A stretch of 44,768 nucleotides of DNA from Paludibacteraceae bacterium (GTDB lineage Bacteria; Bacteroidota; Bacteroidia; Bacteroidales; Paludibacteraceae), in assembly GCA_024401455.1 (NCBI GenBank), contig JAKSLA010000023.1:1-44768 (forward strand). The letters run 5' to 3'. The notes beneath the pieces are model-generated. The model was not told where the DNA came from, did not search any database, and was given only the letters and a program-made list of their open reading frames with translations. Both the position numbers and the translations under genes were made by a program. Positions 1 to 44,768 of this stretch are shown piece by piece (position 1 is the stretch's first letter; every line of letters starts with the position of its first letter).

Positions 1-710
1 TTGAGTAGTAGTTGCCCGAATTTCGCCATCGAGATAGTGGATATACGCAAGCCCCATCCGCCCGTATTGATGCCTTCTGGACTCTCTTCCCATTCGGCAT
101 CTTGGATCTCCATGGGGGCAAAGAGTTTCTGGTTCAAATACTCGATAAGTTTCTTTCCTGTCACCTTCTGAACGATGCCTGCCAAAAGGTAGGTCACCAT
201 CGAATCGTATTGGAATTCCATTCCAGGCGTCTTCACCTCCTTTTTCAAAAAGCAAGCCACCCAATCTCGGTTTTTATTGCGCATTACCCAATCGGGTTTG
301 ATGCCAGAAGTCATTGTGAGCAGATGGCGTACATTCATTGTCCGCAACTCGTTGGAAATGGAGTCAGGGAGCGAGTTCGGGAAGAAGTCTATCACCCTAT
401 CCGTCAAGTTCAATTTCCCTTCTGCGATGGCCAATCCAACGGCTGTGCTGACGAAGGTTTTTGAGGCCGAATAAAGCGTGTGTTGATCATTGGACTGGAA
501 GGGTTTGGGAGAAATTTCTCCGATGATTTTCCCATGTCTTAGAACAACGATATGGTGTACCTCGCAATCTTTGGTACTCATCATAGCATTAAAATATGCG
601 CTGAGGTGTTCCGAACTCAACCCTTGGGATTCGGGCGAGCAATACTCCAAATCAGCAGAGGCACAGAGCGGAAGTATGGCCAGAAGGATAAGAAGGACTA
701 TTTTTCGCAT
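1..710 (-). CDS. Secreted serine hydrolase, beta-lactamase class C family (C-terminus outside window)
   Basis: The frame starts at the ATG at 710 and runs off the left edge, so only about 236 N-terminal residues are seen. The first ~20 residues form a signal peptide (hydrophobic core IVLLILLAILPL, then CASA before the likely cleavage site), so the product should be exported. A SxxK motif is visible in YSASKTF, followed by the usual TAVGLAIAEGKLNLTD-like helix. A tyrosine in QYDSM stands where YxN is usual, with Ser replacing Asn. This matches the family of class C beta-lactamases, esterases and DD-peptidases; the substrate cannot be told from sequence. It lies 81 bp downstream of rho, and the rho terminator hairpin sits in that gap, so expression may depend on readthrough. 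Confidence 0.8.
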   Translation of the reverse strand, partial: MRKIVLLILLAILPLCASADLEYCSPESQGLSSEHLSAYFNAMMSTKDCEVHHIVVLRHGKIIGEISPKPFQSNDQHTLYSASKTFVSTAVGLAIAEGKLNLTDRVIDFFPNSLPDSISNELRTMNVRHLLTMTSGIKPDWVMRNKNRDWVACFLKKEVKTPGMEFQYDSMVTYLLAGIVQKVTGKKLIEYLNQKLFAPMEIQDAEWEESPEGINTGGWGLRISTISMAKFGQLLL

Positions 711-726
711 AGGAAACAATCTTATG

Positions 727-767
727 AAAAGAAAACAGGCGAACGAAGAATAATCCACATTCGCCTG
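727..767 (-). terminator. Rho-independent terminator after rho
   Basis: On the minus strand an 8-bp perfect stem (CAGGCGAA 736-743 pairing with TTCGCCTG 760-767) is followed by a T-rich tract (TTTTCTTTTC). It lies 24 nt after the rho stop and only about 15 nt before the serine hydrolase ATG at 710. Confidence 0.7.
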
Positions 768-791
768 CCTGATAGTTATTTACGATTATAA

Positions 792-2618
792 TCAGTTGCC
801 ATTCATAGAAGCAAGGAACTCCTCGTTGGAAATTGTCTTCTCCAATCTGTCTTTCAAGAACTCCATTGCTTCGATAGAGGTCATATCAGACAAATATCTG
901 CGGAGAATCCACATCCTGCGTCTTGTATCCTCGTCGTGGAGCATATCGTCGCGACGTGTACTTGAAGCCATAATATCCACAGCAGGGAAGATACGCTTAT
1001 TGGCCAACTTACGGTCGAGTTGCAACTCCATATTACCCGTACCCTTGAACTCCTCGAAGATGACATCGTCCATCTTGGATCCTGTTTCTGTAAGCGCTGT
1101 AGCAATAATGGTCAAACTACCACCGTTTTCGATGTTACGAGCGGCACCGAAGAAACGCTTAGGCTTTTGCAATGCGTTGGCGTCAACACCACCCGAAAGG
1201 ACTCTTCCTGAAGGAGGTGCAACCGTATTGTAGGCACGAGCAAGACGAGTGATTGAGTCGAGCAAGATAACGACGTCGTGTCCACACTCCACCATTCTCT
1301 TGGCCTTTTCCAAAACGATGTTGGCAATCTTAACGTGGCGGTCTGCCGATTCGTCGAAAGTAGAAGAAATAACCTCTGCTTTTACACTGCGAGCCATATC
1401 CGTTACCTCCTCAGGACGCTCGTCGATCAACAAGACAATCATATACACCTCTGGGTGATTGTCGGCGATGGCGTTGGCGATGTCCTTCAAGAGGACTGTC
1501 TTACCCGTCTTAGGTTGAGCAACGATCAAACCACGTTGACCTTTACCGATAGGACAGAACATATCGACTGTTCTGACCGAGATATTATTGGAGTGACCTT
1601 TTGTCAAATTGAATTTCTCATTAGGGAAGAGAGGCGTCAAGTGGTCGAAAGGAACACGGTCTCTTACTACTTCCGGTGTGCAACCGTTGATAGTATCAAC
1701 ACTGTTGAGTGCGAAATACTTATCCGTATCCTTTGGCGGTGCGATGAAGCCAGTGACCACATCACCAGTCTTAAGGCCGTAGCGCTTGATCAAATCTTGA
1801 CTTACATGAATATCGTCAGGCGAAGTGAGGTAGTTATAGTCTGCCGAACGGAGAAATCCGTAATTATCCATAATTTCAAGAACACCCTCACCCTTTATAA
1901 GGTCGTTGAAGTCGTAAACCTTAGGCTTAGGTGGTTGTTGAGACTGTTGGTAAGTCTGTTGTTGGTATGGATTGTTGTTATTGTTGTTGTAGGAATTTCC
2001 GCCATTGTTGTACATGCTATTGTACATATTGATTTGTTGGCGAACGTAAGGAGAGCGCTCTTGAGGAGCATAACCGCCGATGTTGTTATCTTTCGGAGAT
2101 TCGTTTGTTGGATTTTGAGGCTCGTTAGGCATCTCTGTATTCTGATTTACAGGATTTTCCTCTGGAGTAACTATGCCTTTCTTCTTGTTCAAAATCATGC
2201 GGGCGATGGCTGCCGCAGGATTACCAGCCGACATTGTTTCAAGACCGCCTCTACCATTTACACGGTTGTTGTTATATCTTGGTTGTTGCTGGTTTTGTTG
2301 ATTGTTGTATCCGCCTCTTTGGTAAGAGTTGTTGTATGGCTCTCTTCTTGGATCATTGGATTGGTTGGGAGAGGAATTTGAATCGTCAACCGTTTTTTCT
2401 TCCTCTAAACTTTGACTCTGTTCTGATTCCTTTACTTCTTCTGTTGTACTGGATGAAGACGAAGAATCGTCATTTGTGTTTTGAATTGCTTGTTCGTCAA
2501 GAATTTTATGTATGAGTTCATCTTTCCGATAAGACTCTACTTTCTTGATGCCCAATGCTTTTGCAATGACTCTTAGATCGACAAGTGTTTTTTCTTGTAA
2601 TTGAAGTATGTTATCCAT
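792..2618 (-). CDS. rho: Transcription termination factor Rho
   Basis: Rho is a hexameric RNA-dependent ATPase that ends transcription at unstructured C-rich RNA. The 608-residue product has a Rho N-terminal helical domain (about 1-45). A long disordered insert follows (about 46-232), rich in S, E, N, Q, Y and P with poly-N and poly-Q runs. Next is the cold-shock RNA-binding domain (about 235-300). The ATPase core carries Walker A in [12 protein letters not shown] (about 363-374), Walker B in [16 protein letters not shown] (about 449-464) and the arginine-rich R-loop region. E. coli Rho is about 419 residues; nearly all the excess is the insert, which is typical of Bacteroidetes. It has its own promoter in the gap after tilS and a leader of about 150 nt, room for the autogenous control known for rho in other bacteria. 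Confidence 0.97.
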
Positions 2619-2773
2619 AAATCTTAAAATAAGATTGAATTCCTTATATTCTCAAAAATAAAATTAAAATACAAAGAGATGTATTTTACATTCTGAATTG
2701 AACTTTAACAATGTATGTAACTTGATTTATTTGCTACAAGAACTGTAGCGACATGAGATTGTTAAAAACAGTG

Positions 2774-2781
2774 CAAAGGTA
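2774..2781 (-). promoter_or_regulatory. Putative rho promoter (-7 box)
   Basis: The minus strand reads TACCTTTG, an exact match to the Bacteroidetes -7 consensus TAnnTTTG; no clear -33 TTTG is seen, only a T-run. Transcription would start near 2767, giving an untranslated leader of about 150 nt. Confidence 0.55.
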
Positions 2782-2820
2782 GTTCTATTTTTTCATAAAA
2801 AAAGGAATTTGCCATTTTTT

Positions 2821-4146
2821 TTATTCTCTCATGGCAATTTTTAATATTTTTTTCGTCTCGCTGGTAACTCGATAGCGTTCATCGCTTCGCTCTCCGATCA
2901 ACCAAACAATTTGATTGCCAGACAACAATAACCAACATTGGTTTTTCTGGTAAATAGAAAAGCGTTTATCGACAAAATAATCACTCAATTTCTTTTTCCC
3001 TTTCATACCGAAAGGCACAAAATAGTCGCCTTGCTTCCATTTGCGTATTTTCAACGGAAATTCCAGTTTGTCGTAATCCAAATAGCAGAATTTTTTGTCT
3101 TTCTCTATTTTAACGGTCGATGCCTCTTCTATGCAAAAATCCAAGCGAATTGGGGTTTCGATGCTGGGAGTACCCTCCTCCACCCAAATGTCATTCGTTT
3201 GGCAATCTTCTGTCTTATAAAGAATTAGCACTTCTCGATCTTTTTGTAGTGTGAAGAACTCCGAATGATAGGTTTTGCCCGATTCGCCCGTCAAACCTTC
3301 GGCAATGTTGCTCACGGTTGAAGAAGTGAAACCATAGGGTTGGAGCAATTCGTAGAGAAGGAACGGTGCATTCCCCTCTTTTCGTAGTTGTTCGATGGAG
3401 ATGTGCCAAACCGAATCTTCTTTCTGGATCAGAAGTGTTTTTTGTGCTTTTTCCACCTTGTGCGTGAGGTAATCTTCTGTATTGCGCAAGTTGGCGATCG
3501 TTTGAAGCAACGAGCCTCTGAAAGAAGGGTTAATCTCTTCCAATAAAGGGATAATCTTGTTTCTGAATTTATTGCGGGTATAGACGCTCTCTTGGTTGGT
3601 CGAGTCTTCCACGTGTTCCAACCCTTTCTTTTTCAGGTAGCGAAGAATATCCTTACGGGAAACGCATAGCAATGGACGTACAATGTCTCCATTCTTGGGC
3701 TTTATGCCGGTTAGTCCGTGAATGCCGCTTCCTCTTGTAAGGTTGATGAGAAACGTCTCCACCACATCGTCCGAATGGTGGGCAATGGCTATGCAACTGG
3801 CACCAAGTTCTTCCTTTTGTTGCGCAAACCAATTGTAGCGCAACTCTCGGGCCGCCATTTCGATGGAAATCTTTTTCTCTGTGGCGTAGGCTGTGGTGTC
3901 GAAATCTACCTTGCGATAGGCTATGCCAAGAGATTTAACCCATTGTTCTACAAAGTGTTCGTCACGCATGGACTCCTCGCCTCTTAGATGAAAATTGCAA
4001 TGAAGAGCAACACATTCATACCCCAAATCGCAAAGCACGGCAAGCAGAGCGACCGAATCGGCCCCTCCGCTCAACCCTACTGCTATTTTGTCTTTGTGCG
4101 AGAAAAGTTTCTCACGTTCTATGAATTGATAAACGGTTCTCTTCAT
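2821..4146 (-). CDS. tilS: tRNA(Ile)-lysidine synthetase TilS
   Basis: TilS attaches lysine to C34 of the AUA-reading tRNA-Ile, changing both its codon reading and its charging. The 441-residue protein carries the PP-loop SGGADS at residues 26-31, the family hallmark that binds ATP. Further conserved segments follow (HCNFHLRGEES, the AHHSDDVVETFLINLTRGSG block, and the RNKFRNKIIPLLEEINP block), then a C-terminal tRNA-binding part. Length is normal. It starts 9 bp after the nucleoside phosphorylase, so the two are probably co-transcribed from the promoter at 5137-5166. rho follows but has its own promoter. Confidence 0.96.
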   Translation of the reverse strand: MKRTVYQFIEREKLFSHKDKIAVGLSGGADSVALLAVLCDLGYECVALHCNFHLRGEESMRDEHFVEQWVKSLGIAYRKVDFDTTAYATEKKISIEMAARELRYNWFAQQKEELGASCIAIAHHSDDVVETFLINLTRGSGIHGLTGIKPKNGDIVRPLLCVSRKDILRYLKKKGLEHVEDSTNQESVYTRNKFRNKIIPLLEEINPSFRGSLLQTIANLRNTEDYLTHKVEKAQKTLLIQKEDSVWHISIEQLRKEGNAPFLLYELLQPYGFTSSTVSNIAEGLTGESGKTYHSEFFTLQKDREVLILYKTEDCQTNDIWVEEGTPSIETPIRLDFCIEEASTVKIEKDKKFCYLDYDKLEFPLKIRKWKQGDYFVPFGMKGKKKLSDYFVDKRFSIYQKNQCWLLLSGNQIVWLIGERSDERYRVTSETKKILKIAMRE

Positions 4147-4155
4147 TCCTTTATT

Positions 4156-5031
4156 TTACCATAAACGGTCCAAAACGGTTTGTACCAAGCCTTCCATAGA
4201 GCCTTTGTATTCTGTGTTCATATCCTTGTTGACACGTCCTGCAATGATGCAGCAGACGGTCATAGCCTTGTGTCCCAACAACTTGCCAAGGCCAGCCACA
4301 GCCGAACTCTCCATTTCAAAGTTAGTGATTTTTTCTCCGTGGTATTCGAACGACATGATTTTTTCATTCAATTTCTCGTCTGCCAACGGAATGCGCACAT
4401 AGCGGCCTTGCGGACCGTAAAATCCTGGGGCAGAGATGGTCACGCCTTTTACCATATCAAATCCGATTTTATTGACCAAATCTTCATCAGCGCTCACCAC
4501 ATAAGGGGCTGCCAAACGGGGCATCCATCCTGTGTGTTGGCAAAAAGCCTTCTCGAAATCGTAGTCGATAACCCCCTCGCCTACTTGATAATAGCCCAAT
4601 AGTCCATCAAATCCGATGGAGCGACGAGAAACAACGTACGAACCGATGGGACAAAACTCCTGTAAGCCGCCTGATGTGCCGATACGCACTAACCGCATTG
4701 AGGTGTGCTGTGATTTCTCCGTCCGCTTTTCGAAGTCGATGTTTTTTAGAGCATCCAACTCCGTCAGCACGATATCAATATTGTCTGTACCGATGCCATG
4801 AGAAACACAAGAAACTCTGTTGCCTTTGTATTTTCCTGTAATAGTATGAAACTCACGACTTTGAATGTCGCATTCGATGGAACCTTTGTCAAAATAGTTG
4901 GCTACCATATTAACGCGGTTTGGGTCGCCCACGAGAATCACCGTATCCGCCAATTGTTCTGGCTTAACGTGAAGGTGGAAGATGGAACCGTCCGCATTTA
5001 TAATCAATTCAGAAGATGGAATAACTCTCAT
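4156..5031 (-). CDS. Nucleoside phosphorylase (uridine/purine phosphorylase family)
   Basis: The 291-residue product belongs to the hexameric nucleoside phosphorylase-I family, which splits nucleosides with phosphate into base and ribose-1-phosphate. Visible landmarks are the phosphate-binding VGDPNRV (about residues 33-39), the SHGIGTDN block, the RIGTSGGLQ block, and the ribose/base-binding FEMESSAV segment (about 238-245). The N-terminus SSELIINADGSIFHL is typical of the Bacteroidetes group usually annotated only as nucleoside phosphorylase. Uridine is the more likely substrate, but I cannot settle base specificity. It heads the operon with tilS. Confidence 0.9.
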   Translation of the reverse strand: MRVIPSSELIINADGSIFHLHVKPEQLADTVILVGDPNRVNMVANYFDKGSIECDIQSREFHTITGKYKGNRVSCVSHGIGTDNIDIVLTELDALKNIDFEKRTEKSQHTSMRLVRIGTSGGLQEFCPIGSYVVSRRSIGFDGLLGYYQVGEGVIDYDFEKAFCQHTGWMPRLAAPYVVSADEDLVNKIGFDMVKGVTISAPGFYGPQGRYVRIPLADEKLNEKIMSFEYHGEKITNFEMESSAVAGLGKLLGHKAMTVCCIIAGRVNKDMNTEYKGSMEGLVQTVLDRLW

Positions 5032-5136
5032 AATCTTACTTTTTTATGTGGAACCTAAATTAATATCTCCAATAATTAATGGAAAATTAGATAAATTATT
5101 TTAGATGCCCAAGCATCAGAGCGAAAAGTTGGAAAA

Positions 5137-5166
5137 CAAACGTAATTTTAGTTCGATTTTTGTCAA
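5137..5166 (-). promoter_or_regulatory. Promoter for the nucleoside phosphorylase-tilS operon
   Basis: On the minus strand TTGACA (its TTG at 5166-5164) is followed after 19 nt by TACGTTTG (5144-5137). Both the Bacteroidetes -33 and -7 elements are present at proper spacing. Start expected near 5130, leader about 100 nt. Confidence 0.7.
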
Positions 5167-5192
5167 GGAATGGAAATTCTTTTCGCTTGTAC

Positions 5193-5222
5193 TTTTCGTG
5201 TCCTTTTTATCCATTATATTTG
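5193..5222 (+). promoter_or_regulatory. Promoter for the RluA-type pseudouridine synthase
   Basis: TATATTTG at 5215-5222 matches TAnnTTTG exactly, with a T-rich stretch (5193-5196) where a weak -33 box would lie. It sits downstream of the first in-frame ATG at 5170, so that ATG would not be on the transcript; this supports the ATG at 5242. Confidence 0.6.
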
Positions 5223-5241
5223 TAAAAAAGAAAAACAAAGG

Positions 5242-6882
5242 ATGTCAGACACATTAAAGATCCATCGATTTTCAGAAGATGTCAGTAGCATTGAATTGCC
5301 ACAAAAATTCACCTTCCCATTCCACTATACACCCCACCCGCTTTGCTGTTTGGCAGCGAAACAATTGCAAGGTTACCTTTCGCAAAAGTCGGAGTGGCAA
5401 GAAGAGTTGCAGGAGGGAAAGATGTTCGGAGTTTTGGTGGTAAAAGAGGCCTCTGGACAGTTGGGTTTCCTGGCGGCATTCTCTGGGAATCTGCAAAAAA
5501 GCAACCTTCACCCCTATTTTGTCCCTCCTGTTTATGATTTGCTACAACCCGATGGCTTCTTCAAAGTGAAAGAATTGGTAATTAGTAATATAAATCAAAA
5601 AATAGCATCCATTCAAAATAGCGAAGATTATATATCGTCAAACCAACAAGTGGTAGTCGCAGAAAAAAACTATGTAGAGCAATTATCAGCGGCAAAGGAG
5701 GCAATGAAATTGGCTAAGGCAGAACGCGACCGACGAAAATCACAAGGGGCAACACCCGACGAAATAACCCAGATGATTCAAGAAAGCCAATTTCAGAAGG
5801 CTGAATATAAGCGATTGGAGAAACGGTTGCAGGGCGAACTTGATGAAATTCGTGCGAAAGCGGAGGTTTATAAGCGTGAAATCGAGGTCCTAAAAAAGGA
5901 GCGGAAGAGTCGTTCGTTTGACCTCCAGATGGAACTTTTCGAGCAGTTCCAGATGCGGAATGCCAAGGGCGAAACACGAGGTTTGCGGGAGATTTTTGCC
6001 CCAACGGCCCAAGGAATTCCTCCTGCTGGAGCGGGCGAATGTGCGGCGCCTAAGTTGTTGCAGTATGCTTTTCTCCAAGGGCTAAAACCGTTGGCTATGG
6101 CAGAGTTTTGGTGGGGCAATTCGCCGAAGACGGAGATTCGTCACCATTTGCAATACTACCCGGCTTGCAAGTTGAAATGCGAGCCTATCCTGAACTTTAT
6201 GTTGCAAGGGTTGGACGTGGATGAGAATCCTTTGGAGCAGGATGTTTTTCGAAATATGCCGTTGTCGATTGTCTATGAAGACGATTATTTGTTGGTGGTG
6301 AACAAGCCTGCAGGAATGCTTTCCGTTCCAGGAAATTCAGGGGTAACATCGGTGGCCGAACGTATGAAGGAACTCTACCCGACGGCAACTGGGCCAATGG
6401 TGGTACACCGTTTGGATATGGCGACATCTGGTCTGCTTCTCGTGGCCAAGAGTATGGACGTGCATAAAGATTTGCAGGAACAGTTTATCAATCATACGAT
6501 TCGGAAATGCTATACTGCCCTATTGGATGGCACTTTGCCCAATGATGAAGGGGTGATAACTTTACCATTGATGCCTGATTATGAGGATCGTCCGCGTCAA
6601 ATCGTATCATACGAACGTGGGAAGAGTGCAGTGACACGATACGTTGTCTTAGAAAGGAGAAACGGAAAGACAAGCGTCCATTTTTATCCGGAAACAGGAA
6701 GAACGCATCAGTTGCGTGTGCATTCTGCTCATAAGGAGGGTTTGAATTGTCCGATTTGTGGCGATGAATTGTATGGTAAAAAGGCAGATAGGCTCTATCT
6801 ACATGCTGAACGGTTGGAGTTTACCCATCCGATAAGTGGGAAAAGGATGACGCTGGAAGTGGCCCCCGAATGGGAATTCTAA
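5242..6882 (+). CDS. RluA-family RNA pseudouridine synthase with N-terminal extension
   Basis: This enzyme isomerises uridine to pseudouridine in rRNA or tRNA. The start at 5242 is preferred over the in-frame ATG at 5170 because a good promoter lies between them and AAAGG precedes 5242; this gives 546 residues. Residues 1-115 are an uncharacterised domain and about 135-230 a strongly charged coiled coil. Next comes a segment with GECAAPKLLQYAF (about 265-277). The catalytic PseudoU_synth_2 domain begins about residue 345. HRLDMATSG places the catalytic Asp at 392, followed by GRTHQLRVHSA. Classical RluA proteins are about 220-330 residues, so this is the long variant known in Bacteroidetes and Vibrio. 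The target base cannot be predicted. It stands alone on the plus strand, convergent with the gene at 6901. Confidence 0.9.
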   Translation: MSDTLKIHRFSEDVSSIELPQKFTFPFHYTPHPLCCLAAKQLQGYLSQKSEWQEELQEGKMFGVLVVKEASGQLGFLAAFSGNLQKSNLHPYFVPPVYDLLQPDGFFKVKELVISNINQKIASIQNSEDYISSNQQVVVAEKNYVEQLSAAKEAMKLAKAERDRRKSQGATPDEITQMIQESQFQKAEYKRLEKRLQGELDEIRAKAEVYKREIEVLKKERKSRSFDLQMELFEQFQMRNAKGETRGLREIFAPTAQGIPPAGAGECAAPKLLQYAFLQGLKPLAMAEFWWGNSPKTEIRHHLQYYPACKLKCEPILNFMLQGLDVDENPLEQDVFRNMPLSIVYEDDYLLVVNKPAGMLSVPGNSGVTSVAERMKELYPTATGPMVVHRLDMATSGLLLVAKSMDVHKDLQEQFINHTIRKCYTALLDGTLPNDEGVITLPLMPDYEDRPRQIVSYERGKSAVTRYVVLERRNGKTSVHFYPETGRTHQLRVHSAHKEGLNCPICGDELYGKKADRLYLHAERLEFTHPISGKRMTLEVAPEWEF

Positions 6883-6900
6883 ATCGCTGAAAAAGTAGTG

Positions 6901-7533
6901 TCATAGCCTACCCCAAACCATAACGAACTCCTCGTATATGCGGTAATAAAGTTCAAAACGGATTTTCTGGTCTGTTTTGGTCTCGTAGCCGTAGAAAATG
7001 CCAGAATCTTGTAATTCAAAAGGCTCTATGTGGAGGTCTGTCTGAAAGTCGATGTCACGTTGGTTCATCATTTTGAACATGCTCTCTTTGGCCGACCATT
7101 GCAACAGCAAGTGGTCCATCTCGTTTTGTTTGTTCGTGTGTGCCAACTCATCTTCAGACAAGAAACGGTTTTTCACACGGAAAATCTTATCTCGTTTCTG
7201 TTCAATGTCAATGCCTACGATAGCATTGGAATGCAACAAGATAGCCAAATAACCGCTTGTGTGAGAAATGCTGATTTTCATCGAATTTCCTTCGATGGAA
7301 GGCTTCCCGTCTTCATTGTGGCAAATTTCGCTTTCCGCTCCAGTAATCACTTTTAGCATAGCGCGGGAGGTTAGGAACTCTTGTCTGCGCTTTTTGAAAG
7401 GGAACTTGCTGATATATTGTCTATACTCATCCTGGCGAATGTCGAAATAAGAGAGCAATGTCTCTTCGTCCTCATCCATCTTCCATAATGCCAAGATGGA
7501 ACCATCTTCGAATTGTTCTTTTGAGAATAGCAT
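6901..7533 (-). CDS. 4'-phosphopantetheinyl transferase superfamily protein
   Basis: Sfp-type enzymes move the phosphopantetheine arm of CoA onto a serine of acyl or peptidyl carrier proteins. The 210-residue protein shows the Mg2+-binding GIDIE motif (107-111; Asp109, Glu111) and the WSAKESMFK motif (146-154; Glu150 and Lys154), plus a SISHTSGYLAI block upstream. Length fits the Sfp group rather than the short AcpS group. No polyketide or peptide synthetase lies nearby, so it may serve the fatty-acid ACP. It starts 20 bp after gldF on the same strand, so the two may share a transcript. Confidence 0.87.
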   Translation of the reverse strand: MLFSKEQFEDGSILALWKMDEDEETLLSYFDIRQDEYRQYISKFPFKKRRQEFLTSRAMLKVITGAESEICHNEDGKPSIEGNSMKISISHTSGYLAILLHSNAIVGIDIEQKRDKIFRVKNRFLSEDELAHTNKQNEMDHLLLQWSAKESMFKMMNQRDIDFQTDLHIEPFELQDSGIFYGYETKTDQKIRFELYYRIYEEFVMVWGRL

Positions 7534-7553
7534 GGTCAGTTCCTAATTTCAAT

Positions 7554-8282
7554 CTATTTCTTTTTTTCCAAAACCTCTTTGGTGAAGAATAGGAAAATGC
7601 TGATTACCACTAAGTAATAGATTACGTCACGGCTATCTATTACCCCACGGCTCATGGATTCGTAGTGCAAATTGATACCGATGGATGATATTAATGTAGC
7701 AGTTTTTCCTGACAAAACCATTGAAGCCACCAAGTCGAATCCACAATAGATAAAAGCACAAAGCACAGCCGACAAGATGAAGGCAATAATCTGATTGTCA
7801 GTGAGAGAAGAGGCAAAAACCCCGATGGCTACATAGATAGCAGCCAAGAAGAATAGTCCGATATAAGACCCCCACGTTCCTCCAACATCCATTACCCCGA
7901 TCGGGTCGCCGAGCAGATATACGGACAAGAAATAGATCAAGGTAGGAATCAGCGAGAAAAGCACGAGCAGGACACCGGCCAAATACTTGGACATGACGAT
8001 GTTCAAGCGCGTGATGGGCCGAGTCAACAACAATTCGATGGTACCCGTACGCTTCTCTTCTGCGAAAAGGCGCATCGTAACGGCAGGCACCAAGAAAAGG
8101 TATAGCCATGGGGCCAATTCGAAAAGGCCGCCCATACTTGCATACCCCGAATCAAGAATGTTATACATTCCTGGAAATATCCAAAGGAAGAGGCCCGTTA
8201 TAACAAGAAACACACCAATGACGATATAGCCCATCGGTGATGCGAAGAAATTGCTGAATTCTTTTTTTAATAGAACTAACAT
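7554..8282 (-). CDS. gldF: ABC transporter permease, GldF-like
   Basis: This is an ABC-2 type inner-membrane permease. In gliding Bacteroidetes GldF, with GldG and the ATPase GldA, forms a transporter needed for gliding. About six hydrophobic helices are visible, beginning with GYIVIGVFLVITGLFLWIFP. The conserved MRLFAEEKRTGTIELLLTRP block is characteristic of GldF and the related NosY-type permeases. An in-frame ATG exists at 8315, but the family normally begins with a LLKKEF-type start, so I chose 8282 (242 residues). No gldG or ATPase gene is adjacent; the next gene is the phosphopantetheinyl transferase. The gldF name therefore rests on similarity, not context, and the transported substrate is unknown. 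Confidence 0.8.
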   Translation of the reverse strand: MLVLLKKEFSNFFASPMGYIVIGVFLVITGLFLWIFPGMYNILDSGYASMGGLFELAPWLYLFLVPAVTMRLFAEEKRTGTIELLLTRPITRLNIVMSKYLAGVLLVLFSLIPTLIYFLSVYLLGDPIGVMDVGGTWGSYIGLFFLAAIYVAIGVFASSLTDNQIIAFILSAVLCAFIYCGFDLVASMVLSGKTATLISSIGINLHYESMSRGVIDSRDVIYYLVVISIFLFFTKEVLEKKK

Positions 8283-8366
8283 ATTATCTATTTGGTTGAC
8301 AGACAAATAATCCAATTGGCTTTGTAGCCTTTTGTGCGTTAAATGTCCTTTTTCACTTATTTAATG

Positions 8367-8374
8367 CAAATATA
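8367..8374 (-). promoter_or_regulatory. Putative gldF promoter (-7 box)
   Basis: The minus strand reads TATATTTG, a perfect TAnnTTTG, about 85 nt before the chosen gldF ATG. No clear -33 box is seen. Confidence 0.5.
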
Positions 8375-8499
8375 ACACATTTGGAAATAATGTTGTCTCC
8401 TATTTTCAAAAATTAAAGGGATGCATCTGTTAATCGCAAATCGTCACCTCAAAAATTGGCATACCTTTTGATTAAAAATTTCTGAAATAGAAAAACACG

Positions 8500-11136
8500 A
8501 TGGAAGAGAACAGAAATATCAATATAGAGAAAGCCAAAACACTTATAAACAAAGGGTTGATTCTTGCAAAACGGAATGCGATTGCGATATATCGTTTTTC
8601 CAAACCTATTTGTATTCATTTGTATAAAGTGGTAAAAAAACATTCAATCCTACTATTTAACAAATCCAAACATTATTGGACTAAGTTTGCAGAACTCTTT
8701 AAGTCGAAGTGGCAAGTGAAGGCCGCTATCTTGGCGGGGCCGCCGTTGTTGTTGCTGCTTTTCATCACCTTGTTTGTCTATGCTGTGGATGGCAACTGGT
8801 TCGGCTGGTTCGGAACATCCCCCAAGAGCGAAATGCTCGACAAGCCTATTCAGATTGAAGCTTCTGAGATTTATAGTGCCGACGGAGTTATGATTGGCAA
8901 GTATTTCACGGAAAATCGTAGTTCTGTGGAATTCAAGGAGATATCACCTCTTTTGATAGAGACGTTGATTCATACGGAGGACGAGCGATTCTATGAACAT
9001 TCGGGCATTGATTATATGGGAATGTTGGGTGCGTTCAAGGACGCTCTATTCGGCAATGCGCGTGGTGCAAGCACGATTACACAACAGTTGGTCAAGAATC
9101 TCTTTAAGATCAGGTCGGAATATATGGACGGTAAATTGTGTAAAGTATCTGGAGTAAAGACTATGATTATCAAGGTAAAAGAGTGTCTTGGTGCAAAGCG
9201 AATCGAGGAACGATATACCAAGGAGCAGATACTGAATATGTATTTGAACACGGTCTATTTCGGCAGCAATGCTTATGGCATCAAGGCGGCGGCCAAGACT
9301 TATTTCAACACTACGCCGGCCAAACTAACTTATGAGCAATCAGCATGTTTGGTTGGCATCTTGAAGGCAAACACCTATTATAACCCCAAGAAAAATCCGG
9401 AGAATAATCTTCGTCGGCGAAATGTGATTCTTCACACGATGCAAGATCACGGCGTGTTTACGAAGCAAGTTTGCGACTCGCTTTGTGAGATTCCGCTGAT
9501 GCTCAATTTCAAGCAGGAGTCCAATTTGAATGGTAAGGCGTTGTATTTCAGGGATGCCGTCTATAATGAATTGCAAGATTGGTGCGATGAGAACGGGGTG
9601 AACCTTTACCAAGATGGTTTGAAGATATATACAACGATTGATTCGCGTATGCAAGAGTATGCCGAGGCTGCAGTTTCGCGTCAAATGGCTGAATTACAGA
9701 AAAAATTCGAGCGTGGATGGGGAAAGAATAACCCTTGGCGCGACCGTTCCAACAAGGAATTGAAAACTTTCATTGACGACCGTGCCGTGCAAACGGATGC
9801 CTACAAATCGCTTTCGCTGCGTTTCAAAGGGAACAAGGATTCTGTTATGCACTATATGGCCAAACCACACAAAATGAAGGTGTTTGACTATAAGAGAGGG
9901 GTAAAAGATACGATAATGAGCAGCATTGACTCCTTGAAATATACGCTTCGTTTCCTACATTGCGGATTTTTAGCGATGGAACCTCAGACGGGTTATGTCA
10001 AAGCATGGGTGGGCGATGTGGATTACAGTTATTGGCAATACGACAAAGTGACGTCAAAAAGGCAACCTGGATCGACTTTCAAACTGTTTGTCTATACGGA
10101 GGCTATTCGTCGTGGAGGGTGTCCGTGTGATGTCCGTGTAGATTCGGCGGTGAATTGGAGTTTTCGCGAGAACGGAGCAATGACGCTCTGGCAACCCAAA
10201 AATGCCAACGGAGAGTTCTCGGACGAAGAGATGAACTTAAAGACAGCCTTTGCTCGTTCCATCAATAGTGTTGCTGTGCAGTTGACGCGAGAAATCGGAG
10301 CTCAAAACATTGTCGATTTGGCTCATAAGATGGGTATTGAAACAGACATTAAACCGAATCCGTCCGTCTGCTTGGGATCGGAAGATGTCTCTTTATTGGA
10401 GATGATTACCGCCTATTCCGTTATTGCCGACGAAGGTCGGAAGCATACGCCTATATTGGTGACGCGCATAGATGACAGAAAAGGCAAAACGATATACAAA
10501 TCCAAGGTAACGTCGGAGAAAGTGCTTGATTATGAGACGGCCTTCTTAATGCGTGAAATGCTACGCGAAGGGTTGGTGGACGAAAAGGGAACTTCTCAGG
10601 GATTGCACAACTACAATATTTTCCAAAATACGGACTTTGGTGGAAAAACAGGATCGACCTCCAACTATTCAGATGCTTGGTACATAGGCATTTCGCCTAA
10701 TTTGGTGGCTGGTGCATGGGTAGGCGGCGAATATCGTTGTATTCACTTCCGTAATGGAGCAGAAGGACAAGGAGGACGAGCAGCCCTTCCTATTTTTGGT
10801 TTTTTTTTGGAAAAGACGATGACTGACAAGCAATTGAAGGGGTATCGAGGACGTTTTGGCGAACCAAAAGAGGCGATAAGCAAAACATATCTCTGCGAAA
10901 AGATTGTACCTAAAGATGAACGTGGGGTACGAGGATTCTGGAAACGCCTTTTCGGCCGAAAGGACGATGTAGAGATCGATGAGAATGGTGATACTATCGT
11001 CTCTGAACGAGAAATCCGTCGTCGCGAGAAGAAGGCAGAAAAAGAGGCGAAGAAAGCAAAAAAAGCACAAGAGAAAGCCGAAAAGGCAGAGCGAGAGAAA
11101 GGAAAGAAAAAGTGGTGGAAACGAAACCGCGAATAG
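8500..11136 (+). CDS. Class A penicillin-binding protein 1A (transglycosylase/transpeptidase)
   Basis: This bifunctional enzyme polymerises lipid II glycan strands and cross-links their peptides outside the inner membrane. The 878-residue chain has a basic cytoplasmic N-terminus of about 72 residues and one transmembrane helix (about 73-95). The GT51 transglycosylase domain carries HTEDERFYEH (158-167; likely catalytic Glu160), ASTITQQLVKN (190-200) and MYLNTVYFG. The transpeptidase domain carries SxxK in GSTFK (Ser525, Lys528), SxN at 587-589 (SIN) and KTG at 716-718. The last ~50 residues are a lysine/glutamate-rich tail ending in a basic patch. The cytoplasmic N-terminus is longer than in E. 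coli PBP1A. It is a single gene convergent with sbcC and separated from it by a shared terminator. Confidence 0.96.
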   Translation: MEENRNINIEKAKTLINKGLILAKRNAIAIYRFSKPICIHLYKVVKKHSILLFNKSKHYWTKFAELFKSKWQVKAAILAGPPLLLLLFITLFVYAVDGNWFGWFGTSPKSEMLDKPIQIEASEIYSADGVMIGKYFTENRSSVEFKEISPLLIETLIHTEDERFYEHSGIDYMGMLGAFKDALFGNARGASTITQQLVKNLFKIRSEYMDGKLCKVSGVKTMIIKVKECLGAKRIEERYTKEQILNMYLNTVYFGSNAYGIKAAAKTYFNTTPAKLTYEQSACLVGILKANTYYNPKKNPENNLRRRNVILHTMQDHGVFTKQVCDSLCEIPLMLNFKQESNLNGKALYFRDAVYNELQDWCDENGVNLYQDGLKIYTTIDSRMQEYAEAAVSRQMAELQKKFERGWGKNNPWRDRSNKELKTFIDDRAVQTDAYKSLSLRFKGNKDSVMHYMAKPHKMKVFDYKRGVKDTIMSSIDSLKYTLRFLHCGFLAMEPQTGYVKAWVGDVDYSYWQYDKVTSKRQPGSTFKLFVYTEAIRRGGCPCDVRVDSAVNWSFRENGAMTLWQPKNANGEFSDEEMNLKTAFARSINSVAVQLTREIGAQNIVDLAHKMGIETDIKPNPSVCLGSEDVSLLEMITAYSVIADEGRKHTPILVTRIDDRKGKTIYKSKVTSEKVLDYETAFLMREMLREGLVDEKGTSQGLHNYNIFQNTDFGGKTGSTSNYSDAWYIGISPNLVAGAWVGGEYRCIHFRNGAEGQGGRAALPIFGFFLEKTMTDKQLKGYRGRFGEPKEAISKTYLCEKIVPKDERGVRGFWKRLFGRKDDVEIDENGDTIVSEREIRRREKKAEKEAKKAKKAQEKAEKAEREKGKKKWWKRNRE

Positions 11137-11178
11137 GCATATTGGTTCTTGATATACTCAAGTTTCTTGCATAAACCC

Positions 11179-11215
11179 AAATCCCGCCCAAAACAGTGTT
11201 TTGAACGGGATTTTT
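11179..11215. terminator. Bidirectional terminator between PBP1A and sbcC
   Basis: A strong hairpin: AAATCCCG (11179-11186) pairs with CGGGATTT (11206-11213), and CAAAAC (11189-11194) pairs with GTTTTG (11198-11203), separated by a small 2x2 internal loop and closed by a 3-nt loop. T-runs on the plus side and A-runs on the other fit use in both directions between convergent genes. Confidence 0.85.
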
Positions 11216-11271
11216 GGTAAGAGGAGTATCAAAAGCGGCTTTGCTGGGCCACTGAAATATTCTTACGGGAA

Positions 11272-14200
11272 TCAGTTCTTGATAGAGACGGAACTTCTAC
11301 CCTCGCCTTTTTTGTGAATTTGGATTTGTACAGGGATTCGTTCCTCCAATTCTGAGCGGTGAGAGATGATGCCGACACGTCGTTCACATTGTCCTTCAAT
11401 GGTTTGCAATCGTTCCAATGTACTCATAACGGAGTCAAGGCTATTTTCGTCAAGTGTGCCAAAGCCTTCGTCGATGAAAAGAATATTGATGTTCTTTTTT
11501 TGTTGTGCAAGCGACGATAGAGCAAGAGACAGTGCCAACGAAATCATAAAACGCTCACCGCCAGAGAGAATCGTCACACTTCGGACTTGTCCTTTATTGT
11601 ACAAATCGTGAACGAGGATAGCGAGTTGAGAGTTATCATCACTGCAAGTTAGTTTATAGCGATCTGTTATTTGACTGAGGAATATATTGGCATTTTGCAG
11701 CAACGGATACATAATATACGTCTGTACGCGTGTACGGAAACGTTCTCCACCGAAATAATCATTCACTATATTCCATAAATTGAATTTATTCGTTGCCGCT
11801 TCCAATGCGAGTTGAGCATCTTTCACTTTTTGCGTATTCTCCTCATTGTTTTTTAGTCGTTCATCTATGCCAGCCAACTGTCCCACAATCTCTTCCTTCT
11901 TCATTTCCAACGTATTCTTTTGGTTAACAAGTTGTTGCTTCTCTGGCATTTGTCCGAGGTCGCTGATGTTTAGTTGGGCCTTAGCGTTTTCAATCTCATT
12001 TTGAGCTTTTTGAAAAACACGTTGGTTCGCTTCGTTATCGCATTGTATCTCGGTTATGTGTTGCTTGTACGCATTCAACTCCTTCTCTCTTGACAACAAG
12101 GCTAACAAATGGCTTTCGTCTTTACCTGCTTCCGCATAGTAGTTGGATAGTGTAATTTCGCAGTCTTCGATTGTTTTTTGGAGAGAAGATGCTGTGGCTG
12201 TATTTTTGTTAATATTGTCTTGGAGTTCCATCCAAGCCCTCTTTATATCGCCCGCAAACAACTTAGATTCGTTGCTATCTAAGTGCCAAATCTCCCCTAA
12301 TTTAACGATATTCTCTTTTGACAAGTTAATGTCTGAAAGAAGGTTACTCATGTCGTTGAGTTCCTTTGTTGCATGAGCGAGTAAGTCTTTATTTTCCATA
12401 TACTCTTTTGCTTTTTGCAAAAGGTCATTTTGGGTGCGGACTATGCTTGTTTGCCAATCAGGGTATGACGCTTGCAGTCGTTCATTGAGTGCCTGTACCA
12501 AAACATCTTTCTTTTGTTTAAGATCCGCGCTCCTTTGGGTCAACTCATTTATAGAATTCTTGTTGTTTTCCAAATCGTTGTTGGCATTGATCATATTCCT
12601 TTCTGCCGCAGATTTAGCCGACTCCAATTGTTTTTTCTCCGCCGACAGCGCATTCATTTTAGACAAAAGGTCTTCTGCTTGTTTCTGTTTGTTCACCAAA
12701 TTTTGGAGTTCGCTTTCTACCCTTTTTAGCGTTTGTGCTATTTGATTGGCCAAAGGTTCATCAGTATTCCATTGGTAGGCTTGTACTTTTACTGCAAGTT
12801 CCTCTTTTTCTTTTTCGAGGTCCTTTTGTATTTTCTCCAATGTCCTTCGTTGACTTTGCAATTCGCCTTCTTGGGTAAGATAAACAGTGTTTGTCTCTTT
12901 GTAGGCTGCTTCTGCTTCAGACAGATAACGTTCGGCCTCCTCTTTTTCGCTATTGATAGGTGTGAGGAGAATGTTGAAGTCTTGTCTCAACTTCTCAACG
13001 TCTAACGCTTGACCACAGACGGGGCAAGTGTCTGCATGGTCATTGATGAGTTGCATTCGGAGGTTCTTTATGTTTTCGTCCAAACTTTTACTCATCAAAT
13101 CATAACGGTTTCTTGCTTTTTCAGCCTCCGTTTTCTTGGTATTGTAGAGTTGTTGCTTTTGTTCTAATTCTTGTTTATTCTCTTTCTGCTTCTCCTCCTT
13201 TTGGGTAATCTCAGACCGAAGTTTGTTGGCTCTTTCTCTTTGTTGAGAAAGTGAACTTTCTTTCGTGCCCAGCGCTGTTAATTCAGTCTTTTTCTCATTG
13301 TAGTTGCTAATCTCTTGATTGATTTTCTCTGGGTTTAGAGCCATACGTTGAGAGGAAATGTCGTTGATTTCCTTTTCTTTATTTTTCAATGCGACGGAGG
13401 CACCGTTGTGTACAGACACGCACTCTTCGCACCTCTTTTCGAGCAAAGGTGTTTTGTCTGTTCCCTCTTTCAACCTATTATAGTTGTCGGCAACCTCTTC
13501 TGCTATGGATAGAAAACTATTGAGTTGTTGTTCAATAACTTTCGCGTCGTTGTATAGTGCTTCCTTCTCTTGGTTTTGCTCTAACCAAAGAGTCTGTTTT
13601 TCGACCTCGGCAGTTTTATTGGCGAGGTGTTTTTTGCGCTCATTGAGATCGGCGCACAACGTAAGAAATGTTTCCTTTTGAGTAGCCTCTTTTTTTAAGC
13701 AATTGTCCAATTCTGCTTTGCTCCTATTCCTATCGGATAGACGTTGACGTTCTGTCGTTGTCTTTTCCCAGTCAGCGATAAATGTTACCTTCTCTTTATA
13801 TTCATCGCTATCCATTATTTCTTTGTTTTTGAGCAAAGCATCGGAAGCGTTTTTAAGTTCGCTGTTGTTTTTTTCTATGGACTCGACCAACTTTATCCGA
13901 AATTCGTTAGCGCTCCTTTCTTTTTCGACTTCATCTTTCTTCTGGACAAGTTCGGCTTGGCTTTGAGTGAGTTTATCCACCTCCTCTTGAGGCAATACAT
14001 AGATGTTTCTAGTGGCTAAGTTGTCTTCTTCGCTCTCCTTTTGGAGTTTTGCTTTTCTATAAATGTTTGTAATAGCATTTCCATACTTAGTAAAGATTTC
14101 AGTCTGAGTGAGTTTCTCCAATACTCTCTCCCGTTCCTTTTTATCTCCGACGAGGAAGGTGGCGAAATCTCCCTGGGCAAGCATGGCCATACGGCTGAAT

Positions 14201-14688
14201 TGTTCAAAAGTGATGCCGACGGCATTGAGGATAGTCTCTCCGGCTTCCGAACCACTTTTTTCTTGGCCATCTACTCTTACATACCATTTCTCTTTTGAAT
14301 ACGTATTATTTTTAGATATTCCAAGAGTCAATTTAGCCGTATATTCTTTTCCGTCATTTCCTTCAAACAATACCTCACTATAACATTCATCGTTGTGAGA
14401 GATTCCCAATCGAGTATATTGAGAGATGCTATTGATGGAGACCGATTGATTGTTGACGGCATAAGCGTTTTTTTGTGGGTTGGCAACACCAGAAAGGCGA
14501 GGCGTCGTCTTATAAAGAGCTAAAGAAATGGCGTCAAGAAGGATTGATTTCCCCGTTCCCGTATCACCAGAAATAAGGAAAATAGATGCCCCTTGGCCTG
14601 TATTGTTATCCACAAGGTCGTTTTCGAAATCAATGTCTGCCTTCTCAATAGAAGCAATATTTCTTATATGTAATTCCTTTATTTTCAT
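11272..14688 (-). CDS. sbcC: SbcC, SMC-like ATPase subunit of the SbcCD nuclease
   Basis: SbcC is the Rad50 homologue. With SbcD it cuts hairpins and protein-blocked DNA ends during replication and repair. The 1138-residue protein has Walker A in GDTGTGKS (41-48) and the Q-loop region GITFEQFSRMAMLAQGDFA. Long heptad coiled coils fill about 200-530 and 570-960. A zinc hook CPVC is at 555-558, almost exactly mid-chain as expected for Rad50-type dimerisation. The C-terminus carries the ABC signature LSGGERF and Walker B ILFIDEGFGTLD. Length is normal for the family. The start codon overlaps the sbcD stop by 4 bp (ATGA), so translation is probably coupled. Confidence 0.95.
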   Translation of the reverse strand: MKIKELHIRNIASIEKADIDFENDLVDNNTGQGASIFLISGDTGTGKSILLDAISLALYKTTPRLSGVANPQKNAYAVNNQSVSINSISQYTRLGISHNDECYSEVLFEGNDGKEYTAKLTLGISKNNTYSKEKWYVRVDGQEKSGSEAGETILNAVGITFEQFSRMAMLAQGDFATFLVGDKKERERVLEKLTQTEIFTKYGNAITNIYRKAKLQKESEEDNLATRNIYVLPQEEVDKLTQSQAELVQKKDEVEKERSANEFRIKLVESIEKNNSELKNASDALLKNKEIMDSDEYKEKVTFIADWEKTTTERQRLSDRNRSKAELDNCLKKEATQKETFLTLCADLNERKKHLANKTAEVEKQTLWLEQNQEKEALYNDAKVIEQQLNSFLSIAEEVADNYNRLKEGTDKTPLLEKRCEECVSVHNGASVALKNKEKEINDISSQRMALNPEKINQEISNYNEKKTELTALGTKESSLSQQRERANKLRSEITQKEEKQKENKQELEQKQQLYNTKKTEAEKARNRYDLMSKSLDENIKNLRMQLINDHADTCPVCGQALDVEKLRQDFNILLTPINSEKEEAERYLSEAEAAYKETNTVYLTQEGELQSQRRTLEKIQKDLEKEKEELAVKVQAYQWNTDEPLANQIAQTLKRVESELQNLVNKQKQAEDLLSKMNALSAEKKQLESAKSAAERNMINANNDLENNKNSINELTQRSADLKQKKDVLVQALNERLQASYPDWQTSIVRTQNDLLQKAKEYMENKDLLAHATKELNDMSNLLSDINLSKENIVKLGEIWHLDSNESKLFAGDIKRAWMELQDNINKNTATASSLQKTIEDCEITLSNYYAEAGKDESHLLALLSREKELNAYKQHITEIQCDNEANQRVFQKAQNEIENAKAQLNISDLGQMPEKQQLVNQKNTLEMKKEEIVGQLAGIDERLKNNEENTQKVKDAQLALEAATNKFNLWNIVNDYFGGERFRTRVQTYIMYPLLQNANIFLSQITDRYKLTCSDDNSQLAILVHDLYNKGQVRSVTILSGGERFMISLALSLALSSLAQQKKNINILFIDEGFGTLDENSLDSVMSTLERLQTIEGQCERRVGIISHRSELEERIPVQIQIHKKGEGRSSVSIKN

Positions 14689-15953
14689 TTGGTTTGAGTT
14701 TTTTTCTTAGTTGTTGTTGATTTTTCTGTCTCGTTTTCTTCAAGAAGGGTCATCTCCTTTTTTATCTCTTCGAAAATATCTTCGATCGAATATTTTTGGA
14801 GTTGGGGATACTTATCCATCGTCTTCTTCACGAAATCAATGGGATTCTCCATTTGTTGAAGTTCTGCCAGTTCGAAAGTGGATTTATTTTCACTATTATT
14901 GTTGTTTTCTTGTTTCCCAGTCCAGATGATTTTAGGATTGTATCGGACGTACTTATATTCCTCTATAATGTTATACACTTTCTGCATGAAATTGGGCGTA
15001 ATATCAGCATTGTAGGCAATACGAAGGCGAATATAGCCCTTATCATGGCTTGCAACGAAATCTTTGACGCCAACCAGCGCCTCCGCTTCCGATTGAAAGG
15101 AAGTTCCATCCAATGGCAGTGTGTAGAAATGTATCAGTTCGTCTATGCGTAATTCACGAACTTTCACGTCACCGCCTCTTTGAGTTGCCTCTACAATGCT
15201 GACGGTATGAGGATAGTTTTCGTCGCAACTGACATGAAGTGCGCTTCCCGAATATCGTATTACGCCAGAAGGATAGAGAACATCTTTCTCTAATTTATTT
15301 TGAGGATGATTGATTGTTTGCGGCTTATGTATATGGCCTAAAGCCAGATAGTCATATCCCGTACCCAATGTGCCAATCTCTTGCGTTTTTAAATTACCTA
15401 TTTCATGACCTTCCGCATCAAGTCCGGTTACGGCCAAATGTGCCATCATAAAGACCGGTTTGTTGGATGTGTTTCGATCCGCCACATAGTCAAGAATGGA
15501 TTGGACCAGTTCTTGTTTCTCTCCTATCATATAAGGCAAAGCAATGATAAAACCACATTCAAGCGTTATGATGTAGTCGTCTTGCCAATTCAGTTTCGAA
15601 CCGGCGATTTCTTGAGTAGGGGCCGTACTGATTAGGTGGGTATTGGCCAATTTCCATAGTTTTTGTTCTGCCTCAATGCGAGATACTGAGTCATGGTTAC
15701 CAGCCGCGAGAACAATCGTCATATTGGGGCATTTTTTGTGGATGTTCAAAAAATAATCCACAAAAGCCTTTTGGGTAGCCGAAGATGGCTGTTTAATATC
15801 GAAAATATCACCACTAACAAGTAGCGCATCTGGTTTTTCGTCAACGCACCATTTCTCCAATTGCTTGAAGAAGTGATCATGCTCTTCCTGACGATTATAT
15901 GCTTGGTATATAATCTGTCCTATGTGTAAATCTGCCGTGTGTAATATCTTCAT
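14685..15953 (-). CDS. sbcD: SbcD, nuclease subunit of SbcCD
   Basis: SbcD is the Mre11-like metallophosphatase that supplies the nuclease activity. The 422-residue protein opens with MKILHTADLHIGQ, the first metal-binding motif (DxH). SGDIFD, GNHDS (about residues 106-110) and GHIH follow, together forming the two-metal site. A C-terminal capping region ends in a hydrophilic, lysine/threonine-rich tail. It is the promoter-proximal gene of the operon with sbcC. Upstream lies a 410-bp gap with two possible promoters. The trailing basic tail is longer than in E. coli SbcD but looks like an ordinary disordered extension. Confidence 0.95.
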   Translation of the reverse strand: MKILHTADLHIGQIIYQAYNRQEEHDHFFKQLEKWCVDEKPDALLVSGDIFDIKQPSSATQKAFVDYFLNIHKKCPNMTIVLAAGNHDSVSRIEAEQKLWKLANTHLISTAPTQEIAGSKLNWQDDYIITLECGFIIALPYMIGEKQELVQSILDYVADRNTSNKPVFMMAHLAVTGLDAEGHEIGNLKTQEIGTLGTGYDYLALGHIHKPQTINHPQNKLEKDVLYPSGVIRYSGSALHVSCDENYPHTVSIVEATQRGGDVKVRELRIDELIHFYTLPLDGTSFQSEAEALVGVKDFVASHDKGYIRLRIAYNADITPNFMQKVYNIIEEYKYVRYNPKIIWTGKQENNNNSENKSTFELAELQQMENPIDFVKKTMDKYPQLQKYSIEDIFEEIKKEMTLLEENETEKSTTTKKKTQTK

Positions 15954-16363
15954 ATTGTCTGTTTTTTAATTAAAATGATCAAAGGACTTCTTCTATTTCC
16001 CCTATTTTTTAAATTTCACATTGGAAAACCCCTATAGAATGCTAATAGCTTTCCTCTTATCTTTGTTTTGCATATTGCAAAGATAAAGAACAAGGTGTGC
16101 CAAATCCCGACATAGTCGGAATAAAAATTTATGTTTTTTATGTCAATGTTTGGATTTTTGTAGAAATTCAAACAAATAGACTTATTTCATTGCAAATATA
16201 AGGCTTTTTTTTAGTTGTTGTTGGCTACATTTTTCATTTTTCAACGCACTTCACATTTTTTTTAGAATAGTCTATCTGCTGACAAATTATTTGAAATCAC
16301 GGCAAAGCAATACTTAAACATACTCACAGGCAAATGGATTATGCCGTGAGTATGTTTCTTATT
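15954..16363 (-). promoter_or_regulatory. 410-bp upstream region of sbcDC with two possible promoters
   Basis: No gene is visible. Two minus-strand -7 matches occur: TATATTTG (16200-16193) and TATCTTTG (16085-16078). The second forms one arm of an inverted repeat with TTATCTTTG at 16057-16065. A short hairpin (CCGAC, 3-nt loop, GTCGG) lies near 16107-16119. The 3' end of the region holds the terminator of the 16364 gene. Confidence 0.45.
16316..16357 (-). terminator. Hairpin terminator after the split-barrel lipoprotein
   Basis: A perfect 12-bp inverted repeat (AAACATACTCAC 16316-16327 and GTGAGTATGTTT 16346-16357) is extended inside by GGC/GCC (16329-16331 and 16343-16345). It begins 6 nt after the gene's stop. 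The T-tract after it on the minus strand is short, so termination strength is uncertain. Confidence 0.65.
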
Positions 16364-16912
16364 TTAGAAATTTACCGTGCGAACAGGTGCAGAAAACGAA
16401 CTGAAGTCGGCCTTCGCGTCTGTTAAGAAATAAACGGCTGTGTTATCGTCTTTTTCGTCATACATACTACGAAGATTAGGATATTCGTCGAGCATTGATT
16501 TTTTTGCTTCGATTCGGCTGTCCTCGACTAAAGAGGCAGAGACTCTCACCCACTCTTTGCCGTTGAAGGCGCAAATCTCCACTTTAGGGTTGGCTGCGAT
16601 CTGTTTTGCCACATTCTTCTTATGACCGGTTTGGATGTAGAGTTTACCCTCGAAAATATTGACTGTTCCGAAAGGTCTCACGCGTGGTTGGTCTCCCTCA
16701 ACTGTGGCGAGGTAATAAGTTTGGCACGCTTTTAAAAAATCATACACTTCTCTCATTTCTGCTGGTTTTTCTGATTTATAAGTAATTGGATCAATGGCAA
16801 CAACCGTCACCGATTCTTCTGTCTGAACTTCTGTTGGTACACTTTGTTCTACTTTCGAAGAGCAACTGCACAATGCCGCCAAAAGAAGGGCCGATGTGAA
16901 TACTTTTTTCAT
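16364..16912 (-). CDS. Lipoprotein with pyridoxamine-phosphate-oxidase-like FMN-binding split-barrel domain
   Basis: The 182-residue protein begins with a lipoprotein signal (MKKVFTSALLLAALC, lipobox LAAL|C with Cys15), so it should be lipid-anchored outside the cytoplasm. After an acidic linker, residues about 55-180 look like the PNPOx-like split barrel: YYLATVEGDQPRVRPFG, GKLYIQTGHKKNVAKQIAANPKVEI and a final YFLTDAKADFSSF segment. Cytoplasmic relatives bind FMN or other flavins and include pyridoxamine oxidases, stress protein 26-like proteins and heme oxygenase-like reductases. An envelope version is less common, and its electron donor is unknown. The fold call is good; the function is not known. 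Confidence 0.75.
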   Translation of the reverse strand: MKKVFTSALLLAALCSCSSKVEQSVPTEVQTEESVTVVAIDPITYKSEKPAEMREVYDFLKACQTYYLATVEGDQPRVRPFGTVNIFEGKLYIQTGHKKNVAKQIAANPKVEICAFNGKEWVRVSASLVEDSRIEAKKSMLDEYPNLRSMYDEKDDNTAVYFLTDAKADFSSFSAPVRTVNF

Positions 16913-17019
16913 GTTTATTTATTTGATTGATATTTAAATTGCCTATAACCAATTGCGTAAACTCTCTATTTTCTAATTTTAGTAGCATTTGAAAGTTACT
17001 TTGTAAATATACGAAAAAA

Positions 17020-17053
17020 AGCGTAATCCATAATTTTGATTATGAATTACGCT
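17020..17053 (-). terminator. Terminator of the calcium-type P-type ATPase gene
   Basis: The minus strand forms a long hairpin: GCGTAAT/ATTACGC (17021-17027 with 17046-17052) and CATAAT/ATTATG (17029-17034 with 17039-17044), one mismatch and a 4-nt loop. It is followed on minus by seven Ts. It starts 25 nt after the stop at 17079. Confidence 0.88.
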
Positions 17054-17078
17054 TTTGCTATAATAGAAGCCCCGTCGA

Positions 17079-20018
17079 TTATTTCCTAGTGAACAATCTT
17101 ACGATTTCACCAATCCAAAGCACTACGGATGTGCCACCTATGATGTATAACCAATCTTCGATTTTGAGAGGAACGACATTGAACATCTCGCCACCGATGG
17201 TTACAATCAATATTTGACCAATGATGATGGCAAAGGCGATGAACAAGAATCCGCCGCAATCCTTGAAGTGGAAGGCTGAACGGCCTGTCATGAAGGCGCG
17301 TGCGTTGAACATATTCCAGAATTGAAGCATGACGAAGACGGTAAAGAACATACTCAATTCATAATCTGTCAACTTAGGATTAATCATTCTTTCAATGACA
17401 TCTATTGGCTTGTCAAGATTGAAGGAAATTTGTTCCATTGGCATCCCTTGAGCCGATAGTTGAATTGCCTTCTCTGTGGTCTCTTGCAAGTTAAAGAAGT
17501 TGGCTAAATCTGCTATGCCAGACACCTCGTAGTGTTGTAAAATGTATAGAAGACCGAACAAGCCCAAGAAGAACAATAGGCCGACGCTCAAAATGCTGGT
17601 TGCCATTGCTTTGCTAATGATAAATGCCTCGCGGTCGCGTGGTTTATCGTACATAACCTTCTTCGTTGGAGGCAATGAAGCCAATGCCATAGCAGCGAAG
17701 GTATCCATAATCAAGTTCACCCACAACATTTGTGTTACGGTGAGCGGCGACTCCGTACCCATGAAAGCGCCTACCAACACGATGAAGCAGGCAACGACGT
17801 TCACCGTCATTTGGAAGAGGATGAAGCGTTGGATGTTTTGGTACAAAGAACGTCCCCACATTACGGCACGGCCGATACTGCTGAATGAATTGTCGATGAT
17901 GGTGATGTCACTGGCCTCTTTGGCAACAGACGTACCGTCGCCCATAGAGAGGCCGACATGGGCAGCCTTGAGGGCTGGAGCATCGTTTGTACCGTCACCA
18001 GTTACGGCAACGACTTGGTTCTTCTTCTGCAAAGATTCTACCAAACGCTTCTTGTCCATCGGACGCGCTCTGGCAATGATTTTTAGGTCAAGCACACGAT
18101 CCATCACCTCTTGATCTGTCAAGGCAGCGAATTCAGGACCCGTAATCAGATTTTTCTCCATTGTGTCGTCCTCTTTCCACAGACCGATTTGGCGACCAAT
18201 CTCTCTGGCTGTTCCTGGTGTATCGCCAGTGACAATCTTAATGTTGATGCCTGCCGTCAAACACTCGCCCACAGCCTCAGGCACATCACTGCGGACAGGG
18301 TCAGCAATAGCGCAGACACCCAAGAAAGTCAAGTTGTCGGCTACCACCTTGTTCTCGACGATGGTCTTGTCTCCCTCGTTCAAGATTTGGTAGGCAAATC
18401 CCAATGTTCTCATCGCTTGGTTTTGATAGCCGAGCAACAAAGAATCGATTTCCTCTTTCGTCTTGTTGGCACAAGTGTTCTTACAAAGCGAGTGTACGAT
18501 TTCAGGCGCACCCTTCACATACAAAATTGTCTTACCGTCGAGAAGTGAGGACTTCACCACCGTAGCCATGTATTTACGCTCTGTTGAGAATGGAAGTTCC
18601 TCTAAACGAGGAGCATCTTCCTTCAATGTGAGGTAGTTGATGTTGTTGGATCTCAACCACAAAAGCAAAGCGCCTTCGGTCGGGTTACCCAATACAGATG
18701 GTTTATCGGCTGAGGACAAATCCAACGAAGCCGTAGAGTTTACAGAGATACCTTCGGTAATGAGGGAACTGAGTTCGTCATCGGTCAATTTCTGGTCTGC
18801 CAACGAGAAGAAATTTGTCTCGTGGACTCTCATCTGATTTTGAGTCAACGTACCCGTCTTGTCCGTACAGATGACGGTTGTCGCTCCCATCGTCTCGCAG
18901 GCGTGCATTTTACGAACCAAGTTTTGGGTCTGTAACATCTTACGCATACTATAAGCCAAACTCAACGTTACCGCCATTGGCAAACCTTCTGGCACGGCCA
19001 CCACGATAAGTGTCACGGCAATCATCAAAGTTTCAAGCGTATAGGCCAAAAGTTCGGAAATCTCTTTTCCGATGTGCATATTGATTCCGATGATAGTTGC
19101 GATGAAAGTCGCAAAGAATATAGCGACGATGGCTATGCAGACCGTTCCTTTATAAGTATCGAACTTCTTGATCAACAAATAAAAGAAGATGGCTATAGGG
19201 AGGATTAGCGTGAATGCCAAAGGATCCCAATTGAAATACACCAACAACTTGCCGACGATGATGAGAGCCGCAAACGTGTAGCTCATATTGGTAATCATCG
19301 TTCCAAGTCCGTCCAACTGCTCGTTTAGTGGAGTCTTGGTAGAATTATCGATTTGTGCAGCCTCGAACACTTTACCGTTCTCCGTATTATCTCCGACCGC
19401 AAAGACACGCATAACGCCGTGACCTTCCATTACCTTCGTTCCGCGCATGACATGGTTGGACGCAAACGTCGCTTCTTTATCAAACTCCTCTGGATTAGTC
19501 GTTTTGGAGCAGATAGGCTCACCCGTCAAGGTGGATTCGTCAACGTGGAGAGTGACGGATTCAAGCAATTCACCATCGGCCGGAATGTCATCGCCAGTCT
19601 CTATGATAACAATGTCGCCAACAACAATGTCCTTTTTGCTGACTTGGCTCATATTTCCGTTACGGATGACCTTGACAAACTCATCGTCGTTCACTTGGTT
19701 GAGAATGGCAAATTCACGGTCTGCCTTCAATTCAAAGATGAACGCCAAGCCAGTAGCCAAAAGGATGGCAACAAAGATACCTATGGGCTCAAAAAATACG
19801 CCAAGACCTTCCTGCAAACCAAAGTACTCGTAGCAAGAGATTCCAATGGACAGAGCACCAGCCACCAACAAGATTACAATCAGAGGGTCACTGAATTTCT
19901 CTAAGAATTTCATCCATAGTGGCTCTTTTTCAGGTGGTGTCAAAACATTTGCACCATTTTTTAGCCTACTCTCCAATACTTCAGCGTCGGAGAGTCCCAC
20001 ATAGTGATTTTTTTGCAT
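17079..20018 (-). CDS. Calcium-translocating P-type ATPase, PMCA type (P2B)
   Basis: This is a membrane cation pump that probably exports Ca2+ at the cost of ATP. The 979-residue chain has an N-terminal cation ATPase domain (KNHYVGLSDAEVLESRLKNG) and an actuator domain with TGEPIC. The M4 ion site is VAVPEGLPMAVTLSLAYSM, where the PEGLP sequence fits Ca2+ pumps. The phosphorylated Asp is 386 in CTDKTGTLT. The hinge is VAVTGDGTNDAPALKAAHVGLSMG, and three or more C-terminal helices carry the NLIMDTFAAMALAS M6 motif. The usual plasma-membrane-type motifs are intact and no calmodulin-like tail is present. It is a single gene with a terminator at each end of its unit. Its leader holds a terminator-like hairpin, so attenuation is possible. 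Confidence 0.94.
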   Translation of the reverse strand: MQKNHYVGLSDAEVLESRLKNGANVLTPPEKEPLWMKFLEKFSDPLIVILLVAGALSIGISCYEYFGLQEGLGVFFEPIGIFVAILLATGLAFIFELKADREFAILNQVNDDEFVKVIRNGNMSQVSKKDIVVGDIVIIETGDDIPADGELLESVTLHVDESTLTGEPICSKTTNPEEFDKEATFASNHVMRGTKVMEGHGVMRVFAVGDNTENGKVFEAAQIDNSTKTPLNEQLDGLGTMITNMSYTFAALIIVGKLLVYFNWDPLAFTLILPIAIFFYLLIKKFDTYKGTVCIAIVAIFFATFIATIIGINMHIGKEISELLAYTLETLMIAVTLIVVAVPEGLPMAVTLSLAYSMRKMLQTQNLVRKMHACETMGATTVICTDKTGTLTQNQMRVHETNFFSLADQKLTDDELSSLITEGISVNSTASLDLSSADKPSVLGNPTEGALLLWLRSNNINYLTLKEDAPRLEELPFSTERKYMATVVKSSLLDGKTILYVKGAPEIVHSLCKNTCANKTKEEIDSLLLGYQNQAMRTLGFAYQILNEGDKTIVENKVVADNLTFLGVCAIADPVRSDVPEAVGECLTAGINIKIVTGDTPGTAREIGRQIGLWKEDDTMEKNLITGPEFAALTDQEVMDRVLDLKIIARARPMDKKRLVESLQKKNQVVAVTGDGTNDAPALKAAHVGLSMGDGTSVAKEASDITIIDNSFSSIGRAVMWGRSLYQNIQRFILFQMTVNVVACFIVLVGAFMGTESPLTVTQMLWVNLIMDTFAAMALASLPPTKKVMYDKPRDREAFIISKAMATSILSVGLLFFLGLFGLLYILQHYEVSGIADLANFFNLQETTEKAIQLSAQGMPMEQISFNLDKPIDVIERMINPKLTDYELSMFFTVFVMLQFWNMFNARAFMTGRSAFHFKDCGGFLFIAFAIIIGQILIVTIGGEMFNVVPLKIEDWLYIIGGTSVVLWIGEIVRLFTRK

Positions 20019-20158
20019 AAAAAATTATTGAAAAATTTGAAAATTAATTACGTTTAAAGTGGTTCCTGATTCGTCTAAACGACTCAGTTTCACCATTCTG
20101 TCTTCTTGTTTTTTCTTTTATACCCAAGAAAAAAAAATGTTTGAGCAACAACAAAGCT

Positions 20159-20186
20159 AAAAAAAGATGTGATTAAACCGCATCTT
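20159..20186 (-). terminator. Terminator-like hairpin in the Ca2+-ATPase leader (possible attenuator)
   Basis: On the minus strand an 8-bp stem (AAGATGCG at 20186-20179 with CACATCTT at 20171-20164, one G-T pair, 7-nt loop) is followed by seven Ts. It lies about 140 nt before the ATPase ATG and just after a possible promoter (20221-20214). It could also end minus-strand transcription from the IS remnant at 20613. Confidence 0.55.
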
Positions 20187-20213
20187 CAACCTTTATTGCA
20201 TATTTACCAAGGA

Positions 20214-20221
20214 CAAAGTTA
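20214..20221 (-). promoter_or_regulatory. Possible Ca2+-ATPase promoter (-7 box)
   Basis: The minus strand reads TAACTTTG, an exact TAnnTTTG match, with no recognisable -33 box. If real, the leader is about 190 nt and contains the hairpin at 20159-20186. Confidence 0.4.
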
Positions 20222-20337
20222 TAGAAATTTATTTTTAGACAGATGTTTTCTGAGAATATTTCGTTTAAATGACGATATAGATTTAATCGGTTTATTTTTT
20301 TGTTGATTTTAAGAAGTTGTTACTCATAGTTGACGAC

Positions 20338-20613
20338 CAGCCTTCTGAAGTTTTTTCAACCAAGCCTGTCAAAATTCGAGTGGTATCCAAACGATGGATT
20401 GTGGAAAGATCCTTCGCATTCATATTGTCGAACTTTTTCAGTGCACCTATGTTGGCTTCCTGGACTACTATGGCTGTAATTGATTGCGCTTACAATGCTT
20501 CTGTGCGAGCCCTTTCGCTTTCGCTCTTGCACATCTAAAAACTTTTCTATAACTTGCCACTGATTATCGGTGATATTTGTTGGATAACTGTTCATCCCTT
20601 TATTGATTGGCAC
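20338..20613. mobile_element. Rearranged remnant of an IS5-type transposase
   Basis: Two pieces of an IS5-like transposase lie head to head. On the minus strand, from the ATG at 20595, the frame reads NSYPTNITDNQWQVIEKFL then ERKRKGSHRSIVSAI, the typical N-terminus of this group (SYPSDLTDxQW...ER..R). It loses similarity after about 45 residues. On the plus strand (about 20370-20415) the translation RVVSKRWIVERSFAF matches the C-terminal block LPKRWIVERTFAW. The central catalytic region is missing and the two ends are in opposite orientation, so the element is dead and internally inverted. No flanking terminal inverted repeats were recognised. Confidence 0.6.
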
Positions 20614-20682
20614 CTTTAAAGTTATGAAATATTTATTTATGTATTAAATTGATAATCAACATTTCAAGTATATTTTAGAGAG

Positions 20683-20733
20683 TTTTTTTAGGTCTCTCAA
20701 ATTAGTTTTGAATTAAATTTAAACAATTTCTAA
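20683..20733 (+). repeat. 51-bp repeat acting as promoter and leader of the 20736 gene (copy 1)
   Basis: An exact 51-bp match to 44716-44766 on the opposite strand. It contains TAGTTTTG (20703-20710), a perfect Bacteroidetes -7 box, preceded by a T-run and the stretch AGGTCTCTCAAA. The AT-rich leader carries the palindrome TTAAATTTAA. It ends 2 nt before the ATG at 20736, so the shared part is promoter plus untranslated leader. Confidence 0.85.
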
Positions 20734-20735
20734 TT

Positions 20736-21464
20736 ATGTTTAATATTGAATCATTAGAAGGTGTTTATGATGTAACCTCCAAGACTGTGTATGAAACGGG
20801 TGAGGTGCATGAGATTAAATATTGTCAGAAGTTCGCTATAGAGAAATGCAACGAGGGTTATGTTGTATTGTATAATGGAACGGATGAGGAGACAATTGAC
20901 GGGAAGCCACTTGAAGGCTTGAATTTGTTTGGAAATATGGTGACAAAGGTGACTGGTCCTAAACGCCTTTTGTTTTCTAACGAAGGGGAACTTGTGGATA
21001 TTCTTAATCACGAAGATATAGTCAAGTCTTTTCAGAAGGAAGTTCCTCAATTGATAGAGTCGTTTGGATCGACTGATTTGGTTGTTCAATCTGCTCAATT
21101 GCGATCGATTAGAATAGGAAACAAACTAATGTCTATGTATTTCTTAAAGAGTTTGACCTTTTTCCGGTTCTTATTTTGGAATGAAAAAAATGCGAAGGAG
21201 AGTTTGAAAGTGCAGCATTTGCACCGTGCGGATGATAGTATTCGTTTTTATTTTGATAAAAAAGAGGATCTGCTGGGCTATATTCATTACGAAACAACTA
21301 AATGCGACCAGGTTATGGCATGGAATGATTTGATTGGAGGAAAGGCAACTTTGGATTTTCTATACGCTTCTGACGGACTTCCTTGTGAGGTTGAATTTAG
21401 AGTAAAGATAGAAGTACGCAATCGAGGCTTTATACAGTATAGCGAAATAATGGTTAGACGATAA
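20736..21464 (+). CDS. Hypothetical protein, 242 residues
   Basis: I do not recognise the family. The product has no signal peptide and no clear transmembrane helix, although residues about 133-150 (MSMYFLKSLTFFRFLFWN) are rich in aromatic and aliphatic residues. The rest is a mix of short beta-like segments (GYVVLYNGTDEE, DSIRFYFDKKE, PCEVEFRVKIEVRN), suggesting a soluble beta-rich protein of about 28 kDa. Reading-frame length, start position and codon usage look like a real gene. Its promoter/leader is the 51-bp repeat shared with the AAA-ATPase gene at the right end of the window. It sits between an IS remnant and a pseudogene, so it is probably acquired, accessory DNA. Confidence 0.75.
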   Translation: MFNIESLEGVYDVTSKTVYETGEVHEIKYCQKFAIEKCNEGYVVLYNGTDEETIDGKPLEGLNLFGNMVTKVTGPKRLLFSNEGELVDILNHEDIVKSFQKEVPQLIESFGSTDLVVQSAQLRSIRIGNKLMSMYFLKSLTFFRFLFWNEKNAKESLKVQHLHRADDSIRFYFDKKEDLLGYIHYETTKCDQVMAWNDLIGGKATLDFLYASDGLPCEVEFRVKIEVRNRGFIQYSEIMVRR

Positions 21465-21477
21465 CTGATTGTTGAGT

Positions 21478-21708
21478 ATGGGGAAAACGGAAGAGTTTAT
21501 TGTGAAAGGAGAAAGGTGCAATGGCAAAGTGTAATGGTAGTACGATGCCGATGATTGCCCAATTTCTTTAATCTTTTAATGAAATGATGAAAGAGCAAGA
21601 CTATCCAAAGAAGATTATACAGGGGAGGAAAAACAATGGGTGTTGAATCCTAATGAAGTGTATGAAGATGTCTTGGAGGTTATGATATCCCATCATGTGC
21701 AAGATTAG
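21478..21708 (+). pseudogene. Small decayed gene with four in-frame stops
   Basis: From the ATG at 21478 one reading frame runs to a TAG at 21706 but is broken by stops at 21532 (TAA), 21538 (TAG), 21577 (TAA) and 21580 (TGA). The pieces look protein-like: MGKTEEFIVKGERCNGKV, YDADDCPISLIF, and NDERARLSKEDYTGEEKQW continuing to an acidic end HHVQD. A terminator follows at once. I do not recognise the family. It begins 13 bp after the 20736 gene, so it may be a decayed second gene of that unit. Chance similarity of a non-coding stretch cannot be excluded. Confidence 0.4.
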
Positions 21709-21716
21709 TAAAATAT

Positions 21717-21745
21717 AAAAGGATTCCACCCCGGAATCCTTTTTT
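21717..21745 (+). terminator. Terminator of the 20736 transcription unit
   Basis: AAAAGGATTCC (21717-21727) pairs perfectly with GGAATCCTTTT (21733-21743) around a 5-nt loop, followed by more Ts. A textbook intrinsic terminator. Confidence 0.9.
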
Positions 21746-21782
21746 CTTTCTCTCCCCTTCAATAAACTATCTTCTGTCTGAT

Positions 21783-21820
21783 TAATTTTGTTTCGAATTA
21801 AATTTAAACAATTTCTAAAT
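21783..21820 (+). repeat. Degenerate third copy of the promoter/leader repeat, with no gene after it
   Basis: TAATTTTG (21783-21790) is followed after four nt (TTTC) by a 26-bp stretch (21795-21820) that matches the leader part of the 51-bp repeat and its extension at the right-end copy. No plus-strand reading frame begins downstream, so this looks like an orphan promoter left after loss of a gene. Confidence 0.65.
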
Positions 21821-21844
21821 TCCGTAACAGACGAACTATTCCAC

Positions 21845-21908
21845 AAAAAGGAATAAAAGCAGTTGGCGCCCGTTTATGCTCAAGGTCACTCAACCACTTT
21901 TTATTCCT
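21845..21908 (-). terminator. Large hairpin after the 21931 aminotransferase
   Basis: On the minus strand AGGAATAAAA (complement of 21899-21908) pairs with TTTTATTCCT (complement of 21849-21858), followed by five Ts. The ~40-nt loop can pair further (GTTG with CAAC). It lies 23 nt after the stop and is probably the terminator, though the loop is unusually long. Confidence 0.5.
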
Positions 21909-21930
21909 ATCTTTAAATGGTCGATATTAA

Positions 21931-23241
21931 TCACTGATGGTCGCGCTCGAATGCCGCCAATCTCTCGTCCAAAATATCGTATTGATTGTCTTGGATGAAA
22001 GAAGTACAAGCACGCAAGCCTTCCTCTTTACTTCCAGTCGTGAGCAAAGAAATAGCACTAACACCGTAGAAAAGAAGTTCGTACATCAATTCACCACCTG
22101 TCATGTTCTTGTATCCCACTGTAAAATAGAAGCCATCACCGATTTTGCGGTCGATATCCTTTTCGTAAACAATGTGGAAACCGTGCTTCAAGAAGATCTC
22201 TTTCAAGCGAGCGGCCCTTCTTCCATATTCTTGCACACCTTCCAAGAAGTTGTATTGACCGTCGCAAGCAGCCTTGAACATTGCAGCCAATGCATATTGA
22301 GCAGAGTGAGCCGTTCCAGACGAGAGGACATAAAGGATACGGTTGACGAAGATAGTACCGAATTCGCCGATGCTGTAGCGATCTGCCAATCCTTGATAGA
22401 AACGGTGATACAATTTATCAGAAATGGCTGTGACACCAATTCTTTGACCCGCATAACTAAATGCTTTTGAGCCAGAAATCAAAAGAATATAATTGTCTGT
22501 ATATTTAGCAACGGAAGGTTGGTAAGGAGCTTGGAATGGTTTGCTCAAGTCCGTACGGAAGTCCATTGCGAAATAGGCCAAATCCTCCATTACGATGACA
22601 TCGTATTTAGTAGCCAACTCTCCTATTCCCTTCAACTCTTCGTCTGTCAAGCAGAACCAAGATGGGTTGTTAGGGTTGGAATAAATGATGTTGCAGATGT
22701 TGCCCTTTTTCAAGTAGCTCTCCACCTTTTCAATCAATTTTTCGCCACGATATTGGTACATATCAAACGACTCGTACTTCAATCCCAAAACGACCAGTTG
22801 CGTCTTTTGTACAGGAAAACCTGGGTCGATGAAGAGGACCGTGTCCTTCTTTGGATCGCAGTGGCCAGAAGTCAAGAAAGACGCAAAAGTACCTTGCATT
22901 GAACCAGATACAGGAACACAACCTTCCGGATTCACATCGACATCAATGAAAGCCTTGATGAAGCGTGACGCCTCTTTCTTTAAGTCTGGATGACCATCCA
23001 ACATAGGGTATTTTGATGCGACGCCTTTTTTCAACGCTTCGATTTCGGCAGCAGTACCAATAGCGTCTGGCTGGATGCCAGGCACACCCATTTCCATACG
23101 GACAAACTTGTCGCCGGTTTTTGCTTCTACCTTATTGGCAATAGCCACGATCTCACGGATTGTAGCCTTTTTAAAGTCAGGCAAGTGAAAGCTGTCAATC
23201 ACTTCTTTCACCACCTCGTAATTTATTGGGGTTGACTTCAT
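21931..23241 (-). CDS. PLP-dependent aminotransferase, class I/II
   Basis: This fold-type I aminotransferase moves an amino group between an amino acid and a 2-oxoacid in the cytoplasm. The 436-residue protein has the expected GxPG...YPMLDGHPDLKKEASRF substrate/cofactor entry region and the NPNNPSW block (about 189-195). D220 stands in VMEDLAYFAMD. The PLP lysine is at about 259 in ISGSKAFSYAGQRIG. It belongs to the aspartate-aminotransferase superfamily; the physiological substrate is not evident. It is the last gene of a minus-strand cluster with iorB, fitting amino acid to 2-oxoacid conversion feeding the oxidoreductase. A hairpin with a T-tract lies just before its ATG. Confidence 0.88.
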   Translation of the reverse strand: MKSTPINYEVVKEVIDSFHLPDFKKATIREIVAIANKVEAKTGDKFVRMEMGVPGIQPDAIGTAAEIEALKKGVASKYPMLDGHPDLKKEASRFIKAFIDVDVNPEGCVPVSGSMQGTFASFLTSGHCDPKKDTVLFIDPGFPVQKTQLVVLGLKYESFDMYQYRGEKLIEKVESYLKKGNICNIIYSNPNNPSWFCLTDEELKGIGELATKYDVIVMEDLAYFAMDFRTDLSKPFQAPYQPSVAKYTDNYILLISGSKAFSYAGQRIGVTAISDKLYHRFYQGLADRYSIGEFGTIFVNRILYVLSSGTAHSAQYALAAMFKAACDGQYNFLEGVQEYGRRAARLKEIFLKHGFHIVYEKDIDRKIGDGFYFTVGYKNMTGGELMYELLFYGVSAISLLTTGSKEEGLRACTSFIQDNQYDILDERLAAFERDHQ

Positions 23242-23249
23242 TTTTTATT

Positions 23250-23283
23250 TAAAATTTAAAAGCATCCGCCATAATTTGGATGC
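23250..23283 (-). terminator. Hairpin with T-tract between the GNAT gene and the aminotransferase
   Basis: On the minus strand GCATCC (23283-23278) pairs with GGATGC (23267-23262) around a 10-nt loop and is followed by TTTTAAATTTT. It ends about 10 nt before the aminotransferase ATG at 23241. It could be a leaky terminator lowering expression of the last gene. Confidence 0.5.
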
Positions 23284-23294
23284 CGAATTGTTAC

Positions 23295-23819
23295 TTATAA
23301 TTCAATTTTTTGGAAGATGAGGCAATCTTGCCAACCGTCAGCGTTCTTGTTCCACGACTTCAAGTGGCCGCACTCCTCAAATCCTGCCCCACGGAAGAGT
23401 TTGATGCTTGCCGTATTGCCCTCATTGACATGGCAATAGAGTTGATGCAATCGGAGCAGACGAAATGCATAGTTGCACATAAGATGCAATGCCTGAGATG
23501 CGTACCCCCTTGACTGATAGTTCCTATCGACAAGGATTCCTACCCCAGCACGGTTGTGATAAGGATCGAAATCAAAGAGGTCAATGGTGCCGATGGCTTT
23601 CCTTTCGTTCTTTAATTCTATCATCAACCGCAACTGTCTGGAGGTGAAGATGTCAACGCTCTGTTGTTTAATATACTCTTTTAGCATATAATAAGAATAC
23701 GGGGTAATGGCATTGCCGTCAGCCCAAAAGAGATCGTCGTTCTCCCAGACATAAAGGCAAGCCAAGTCGCCCGGCTCGAGCGCCCTCAGCCTTATCTCTC
23801 CATTCTCCAGATTGCTCAT
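23295..23819 (-). CDS. GNAT-family N-acetyltransferase (RimJ/RimL type)
   Basis: The 174-residue protein has the GNAT fold of the RimJ/RimL group, which use acetyl-CoA to acetylate amines such as protein N-termini or small molecules. Seen are the opening IRLRALEPGDLACLYVWENDD, the beta4 segment AIGTIDLFDFD, the acetyl-CoA loop RNYQSRGYASQAL (a Q/RxxGxA/G variant) and the LHQLYCHVNEGNTASIKLFRGAGFEE block. The target is unknown. It begins 3 bp after the DUF4293 gene, so they are surely co-transcribed. Confidence 0.88.
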   Translation of the reverse strand: MSNLENGEIRLRALEPGDLACLYVWENDDLFWADGNAITPYSYYMLKEYIKQQSVDIFTSRQLRLMIELKNERKAIGTIDLFDFDPYHNRAGVGILVDRNYQSRGYASQALHLMCNYAFRLLRLHQLYCHVNEGNTASIKLFRGAGFEECGHLKSWNKNADGWQDCLIFQKIEL

Positions 23820-23822
23820 GGC

Positions 23823-24278
23823 TTAACGCAAGCGATCCATTGACCTGACCAACTCTTCGTCCTTGTGTATAGCTTTGTTTGCCAAAAACACAAAAATGAT
23901 GTTGAGGATTGGGAAAATCATCGGAAGTTTGTAGGCGGTCTCCGTAATTTCAAACTTCGCATTGTTGATGAACAAATAGACGAAGAACATAATGCAGAAA
24001 CCGATCCACAATAGGATGTTAAGCACGCACAAGCGACTTTGAAGCATTCTGTCTTTATAACAGAAGATAGCACCTGCCGAAAGAATCGTGGACAAAATGG
24101 TCAACACGAGCAGAGGCCAAGTGGAGTACAACAACTCCCCATTCTGGCTAACGCCCAACAAACCAAACTCGTATGAGCCAGAAGAGGGTGTGAATAAAAC
24201 TTCCAACGGGAAGAAAAACATTACTACAGAAAGAACTGTAGCGATTAACAGATAAACAGTTTGAATTCTTTGAATCAT
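23823..24278 (-). CDS. DUF4293 family membrane protein
   Basis: A small integral membrane protein of 151 residues with four hydrophobic helices (about 5-25, 50-70, 82-103 and 112-135). The start MIQRIQTVYLLIATVLS is a signature of the Bacteroidetes-only DUF4293 family, which has no known function. It lies 12 bp after iorB and 3 bp before the GNAT gene. In some relatives I recall it beside rho; here it is not. Confidence 0.8.
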   Translation of the reverse strand: MIQRIQTVYLLIATVLSVVMFFFPLEVLFTPSSGSYEFGLLGVSQNGELLYSTWPLLVLTILSTILSAGAIFCYKDRMLQSRLCVLNILLWIGFCIMFFVYLFINNAKFEITETAYKLPMIFPILNIIFVFLANKAIHKDEELVRSMDRLR

Positions 24279-24290
24279 AATTTATAAATG

Positions 24291-24875
24291 TTATTTCTTG
24301 AAATTCTCAGCAATATTACGACCTGCTTCCAAGGCCTTCAAGTTCATATTTACAACCTCTTCGCCTTTTTTGCCGAAGATGGAGCGGATACCCTCCTGTA
24401 TCTTATCGAAGGAGATGCCCAAGAATGGCGTCGCGGCACCCAACATTACTATGTTGGCCACACGGGGAGAACCGACCTCCTTGGCTATTTTGTCAACATC
24501 GATAAGCACATGGTTCTTTACCTTCTTCACCTCGTCGATAACCGTTGAAATCGCTGGGTAATCTGGAATATTGACCAATGGCACTTCATTCGTCACCACA
24601 TAGCCATCTGCCTTCAAATAAGGCAAATAGCGTAATGCCTCCATAGGTTCGAGAGAAACAATCATATCGGCGGAACCCAAGGCAATCAAATCAGAGGCAA
24701 TCGGTTCGCTTGAAATACGAAGGTTGGACTGTACGTCGCCTCCACGCTGGCTCATGCCGTGAACCTCCGCTTGTTTCATATAAAGATTATTCTTTACCGC
24801 CGCTTCTCCTATGACGGCAGCAATAGACAGAATGCCTTGACCTCCTACTCCACAAAGAATAATATCAACTTTCAT
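24291..24875 (-). CDS. iorB: Indolepyruvate ferredoxin oxidoreductase, beta subunit
   Basis: IorB is the gamma-domain subunit of the enzyme that oxidises aryl pyruvates (from Trp, Phe or Tyr) to aryl-acetyl-CoA, reducing ferredoxin in anaerobes. The 194-residue protein shows the 2-oxoacid oxidoreductase gamma fold: MKVDIILCGVGGQGI, EVHGMSQRGGDVQSNLRIS and the LVEPMEALRY-like SLEPMEALRYLPYL segment. Length is normal. The partner gene iorA (TPP and ferredoxin domains), usually next to iorB, is not in this window. iorB leads the cluster with DUF4293, GNAT and an aminotransferase. Confidence 0.92.
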   Translation of the reverse strand: MKVDIILCGVGGQGILSIAAVIGEAAVKNNLYMKQAEVHGMSQRGGDVQSNLRISSEPIASDLIALGSADMIVSLEPMEALRYLPYLKADGYVVTNEVPLVNIPDYPAISTVIDEVKKVKNHVLIDVDKIAKEVGSPRVANIVMLGAATPFLGISFDKIQEGIRSIFGKKGEEVVNMNLKALEAGRNIAENFKK

Positions 24876-24972
24876 TATAACTTACATTTGTTTTCGAAGA
24901 GTAATACTCTCCACCTGTTTTACATACAAAAAAAAGAGAAACTCCTTTTACGACGGAATTTCATATTTATCG

Positions 24973-24980
24973 CAAATATA
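24973..24980 (-). promoter_or_regulatory. Putative promoter of the iorB operon (-7 box)
   Basis: The minus strand reads TATATTTG, an exact TAnnTTTG; no clear -33 box. The leader would be about 90 nt. The rest of the 479-bp gap 24876-25354, apart from the aspartate aminotransferase promoter, shows nothing I can name. Confidence 0.5.
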
Positions 24981-25290
24981 ACAAAAATATGTCGAGTGCG
25001 AGCCTTTCATTGAAAAAATGGCTCTTATTTACGCCATAATCGACTGCAAGCACCCCTTTCTTACAACTTTTATTATTCTTAACATTTCAACTTGCGGTGC
25101 TGACCACATTTACATAAGTATAGTTTAGACAGTCATTTTAGAAGAAAACTGCCCAAGCAAAACAACTTTAAGAAGAAAAGCCGTTTGTTTTTTTTGTCAT
25201 TTTGTCGGATGTTCAACAAGGCTTGACTACTATTTGACAAGTCAGACAAGTGAAAAATTGACTAATTGCTATGTTTTTGACCAAACCATA

Positions 25291-25321
25291 TTGGTAGTTA
25301 CGCAGACTTTTTGTAATTTTG
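25291..25321 (+). promoter_or_regulatory. Promoter of the aspartate aminotransferase gene
   Basis: TTGG at 25291-25294 and TAATTTTG at 25314-25321, with 20 nt between the TTG and the -7 box. This is one of the best-formed Bacteroidetes promoters in the window. Start expected near 25328, leader about 27 nt with AAGGA before the ATG. Confidence 0.8.
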
Positions 25322-25354
25322 CACGTCGATAATTATTAATTTAAGGATAAAAAA

Positions 25355-26551
25355 ATGAATCAAGTTTCAGCTCGTTTAGCAGCATTGTCGCCTTCTGCAA
25401 CTCTCGCTATGTCTCAAAAGAGTAGCGAATTGAAGGCTCAGGGTATTGATGTGATCAACCTTAGTGTCGGAGAACCAGATTTCAACACTCCAGACCACAT
25501 TAAAGAGGCTGCAAAAAAAGCTATTGATAATAATTTTTCATTCTACTCTCCAGTTCCAGGTTATCCTGCATTGCGTAAGGCAATCTGCGAGAAGCTTAAG
25601 AACGAGAACAACCTCGAATACAAGCCTGAGCAAATCGTTTGTTCAAACGGTGCAAAGCAATCTGTATGTAATGTAATCCTTTGCCTTGTTGACAAGGGTG
25701 ACGAGGTTATCGTTCCTGCTCCTTATTGGGTTAGCTACATTGAGATGGTGAAGTTGGCTGAGGGTACGAATGTAATCGTAGAGGCAGGCTTGGACCAGAA
25801 CTTCAAGATTACTCCTGCTCAATTGGAGGCTGCAATCACGCCTAAGACGAAGGCATTGATCCTCTGCTCCCCTTCTAACCCAACTGGTAGCGTTTACTCT
25901 AAGGAGGAACTCGCTGGCTTGGCTAAGGTTATTGCAAAGCATCCAAATGTATTCGTTATTGCAGACGAGATTTACGAGCACATCAACTATGTTGGTAAGC
26001 ACGAAAGCATCGCTCAGTTCGATGAAATCAAGGATCAAGTTGTCATCATCAACGGTGTTTCTAAGGGTTACGCTATGACTGGATGGCGTTTGGGATGGAT
26101 CGCTGCTCCTGAGTGGATCGCTAAGGCTTGCAACAAATTGCAAGGTCAATATACTTCAGGTCCTTCTTCTATCACTCAAAAGGCTTGCGAGGCTGCTTAT
26201 ACAGGCGACCAATCTTGCGTAGAGACAATGCGCCAAGCATTCCAACGCAGACGTGACCTCGTGGTTAAGATGGCCAAGGAGATCTCAGGCTTCAAGATTA
26301 CTATTCCTGAGGGTGCGTTCTACCTCTTCCCTGAGTGCAGTTCTTACTTCGGCAAGAAGACTGCCAAGGGTCAGACAATCAACAACTCTTCTGATTTGGC
26401 TCTTTACCTTTTGGAAGAAGGTCACGTTGCTTGTGTAGGTGGTGACTCTTTCGGTTCTCCTAACTGCATCCGTATGTCTTACGCTACTTCTGATGAGAAG
26501 TTGGTAGAGGCATTCAACAGAATGAAGAAAGCCCTTGACGCTTTGAAATAA
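25355..26551 (+). CDS. aspC: Aspartate aminotransferase (class I, subgroup Ib-like)
   Basis: This enzyme converts aspartate and 2-oxoglutarate to oxaloacetate and glutamate, using PLP in the cytoplasm. The 398-residue protein has LSVGEPDFNTPDHIKEAA (about 36-53), SNGAKQSV, SPSNPTGSVYS (Asn175 region), VIADEIYEHI (Asp204, Tyr207) and the PLP lysine at 237 in GVSKGYAMTGWRLGW. The conserved arginine RMSYA that binds the substrate carboxylate is near the C-terminus. Codon choice is strongly biased and the promoter and ribosome-binding region are good, suggesting high expression. It is a single gene with its own promoter and a strong terminator. Confidence 0.94.
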   Translation: MNQVSARLAALSPSATLAMSQKSSELKAQGIDVINLSVGEPDFNTPDHIKEAAKKAIDNNFSFYSPVPGYPALRKAICEKLKNENNLEYKPEQIVCSNGAKQSVCNVILCLVDKGDEVIVPAPYWVSYIEMVKLAEGTNVIVEAGLDQNFKITPAQLEAAITPKTKALILCSPSNPTGSVYSKEELAGLAKVIAKHPNVFVIADEIYEHINYVGKHESIAQFDEIKDQVVIINGVSKGYAMTGWRLGWIAAPEWIAKACNKLQGQYTSGPSSITQKACEAAYTGDQSCVETMRQAFQRRRDLVVKMAKEISGFKITIPEGAFYLFPECSSYFGKKTAKGQTINNSSDLALYLLEEGHVACVGGDSFGSPNCIRMSYATSDEKLVEAFNRMKKALDALK

Positions 26552-26576
26552 GAGTTCATAGGGTCTATATAATTTG

Positions 26577-26611
26577 AGCGGGAATATGTTTTTCATGTTC
26601 CCGCTTTTTTT
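26577..26611 (+). terminator. Terminator of the aspartate aminotransferase gene
   Basis: AGCGGGAA (26577-26584) pairs with TTCCCGCT (26598-26605), continued by a weaker inner stem around a 5-nt T loop, then a run of Ts. Clear intrinsic terminator. Confidence 0.9.
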
Positions 26612-26652
26612 CTCTTCACCCCTACCTTTGTTTACTTATGACTTATATATAT

Positions 26653-26689
26653 CAAAAAAAGGACGAATTCGTTTCAAATTCGTCCTTTT
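26653..26689 (-). terminator. Terminator of the NifX-like gene
   Basis: A 13-bp perfect stem (AAAAGGACGAATT 26657-26669 with AATTCGTCCTTTT 26677-26689), 7-nt loop, followed on the minus strand by further Ts. It is 25 nt after the stop at 26714. Confidence 0.88.
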
Positions 26690-26713
26690 CCCGTTGGAGT
26701 AACATTCGCCTTT

Positions 26714-27037
26714 TTATGCCATATGGGGCAATTTGTTCTGATTGAGCAACTTGATTGCCGAAATCAAATCCTTGGTTTTAGTTTGAAAAACGGTAATTCC
26801 TCTGACCTTTAAACCGAGACTATCGTCTTCGTTCAATGTGACCACACCATCAACCCCCATCTCTTTGATTGTAGATGAGAGGTTTTTAGAAACGCTTGAA
26901 GAAAGTCCTGAATTTGATGTCCATTGGATTTGATGTGTAAGCGTATCGTAAACACACACGAAATTTTTGGCATTGATGTCGTCTGCAATTGTGAATTTGC
27001 GTTCGTCATCGTTCTGAACTGGAAATAAAACCTTCAT
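26714..27037 (-). CDS. NifX/NifB-like FeMo-cofactor domain protein (small)
   Basis: The 107-residue protein resembles the dinitrogenase iron-molybdenum cofactor biosynthesis domain found in NifX, NafY and the NifB C-terminus. It has an opening KVLFPVQNDDER strand, a central KEMGVDGVVTLNEDDSLGLKVRGITVF segment and a closing SAIKLLNQNKL helix. Such stand-alone domains occur in many anaerobes without nitrogenase and are thought to carry metal clusters. No cysteine-rich cluster site is seen (a single Cys), and no nif genes are nearby, so the function is unknown. It is a single gene with its own terminator. Confidence 0.6.
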   Translation of the reverse strand: MKVLFPVQNDDERKFTIADDINAKNFVCVYDTLTHQIQWTSNSGLSSSVSKNLSSTIKEMGVDGVVTLNEDDSLGLKVRGITVFQTKTKDLISAIKLLNQNKLPHMA

Positions 27038-27371
27038 TGAAACTTAAGTTAATTAAGGGGCTAATCCCCCCGATTTCTAATTCTACATTTAGGGATCTTT
27101 AGGAAACTGTTCGCGAACTTTTGAAATCTTGTCGTCGTCTTGATGTTACTCAATCATAGGGCCTATGTGCTTTGTAACGCCTTTGTCTCAGCGTCTTTGA
27201 CCCTTCTCTCAAATTCTCAATCCTTCTAACCAAGACTTCAATTGCCACAAGCAATTTGAAAAGTCCCCTTATTAATTGGAACACGTTGATGTGTATAAAA
27301 TCTACACGAAATTCTCAATGCAAAAACCGTGCCATCTGCGACAAAACAAATGTTTTTGTCGTCGAAATGCC
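27038..27371. other. 334-bp gap with no recognisable gene
   Basis: No convincing reading frame or RNA gene on either strand. A short GGGG/CCCC hairpin lies near 27056-27070 in the NifX-like leader. CGACAAAA/TTTTGTCG (27339-27346 with 27354-27361) just after the AlkD-like gene may be a weak terminator lacking a T-tract. Confidence 0.4.
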
Positions 27372-28055
27372 CTATTTCATCTTTAAAGTAGTAAGATATT
27401 CCTTTTGTTCAGGTGTGATGCGAAAACTTTCTTTCGCTTTTTGAATGGTTTTGTTGTGTGTCCAAGGTGCCAGTACCCCTTTCTCTATGTAAGGGATTGT
27501 TGACTCCCATTGTTTCGCCAAAGCTGTTGCGAAAAACCAAGCCACCATCATCTTCATATAATACTCTTCGCTTCTTGACGCAGCCGGAATTTCAAGGTAT
27601 TGGGGCTGAAAATCATCGTCGAGGAAATGACTCATCAACATCTCTATTCCAAATCGGCTGGTGTATGTATGGTTAGAGGAACTCCACTCTCTAATCTTTA
27701 CGATCAGTTTGTCCTTATGCTTGGCAAACACTTTGGGAGATAAAATGTCGCAAACAGCCCAATTGTCAATATAGGGCAAAAAACGCTCCGTTTGGATAAC
27801 GCATTCATCGTAATCCTTCATCTGTGAGAGCAAGAGCGAATGAAGCATATTCTCGTCGTAATAGGTATGCGGCAAAGCATTCAGAAAAGTTACACATTCG
27901 GTCGATTTGGAAAACTCTTTTGCAAATTTGCGCAACAAAGGAACTCTTACACCGATGAAAGACTCTTCCGGAATGCCTGGCGTCAATTTCGCTTGGAAAG
28001 CCGCATATTCCTTGTCTTGCAACTCGAATAGTTGTTTTTGGAGTTTTGTAAGCAT
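27372..28055 (-). CDS. DNA alkylation repair protein, AlkD-like HEAT-repeat family
   Basis: AlkD-type glycosylases remove positively charged alkylated bases such as 3-methyladenine and 7-methylguanine. The 227-residue, mostly helical protein shows the family landmarks IGVRVPLLRKFAKEF (about 34-48), the long helical pairs, IDNWAVCDIL (about 96-105, with the Trp and Asp used in catalysis in AlkD) and FGIEMLMSHFLDD. Length is typical. Members of this fold differ in whether they are true glycosylases, so activity is inferred. It is a single gene; its promoter is not clear. Confidence 0.85.
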   Translation of the reverse strand: MLTKLQKQLFELQDKEYAAFQAKLTPGIPEESFIGVRVPLLRKFAKEFSKSTECVTFLNALPHTYYDENMLHSLLLSQMKDYDECVIQTERFLPYIDNWAVCDILSPKVFAKHKDKLIVKIREWSSSNHTYTSRFGIEMLMSHFLDDDFQPQYLEIPAASRSEEYYMKMMVAWFFATALAKQWESTIPYIEKGVLAPWTHNKTIQKAKESFRITPEQKEYLTTLKMK

Positions 28056-28169
28056 ATTTTGTTTATTTAAAGGGAAAAAAAATTCCCCAATTTTAAAATC
28101 CCACAGTTTGGGAGAGTATTTATTTTGCCATTTTGATGATTTTCATTCATCTAATCTCCCCATAATAAA

Positions 28170-28211
28170 AAAAGAAGGAAGAGGTTTTGCCTATCCTCTT
28201 CCTTTCTTTTT
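28170..28211 (-). terminator. Terminator of alaS
   Basis: AGGAAGAGG (28176-28184) pairs with CCTCTTCCT (28195-28203) around a 10-nt loop; the minus strand continues with TTCTTTTTTTATT. It lies 35 nt after the alaS stop. Confidence 0.85.
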
Positions 28212-28237
28212 AATATAGAGTCTTACCTTCTATTATT

Positions 28238-30850
28238 TTAGAATTTACTGCAAAGAATTCCGAATGCCTTTGACAATCCATCGATGTTTTTACCTCCGGC
28301 TTGAGCGAAGAAAGGTTGGCCACCGCCACCACCTTGGATTTCCTTAGCGGCATCGCGAACTATCTGAGTCGCATTGTTACCTGCGGCAACCAACGAATCA
28401 GAAAGAGCAACTGTCAATGTAGGTTTGTTGTCGTTTGAAGTAGCGGCAACGAATGCCATATCCTCTTTCACCGTGTTACGGATTTGGAAGGCAATTGACT
28501 TAACCATATCAGGAGCATAAGCACCTTGTAAAGTGATGAGTTTTACGCCGCCCTTGTTTTCTGCCTTGGCAATCAAAGCGTCCTTCATTTGTGCGATTTT
28601 CTCTTGTTGATATGCCTCTACTTGCTTCTTCAACTCTGCATTTTCCTCCATTGCCTTCTTGATAGATTGCACCAAGTTAGCTGTGTTATTGAAGATACCC
28701 TTTAATTCGCGAACCATATCTTGAAGATCGTCCATAGACTCCTCTACCTTAGCGGCAGAAATTGCCTCGATACGACGAACACCTGCTGCTACAGAACTCT
28801 CGGAAATGATGCGGATCATACCGATTTCACCTGTTGACTTAACGTGAGTACCACCGCAAAGTTCCATAGAAGGACCGTACTTAATCATACGAACCGTATC
28901 GCCATATTTCTCACCGAACAAAGCGATGGCGCCCATTTCGCGAGCCTTGTCGATAGGAAGATCACGGAACTCCTCCAATTGGATGTTCTGGCGGACCATT
29001 TCGTTAGCCAACTTCTCTGCTTGACGAAGTTCTTCGTCTGTTACCTTTTGGAAGTGAGAAAAGTCGAAACGCAAAGAGTCTGCAGAGACCAAAGAACCTT
29101 TTTGCTCAACGTGAGTACCAAGAACTTGACGCAAAGCATAGTCCAAAATGTGAGTTGCCGTGTGGTTGCAAGCCGTTTGTTGACGCTTCTTCAAGTCAAT
29201 TACTGCACGGAAAGAAGACGAAAGGTCTGCCGGCATCTTCTTCATCAAATGCACAGTCAAATTATTCTCCTTCTTGGTGTCAATAATCTCATATTTAACG
29301 CCATCAGCCTCAATATAACCAGAATCGCCCATCTGACCACCCATTTCAGCATAGAATGGAGTTTTGTCAAATACCACTTGGAACAACTCTGTATTCTTTT
29401 GTTTAATCTTACGGTAGCGCAAGATATCGATGTCTGCCTCAAAGAAATCGTAGCCGATGAATTCAGACTCTCCCTCCTTCAATGTCACCCAGTCGCCAGT
29501 CTCGACAGAAGCGGCGTTACGAGCGCGCTCCTTTTGCTTTTGCATCTCAACGTTGAACTCCTCCTCGTTGATTGTCATTCCATTCTCACGAAGGATCAAC
29601 TCAGTCAAATCGAGAGGGAAACCGAATGTATCGTACAAAGTAAATCCATCCACACCCGAGATTTGAGTCTTTCCGGCTGCCTTAGTATCAGCCATTACCT
29701 TATCCAACAAGCGGATACCTGTCTCCAAAGTTCTCAAGAAAGAATCCTCCTCCTCTTTGATTACCTTAACGACAAGTTCTTGTTGAGCCTTCAACTCAGG
29801 ATAAGCCTCGCCCATGCTATCAATCAAGGCTGGGAGCAACTTATAAAGGAATGCCTGCTTTTGGCCGAGGAATGTATATCCGTAACGGACAGCACGGCGA
29901 AGAATTCTTCTGATTACATAACCAGCCTTAGCGTTTGAAGGCAACTGGCCATCTGTGATAGAGAATGAAATGGTACGGATATGGTCGGCGATTACACGCA
30001 TTGCGATGTCAGTCTCCTTTGCCTTGCCATATTCGCACCCACAGATCTTACCGATTTCCTTAATGATTGGTTGGAAAACGTCGGTGTCATAGTTAGACTG
30101 CTTACCTTGAAGAGCCATACATAGACGCTCAAATCCCATACCTGTGTCCACGTGCTTTGCCGGAAGTTGCTCCAAAGAGCCGTCAGCCTTACGGTTGAAT
30201 TGCATAAACACGTTGTTCCAAATCTCGATTACTTGAGGGTGGTCGTGGTTTACAAGGGAGAGACCATCCACCTTCTTGCGCTCTTCGTCAGAACGAAGGT
30301 CGATGTGAATTTCCGAACAAGGTCCGCAAGGTCCCGTGTCACCCATTTCCCAGAAGTTATCGTGTTTGTTACCGTTTATAATACGCTCTTTTGGAAGGAA
30401 TTGAGCCCAAATTTCAGCAGCCTCTTCGTCTCTTGAAAGGCCTTCTTCTGCGCTTCCCTCAAAAACGGTAGCGTACAATCTGTTTGGATCGATTTTCAAA
30501 ACATCCACCAAATATTCCCAAGCCCAAGTGATGGCCTCTTTCTTGAAGTAATCGCCGAAAGACCAGTTTCCAAGCATCTCGAACATGGTGTGGTGGTATG
30601 TGTCATGTCCTACCTCCTCCAAGTCGTTATGCTTACCGCTTACACGCAAACACTTCTGAGAGTTCGCGACACGAGGGTACTTACGAGGAGAGTTTCCAAG
30701 GAAGATATCCTTGAACTGGTTCATACCCGCATTGGTGAACATTAACGTCGGGTCGTTCTTTACGACCATAGGAGCCGAAGGGACAATCGTGTGCCCTTTC
30801 GAAGCGAAGAAATCAGTGAACGATTTGCGAATTTCCTTTGCTGTCAACAT
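28238..30850 (-). CDS. alaS: Alanyl-tRNA synthetase
   Basis: AlaRS charges tRNA-Ala and edits mischarged Ser and Gly. The 870-residue protein has the class II core ([21 protein letters not shown], then [15 protein letters not shown]) with motif 2 region [18 protein letters not shown]. The editing domain has the zinc-binding HTATH (His563, His567) and CGGTH (Cys665, His669). A coiled coil at about 710-750 and a C-Ala domain ending in the glycine-rich [14 protein letters not shown] follow. Length and motifs are normal. It is divergent from nothing; the upstream gene at 31087 is on the same strand but 236 bp away. Confidence 0.98.
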
Positions 30851-30941
30851 GATTATTACTATTTATTTTTTCCAAAATCACCTTTGGATTTTCTATTTAC
30901 CTGTTTTTGAATCGGCAGAACACCTCTACCTCATCATCTTG

Positions 30942-30949
30942 CAAAATTA
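30942..30949 (-). promoter_or_regulatory. Putative alaS promoter (-7 box)
   Basis: The minus strand reads TAATTTTG, matching TAnnTTTG, with a T-run where the -33 box would be. The leader would be about 85 nt. Confidence 0.5.
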
Positions 30950-31086
30950 AGAGAAATATATCTGATTTGAAAAAATAGCTTAAGTTTTTTGAAACAAATC
31001 TGATGGTTTTCCTTAATTTATAAGGATAGCCTTCCCCTTTGCGGGCTTCACTCAATGCTTACACAAAACTTAAATGCCATCATCGC

Positions 31087-32580
31087 CTATTTTGTAATGA
31101 TGTATTTTACTCCTTTACCTATAATCAAACCACGACAACTCTCTGACGCTTTTACTCCCAAGATATTGTATCGAGGCTCTTGGCGGATGATATCGGTCTG
31201 ACTAACCTCTTGAATGTCAGTTGCATTCGAATCGCAGACATAATCATACTCAATAACCTGAGTATCATATATATAGTCACAAGATATTTTAGGATTGGCA
31301 AGTGCATTGCCGTTATCGTCGCAAACCAATGCAGCAGGAATAACAACCTCTATTGAGTCTCCTGGCAACAAGCCACGAAGCGATTCCTCCGAACGGATGG
31401 ATCCTATTGAGAAATAAGCATCTTTATAAAGCGGAGCAACTCCTATGTTTGTCACAGTCAGCCTCGTTTGGATGCCGTCACTTTTACAATTAGTAACCAC
31501 GAAATGGTAACCTGTAGCCATACTACATTCTTTGAAACGCTTAGCATTGTTGTAGGGATTTCTACCCGACGGATTGTTGTTGGCTATCATAAAGGTAATA
31601 TGATACTTCGCCGACTGTTCTTCCCAAGTATGGCCATACATGCCCTGAGGATTAGTGAAATCGGTTTGGTCGTGTGCTGTATAATAACTAACCTCTCCTC
31701 CACAAACACCACTGTTCCATCGGTTCTTTCCCATCGCAATCCAATTGTATTCATTAAAGCCATCGTCCGAACCGATTTCGTGGTTCTCGTGCATAAACGA
31801 ATCGTCGAAGAGACCGAATGTCAATCCTTGCAACTCTTTATCTGCGGCGAAGGGCGTATATTGCTTGTCGGCGGCATCAATGCTAATAGACCACGGAAGT
31901 TTTTTCATCACCGATGAAAGGTGAATGAAAAACTCTTTTTGGTATTCTTTCGTAGGAAAATTCGTCCCGAATTCAATTTTTGTCCCATTATCGTCATAAA
32001 TATGATATTCAGACCAATGGCCGAAACCCACTTCCAAGAACGCTATGCGAGGGTCTGTATCGTATTTTTCCGAGAAATCGGTGTAAAATTGTTTCGTAAA
32101 GCGCTTAAGTTCACTATTGCTCCAATCGGCATAATAGGTTTCTCCATCTCCGGCCACTTTTTTATAGGTCTCGTGATAATTGCTTAAGGCTTTAATGTAG
32201 TCAGGCACGCCTGTTGTTCCCGGCTTGTCGTCCACCATCTTCACGCCCGGATACTCATAAAAGAAGCGCACAACGGCCTGATGGTTACGGCTTTTAATAT
32301 CGTCGAGCAGTCGTTCTAAATAACTCCAATCGTATATTATTGTTCCATCGCTATCACACCCTTTCACCACCTTGCAAGGAGCAATGTACGAGAATTCCAA
32401 AGCATGGCTTTCCCCATAACTGGCCAAACGGCTTTTGGCTTCATCGGGCCACAACACCAATCCTGTCATCGGTTGAACACCTTGCACATGTGCATCAAGT
32501 TTGATTTGTTTCCAATCCGATGCCATACTATTCAACGCAAAAATCAGTTGGAGACCCCATAAAAGTATTCTTTTCTTCAT
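31087..32580 (-). CDS. Secreted DUF4874/DUF4832-type protein (glycoside-hydrolase-like)
   Basis: The 497-residue protein has a signal peptide (MKKRILLWGLQLIFALNSMA). The N-terminal half looks like the TIM-barrel-like DUF4874: QPMTGLVLWPDE, LEFSYIAPCKVV, YDWSYLERLLDDIKSRNHQAVVRFFYEYPG and DPRIAFLEVGFGHWSEYH. The C-terminal half fits DUF4832: GGEVSYYTAHDQ, SAKYHITFMIANNNP, a beta-sandwich with TRLTVTNIGVAPLYKDAYFSIG. Such proteins are often found with polysaccharide-degrading genes, but their activity is not established. The last ~25 residues (YNILGVKASESCRGLIIGKGVKYIITK minus the ends) resemble the short Bacteroidales C-terminal motif ending in GKKY-like residues, so surface export is possible. 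It has its own promoter and ends near alaS. Confidence 0.65.
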   Translation of the reverse strand: MKKRILLWGLQLIFALNSMASDWKQIKLDAHVQGVQPMTGLVLWPDEAKSRLASYGESHALEFSYIAPCKVVKGCDSDGTIIYDWSYLERLLDDIKSRNHQAVVRFFYEYPGVKMVDDKPGTTGVPDYIKALSNYHETYKKVAGDGETYYADWSNSELKRFTKQFYTDFSEKYDTDPRIAFLEVGFGHWSEYHIYDDNGTKIEFGTNFPTKEYQKEFFIHLSSVMKKLPWSISIDAADKQYTPFAADKELQGLTFGLFDDSFMHENHEIGSDDGFNEYNWIAMGKNRWNSGVCGGEVSYYTAHDQTDFTNPQGMYGHTWEEQSAKYHITFMIANNNPSGRNPYNNAKRFKECSMATGYHFVVTNCKSDGIQTRLTVTNIGVAPLYKDAYFSIGSIRSEESLRGLLPGDSIEVVIPAALVCDDNGNALANPKISCDYIYDTQVIEYDYVCDSNATDIQEVSQTDIIRQEPRYNILGVKASESCRGLIIGKGVKYIITK

Positions 32581-32604
32581 AATTCATATCTAATTGATAA
32601 CCTT

Positions 32605-32633
32605 CAAAAGTAATAATTTAGTACCAAAATCAA
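32605..32633 (-). promoter_or_regulatory. Promoter of the DUF4832-type gene
   Basis: On the minus strand TTG (32633-32631) is followed after 18 nt by TACTTTTG (32612-32605), a good -33/-7 pair. The leader would be only about 15-20 nt. Confidence 0.65.
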
Positions 32634-32812
32634 CGTATTACATACAGTTTTTCGTCTAAATTACAGTCACTTGACTAATGGATTTTTTTTCTTTTTAATC
32701 CAACAACTACCGCAAATACGCAATGCACTGAAAATCAACATTTAGAAAATCCGAAATGAAAGCCGACTTGATTTTATGTAGGAGTGATTTCCTAAAATTC
32801 AAACTTTATGCC

Positions 32813-32820
32813 TATTTTTG
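32813..32820 (+). promoter_or_regulatory. Putative promoter of the M23 peptidase gene (-7 box)
   Basis: TATTTTTG matches TAnnTTTG; the -33 region is weak. Transcription starting near 32828 leaves both in-frame ATGs (32845 and 32917) possible, so it does not decide the start. Confidence 0.5.
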
Positions 32821-32916
32821 CGAAATAGGATTCCATGAAATGGAATGAATTTTGTTTTACGAATAGTTGTGGCATGCATGACTATTCAAGCATACGACAA
32901 AAAAAATAAGAAAATC

Positions 32917-33882
32917 ATGGCTAAAAAAGAGAAATTTCAATATAATCCGATTACGCTGACATTTGAGCGTATTGACAACACGATTAAGCACAAACTGATG
33001 AAGTTCAGTTACCATCTCCTATCCAGTTCATTGACAGGATTGGCGTTGTTTGTCGCATTCGTTTTGATATTTCCTTCGCCACGCGAACGTATTCTTCGCA
33101 CCGAACGAGCTCAACTTGAAACTCAATATGAATTGCTGAACAAGCAGTTGGACCAAATACAAGAGGTTTTGACGGATATGCAGCAACGTGACGACAACCT
33201 TTATCGCGTCGTCGTACAGGCAGAGCCGATTCCTTCAGACGTTCGCACCATGATTAATGAAGAAAAGTACGACGATTTCCACAAAAAGAGCAATTCGGAT
33301 TTGGCTTACACTACGTCCAAGAAGATGGACGCCATTCGCAGACAGCTTTATATCCAAACGAATTCATTCGATGAAATCGTCAATTTGGCGAAAAACAAAG
33401 AGGAAATGTTGCTTTGCACTCCATCAATTCAGCCGGTACTTAACAAGGACTTGAACCGCATGGCTTCTGGTTATGGTGTTCGTATCGACCCTATTTACCA
33501 CACCCCTAAATTCCACGCTGGAATGGACTTTTCTGGCGATCGAGGCACGGAGATTTATGCGACGGCTAAAGGCGTCATCGAGTTCAAGGGATGGAAGCAA
33601 GGTTATGGTAATTGTATCATCGTGGACCATGGTTTTGGCTACAAGACGCTTTACGCCCACATGGACAACTTCAAGGCAAAACAAGGAGCGAAAGTAAACC
33701 GTGGTGATGTAATCGGCTTCATGGGATCTACAGGAAAATCAACGGGTAACCACCTTCATTACGAAGTTCACTACAAAGGCAAACCGACCGATCCACGTAA
33801 CTACTACTTTATGGATTTGAATCCAGAAGAGTACGACAAGATGGTGCAACTCTCCTCAAACTACGGAAACGTGTTTGACTAA
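32917..33882 (+). CDS. M23 family metallopeptidase (LytM/peptidoglycan endopeptidase)
   Basis: M23 enzymes cut peptide cross-links in peptidoglycan. The ATG at 32917 is preferred to the in-frame one at 32845 because the family begins with a KKEKFQYNP-like start; this gives 321 residues. There is a short cytoplasmic N-terminus, one transmembrane helix (about 34-52) and a coiled coil (about 60-90). The C-terminal LytM domain has an intact zinc site: HAGMD (His200, Asp204) and HLHYE (His279, His281), with AHMD (His248) helping catalysis. All key residues are present, so it should be active rather than a degenerate activator. It is divergent from the DUF4832 gene and followed closely by the MerR-type and TRIC genes. 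Confidence 0.92.
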   Translation: MAKKEKFQYNPITLTFERIDNTIKHKLMKFSYHLLSSSLTGLALFVAFVLIFPSPRERILRTERAQLETQYELLNKQLDQIQEVLTDMQQRDDNLYRVVVQAEPIPSDVRTMINEEKYDDFHKKSNSDLAYTTSKKMDAIRRQLYIQTNSFDEIVNLAKNKEEMLLCTPSIQPVLNKDLNRMASGYGVRIDPIYHTPKFHAGMDFSGDRGTEIYATAKGVIEFKGWKQGYGNCIIVDHGFGYKTLYAHMDNFKAKQGAKVNRGDVIGFMGSTGKSTGNHLHYEVHYKGKPTDPRNYYFMDLNPEEYDKMVQLSSNYGNVFD

Positions 33883-33948
33883 GAAGGGATAAAAAAAGGC
33901 AAACATCGGAAATCGGGAATTTATCGAAGTCCCCAAAATCCAAGCATC

Positions 33949-34299
33949 ATGAACAATAAGGTCTATTATAAAATAGGTGAAGTGGCAGAACTATTGGATG
34001 TTCCGCAGTCAACACTCCGCTATTGGGAGAAGGAATTCTCCGAAGTTTCCCCAAAAAAGAATGAAAAAGGCACTCGATTTTATACAGAGGAGAACTTAAA
34101 AGACCTTCGTATAATCAAGTATCTTCTTAAAGAAAAAGCGCTTACGATAGAAGGCACGCGTTTGAAATTAAAAGAAAACAAAACTGACGTGTCAAATAAT
34201 TTTGAAATTATAGAAAAACTAAAAAATATACGCGAAGAGATTCTTGAGTTAAGGGCTTCTTTCGACAAGATTATGAAAAATGCAGAGGCGGAAGAATAG
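33949..34299 (+). CDS. MerR-family transcriptional regulator
   Basis: The 116-residue protein has the MerR winged helix at its N-terminus: YYKIGEVAELLDVPQSTLRYWEKEF then a TRFYTEENLKDLRIIKYLL block, followed by a helix (about 85-110) for dimer formation. There is no C-terminal sensor domain or cysteine pair, so no metal or drug ligand can be guessed. A short MerR-like gene after an M23 peptidase gene is a common arrangement in Bacteroidetes. It is 66 bp after the peptidase and 25 bp before the TRIC gene, suggesting one operon. Confidence 0.9.
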   Translation: MNNKVYYKIGEVAELLDVPQSTLRYWEKEFSEVSPKKNEKGTRFYTEENLKDLRIIKYLLKEKALTIEGTRLKLKENKTDVSNNFEIIEKLKNIREEILELRASFDKIMKNAEAEE

Positions 34300-34324
34300 C
34301 CGTCTCTTTTGTAGATAATATCCC

Positions 34325-34948
34325 ATGCTTACATTCGTAGATATATTAGAATACGTAGGAACATTCGCTTTTGCCATTAGTGGTATTCGTTTGGCATGTC
34401 AGAAAGACTTTGACATATTTGGCGCCTACGTTGTCGGACTTGCCACGGCCATTGGAGGAGGAACGATTCGTGACCTATTGCTTGACATCACTCCGTTTTG
34501 GATGACCCAGTCAAGTTACTTGATTTGGTCAGGCATTGCCCTACTCTTTGTCTGTCTCTTCCGCAAATACTTGGTTAGGCTGGACATCACTTTCTTTATA
34601 TTTGACACCATTGGATTGGCACTTTTTACGGTAGTAGGCATTGAAAAAACACTTTCCATGGATTTTCATTATCCATTTTGGGTGGCTATCATCATGGGAA
34701 CAATCACGGGTGCGGCCGGAGGTGTAATTAGGGACATTTTCATCAATGAAATACCTCTTATATTTAGAAAAGAGATATATGCTCTCGCCTGCATAATCGG
34801 TGGAATCACCTACTATTTCAGCCTAATGCTTTTTGACAACCTCGTGATTGTGCAGATTATCAGTTCGGCAAGCATTTTCATAACTCGAATAATAGCGGTT
34901 AAATACGAAATCGGGCTTCCTCATATCAAAGGAGAAGAGTGCGATTAA
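34325..34948 (+). CDS. TRIC/UPF0126 family membrane channel
   Basis: The 207-residue membrane protein has about six to seven helices arranged as two repeats, each with a glycine-rich kink: GLATAIGGGTIRDLLLD and TGAAGGVIRDIFINE. These match the bacterial trimeric intracellular cation channel family (UPF0126, YadS-like), related to K+-permeable channels. Length and motifs are normal. It is the last gene of the M23-MerR unit. Confidence 0.88.
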   Translation: MLTFVDILEYVGTFAFAISGIRLACQKDFDIFGAYVVGLATAIGGGTIRDLLLDITPFWMTQSSYLIWSGIALLFVCLFRKYLVRLDITFFIFDTIGLALFTVVGIEKTLSMDFHYPFWVAIIMGTITGAAGGVIRDIFINEIPLIFRKEIYALACIIGGITYYFSLMLFDNLVIVQIISSASIFITRIIAVKYEIGLPHIKGEECD

Positions 34949-35021
34949 ATCGTCAACACAAACATATAACTATTTAAAAATCTTGCAATTAAAAAATTGA
35001 CGAATAATTCATACTGTTTTT

Positions 35022-35053
35022 TTTGCCTAATCTTTCTACTTTGTTTTAATTTG
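35022..35053 (+). promoter_or_regulatory. Possible promoter of the xylanase gene
   Basis: TTTG at 35022-35025 and TTAATTTG at 35046-35053 are separated by 20 nt. The -7 box differs from TAnnTTTG at one position. The leader would be about 45 nt. Confidence 0.45.
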
Positions 35054-35104
35054 CCAGTGAAGAAAAACCAAATACATCATTGTATTACTTAAATTTAATG
35101 TAGA

Positions 35105-38100
35105 ATGGAAAACAAGAGAATCCATTTGCGTCGAAACCTTTGGGTTGGCGCATTCATGCTTTCATCACTGCTATCGACTGGCAACGCTTGGGCAGTAGAT
35201 CCATGCTCCCAGACCACGCCATTAAGCGGTGGTACAACAATCAACAATCAAAACAAAACAGGAAAGACTTCCACAGGTTATGATTATGAAATCTGGCGTG
35301 ATGGAAACGGAGGTTCCTTGACCTTGTATCCAAAAGACGCTTGCTTTAAAGCCGAATGGAACAACGCAGGAGACTATTTGGGTCGTGTAGGTAAAACATT
35401 CAACAAGCCAGCTTGGAACAATTTGGGTGGCGATCTTATTGCTAACTATGCATATAAGAAGAGCGGTAATGATGGAGGAACCTATTCATACATAGGCATC
35501 TACGGTTGGATGGATAATCCACAAATCGAATATTATATCGTTGACGACTGGTTGCACGACCGTGGTAATCCGGGTGGTTCATACATAGGATCCAATATGG
35601 GCACCATCGTGGTTGATGGTGACGAATATGTAGTTTGGTCTGGTACTCGTACGGGTGCGTCCAAGTGGGGAAACTCTACATTTACACAAATATTTAGTAT
35701 CCGTAAGACTCGCCGTCAATGCGGTACTATCAATGTTTCTGAGCACTTCAGACAATGGAACAAGTTAGGTTTGAAACTTGGACAGATCATGGAGTCTCAA
35801 ATTTTGGCAGAGGCCGGTGGTGGTTCTGGTTATGTAGATTTCACCTATGCTACTATTGAAATTGGCAAAGCAGATGCCGGTTCAAATGACAACGGTGGCA
35901 AAGAGCAATCAACCACAGACCCATGCGAGAAGACTTCCAAATATTCCGGTGGAACACTTGTTTCTACAAACGGAATCAAGGACATCGGCAATGGTTACAA
36001 CTACGAGTTGTGGAGAGAGCGTGAAGGTCAAGGCTACATGAACGTATTCGGAGGTGATGCAGATTGTGCATTCAAGGCCCATTGGGAAAACTCGGGCGAC
36101 TATTTGGCTCGTGTTGGCTACTACGATGGCCCTGCCACAAAGAAGTACACTGAATTGGGCGAAATCACTGCTGATTACAATTATACTAAGTCAGGTAATG
36201 CTGGAGATTATTCATACATCGGTGTGTATGGTTGGACAAAATCTCCAATGATTGAGTATTACATCGTAGATGACTCGTACAATGGAATGGGAAAACCTTA
36301 TGGATCAGAGCCAATCGCTCAATATTCTCTTGACGGTGCGACTTACACGTTGTATAAGGGTATGCGCTACAATGCAGCTAACATTACAGGCACTAACACA
36401 GACTTCCCTCAAATCTTTGCCGTGCGTTCTTCTGCTCGTTCATGTGGACACATCTCTGTAAGCGAGCACTTTAAGAACTGGGAAAAGAATGGCATCCAAC
36501 TTGGTGGAATTTATGATTGTAAGATCGTTTGCGAAGCAGGTGGCGGAAATGGTACAATCGAATATACGTATGCTACGATGTCTTGGGACGGCAAAGGAGG
36601 TGGTTCATTAACACCATCTGAGCCTTCTGAGCCAGAAGGTCCATACAAGGAAATCATTTCTATCCCTGGAAAAATCGAGGCAGAGGACTACGACAAGGGC
36701 GGAAATGGATTCGGTTATTACGATACAGACAACAAAAATGAAACAGGCAAATATCGTAATGATGGAGTGGATATCGAGGCTGGAGGCACAGGCTATGCAA
36801 TCGGTCACACCACAACGGATGAATGGTTAAAATACACCATTAAGGTAGAGAAGGATGGCAAGTATGACATCTATGCAAATGCATCTAATGGTTCAACTGA
36901 CATTGAGTTTAATCTTGAATTGGACGGCAAGTCATTGTGTACTTTGTCTGGCAGTGGAAACGGTGGCAATGATTGGGACACGTACAAACTCATTTCCAAG
37001 AAGTCTGTAACGCTTACAGCAGGCGAGCACACATTGAAGGTTAAGTACGGAACAATGTATTGTAACTTGGATTACATCGAAATCGTTCCAGAGGGCGAAG
37101 GCGGTGGCAGCCAAGGTGGTGGCGAGACCCCAGAAGTCCCAGGAACTACTGCTTCAGGCTCATTCTTCGATGAAAACGGCGCTTATTTTGGTCCTGAATG
37201 CGAGAGCGACGGCACACAAAAGAGCGGAGCTTTCTACACAGGTGTTTACCCTTCTCCATTCAAGACTTACTTGGGCAAGAGCGACGAGGAGATTCAAGGC
37301 AAGTTGGATAAACTTTGGAACCACTACTTCAAAGGTGACAACAACAGCAAGGTTTATTACGAGAATGGCAACGAGGCTTACATCAAGGACATCAACAACG
37401 ACGATGTTCGTTCAGAGGGTCAGTCTTATGGTATGATGATCTGTGTTCAGACCAACCACAAGACAGAATTCGACAAACTTTGGAAGTTTGCTAAGAGCCA
37501 CATGCTCCACACTTCCGGACAATGGGAAGGATACTTCAAGTGGAAGTGTAACCCAGACGGTTCTGCTCAAGATGCCAACTGTGCTCCTGACGGTGAGATG
37601 TACTTTGTAACTTCACTTTTGTTGGCTGCCAACCGTTGGAACGACAAGTCGTATGCTGACGATGCCAACTACTGCTTGCAAAGATTCTGGAAGAACGGCA
37701 ACGGTTCTTTGTTCAACGAGAGCTATAAGATCATCACGTTCCAACCATATAACTGCTCTAACTTCGGAGATCCATCTTACGACCTCCCTGCATTCATCGA
37801 GTTGTTCGCAAGATGGTCTAAGTCTAACAACTCTAAGTGGGAAGGTTGCTTGGCTCCTACCCGCGGTCACTTGAAGGCATCTTGCCACTCTTCATCAGGT
37901 TTGTTCGCCGACTATTCTGAGTTCAACGGTCAACCAACCACTGGTGGTTTCAGTTCCAACTCCAACAAGTACATGTATGACGCTATGCGTTGTGCGATGA
38001 ACGTAGGTATGGACTACTACTTGTTCGGTGCAGACAAGAGCACACAAAAGGACATGATGACTCGTTTGATCAACCACTTCGAGAAGGATGGTTATGCTCA

Positions 38101-38734
38101 CGCTCGTTTCAATTGGGATGGTTCAGGGGCTTCTGAAGAATATACCGTTGGAGAGTGCGGTGCTAACGCTGTAGGTTGCTACGCATTGATGGACGACCCT
38201 GCAAACGACAGCAAGGTCAAGACCAACTTGAAGAAGGCTTGGGACGGACAATTGATGACCGGTCGATATCGCTACTACGATGGTTTGGTTCACTACTTGT
38301 CAATGCTCCACTTGTGCGGAAGCTTCAAGATTTACAAGCCAGCTCCATCTATCGAGGAGAAGACAGTTGAGGGAGGCAATTCCGTTATTTTCCAAGGTGT
38401 AGAATACACGGAAGACACAAACATCACAGCGTTTGAAGATTGTCAATTGTACAATGTAAACATCAAAGTTAATATCGACATCGATATTAGTGCAAACGAC
38501 GATGTTCAAATTTCAGAAGAGGTTTCCCTCTACCCTAACCCAGCATCAGGCGAATTCTCTATCAAGAGCAACAAGTCAACCAAGTCTATTGCATTGACAA
38601 ACATGATGGGACAAGAGGTTTACACTCAAGCAGGTGCAGACAACATTCAAATCAGCCTTCCTGCTGGTTCTTACATGGTGAAGGTAATCATGGAGGACGG
38701 TGACAGCAAGATGCTTAAGTTGTTGGTTAAGTAA
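35105..38734 (+). CDS. Multi-domain secreted xylanase: GH11-GH11-CBM6-GH8 with T9SS sorting domain
   Basis: A 1209-residue secreted enzyme for xylan. A signal peptide (1-30, ending GNAWA) leads into two GH11 domains. GH11-A (about 33-255) has IEYYIVDDW with likely nucleophile Glu142 and acid/base Glu236 in AEAGGGSG. GH11-B (about 272-496) has IEYYIVDD (Glu384) and CEAGGGNG (Glu477). A proline/glutamate linker precedes a CBM6-type carbohydrate-binding module (about 515-662; IEAEDYDKGG, then TTDEWLKYTI and NLDYIEIVP). A G/P/E-rich linker follows. The GH8 domain (about 686-1080) resembles reducing-end xylose-releasing exo-oligoxylanases (Rex): KDINNDDVRSEGQSYGMM (Glu771), CAPDGEMYF (Asp829) and a likely base Asp959 in YMYDAMR. 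The last ~70 residues (SLYPNPASGEFS onward) are a T9SS type A sorting domain. Its codon choice suggests high expression. Confidence 0.9.
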   Translation: MENKRIHLRRNLWVGAFMLSSLLSTGNAWAVDPCSQTTPLSGGTTINNQNKTGKTSTGYDYEIWRDGNGGSLTLYPKDACFKAEWNNAGDYLGRVGKTFNKPAWNNLGGDLIANYAYKKSGNDGGTYSYIGIYGWMDNPQIEYYIVDDWLHDRGNPGGSYIGSNMGTIVVDGDEYVVWSGTRTGASKWGNSTFTQIFSIRKTRRQCGTINVSEHFRQWNKLGLKLGQIMESQILAEAGGGSGYVDFTYATIEIGKADAGSNDNGGKEQSTTDPCEKTSKYSGGTLVSTNGIKDIGNGYNYELWREREGQGYMNVFGGDADCAFKAHWENSGDYLARVGYYDGPATKKYTELGEITADYNYTKSGNAGDYSYIGVYGWTKSPMIEYYIVDDSYNGMGKPYGSEPIAQYSLDGATYTLYKGMRYNAANITGTNTDFPQIFAVRSSARSCGHISVSEHFKNWEKNGIQLGGIYDCKIVCEAGGGNGTIEYTYATMSWDGKGGGSLTPSEPSEPEGPYKEIISIPGKIEAEDYDKGGNGFGYYDTDNKNETGKYRNDGVDIEAGGTGYAIGHTTTDEWLKYTIKVEKDGKYDIYANASNGSTDIEFNLELDGKSLCTLSGSGNGGNDWDTYKLISKKSVTLTAGEHTLKVKYGTMYCNLDYIEIVPEGEGGGSQGGGETPEVPGTTASGSFFDENGAYFGPECESDGTQKSGAFYTGVYPSPFKTYLGKSDEEIQGKLDKLWNHYFKGDNNSKVYYENGNEAYIKDINNDDVRSEGQSYGMMICVQTNHKTEFDKLWKFAKSHMLHTSGQWEGYFKWKCNPDGSAQDANCAPDGEMYFVTSLLLAANRWNDKSYADDANYCLQRFWKNGNGSLFNESYKIITFQPYNCSNFGDPSYDLPAFIELFARWSKSNNSKWEGCLAPTRGHLKASCHSSSGLFADYSEFNGQPTTGGFSSNSNKYMYDAMRCAMNVGMDYYLFGADKSTQKDMMTRLINHFEKDGYAHARFNWDGSGASEEYTVGECGANAVGCYALMDDPANDSKVKTNLKKAWDGQLMTGRYRYYDGLVHYLSMLHLCGSFKIYKPAPSIEEKTVEGGNSVIFQGVEYTEDTNITAFEDCQLYNVNIKVNIDIDISANDDVQISEEVSLYPNPASGEFSIKSNKSTKSIALTNMMGQEVYTQAGADNIQISLPAGSYMVKVIMEDGDSKMLKLLVK

Positions 38735-38756
38735 TTACATACACTTCTATAAAAAA

Positions 38757-38785
38757 GGCAACTCAAACGGGTTGCCTTTTTTTTT
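38757..38785 (+). terminator. Terminator of the xylanase gene
   Basis: GGCAACTC (38757-38764) pairs with GGGTTGCC (38769-38776, one G-T pair) around a 4-nt loop, flanked by A-run and a long T-run. Confidence 0.92.
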
Positions 38786-38899
38786 GTTTTTCCCATGTTT
38801 CTTTCCTGCTTTTGAATGACTTGGCATTTCCTATCGCATAGTTGCTCATTTAGAGAAGAAAGAAGATAGTATATCAATATGAAATCAAAACATTTTGAC

Positions 38900-38907
38900 T
38901 ATCTTTG
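38900..38907 (+). promoter_or_regulatory. Putative promoter of the HU gene (-7 box)
   Basis: TATCTTTG is an exact TAnnTTTG match 59 nt before the ATG; no -33 TTTG at the right spacing. Confidence 0.55.
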
Positions 38908-38965
38908 TGTTAGAAAGATGAGCGATCCATTTGCTTCTAAAAGAATTTTAAATTAAATATACAAC

Positions 38966-39229
38966 ATGACAAAAGAAGGATTATTGAACTCCGTCATTTC
39001 TAAGACAGGGTTAAGTTCTGCTGATAGCAAGAAAGCTTTGCAAGCAGTTATTGAATCAATCACAGATGAGTTGAAGAGAGGCGGAAGCGTACAACTTATC
39101 GGTTTTGGTACGTTTAGTGTGGATGAGCGCGCTGCCCGTGAAGGCAGAAATCCTGCTACAGGAGAGAAGATGCAGATTCCAGCGAAAAAAGTGGCAAAAT
39201 GGAAGCCATCAAAGGGCTTGATTGACTAA
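38966..39229 (+). CDS. HU-family DNA-binding protein
   Basis: An 87-residue histone-like protein that bends DNA and helps package the chromosome. The full HU fold is visible: KEGLLNSVISKTGLSSADSKKAL helices, the GGSVQLIGFGTFSV beta core, and the DNA-arm region ending in GRNPATGEKMQIPAKKV with its intercalating proline (RNPATG). Length is typical. It is a single gene with its own promoter and a terminator shared with tsaB. Confidence 0.96.
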   Translation: MTKEGLLNSVISKTGLSSADSKKALQAVIESITDELKRGGSVQLIGFGTFSVDERAAREGRNPATGEKMQIPAKKVAKWKPSKGLID

Positions 39230-39253
39230 GCTTGGACTATCAAGAGAAAATAG

Positions 39254-39281
39254 AAAAGGAGGTCTTTTGAACCTCCTTTTT
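39254..39281. terminator. Bidirectional terminator between HU and tsaB
   Basis: AAAAGGAGGT (39254-39263) pairs with ACCTCCTTTT (39271-39280) around a 7-nt loop. T-rich tracts follow on both strands, fitting the convergent HU and tsaB genes. Confidence 0.88.
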
Positions 39282-39302
39282 CTATTTATATATAAATCGT
39301 TT

Positions 39303-40001
39303 TTATTTATTGTTTTCAAACACTTTGTTCTTTGCTACGGTTGCCACAAATTCCTTCAAATAGAAGGGTTCAAAGTAAGCCACATCTTCAAACTTCTTTT
39401 GATTGAACGCTGCATGAGATAGTTCAACCATATCCGTTGCTAAAGGAACGACGTTTTCTATCAATTTGAAATTAGGTCTATTGAGCGCCGATTGACATTT
39501 AGACGCGCCATTTCCGAAAAATAGGACATTCTCCTTAATATCCAAATAGGAATTTTCATCGATGATATCCGCACTTGTCTCTCTCTTTTGGCATAGAGAT
39601 TTGTCATAAAAGGCTGTGTAAACCTCCATCCTTCGGGCATCGATCATAGGACAAAGGAGCGAATTCTCTCCCACCTCATTGTTTTTCAATACGTGGTTAG
39701 CCATCACTTCCAATGTATTCACAGAAATCAAAGGGACGTCCAAACCATAACACAATCCCTTGCTGGTTGAAACGCCGATACGGAGACCTGTATAAGATCC
39801 TGGCCCACAACTTACGGCCACGCCATCAATCTTATAACCCTCTTTTTTCGCATAGTCCATCATCTCCTCGATGAATTTTGCCAATGAAACGGAGTGTGAC
39901 ATTCCGTCGTAATTCTCCTTGTGCCAGACTATTTTCCCTTCAGTTGACAATGCTACGGAGCATATTTCTGTCGATGTTTCTATGTTTATTAATGTTGCCA
40001 T
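39303..40001 (-). CDS. tsaB: tRNA threonylcarbamoyladenosine biosynthesis protein TsaB
   Basis: TsaB is a scaffold partner of TsaD (and TsaE) in making t6A37 in tRNAs that read ANN codons. The 232-residue ASKHA-fold protein begins ATLINIETSTEICSVAL, has the HSVSLAKFIEEMM segment and the hallmark SCGPGSYTGLRIGVSTSKGL (about 65-84), and a final ALNQ-like region. Length is normal. It is divergent from yicC, with an AT-rich gap between, and converges on HU. Confidence 0.94.
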   Translation of the reverse strand: MATLINIETSTEICSVALSTEGKIVWHKENYDGMSHSVSLAKFIEEMMDYAKKEGYKIDGVAVSCGPGSYTGLRIGVSTSKGLCYGLDVPLISVNTLEVMANHVLKNNEVGENSLLCPMIDARRMEVYTAFYDKSLCQKRETSADIIDENSYLDIKENVLFFGNGASKCQSALNRPNFKLIENVVPLATDMVELSHAAFNQKKFEDVAYFEPFYLKEFVATVAKNKVFENNK

Positions 40002-40025
40002 TTCATTTTGCCAATTAAATCTCTA

Positions 40026-40033
40026 CAAAATTA
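40026..40033 (-). promoter_or_regulatory. Putative tsaB promoter (-7 box)
   Basis: The minus strand reads TAATTTTG, 25 nt before the ATG at 40001; no clear -33. Confidence 0.45.
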
Positions 40034-40077
40034 CATTAAATTCGGACGAATTTTATAAAAAAGAAGAAATTAAAAAT

Positions 40078-40085
40078 TAATTTTG
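40078..40085 (+). promoter_or_regulatory. Putative yicC-gmk-nadD promoter (-7 box)
   Basis: TAATTTTG at 40078-40085, about 29 nt before the yicC ATG. The -33 region is only AT-rich. Confidence 0.5.
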
Positions 40086-40113
40086 TGGTTTAGAACATAA
40101 AAGGTAAAAAGAT

Positions 40114-40986
40114 ATGGTATTGTCAATGACTGGATTCGGTAAAGCCACGTGCGAAATATCGAATAAAAAAATAACTGTAGAGATAAAGTCACTCAATAGC
40201 AAACAGTTAGATTTGTCCACTCGTATTCCGAGCATTTATAAAGAGAAAGATATTGAATTGAGAAATATCATCTCCCAGAAACTTGAAAGAGGAAAAGTGG
40301 ACATGTGCATCTTTGTAGAAAACATTGGCAAAGAGACTACTGCACAACTCAACCTCCCTATCATAGAAGGTTATTATAACCAAATCATGGAGGTTTCCCA
40401 AAAATTGAACATTCCCCAACCGACCGACTGGTTTCAAACATTGCTTCGTATGCCAGACGCAATGAAAAGTGATATCCAGGAGTTGGACGAATCAGAATGG
40501 GATGCAGTGAAAAATACGTTCCTCAAAGCGGTTGACAACTTGATTGCGTTCAGAACCCAAGAGGGTGTTTCCCTTAAAAATGTTTTCGACAGCAAGTTGG
40601 CCAACATCCGTGCATTGCTCGCACAAGTTGAACCATACGAGAAGGAGCGCATTGAAAAGATCAAGGCTCACATCAAAGACAGTTTGGACAATCTTCAGGA
40701 CATCAATTATGACAAGAATAGATTTGAGCAAGAACTCATCTATTACATCGAGAAGTTGGATGTCAACGAAGAGAAGAACCGTTTGGCTCAACACCTACTC
40801 TACTTCGATGAGACAATGGTTTCCGAAGGTTCTGCCGGAAAGAAATTAGGCTTCATTGCACAAGAGATTGGACGTGAAATAAACACTTTGGGTTCTAAAT
40901 CCAACCACTCTGAAATGCAAAAAATCGTCGTAAAGATGAAAGACGAGTTGGAGCAAATCAAAGAGCAAGTTTTGAACGTTCTTTAA
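40114..40986 (+). CDS. yicC: YicC-family endoribonuclease
   Basis: YicC-type proteins are RNA-degrading enzymes that in E. coli help destroy the small RNA RyhB. The 290-residue protein opens with LSMTGFGKATCE and SLNSKQLDLSTRIP (N-terminal YicC domain). It ends with the DUF1732 signature KKLGFIAQEIGREINTLGSKS then EMQKIVVKMKDELEQIKEQVLNVL, the conserved metal-coordinating block. Length is typical. The gene starts an operon with gmk (13 bp apart), a very common pairing across bacteria. Confidence 0.93.
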   Translation: MVLSMTGFGKATCEISNKKITVEIKSLNSKQLDLSTRIPSIYKEKDIELRNIISQKLERGKVDMCIFVENIGKETTAQLNLPIIEGYYNQIMEVSQKLNIPQPTDWFQTLLRMPDAMKSDIQELDESEWDAVKNTFLKAVDNLIAFRTQEGVSLKNVFDSKLANIRALLAQVEPYEKERIEKIKAHIKDSLDNLQDINYDKNRFEQELIYYIEKLDVNEEKNRLAQHLLYFDETMVSEGSAGKKLGFIAQEIGREINTLGSKSNHSEMQKIVVKMKDELEQIKEQVLNVL

Positions 40987-40999
40987 TTCATTGTGAAGT

Positions 41000-41572
41000 A
41001 TGAAAAAGGCAAAAGGAAAATTGATTATTTTTTCGGCTCCATCCGGATCTGGAAAATCGACATTGATAAATCACTTGATGTCCGTTAGCGACAAGTTTGA
41101 ATTCTCCATTTCTGCTACCAGCCGAGCACCTCGAGGCACCGAGCAAAACGGAAAAGAATACTATTTCTTGACCCCTGACGAGTTTAGGGCAAAGATTGCC
41201 AACAACGAGTTTTTGGAGTGGGAAGAGGTATATCCAAACAAGTTCTACGGAACGCTATTGAGCGAAGTTGAACGCATCAATGGCGCAGGGAAAGTGGCAG
41301 TTTTTGACGTTGACGTCAAAGGTGGTGTAAACATCAAGCGTTTTTACAAGAAGCATGCTTTGTCCGTCTTCATCAAGCCACCAAGCATTCAAGAATTGAA
41401 GCGCAGATTGGTTGGTCGTGGCACCGATACGGCTGAGGTGATAAAGAGCCGCATCAAGAAAGCCAGCATGGAGTTGACTTACGCAAAGAGATTTGATAAA
41501 ATCGTGGTGAACGACGACTTGGAAACGGCAAAGGCCAATATTGTTCAAGTCGTATCAGACTTTATAAAATAA
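41000..41572 (+). CDS. gmk: Guanylate kinase
   Basis: Gmk phosphorylates GMP to GDP with ATP. The 190-residue protein has the P-loop FSAPSGSGKSTLINHL (about 12-27), SISATSRAPRGTEQNGKEYYFL with the GMP-binding residues, FLEWEEVYPNKFYGT, FDVDVKGGVNIK and FIKPPSIQELKRRL. All landmarks and the length are standard. It is the middle gene of yicC-gmk-nadD and is followed by a terminator-like hairpin. Confidence 0.97.
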   Translation: MKKAKGKLIIFSAPSGSGKSTLINHLMSVSDKFEFSISATSRAPRGTEQNGKEYYFLTPDEFRAKIANNEFLEWEEVYPNKFYGTLLSEVERINGAGKVAVFDVDVKGGVNIKRFYKKHALSVFIKPPSIQELKRRLVGRGTDTAEVIKSRIKKASMELTYAKRFDKIVVNDDLETAKANIVQVVSDFIK

Positions 41573-41576
41573 CAGA

Positions 41577-41617
41577 CAGGTCTGCGGTTGTTAAAATCGC
41601 AGACTTGTTTCTTTTTT
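41577..41617 (+). terminator. Terminator-like hairpin between gmk and nadD
   Basis: CAGGTCTGCG (41577-41586) pairs with CGCAGACTTG (41598-41607, one G-T pair), 11-nt loop, followed by TTTCTTTTTTC. It ends 15 nt before the nadD ATG at 41633. It probably partly terminates the yicC-gmk transcript. Confidence 0.75.
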
Positions 41618-41632
41618 CAAAATTCCTTCTTT

Positions 41633-42223
41633 ATGCAAGACGTAGCAAAAAAACGTGTCGCCTTATTTTTCGGCTCGTTCAATCCCATCCACATCGGACA
41701 TTTGGCCTTGGCCAACTACATAGCAGAGTTCGCCTCTGTTGACGAAGTGCGATTTGTCGTTTCTCCACAAAATCCATTCAAGCAAAATATGGAATTGTTG
41801 GACGACAAGATTCGATTGGAAATGGTGGCTGCCGCCATTGCTGGCTATGCTAAATTTTCGGTGACAGACATAGAATTTTCCATGCCCAAACCCTCCTACA
41901 CTTGCGAAACATTAAAGGCGCTTTCCGAACAAGAGCCCAATACGGATTTCATTTTGGTTATGGGGGCAGACAACATCGTCTCTTTCGGCAAATGGAGACG
42001 ATACGATTGGATTTTGGAGAATTATCAGTTGATGGTTTATCCTCGTCCTGGCTATTCTACCGATCATCCGGCCGAGTGGGAAAATGTCTCAGTCATTGAA
42101 GCCCCAATCTTTGAAATCTCCTCCACCCTCATTCGTCAGGCCGTAAAAGAGGGAAAGGATGTACGCTATTTTGTCCACCACAAAGTGATGGAGATGATTA
42201 ACGAGAGGAGTTTGTACGTATAG
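41633..42223 (+). CDS. nadD: Nicotinate-nucleotide adenylyltransferase
   Basis: NadD joins ATP to nicotinate mononucleotide to make deamido-NAD in NAD synthesis. The chosen ATG at 41633 gives 196 residues. A longer frame from 41588 would start inside the hairpin at 41577-41607, so it is rejected. Motifs seen are FFGSFNPIHIGHLALAN (GxFxPxHxGH nucleotide-binding), FVVSPQNPFK, FILVMGADNIVSFGKWRRYDWI and the C-terminal ISSTLIRQAVKEG. No separate promoter is visible, so expression is likely by readthrough of the upstream hairpin. Confidence 0.94.
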   Translation: MQDVAKKRVALFFGSFNPIHIGHLALANYIAEFASVDEVRFVVSPQNPFKQNMELLDDKIRLEMVAAAIAGYAKFSVTDIEFSMPKPSYTCETLKALSEQEPNTDFILVMGADNIVSFGKWRRYDWILENYQLMVYPRPGYSTDHPAEWENVSVIEAPIFEISSTLIRQAVKEGKDVRYFVHHKVMEMINERSLYV

Positions 42224-42234
42224 GTTTCATCCTC

Positions 42235-43017
42235 TTACAACTCTTCAATCAAATAAGATTCATTGCGGGGAAGAGCCACGACCTTGGCATCGACAGGCAA
42301 TTTAGAAGAAACTGTATCAACTGCCAATTGTGGCAAATTATTCTCCTTACTCAAATGACACAGGCACACCTGCTTCAATCGTGACGTTGCGTGTTCGGAA
42401 AGAAGATTGGCGGTGTCGGTATTGCTCAAATGTCCATTCGCACCCGAGACACGCATTTTCAAAAATTCCGGATAACGACCGTTTTTTAGCATCTCCTTGT
42501 CGTAATTCGCCTCGACGACCAAATAATCAGAGTCGGACACAAAACGTCTTAAATCGTCCGTAGGAGCCCCTAAATCGGTCGCCAACGTCAACCGCATCTC
42601 TCCTATTTCAATCACAAAGCCGGAATTGTCTGTTGCATCGTGCGGCAGAGGGAACGGAGTGACTTGGATATCTCGTATTTTCACGGTTTCCCTACTTTTG
42701 ATGACTCGTTTATTGGCTGGAGACAGTTTTTCGGTAATCTTTTTATTGAACGCAATTCCCCAATGCACCTTTTCGGTTGCATAGATGGGCAAATGGTATA
42801 TCTCGCCTAACGTGGCTACGGATTTGATATGGTCATAATGGTCGTGCGTCACAAAGACAGCGTGTATATGGTTCATTTCCAGCCCTATTTCCTTTAGTTT
42901 TTTCCGAATGGTGCGGGAACCTATTCCTGCATCAATCAAAACACCATATTCTGAAGTCCCTATAAAATAACAATTGCCGCTGCTTCCGCTTGCCAGACTT
43001 AAAAAACGAACATTCAT
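42235..43017 (-). CDS. MBL-fold metallo-hydrolase (YycJ/WalJ-like)
   Basis: The 260-residue protein is a two-metal beta-lactamase-fold hydrolase: LASGSSGNCYFIG, then the metal motif HDHYDH (His58, His60, Asp62, His63), PLPHDATDNSGFVIE with another metal His, and NGHLSNTDTANLL near the end. It best fits the YycJ/WalJ group, which includes 5'-exonuclease-like and cell-wall-related proteins; substrate not known. The gene is 11 bp from and convergent with nadD, with its own good promoter. Confidence 0.9.
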   Translation of the reverse strand: MNVRFLSLASGSSGNCYFIGTSEYGVLIDAGIGSRTIRKKLKEIGLEMNHIHAVFVTHDHYDHIKSVATLGEIYHLPIYATEKVHWGIAFNKKITEKLSPANKRVIKSRETVKIRDIQVTPFPLPHDATDNSGFVIEIGEMRLTLATDLGAPTDDLRRFVSDSDYLVVEANYDKEMLKNGRYPEFLKMRVSGANGHLSNTDTANLLSEHATSRLKQVCLCHLSKENNLPQLAVDTVSSKLPVDAKVVALPRNESYLIEEL

Positions 43018-43038
43018 AACCTAATCTTTTTCAGATTG

Positions 43039-43069
43039 CAAAATTACTATCAATCCTTTAAAAAGACAA
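43039..43069 (-). promoter_or_regulatory. Promoter of the metallo-hydrolase gene
   Basis: On the minus strand TTG (43069-43067) is followed after 20 nt by TAATTTTG (43046-43039), a well-formed -33/-7 pair. The leader would be about 15 nt. Confidence 0.72.
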
Positions 43070-43082
43070 TATATGACAAGAC

Positions 43083-43099
43083 TTGAATTTAATTCAAAA
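43083..43099. repeat. AT-rich palindrome related to the 51-bp repeat core
   Basis: TTGAATTTAATTCAA is a perfect palindrome around a central T and shares about 16 positions with the TTTTGAATTAAATT core of the 51-bp repeat. It lies 42 nt downstream of the AAA-ATPase gene, whose upstream flank carries the full repeat. At this base composition a chance match is possible. Confidence 0.35.
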
Positions 43100-43141
43100 A
43101 AGTTGCACTGTGGGAACAGAGAATTGAAACGCCACATGGGG

Positions 43142-44701
43142 CTACCGCCTCTTCGCCCAAATGATTCCTTCATAGACATCCACTCCGTTGACCGTTTTCC
43201 ATTCAGGCACGGTCTGCACGACTTTCTTTTTTAGGAATGAGAAAGTGATGAGATAGGCTTTCTTCAAACCACGAACGTTGGCATATTCAGATACTTGGTC
43301 TTCTCCTTTGCGTTCGTATTTGTTGCCATACCACAACTTTAGTTCTATCAAGAATTCCTCTCCTGCATAGTTGACCACAATATCCATTCGCTTGTTGTCG
43401 CGTGTCTGTGGCTCAACGTAATAATAGCCAGTGCCGTTGATGATCGGTTTTAGGAAACAAAGGAATAGCAGACGTCCTTGTCGTTCCAAGAATTCGGCAT
43501 CCTCGTCACGATACTCCTCTTCCAACAAATCCTTGAAACGCTCGATGATATATTCCATATTGAGTTTGCCGCTAAGGATATATTCGGATTTTGTGACACT
43601 TATCTTACCTGAATTTTCGCGCTGGTAACGAATCGAAAAATATTCATGGAAGATCTCCTCAAATATGGCATTATGAATCGTCACATGCCCATCTACATCC
43701 TTGATATAGGAATACATATCGGCAATTTTCAGAATCTCATCCGTTAAATTGTATGTGTATGTCTCGCCATTAACCGATATTGAATATATGAAATCCTTTA
43801 ATTCCTTATTGTTGCCCAAATTTTTTGAGATGTCATCTGCCAAAGTATTATTGCCTATTATAATATATTTGGCGGCTTTGTTGATTCCCTCGATTGTCCA
43901 ATTACCCTCTAATTCTTCATGAGTAAGGGAGCAAAGATAACTCACAAGCACAGGGTATCCCGACGTCATTCTACGGATCTCATCAGCAATCAACTTCGTA
44001 TCCATACCTGTGTGGTAATCGGATTCATACTCGTCAAGCATGCCTTTGATTCCTTCCGCACTCAATGACATGTCAACATTAAAACGGACTGCTATATTCC
44101 AAGGTGAATTGTATTTTTGCTCTTCATCGCTACGAATCTTTAATTTAAGATTTTTGACGTCATAGACACCAGCAAGAATGACCGAATGAAAGGTGGAATT
44201 CATGCCGTTCGTATCTCGGTCAAGATACTTGTTTCTCAGCATACCGAGGAAATGCAAAAACAACTGGTTGTCGGTACTTTTATCCACCTCATCAATCATC
44301 AAGACAACAGGTTTATTTTGGCTAAGGCAAAATTCAGTTATGACATCTGAAAGATCTTCAAATGTTTTGCAATTATGATTACTTTTCCAAAATTCTATTT
44401 GGCTCTGCGGTATATATGCTGCTTTCGATAATTTCGCAAATAGTCCTCTGCAAAAATCTTCCTGAGAAGAAAACATATCGGCATCAGTCTCAAAACTAAT
44501 TTGATATACTTGATATATATTTGATAATTTACCAAGCAACATCTTCATCGTTGTCGTCTTTCCGAACTGACGCGCACGGTTGATGGTGAAATATAGTCCT
44601 TTGTCAACGAGTTCGCGGATTTTCGCCAACTTGTCGTCAATATTCACCATGTAATGTCGCGCTGGATTGCAACAGCCTGTCGTATTGAATTCTTTTGCCA
44701 T
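43142..44701 (-). CDS. AAA-ATPase with C-terminal PD-(D/E)XK nuclease-like domain
   Basis: The 519-residue protein fits the AAA-ATPase_like family joined to a DUF1703-type nuclease fold, present in many copies in Bacteroidetes genomes. Walker A is NRARQFGKTTTM (about 41-52; a GKTT variant) and Walker B is VVLMIDEVDKS (about 132-142; Asp137, Glu138). The middle is helical. The C-terminus shows a D-ExK catalytic pattern: RMDIVVNYAGEEFLIELK (Asp440, Glu453, Lys455), then YLITFSF. Function in any copy is not established; mobile-element or defence roles have been suggested for similar proteins. Its promoter/leader is the 51-bp repeat shared with the 20736 gene. It is intact. Confidence 0.85.
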   Translation of the reverse strand: MAKEFNTTGCCNPARHYMVNIDDKLAKIRELVDKGLYFTINRARQFGKTTTMKMLLGKLSNIYQVYQISFETDADMFSSQEDFCRGLFAKLSKAAYIPQSQIEFWKSNHNCKTFEDLSDVITEFCLSQNKPVVLMIDEVDKSTDNQLFLHFLGMLRNKYLDRDTNGMNSTFHSVILAGVYDVKNLKLKIRSDEEQKYNSPWNIAVRFNVDMSLSAEGIKGMLDEYESDYHTGMDTKLIADEIRRMTSGYPVLVSYLCSLTHEELEGNWTIEGINKAAKYIIIGNNTLADDISKNLGNNKELKDFIYSISVNGETYTYNLTDEILKIADMYSYIKDVDGHVTIHNAIFEEIFHEYFSIRYQRENSGKISVTKSEYILSGKLNMEYIIERFKDLLEEEYRDEDAEFLERQGRLLFLCFLKPIINGTGYYYVEPQTRDNKRMDIVVNYAGEEFLIELKLWYGNKYERKGEDQVSEYANVRGLKKAYLITFSFLKKKVVQTVPEWKTVNGVDVYEGIIWAKRR

Positions 44702-44715
44702 ATCGTTCAGAAGAT

Positions 44716-44766
44716 TTAGAAATTGTTTAAATTTAATTCAAAACTAATTTGAGAGACCTAAAAAAA
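44716..44766 (-). repeat. 51-bp repeat acting as promoter and leader of the AAA-ATPase gene (copy 2)
   Basis: An exact inverted match of 20683-20733. The -7 box TAGTTTTG is at 44746-44739, about 37 nt before the ATG at 44701. The leader holds the same TTAAATTTAA palindrome. The copy runs to within 2 nt of the window end, so homology may continue outside. Confidence 0.85.
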
Positions 44767-44768
44767 TC

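Follow-up and report, generated by a model that had tools for sequence, protein, structure and literature searches.

The window, a stretch of 44,768 nucleotides from a Paludibacteraceae bacterium, carries on its forward strand an uninterrupted open reading frame (35105-38734) encoding a protein of 1209 amino acids. From N- to C-terminus its domains are a signal peptide, GH11, GH11, CBM6, GH8 and a T9SS sorting domain. The open reading frames flanking this xylanase gene read like housekeeping genes. The features of the locus are:

34325..34948, + strand: left border gene, PF03458 'Glycine transporter', YadS-like by reading; found in genomes G003, G062 and G036
35105..35197, + strand: signal peptide, residues 1-31, read from the translation, ending ...NAWA-VDPC
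35222..35890, + strand: GH11a, the first GH11 module, residues 40-262 (PF00457; alignment to 3wp4), with Glu142 and Glu236
35927..36604, + strand: GH11b, the second GH11 module, residues 275-500 (PF00457; alignment to 3wp4), with Glu384 and Glu477
36656..37099, + strand: CBM6, residues 518-665 (PF03422), with Trp624 and Asn654 present
37187..38350, + strand: GH8 module, residues 695-1082 (PF01270; alignments to solved GH8 structures), with Glu771, Asp829 and Asp959; Rex His absent
38351..38518, + strand: spacer X, between GH8 and the sorting domain, without a Pfam match
38519..38734, + strand: T9SS type A C-terminal sorting domain, residues 1139-1209, and stop codon (PF18962, TIGR04183)
38751..38782, + strand: terminator-like hairpin with a stem of 14 pairs and a T run after it, conserved in locus L034
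39303..40001, - strand: right border gene, TsaB-like by reading; found in G003 and G062, and in G036 on another contig

Domain make-up, catalytic residues and occurrence

Every domain match in the 1209-residue protein lies above the curated Pfam cut-off. Glyco_hydro_11 (PF00457) scores 217.6 bits over two stretches, and in a whole-genome profile scan the two copies score 120.2 and 119 bits against a cut-off of 27, at 35273-35839 and 35990-36562, the second match spanning approximately residues 296-486. Glyco_hydro_8 (PF01270) reaches 81.5 bits against 24 and CBM_6 (PF03422) 48.5 bits, while the sorting domain is recognised both as Por_Secre_tail (PF18962, 35.6 bits against 27) and as TIGR04183 (38 bits against 23). 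In the alignment Glu142 pairs with the 3wp4 Glu whose position is Ala in 3wp5 and 3wp6. The nucleophile column is Glu in 97/97 GH11 domains and the acid/base column in 94/97, with Thr in L004-L006. GH11a and GH11b are 44% identical and fall into different clades of the GH11 tree, which was built from 97 of the 100 domains kept after duplicate removal from 137 and takes in paralogues and truncated copies. Trp624 and Asn654 of CBM6 are invariant in 10/10 aligned proteins. Homology of the GH8 module to solved structures extends over residues 697-1078; Glu771 pairs with a Glu that is Ala in 6to0 and with the same residue in BhRex, PbRex8A, TtGH8 and chain 22gt, and Asp829 and Asp959 are identical Asp in all four of these reference chains. 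The first-pass annotation had thus read the domains and catalytic residues correctly: both GH11 domains with their Glu pairs, the CBM6, the GH8 with its three acidic residues and the T9SS domain. The ranges it gave for GH11 (33-496) and GH8 (686-1080) are recovered with slightly different borders. Its Rex-like reading of GH8 and the xylose output are not supported, GH11 is not rare in this group, and the layout is not unique.

GH11 had been called uncommon, yet 42 of 300 genomes of the window's family contain it, its own genome counted, in a sample drawn evenly from a larger group, and single genomes contain up to 8 matches. In the available part of a capybara gut study (PMC8810776), GH11 is absent. 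The domain order, which the annotation had treated as unfamiliar, is present in full in 9 of 41 loci, all from gut Bacteroidales MAGs, and is interrupted by contig ends in 4 further loci; the 41-locus set, from a scan of genome contigs, includes one Fibrobacter and six Butyrivibrio loci. A T9SS xylanase named GH8-CBM6-GH11 was already in print in 2018 (PMC5831590). With the window's own sorting domain as query, 7 of the 9 same-layout proteins match, L037 and L039 being the exceptions. A plasmid source of the gene was considered and ruled against by tblastn over 72,556 plasmid records, in none of which did one place span 80% of the query; coverage among the eight best-ranked places reached no more than 32%, with identities of 31-36%.

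Matches to a Bacteroidetes promoter consensus number two in the window, at chance level, with none upstream of the gene, and a scan for sigma-70-type promoters gave matches at shuffle level. Because the region holds 3 terminator-like sites against 2.9 expected from shuffles, the hairpin downstream of the gene is weak evidence.

The GH8 module

In PbRex8, a Rex (EC 3.2.1.156), the reducing-end xylose is bound at its beta-hydroxyl by His317 (PMC6661730). The loop that holds this residue reads L-H-P-V-G in BhRex and PbRex8A, E-Y-T-V-G in the window and G-P-T-L-G in the endoxylanase TtGH8. The Rex column is thus Tyr in the window and His in BhRex, PbRex8A and nine RHS domains, and the His is missing from the window and 14 other GH8 domains of the same family in the alignment. 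In the GH8 tree, whose references are four chains with no Bacteroides Rex of proven activity among them, BhRex, PbRex8A and the nine Bacteroidales RHS domains form a clade with support 100, and the window lies outside it. In the alignment the window GH8 shares 35% identity with each of the two Rex enzymes, 37% with TtGH8 and 47% with 22gt. The Rex assignment was dropped as the best reading on the loop residue and the tree, and endo-cutting by the GH8 module appears likelier than xylose release. Given a GH8 without the tested Rex features, degradation of xylan to xylose, as first proposed, is not a probable outcome.

The rival model, in which oligosaccharides released by the GH11 modules are shortened from the reducing end by the GH8 of the same polypeptide, with xylose as the product, is unlikely but retains some weight. 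In phmmer, PbRex8A (229 bits), BhRex (218) and the Rex of 5yxt (215) rank slightly ahead of TtGH8 (203) when matches with a named activity are compared, and the three catalytic residues are those found in xylan-active GH8 enzymes. TtGH8 does not cluster with the window; it is placed, with a low support of 37, on the same side of the midpoint root as the Rex enzymes. According to its authors, BeRex8A is a Rex despite having no Leu-His-Pro loop (PMC8417218); the catalytic spacing is 58/138 in BeCE15A-Rex8A, as in three RHS domains, and 58/130 in the window. Conversely, L094 and L095 have His at the Rex column although they lie outside the Rex clade. The absent His, taken together with BeRex8A, L094 and L095, falls short of proving endo action. 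Among the matches of an order-level search of 393 genomes, judged by ORF length and reading, none was recognised as the proven Bacteroides Rex type (CE15-GH8); in one candidate of 843 residues, L079, the N-terminal part is GH43-like by eye.

Conflicting module trees and a mosaic allele

The modules of same-layout proteins have conflicting trees. Among 10 such proteins, with paralogues and truncated copies left out, cross-module AU tests reject in 12/12 cases (p 0.0022 to 2.5e-79; lnL differences 49-517). For quarters of alanyl-tRNA synthetase (AlaRS) in nine genomes, lnL differences do not exceed 17.9 and the KH test rejects 2/12 (p 0.025). Pairwise identities, compared in nine proteins with paralogues and truncated copies again left out and L034 omitted because it is near-identical to the window, correlate with r 0.74 within modules and 0.11 between them. 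Of 56 contiguous partitions, the one drawn at the true module borders comes first, and a partition with its last cut one segment inside GH8 is nearly equal (0.61 versus 0.63). In the eight genomes of the AlaRS control the corresponding values are 0.80 within and 0.76 between blocks for AlaRS and 0.78 and 0.13 for the xylanase; L036 was left out of both AlaRS controls because its alaS is in pieces.

Individual pairs give the same picture. Against a species background taken from AlaRS as one marker and from assigned genus labels, L037 and L039 (AlaRS 99%) align collinearly along 13.5 kb with 90.8% nucleotide identity overall, with GH11a at 54-85% and GH11b and CBM6 at 96-100%; the first part of the adjacent GH8 gene also differs (73-80%), with sharp ends. 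Modules at least 90% alike occur in different genera (GH8 of L037-L042, GH11a of L036-L037), while close species differ in a module by 20% to about half (L041-L042-L043, L054-L056). GH8 is 95% identical between L037 and L042 and 64% between L041 and L042, for which AlaRS gives 78% and 97%. Many breaks lie at module borders and some within modules, as in GH8 of L037/L039 and CBM6 of L042/L043. Paralogues of one genome share modules too: GH11b of L042 matches the GH11 of L062, from the same MAG (Tb.RUG.361), at 96.2% nucleotide identity across residues 353-590, the match stopping where the module does, and four of six such pairs are alike module-wide at 89.5-96.2% (L042/L062, L043/L060, L043/adjacent gene, L039/L039 918), the others being L037/L037 950 (86.8%) and L042/adjacent gene (74.0%). 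From these comparisons the modules appear to have been swapped one by one between species, which would make the protein a patchwork. Among the titles and abstract openings listed in a literature search, with subscription journals mostly outside it, none dealt with modules passing between such enzymes.

The window allele can be set against its chromosomal slot. In two congeners the slot between the yadS-like and tsaB-like genes holds a GH11-CBM6-GH8 gene with a single GH11; both border genes lie on one contig in G003 and G062, 3.7-3.8 kb apart, and the xylanase contig of G036 stops about 0.6 kb past the gene. With single-GH11 proteins included in the comparison, the window's C-terminal domain is 59-61% identical to the congeners' same-slot proteins versus 27-51% to 11 others outside L034. 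Spacer X is 100% identical in L034, 52% in the same-slot L127/L128, 50% in L057, 49% in L036 and L039 and lower in others. At the N-terminus, the two same-slot congener proteins share 49% identity with the window protein over residues 1-39, against 43% for the best same-layout protein outside L034, and over residues 1-50 L037 is nearest (54% versus 46%). GH11a is nearest to L037 and L036, from two other genera, GH11b to L036, and GH8 to L037, L042 and L039. CBM6 is about equally near to L043 and L056, of another genus, and to L127/L128, with L043 slightly nearer. By these nearest relatives the window gene is a mosaic, its C-terminus of the local slot type and its GH11 and GH8 modules closest to other genera; its CBM6 is, on the same comparison, of a type common to the slot congeners and another genus.

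Could assembly have produced such a mosaic? Chimeric metagenome contigs combined with hidden paralogy, unlike genes being mistaken for alleles, would give unlike modules in one protein. The same-layout relatives are MAGs, and therefore single recombinants could be chimeric contigs; genomes also carry many GH11 paralogues. This account is nonetheless improbable. L037 and L039 come from differently named assembly series (Tb.RUG.234 and SIG116) and are collinear, with strongly unlike GH11a, and another sharp-ended difference lies in the first part of a neighbouring GH8 gene. The same GH11a types repeat in the GH11 tree across several assemblies of several genera, and the window mosaic is seen again in L034, another species (AlaRS 96%), although this counts as one shared event. 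Assembly errors also give no reason for the module borders to fit the blocks better than the 55 other contiguous partitions tried. The chimera caveat applies likewise to the high identity between window and L034, where the flanks differ: identity at third codon positions is 94.9% for the xylanase, 73.1% for alaS, 50.5% for a mepM-like gene and 46.6% for the yadS-like gene. Vertical descent with fast and uneven divergence of the modules, and no exchange, is less probable still and scarcely credible. CBM6 and the linkers do evolve fast, and the AlaRS tree fits GH11b and CBM6 slightly worse than their own trees do, both modules rejecting it weakly (p 0.019 and 0.012). However, rate differences alone cannot produce a tree conflict such as that in all 12 AU tests, and GH8 can be nearer across genera than within one.

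Proposed working, meaning and comparison with known systems

We consider it probable that the window protein is a xylanase exported by the T9SS and probably anchored at the cell surface, combining one CBM6 with three catalytic modules that likely all act in the endo mode, and that its gene belongs to a family with module-by-module exchange. The same genome encodes SprA of the T9SS (2516 bits against 200). The signal peptide and C-terminal domain would take the protein through the inner and then the outer membrane, and CBM6 would keep it on xylan, where the two GH11 modules (retaining) and the GH8 module (inverting) may cut the backbone inside the chain, with short oligosaccharides, not xylose, as the main products. 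The family would comprise modular xylanases found in Bacteroidales (Paludibacteraceae) of herbivore guts. Single modules would move through recombination between species and genera and through conversion between paralogues in the same genome, many of the crossovers falling at conserved module borders. The chances are evenly balanced that herbivore-gut Paludibacteraceae draw on one recombining pool of xylanase modules that they share, in which signal peptide-GH11-GH11-CBM6-GH8-CTD is a fixed chassis, the CTD is bound to the lineage and the modules are exchangeable cassettes. Conserved anchors, approximately EEPYKGxIxIPG before CBM6, FFDENGAYFGP before GH8 and GLVHYLxMLHL at the GH8 end, would bound such cassettes, and re-assortment of whole domains may be under selection for new combinations. 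Some surface antigens and NRPS genes re-assort domains in a similar way.

What is new here is the evolutionary result, a conserved layout whose modules have conflicting trees. Multi-domain CAZymes are usually sorted by domain order, as though each order were inherited as a whole. In these proteins the order is kept and the parts are not inherited together, so annotation by full-length similarity is misleading for such proteins. The natural module combinations are ready sets for enzyme design, and the family offers a tractable way of asking how catalytic domains are shared among the fibre degraders living in one gut. A likely over-reading of the GH8 module as xylose-releasing is also corrected.

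TtGH8 of Teredinibacter turnerae (PDB 6g00) is, like the window GH8, a GH8 without the Rex His, and is a xylanase (PMC6173055); the two are 37% identical and separate in the tree. BeCE15A-Rex8A of Bacteroides eggerthii is likewise a multicatalytic Bacteroidetes protein with a C-terminal GH8, but its partner is CE15, it belongs to a human-gut PUL and its GH8 was assayed as a Rex (PMC8417218). XynC of Fibrobacter succinogenes (Paradis 1993, via PMC3079729) comes from a rumen xylanase gene with two similar GH11 catalytic domains, whereas the table there lists neither GH8 nor CBM. A further likeness is 'Candidatus Paraporphyromonas polyenzymogenes' (Ca. MH11), for which the available part of Naas et al. 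2018 reports no typical PULs and leaves module exchange unmentioned (PMC5831590). Ca. MH11 is a rumen member of the Bacteroidales, the name of its xylanase has one GH11 where the window has two, and its T9SS C-terminal domains and several catalytic domains per protein are like those of the window (PMC5831590). GH11, CBM6 and GH8 stand together in one T9SS protein in the window, as in the xylanase named there.

Domain composition and predicted action of the xylanase

The proposal in the first-pass annotation that two GH11 domains, a CBM6, a GH8 and a T9SS sorting domain share one open reading frame is confirmed. Pfam recovers two GH11 stretches (GH11a and GH11b), CBM6, GH8 and a T9SS C-terminal domain (CTD), each above its curated cut-off; the CTD is also matched by TIGR04183, and alignments show the catalytic residues kept in all three catalytic modules. 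The N-terminus, MENKRIHLRRNLWVGAFMLSSLLSTGNAWA, reads as a putative signal peptide. The xylanase and two further window genes are:

35105-38734, + strand: xylanase ORF, 1209 residues
31087-32580, - strand: secreted-looking protein, DUF4832 match barely above cut-off
43142-44701, - strand: AAA-like ATPase (AAA_35, AAA-ATPase_like), weak PD-(D/E)XK match at its C-terminal end

CBM6, the two GH11s and the GH8 point to xylan as the target, and the CTD together with SprA in the genome points to export by the T9SS. As type A CTDs in general mediate surface anchoring, the protein would be anchored at the surface rather than released. The GH11 pair probably stems from an old duplication, because the two are 44% identical and fall in two separate clades of a 97-domain GH11 tree; the closest solved structure to both is GH11 chain 3wp4 ('CDBFV').

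The GH8 had been described as Rex-like, which its loop and placement do not bear out. Rex enzymes bind the reducing-end xylose through a His in a loop (His317 in PbRex8 of P. barengoltzii), and a loop may block subsite +2, according to PMC6661730. The loop motif is LHP-VG in the Rex references BhRex and PbRex8A, RHS-xG in nine Bacteroidales GH8 domains and GPT-LG in the endoxylanase TtGH8; the window GH8 has EYT-VG, lacking the Rex His, and 14 other domains of the same family have xYT-L/V-G. When a GH8 tree was built with four reference chains included, the nine RHS domains grouped with BhRex and PbRex8A (clade support 100), and the window GH8 fell into a separate group with PDB chain 22gt (47% identical). 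On these sequence features endo action is the likelier reading, and a reasonably probable one. Against this reading, the B. eggerthii Rex is described by its authors as without an LHP loop (PMC8417218), although its catalytic spacing is 58/138, as in three RHS domains, and differs from the 58/130 of the window GH8. Against endo action also speak L094 and L095, two domains outside the Rex clade with a His at the Rex column, and the position of TtGH8, which does not group with the window GH8 and falls, at a support of just 37, on that side of the midpoint root where the Rex enzymes lie.

Chain 22gt_A ('cellulase') is the closest solved structure to the window GH8, and also lacks the Rex His. By eye, a GH43-like region precedes Rex-type-loop GH8 domains at L079 369-2897 and L097 2826-6122. 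Another Bacteroidales family has ORFs of 2679 and 3195 aa with a GH8 module (L092 1630-9666 and L093 7803-17387), in which the region ahead of GH8 resembles, by eye, that of the deacetylase-GH8 protein L098.

Discordant histories of the modules

The modules of xylanases with the window layout do not share a common history, and per-module identities are discordant. Between the relatives L037 and L039, GH11a is 74% identical, GH11b 100%, CBM6 99% and GH8 96%; in the same module order the values are 79, 77, 52 and 64% for L041 and L042, and 73, 66, 82 and 67% for the window and L043, while the GH8s of L037 and L042 are 95% identical. The species background was taken from alanyl-tRNA synthetase (AlaRS) in nine of the ten genomes, those with whole alaS: identity is 99% for L037-L039, 97-99% among L041, L042 and L043, 98% for L054-L056, 96% for window-L034 and 78-85% for the remaining pairs. 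Genus labels, with locus and genome coordinates in agreement, are g1 (window, L034), g4 (L036), g19 (L037, L039) and g27 (L041, L042, L043, L054, L056). Unlike in the 14 other genomes searched, alaS is only in pieces in those of L036 (G688) and L035 (G697), through assembly error or in reality.

Maximum-likelihood trees were made for each of the four modules in 10 proteins, and AU tests rejected cross-module trees in 12 of 12 cases (p 0.0022 to 2.5e-79; lnL differences 49 to 517). When AlaRS from 9 genomes was divided into quarters, lnL differences were 0 to 17.9; the second quarter rejected the third- and fourth-quarter trees (KH p 0.025 each; AU p 0.0040 for one) and the other 10 comparisons were not rejected by the KH test. 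The control is not conflict-free, yet its conflict is far smaller than that among xylanase modules. The AlaRS tree itself was strongly rejected by GH11a (232 lnL units) and GH8 (410 lnL units), and weakly by GH11b (p 0.019) and CBM6 (p 0.012).

Correlating the 36 pairwise identities among 9 proteins across 13 segments gave a mean r of 0.74 within modules (17 segment pairs) vs 0.11 between them (61; label permutation p 5e-5). The true module borders ranked first among 56 contiguous partitions (difference 0.63), followed by one with its last cut shifted one segment into GH8 (0.61). AlaRS in 13 segments with the same labels gave 0.80 within vs 0.76 between, and the xylanase restricted to the 8 genomes of that control 0.78 vs 0.13. 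Module-wise exchange, an unforeseen pattern, is well supported by both trees and correlations, although the sequences behind it are metagenome assemblies.

Breaks, donors and the history of the window gene

The L037 and L039 loci are collinear over 13.5 kb (90.8% nt). GH11a matches at 54-85% nt, with a jump within the GH11a-GH11b linker, past which GH11b reaches 97-100%, CBM6 96-100%, GH8 85-100% (final window 78%), spacer X 61-79% and the sorting domain 96-99%; these loci also diverge elsewhere, with 73-80% over the initial portion of a GH8 gene next door. Between L042 and L043 the identity changes from 61-72% to 89-99% at the end of GH8, and some breaks fall within modules, as in the CBM6 of this pair. 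Strongly conserved segments at CBM6 entry, GH8 entry and GH8 exit in the junction alignment could act as homology anchors.

Paralogue conversion is a likely route, because modules match within single genomes and two matches end at module edges: GH11b of L042 is 96.2% nt identical to the GH11 that a different T9SS protein carries in L062, from the same MAG (Tb.RUG.361), over residues 353-590 only, and L043 is 92.7% identical to L060 (RGIG10174) over 362-598, both stopping some six residues or less from the module edge. Residues 1-314 of L043, a stretch that includes GH11a, match the adjacent gene at 89.5%, and the L039 GH8 is 95.3% identical to that of another gene in its locus; the match is weaker between L037 and its neighbour (86.8%) and lowest for L042 against the gene next to it (74.0%). 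Exchange between genera is another likely route. For the window gene, the identities to the second GH8 (L098, G000:C25:2583-3740, a deacetylase-GH8 protein; 70%) and third GH11 (L003/L133, G000:C76:72681-73244, CBM6-GH11-CTD; 46%) of its own genome do not point to recent conversion.

L034 (genome G036) belongs to the same genus as the window but a different species. Third codon positions agree at 73.1% in alaS, 50.5% in a mepM-like gene (named by reading), 46.6% in the yadS-like left neighbour and 94.9% in the xylanase gene. Measured per 50 bases, identity starts at 57% (34951-35000) and rises to 84% and then 90% over the following two windows; within the gene most windows reach 94-100%, but it falls to 64-88% across 37051-37150 (CBM6-GH8 linker) and to 84-92% across 38051-38200. 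Downstream it stays at 86-96% up to about 39050 and at 84-86% up to 39200, beyond which it is 68% or lower. The DUF4832 gene seems missing here in L034, where alaS and mepM-like matches lie 168 bases apart. The remaining two genomes of the genus (G003, G062) have the same neighbour genes 3.7-3.8 kb apart, and the slot holds a GH11-CBM6-GH8-CTD protein of 985 or 982 aa (L127 and L128). With L034 left out, the nearest relative along the window protein is L037 at residues 1-50, L037/L036 at 26-250, mostly L036 at 276-500, L127/L128, L043 and L056 at 501-675, L037/L042/L039 at 701-1075, L057 at 1051-1125 and L127/L128 at 1126-1209. The simplest account, in which order and direction of events are inferred, is that a local gene would have been re-fitted with foreign-type GH11 and GH8 modules and then passed between two congeneric species; for the CBM6 either origin, local or foreign, could apply.

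Distribution and relation to known multi-modular xylanases

Of 300 genomes sampled from the family, 42 (counting the window's own) carry a GH11, as do 10 of the 33 genera. Among 41 loci retrieved with a GH11-GH11 query, nine have the complete GH11-GH11-CBM6-GH8 order (L034, L036, L037, L039, L041, L042, L043, L054, L056), all titled as Paludibacteraceae or Bacteroidales MAGs, and four more are interrupted by contig ends (L035, L038, L040, L044; in L040 before GH8). Hosts, where given among these 13, are horse, yak, goat or water buffalo; within the window's genus two of four genomes have the layout. Other orders are abundant, among them GH11-CBM6-GH8 and tandem runs of three or four GH11s, and further ones join a polysaccharide-deacetylase domain to GH8, or a SASA esterase domain to GH11-CBM6 and a glucuronoyl esterase. 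Such GH11 runs occur in the T9SS proteins L047 (3751-7992; array preceded by a BD-FAE esterase domain) and L048-L052, and these arrays look old because copies cluster partly by position across species in the 97-domain tree.

A unique layout is not supported, and a kindred protein is in print. In Naas et al. 2018 (PMC5831590), a family of rumen Bacteroidales is described as having multi-modular T9SS CAZymes, 'xylanases (GH8-CBM6-GH11)' among them, and T9SS-secreted GH11-CBM6 is reported from rumen metaproteomes. The window protein combines the same three families; its layout is therefore a variant of a kind already in print.
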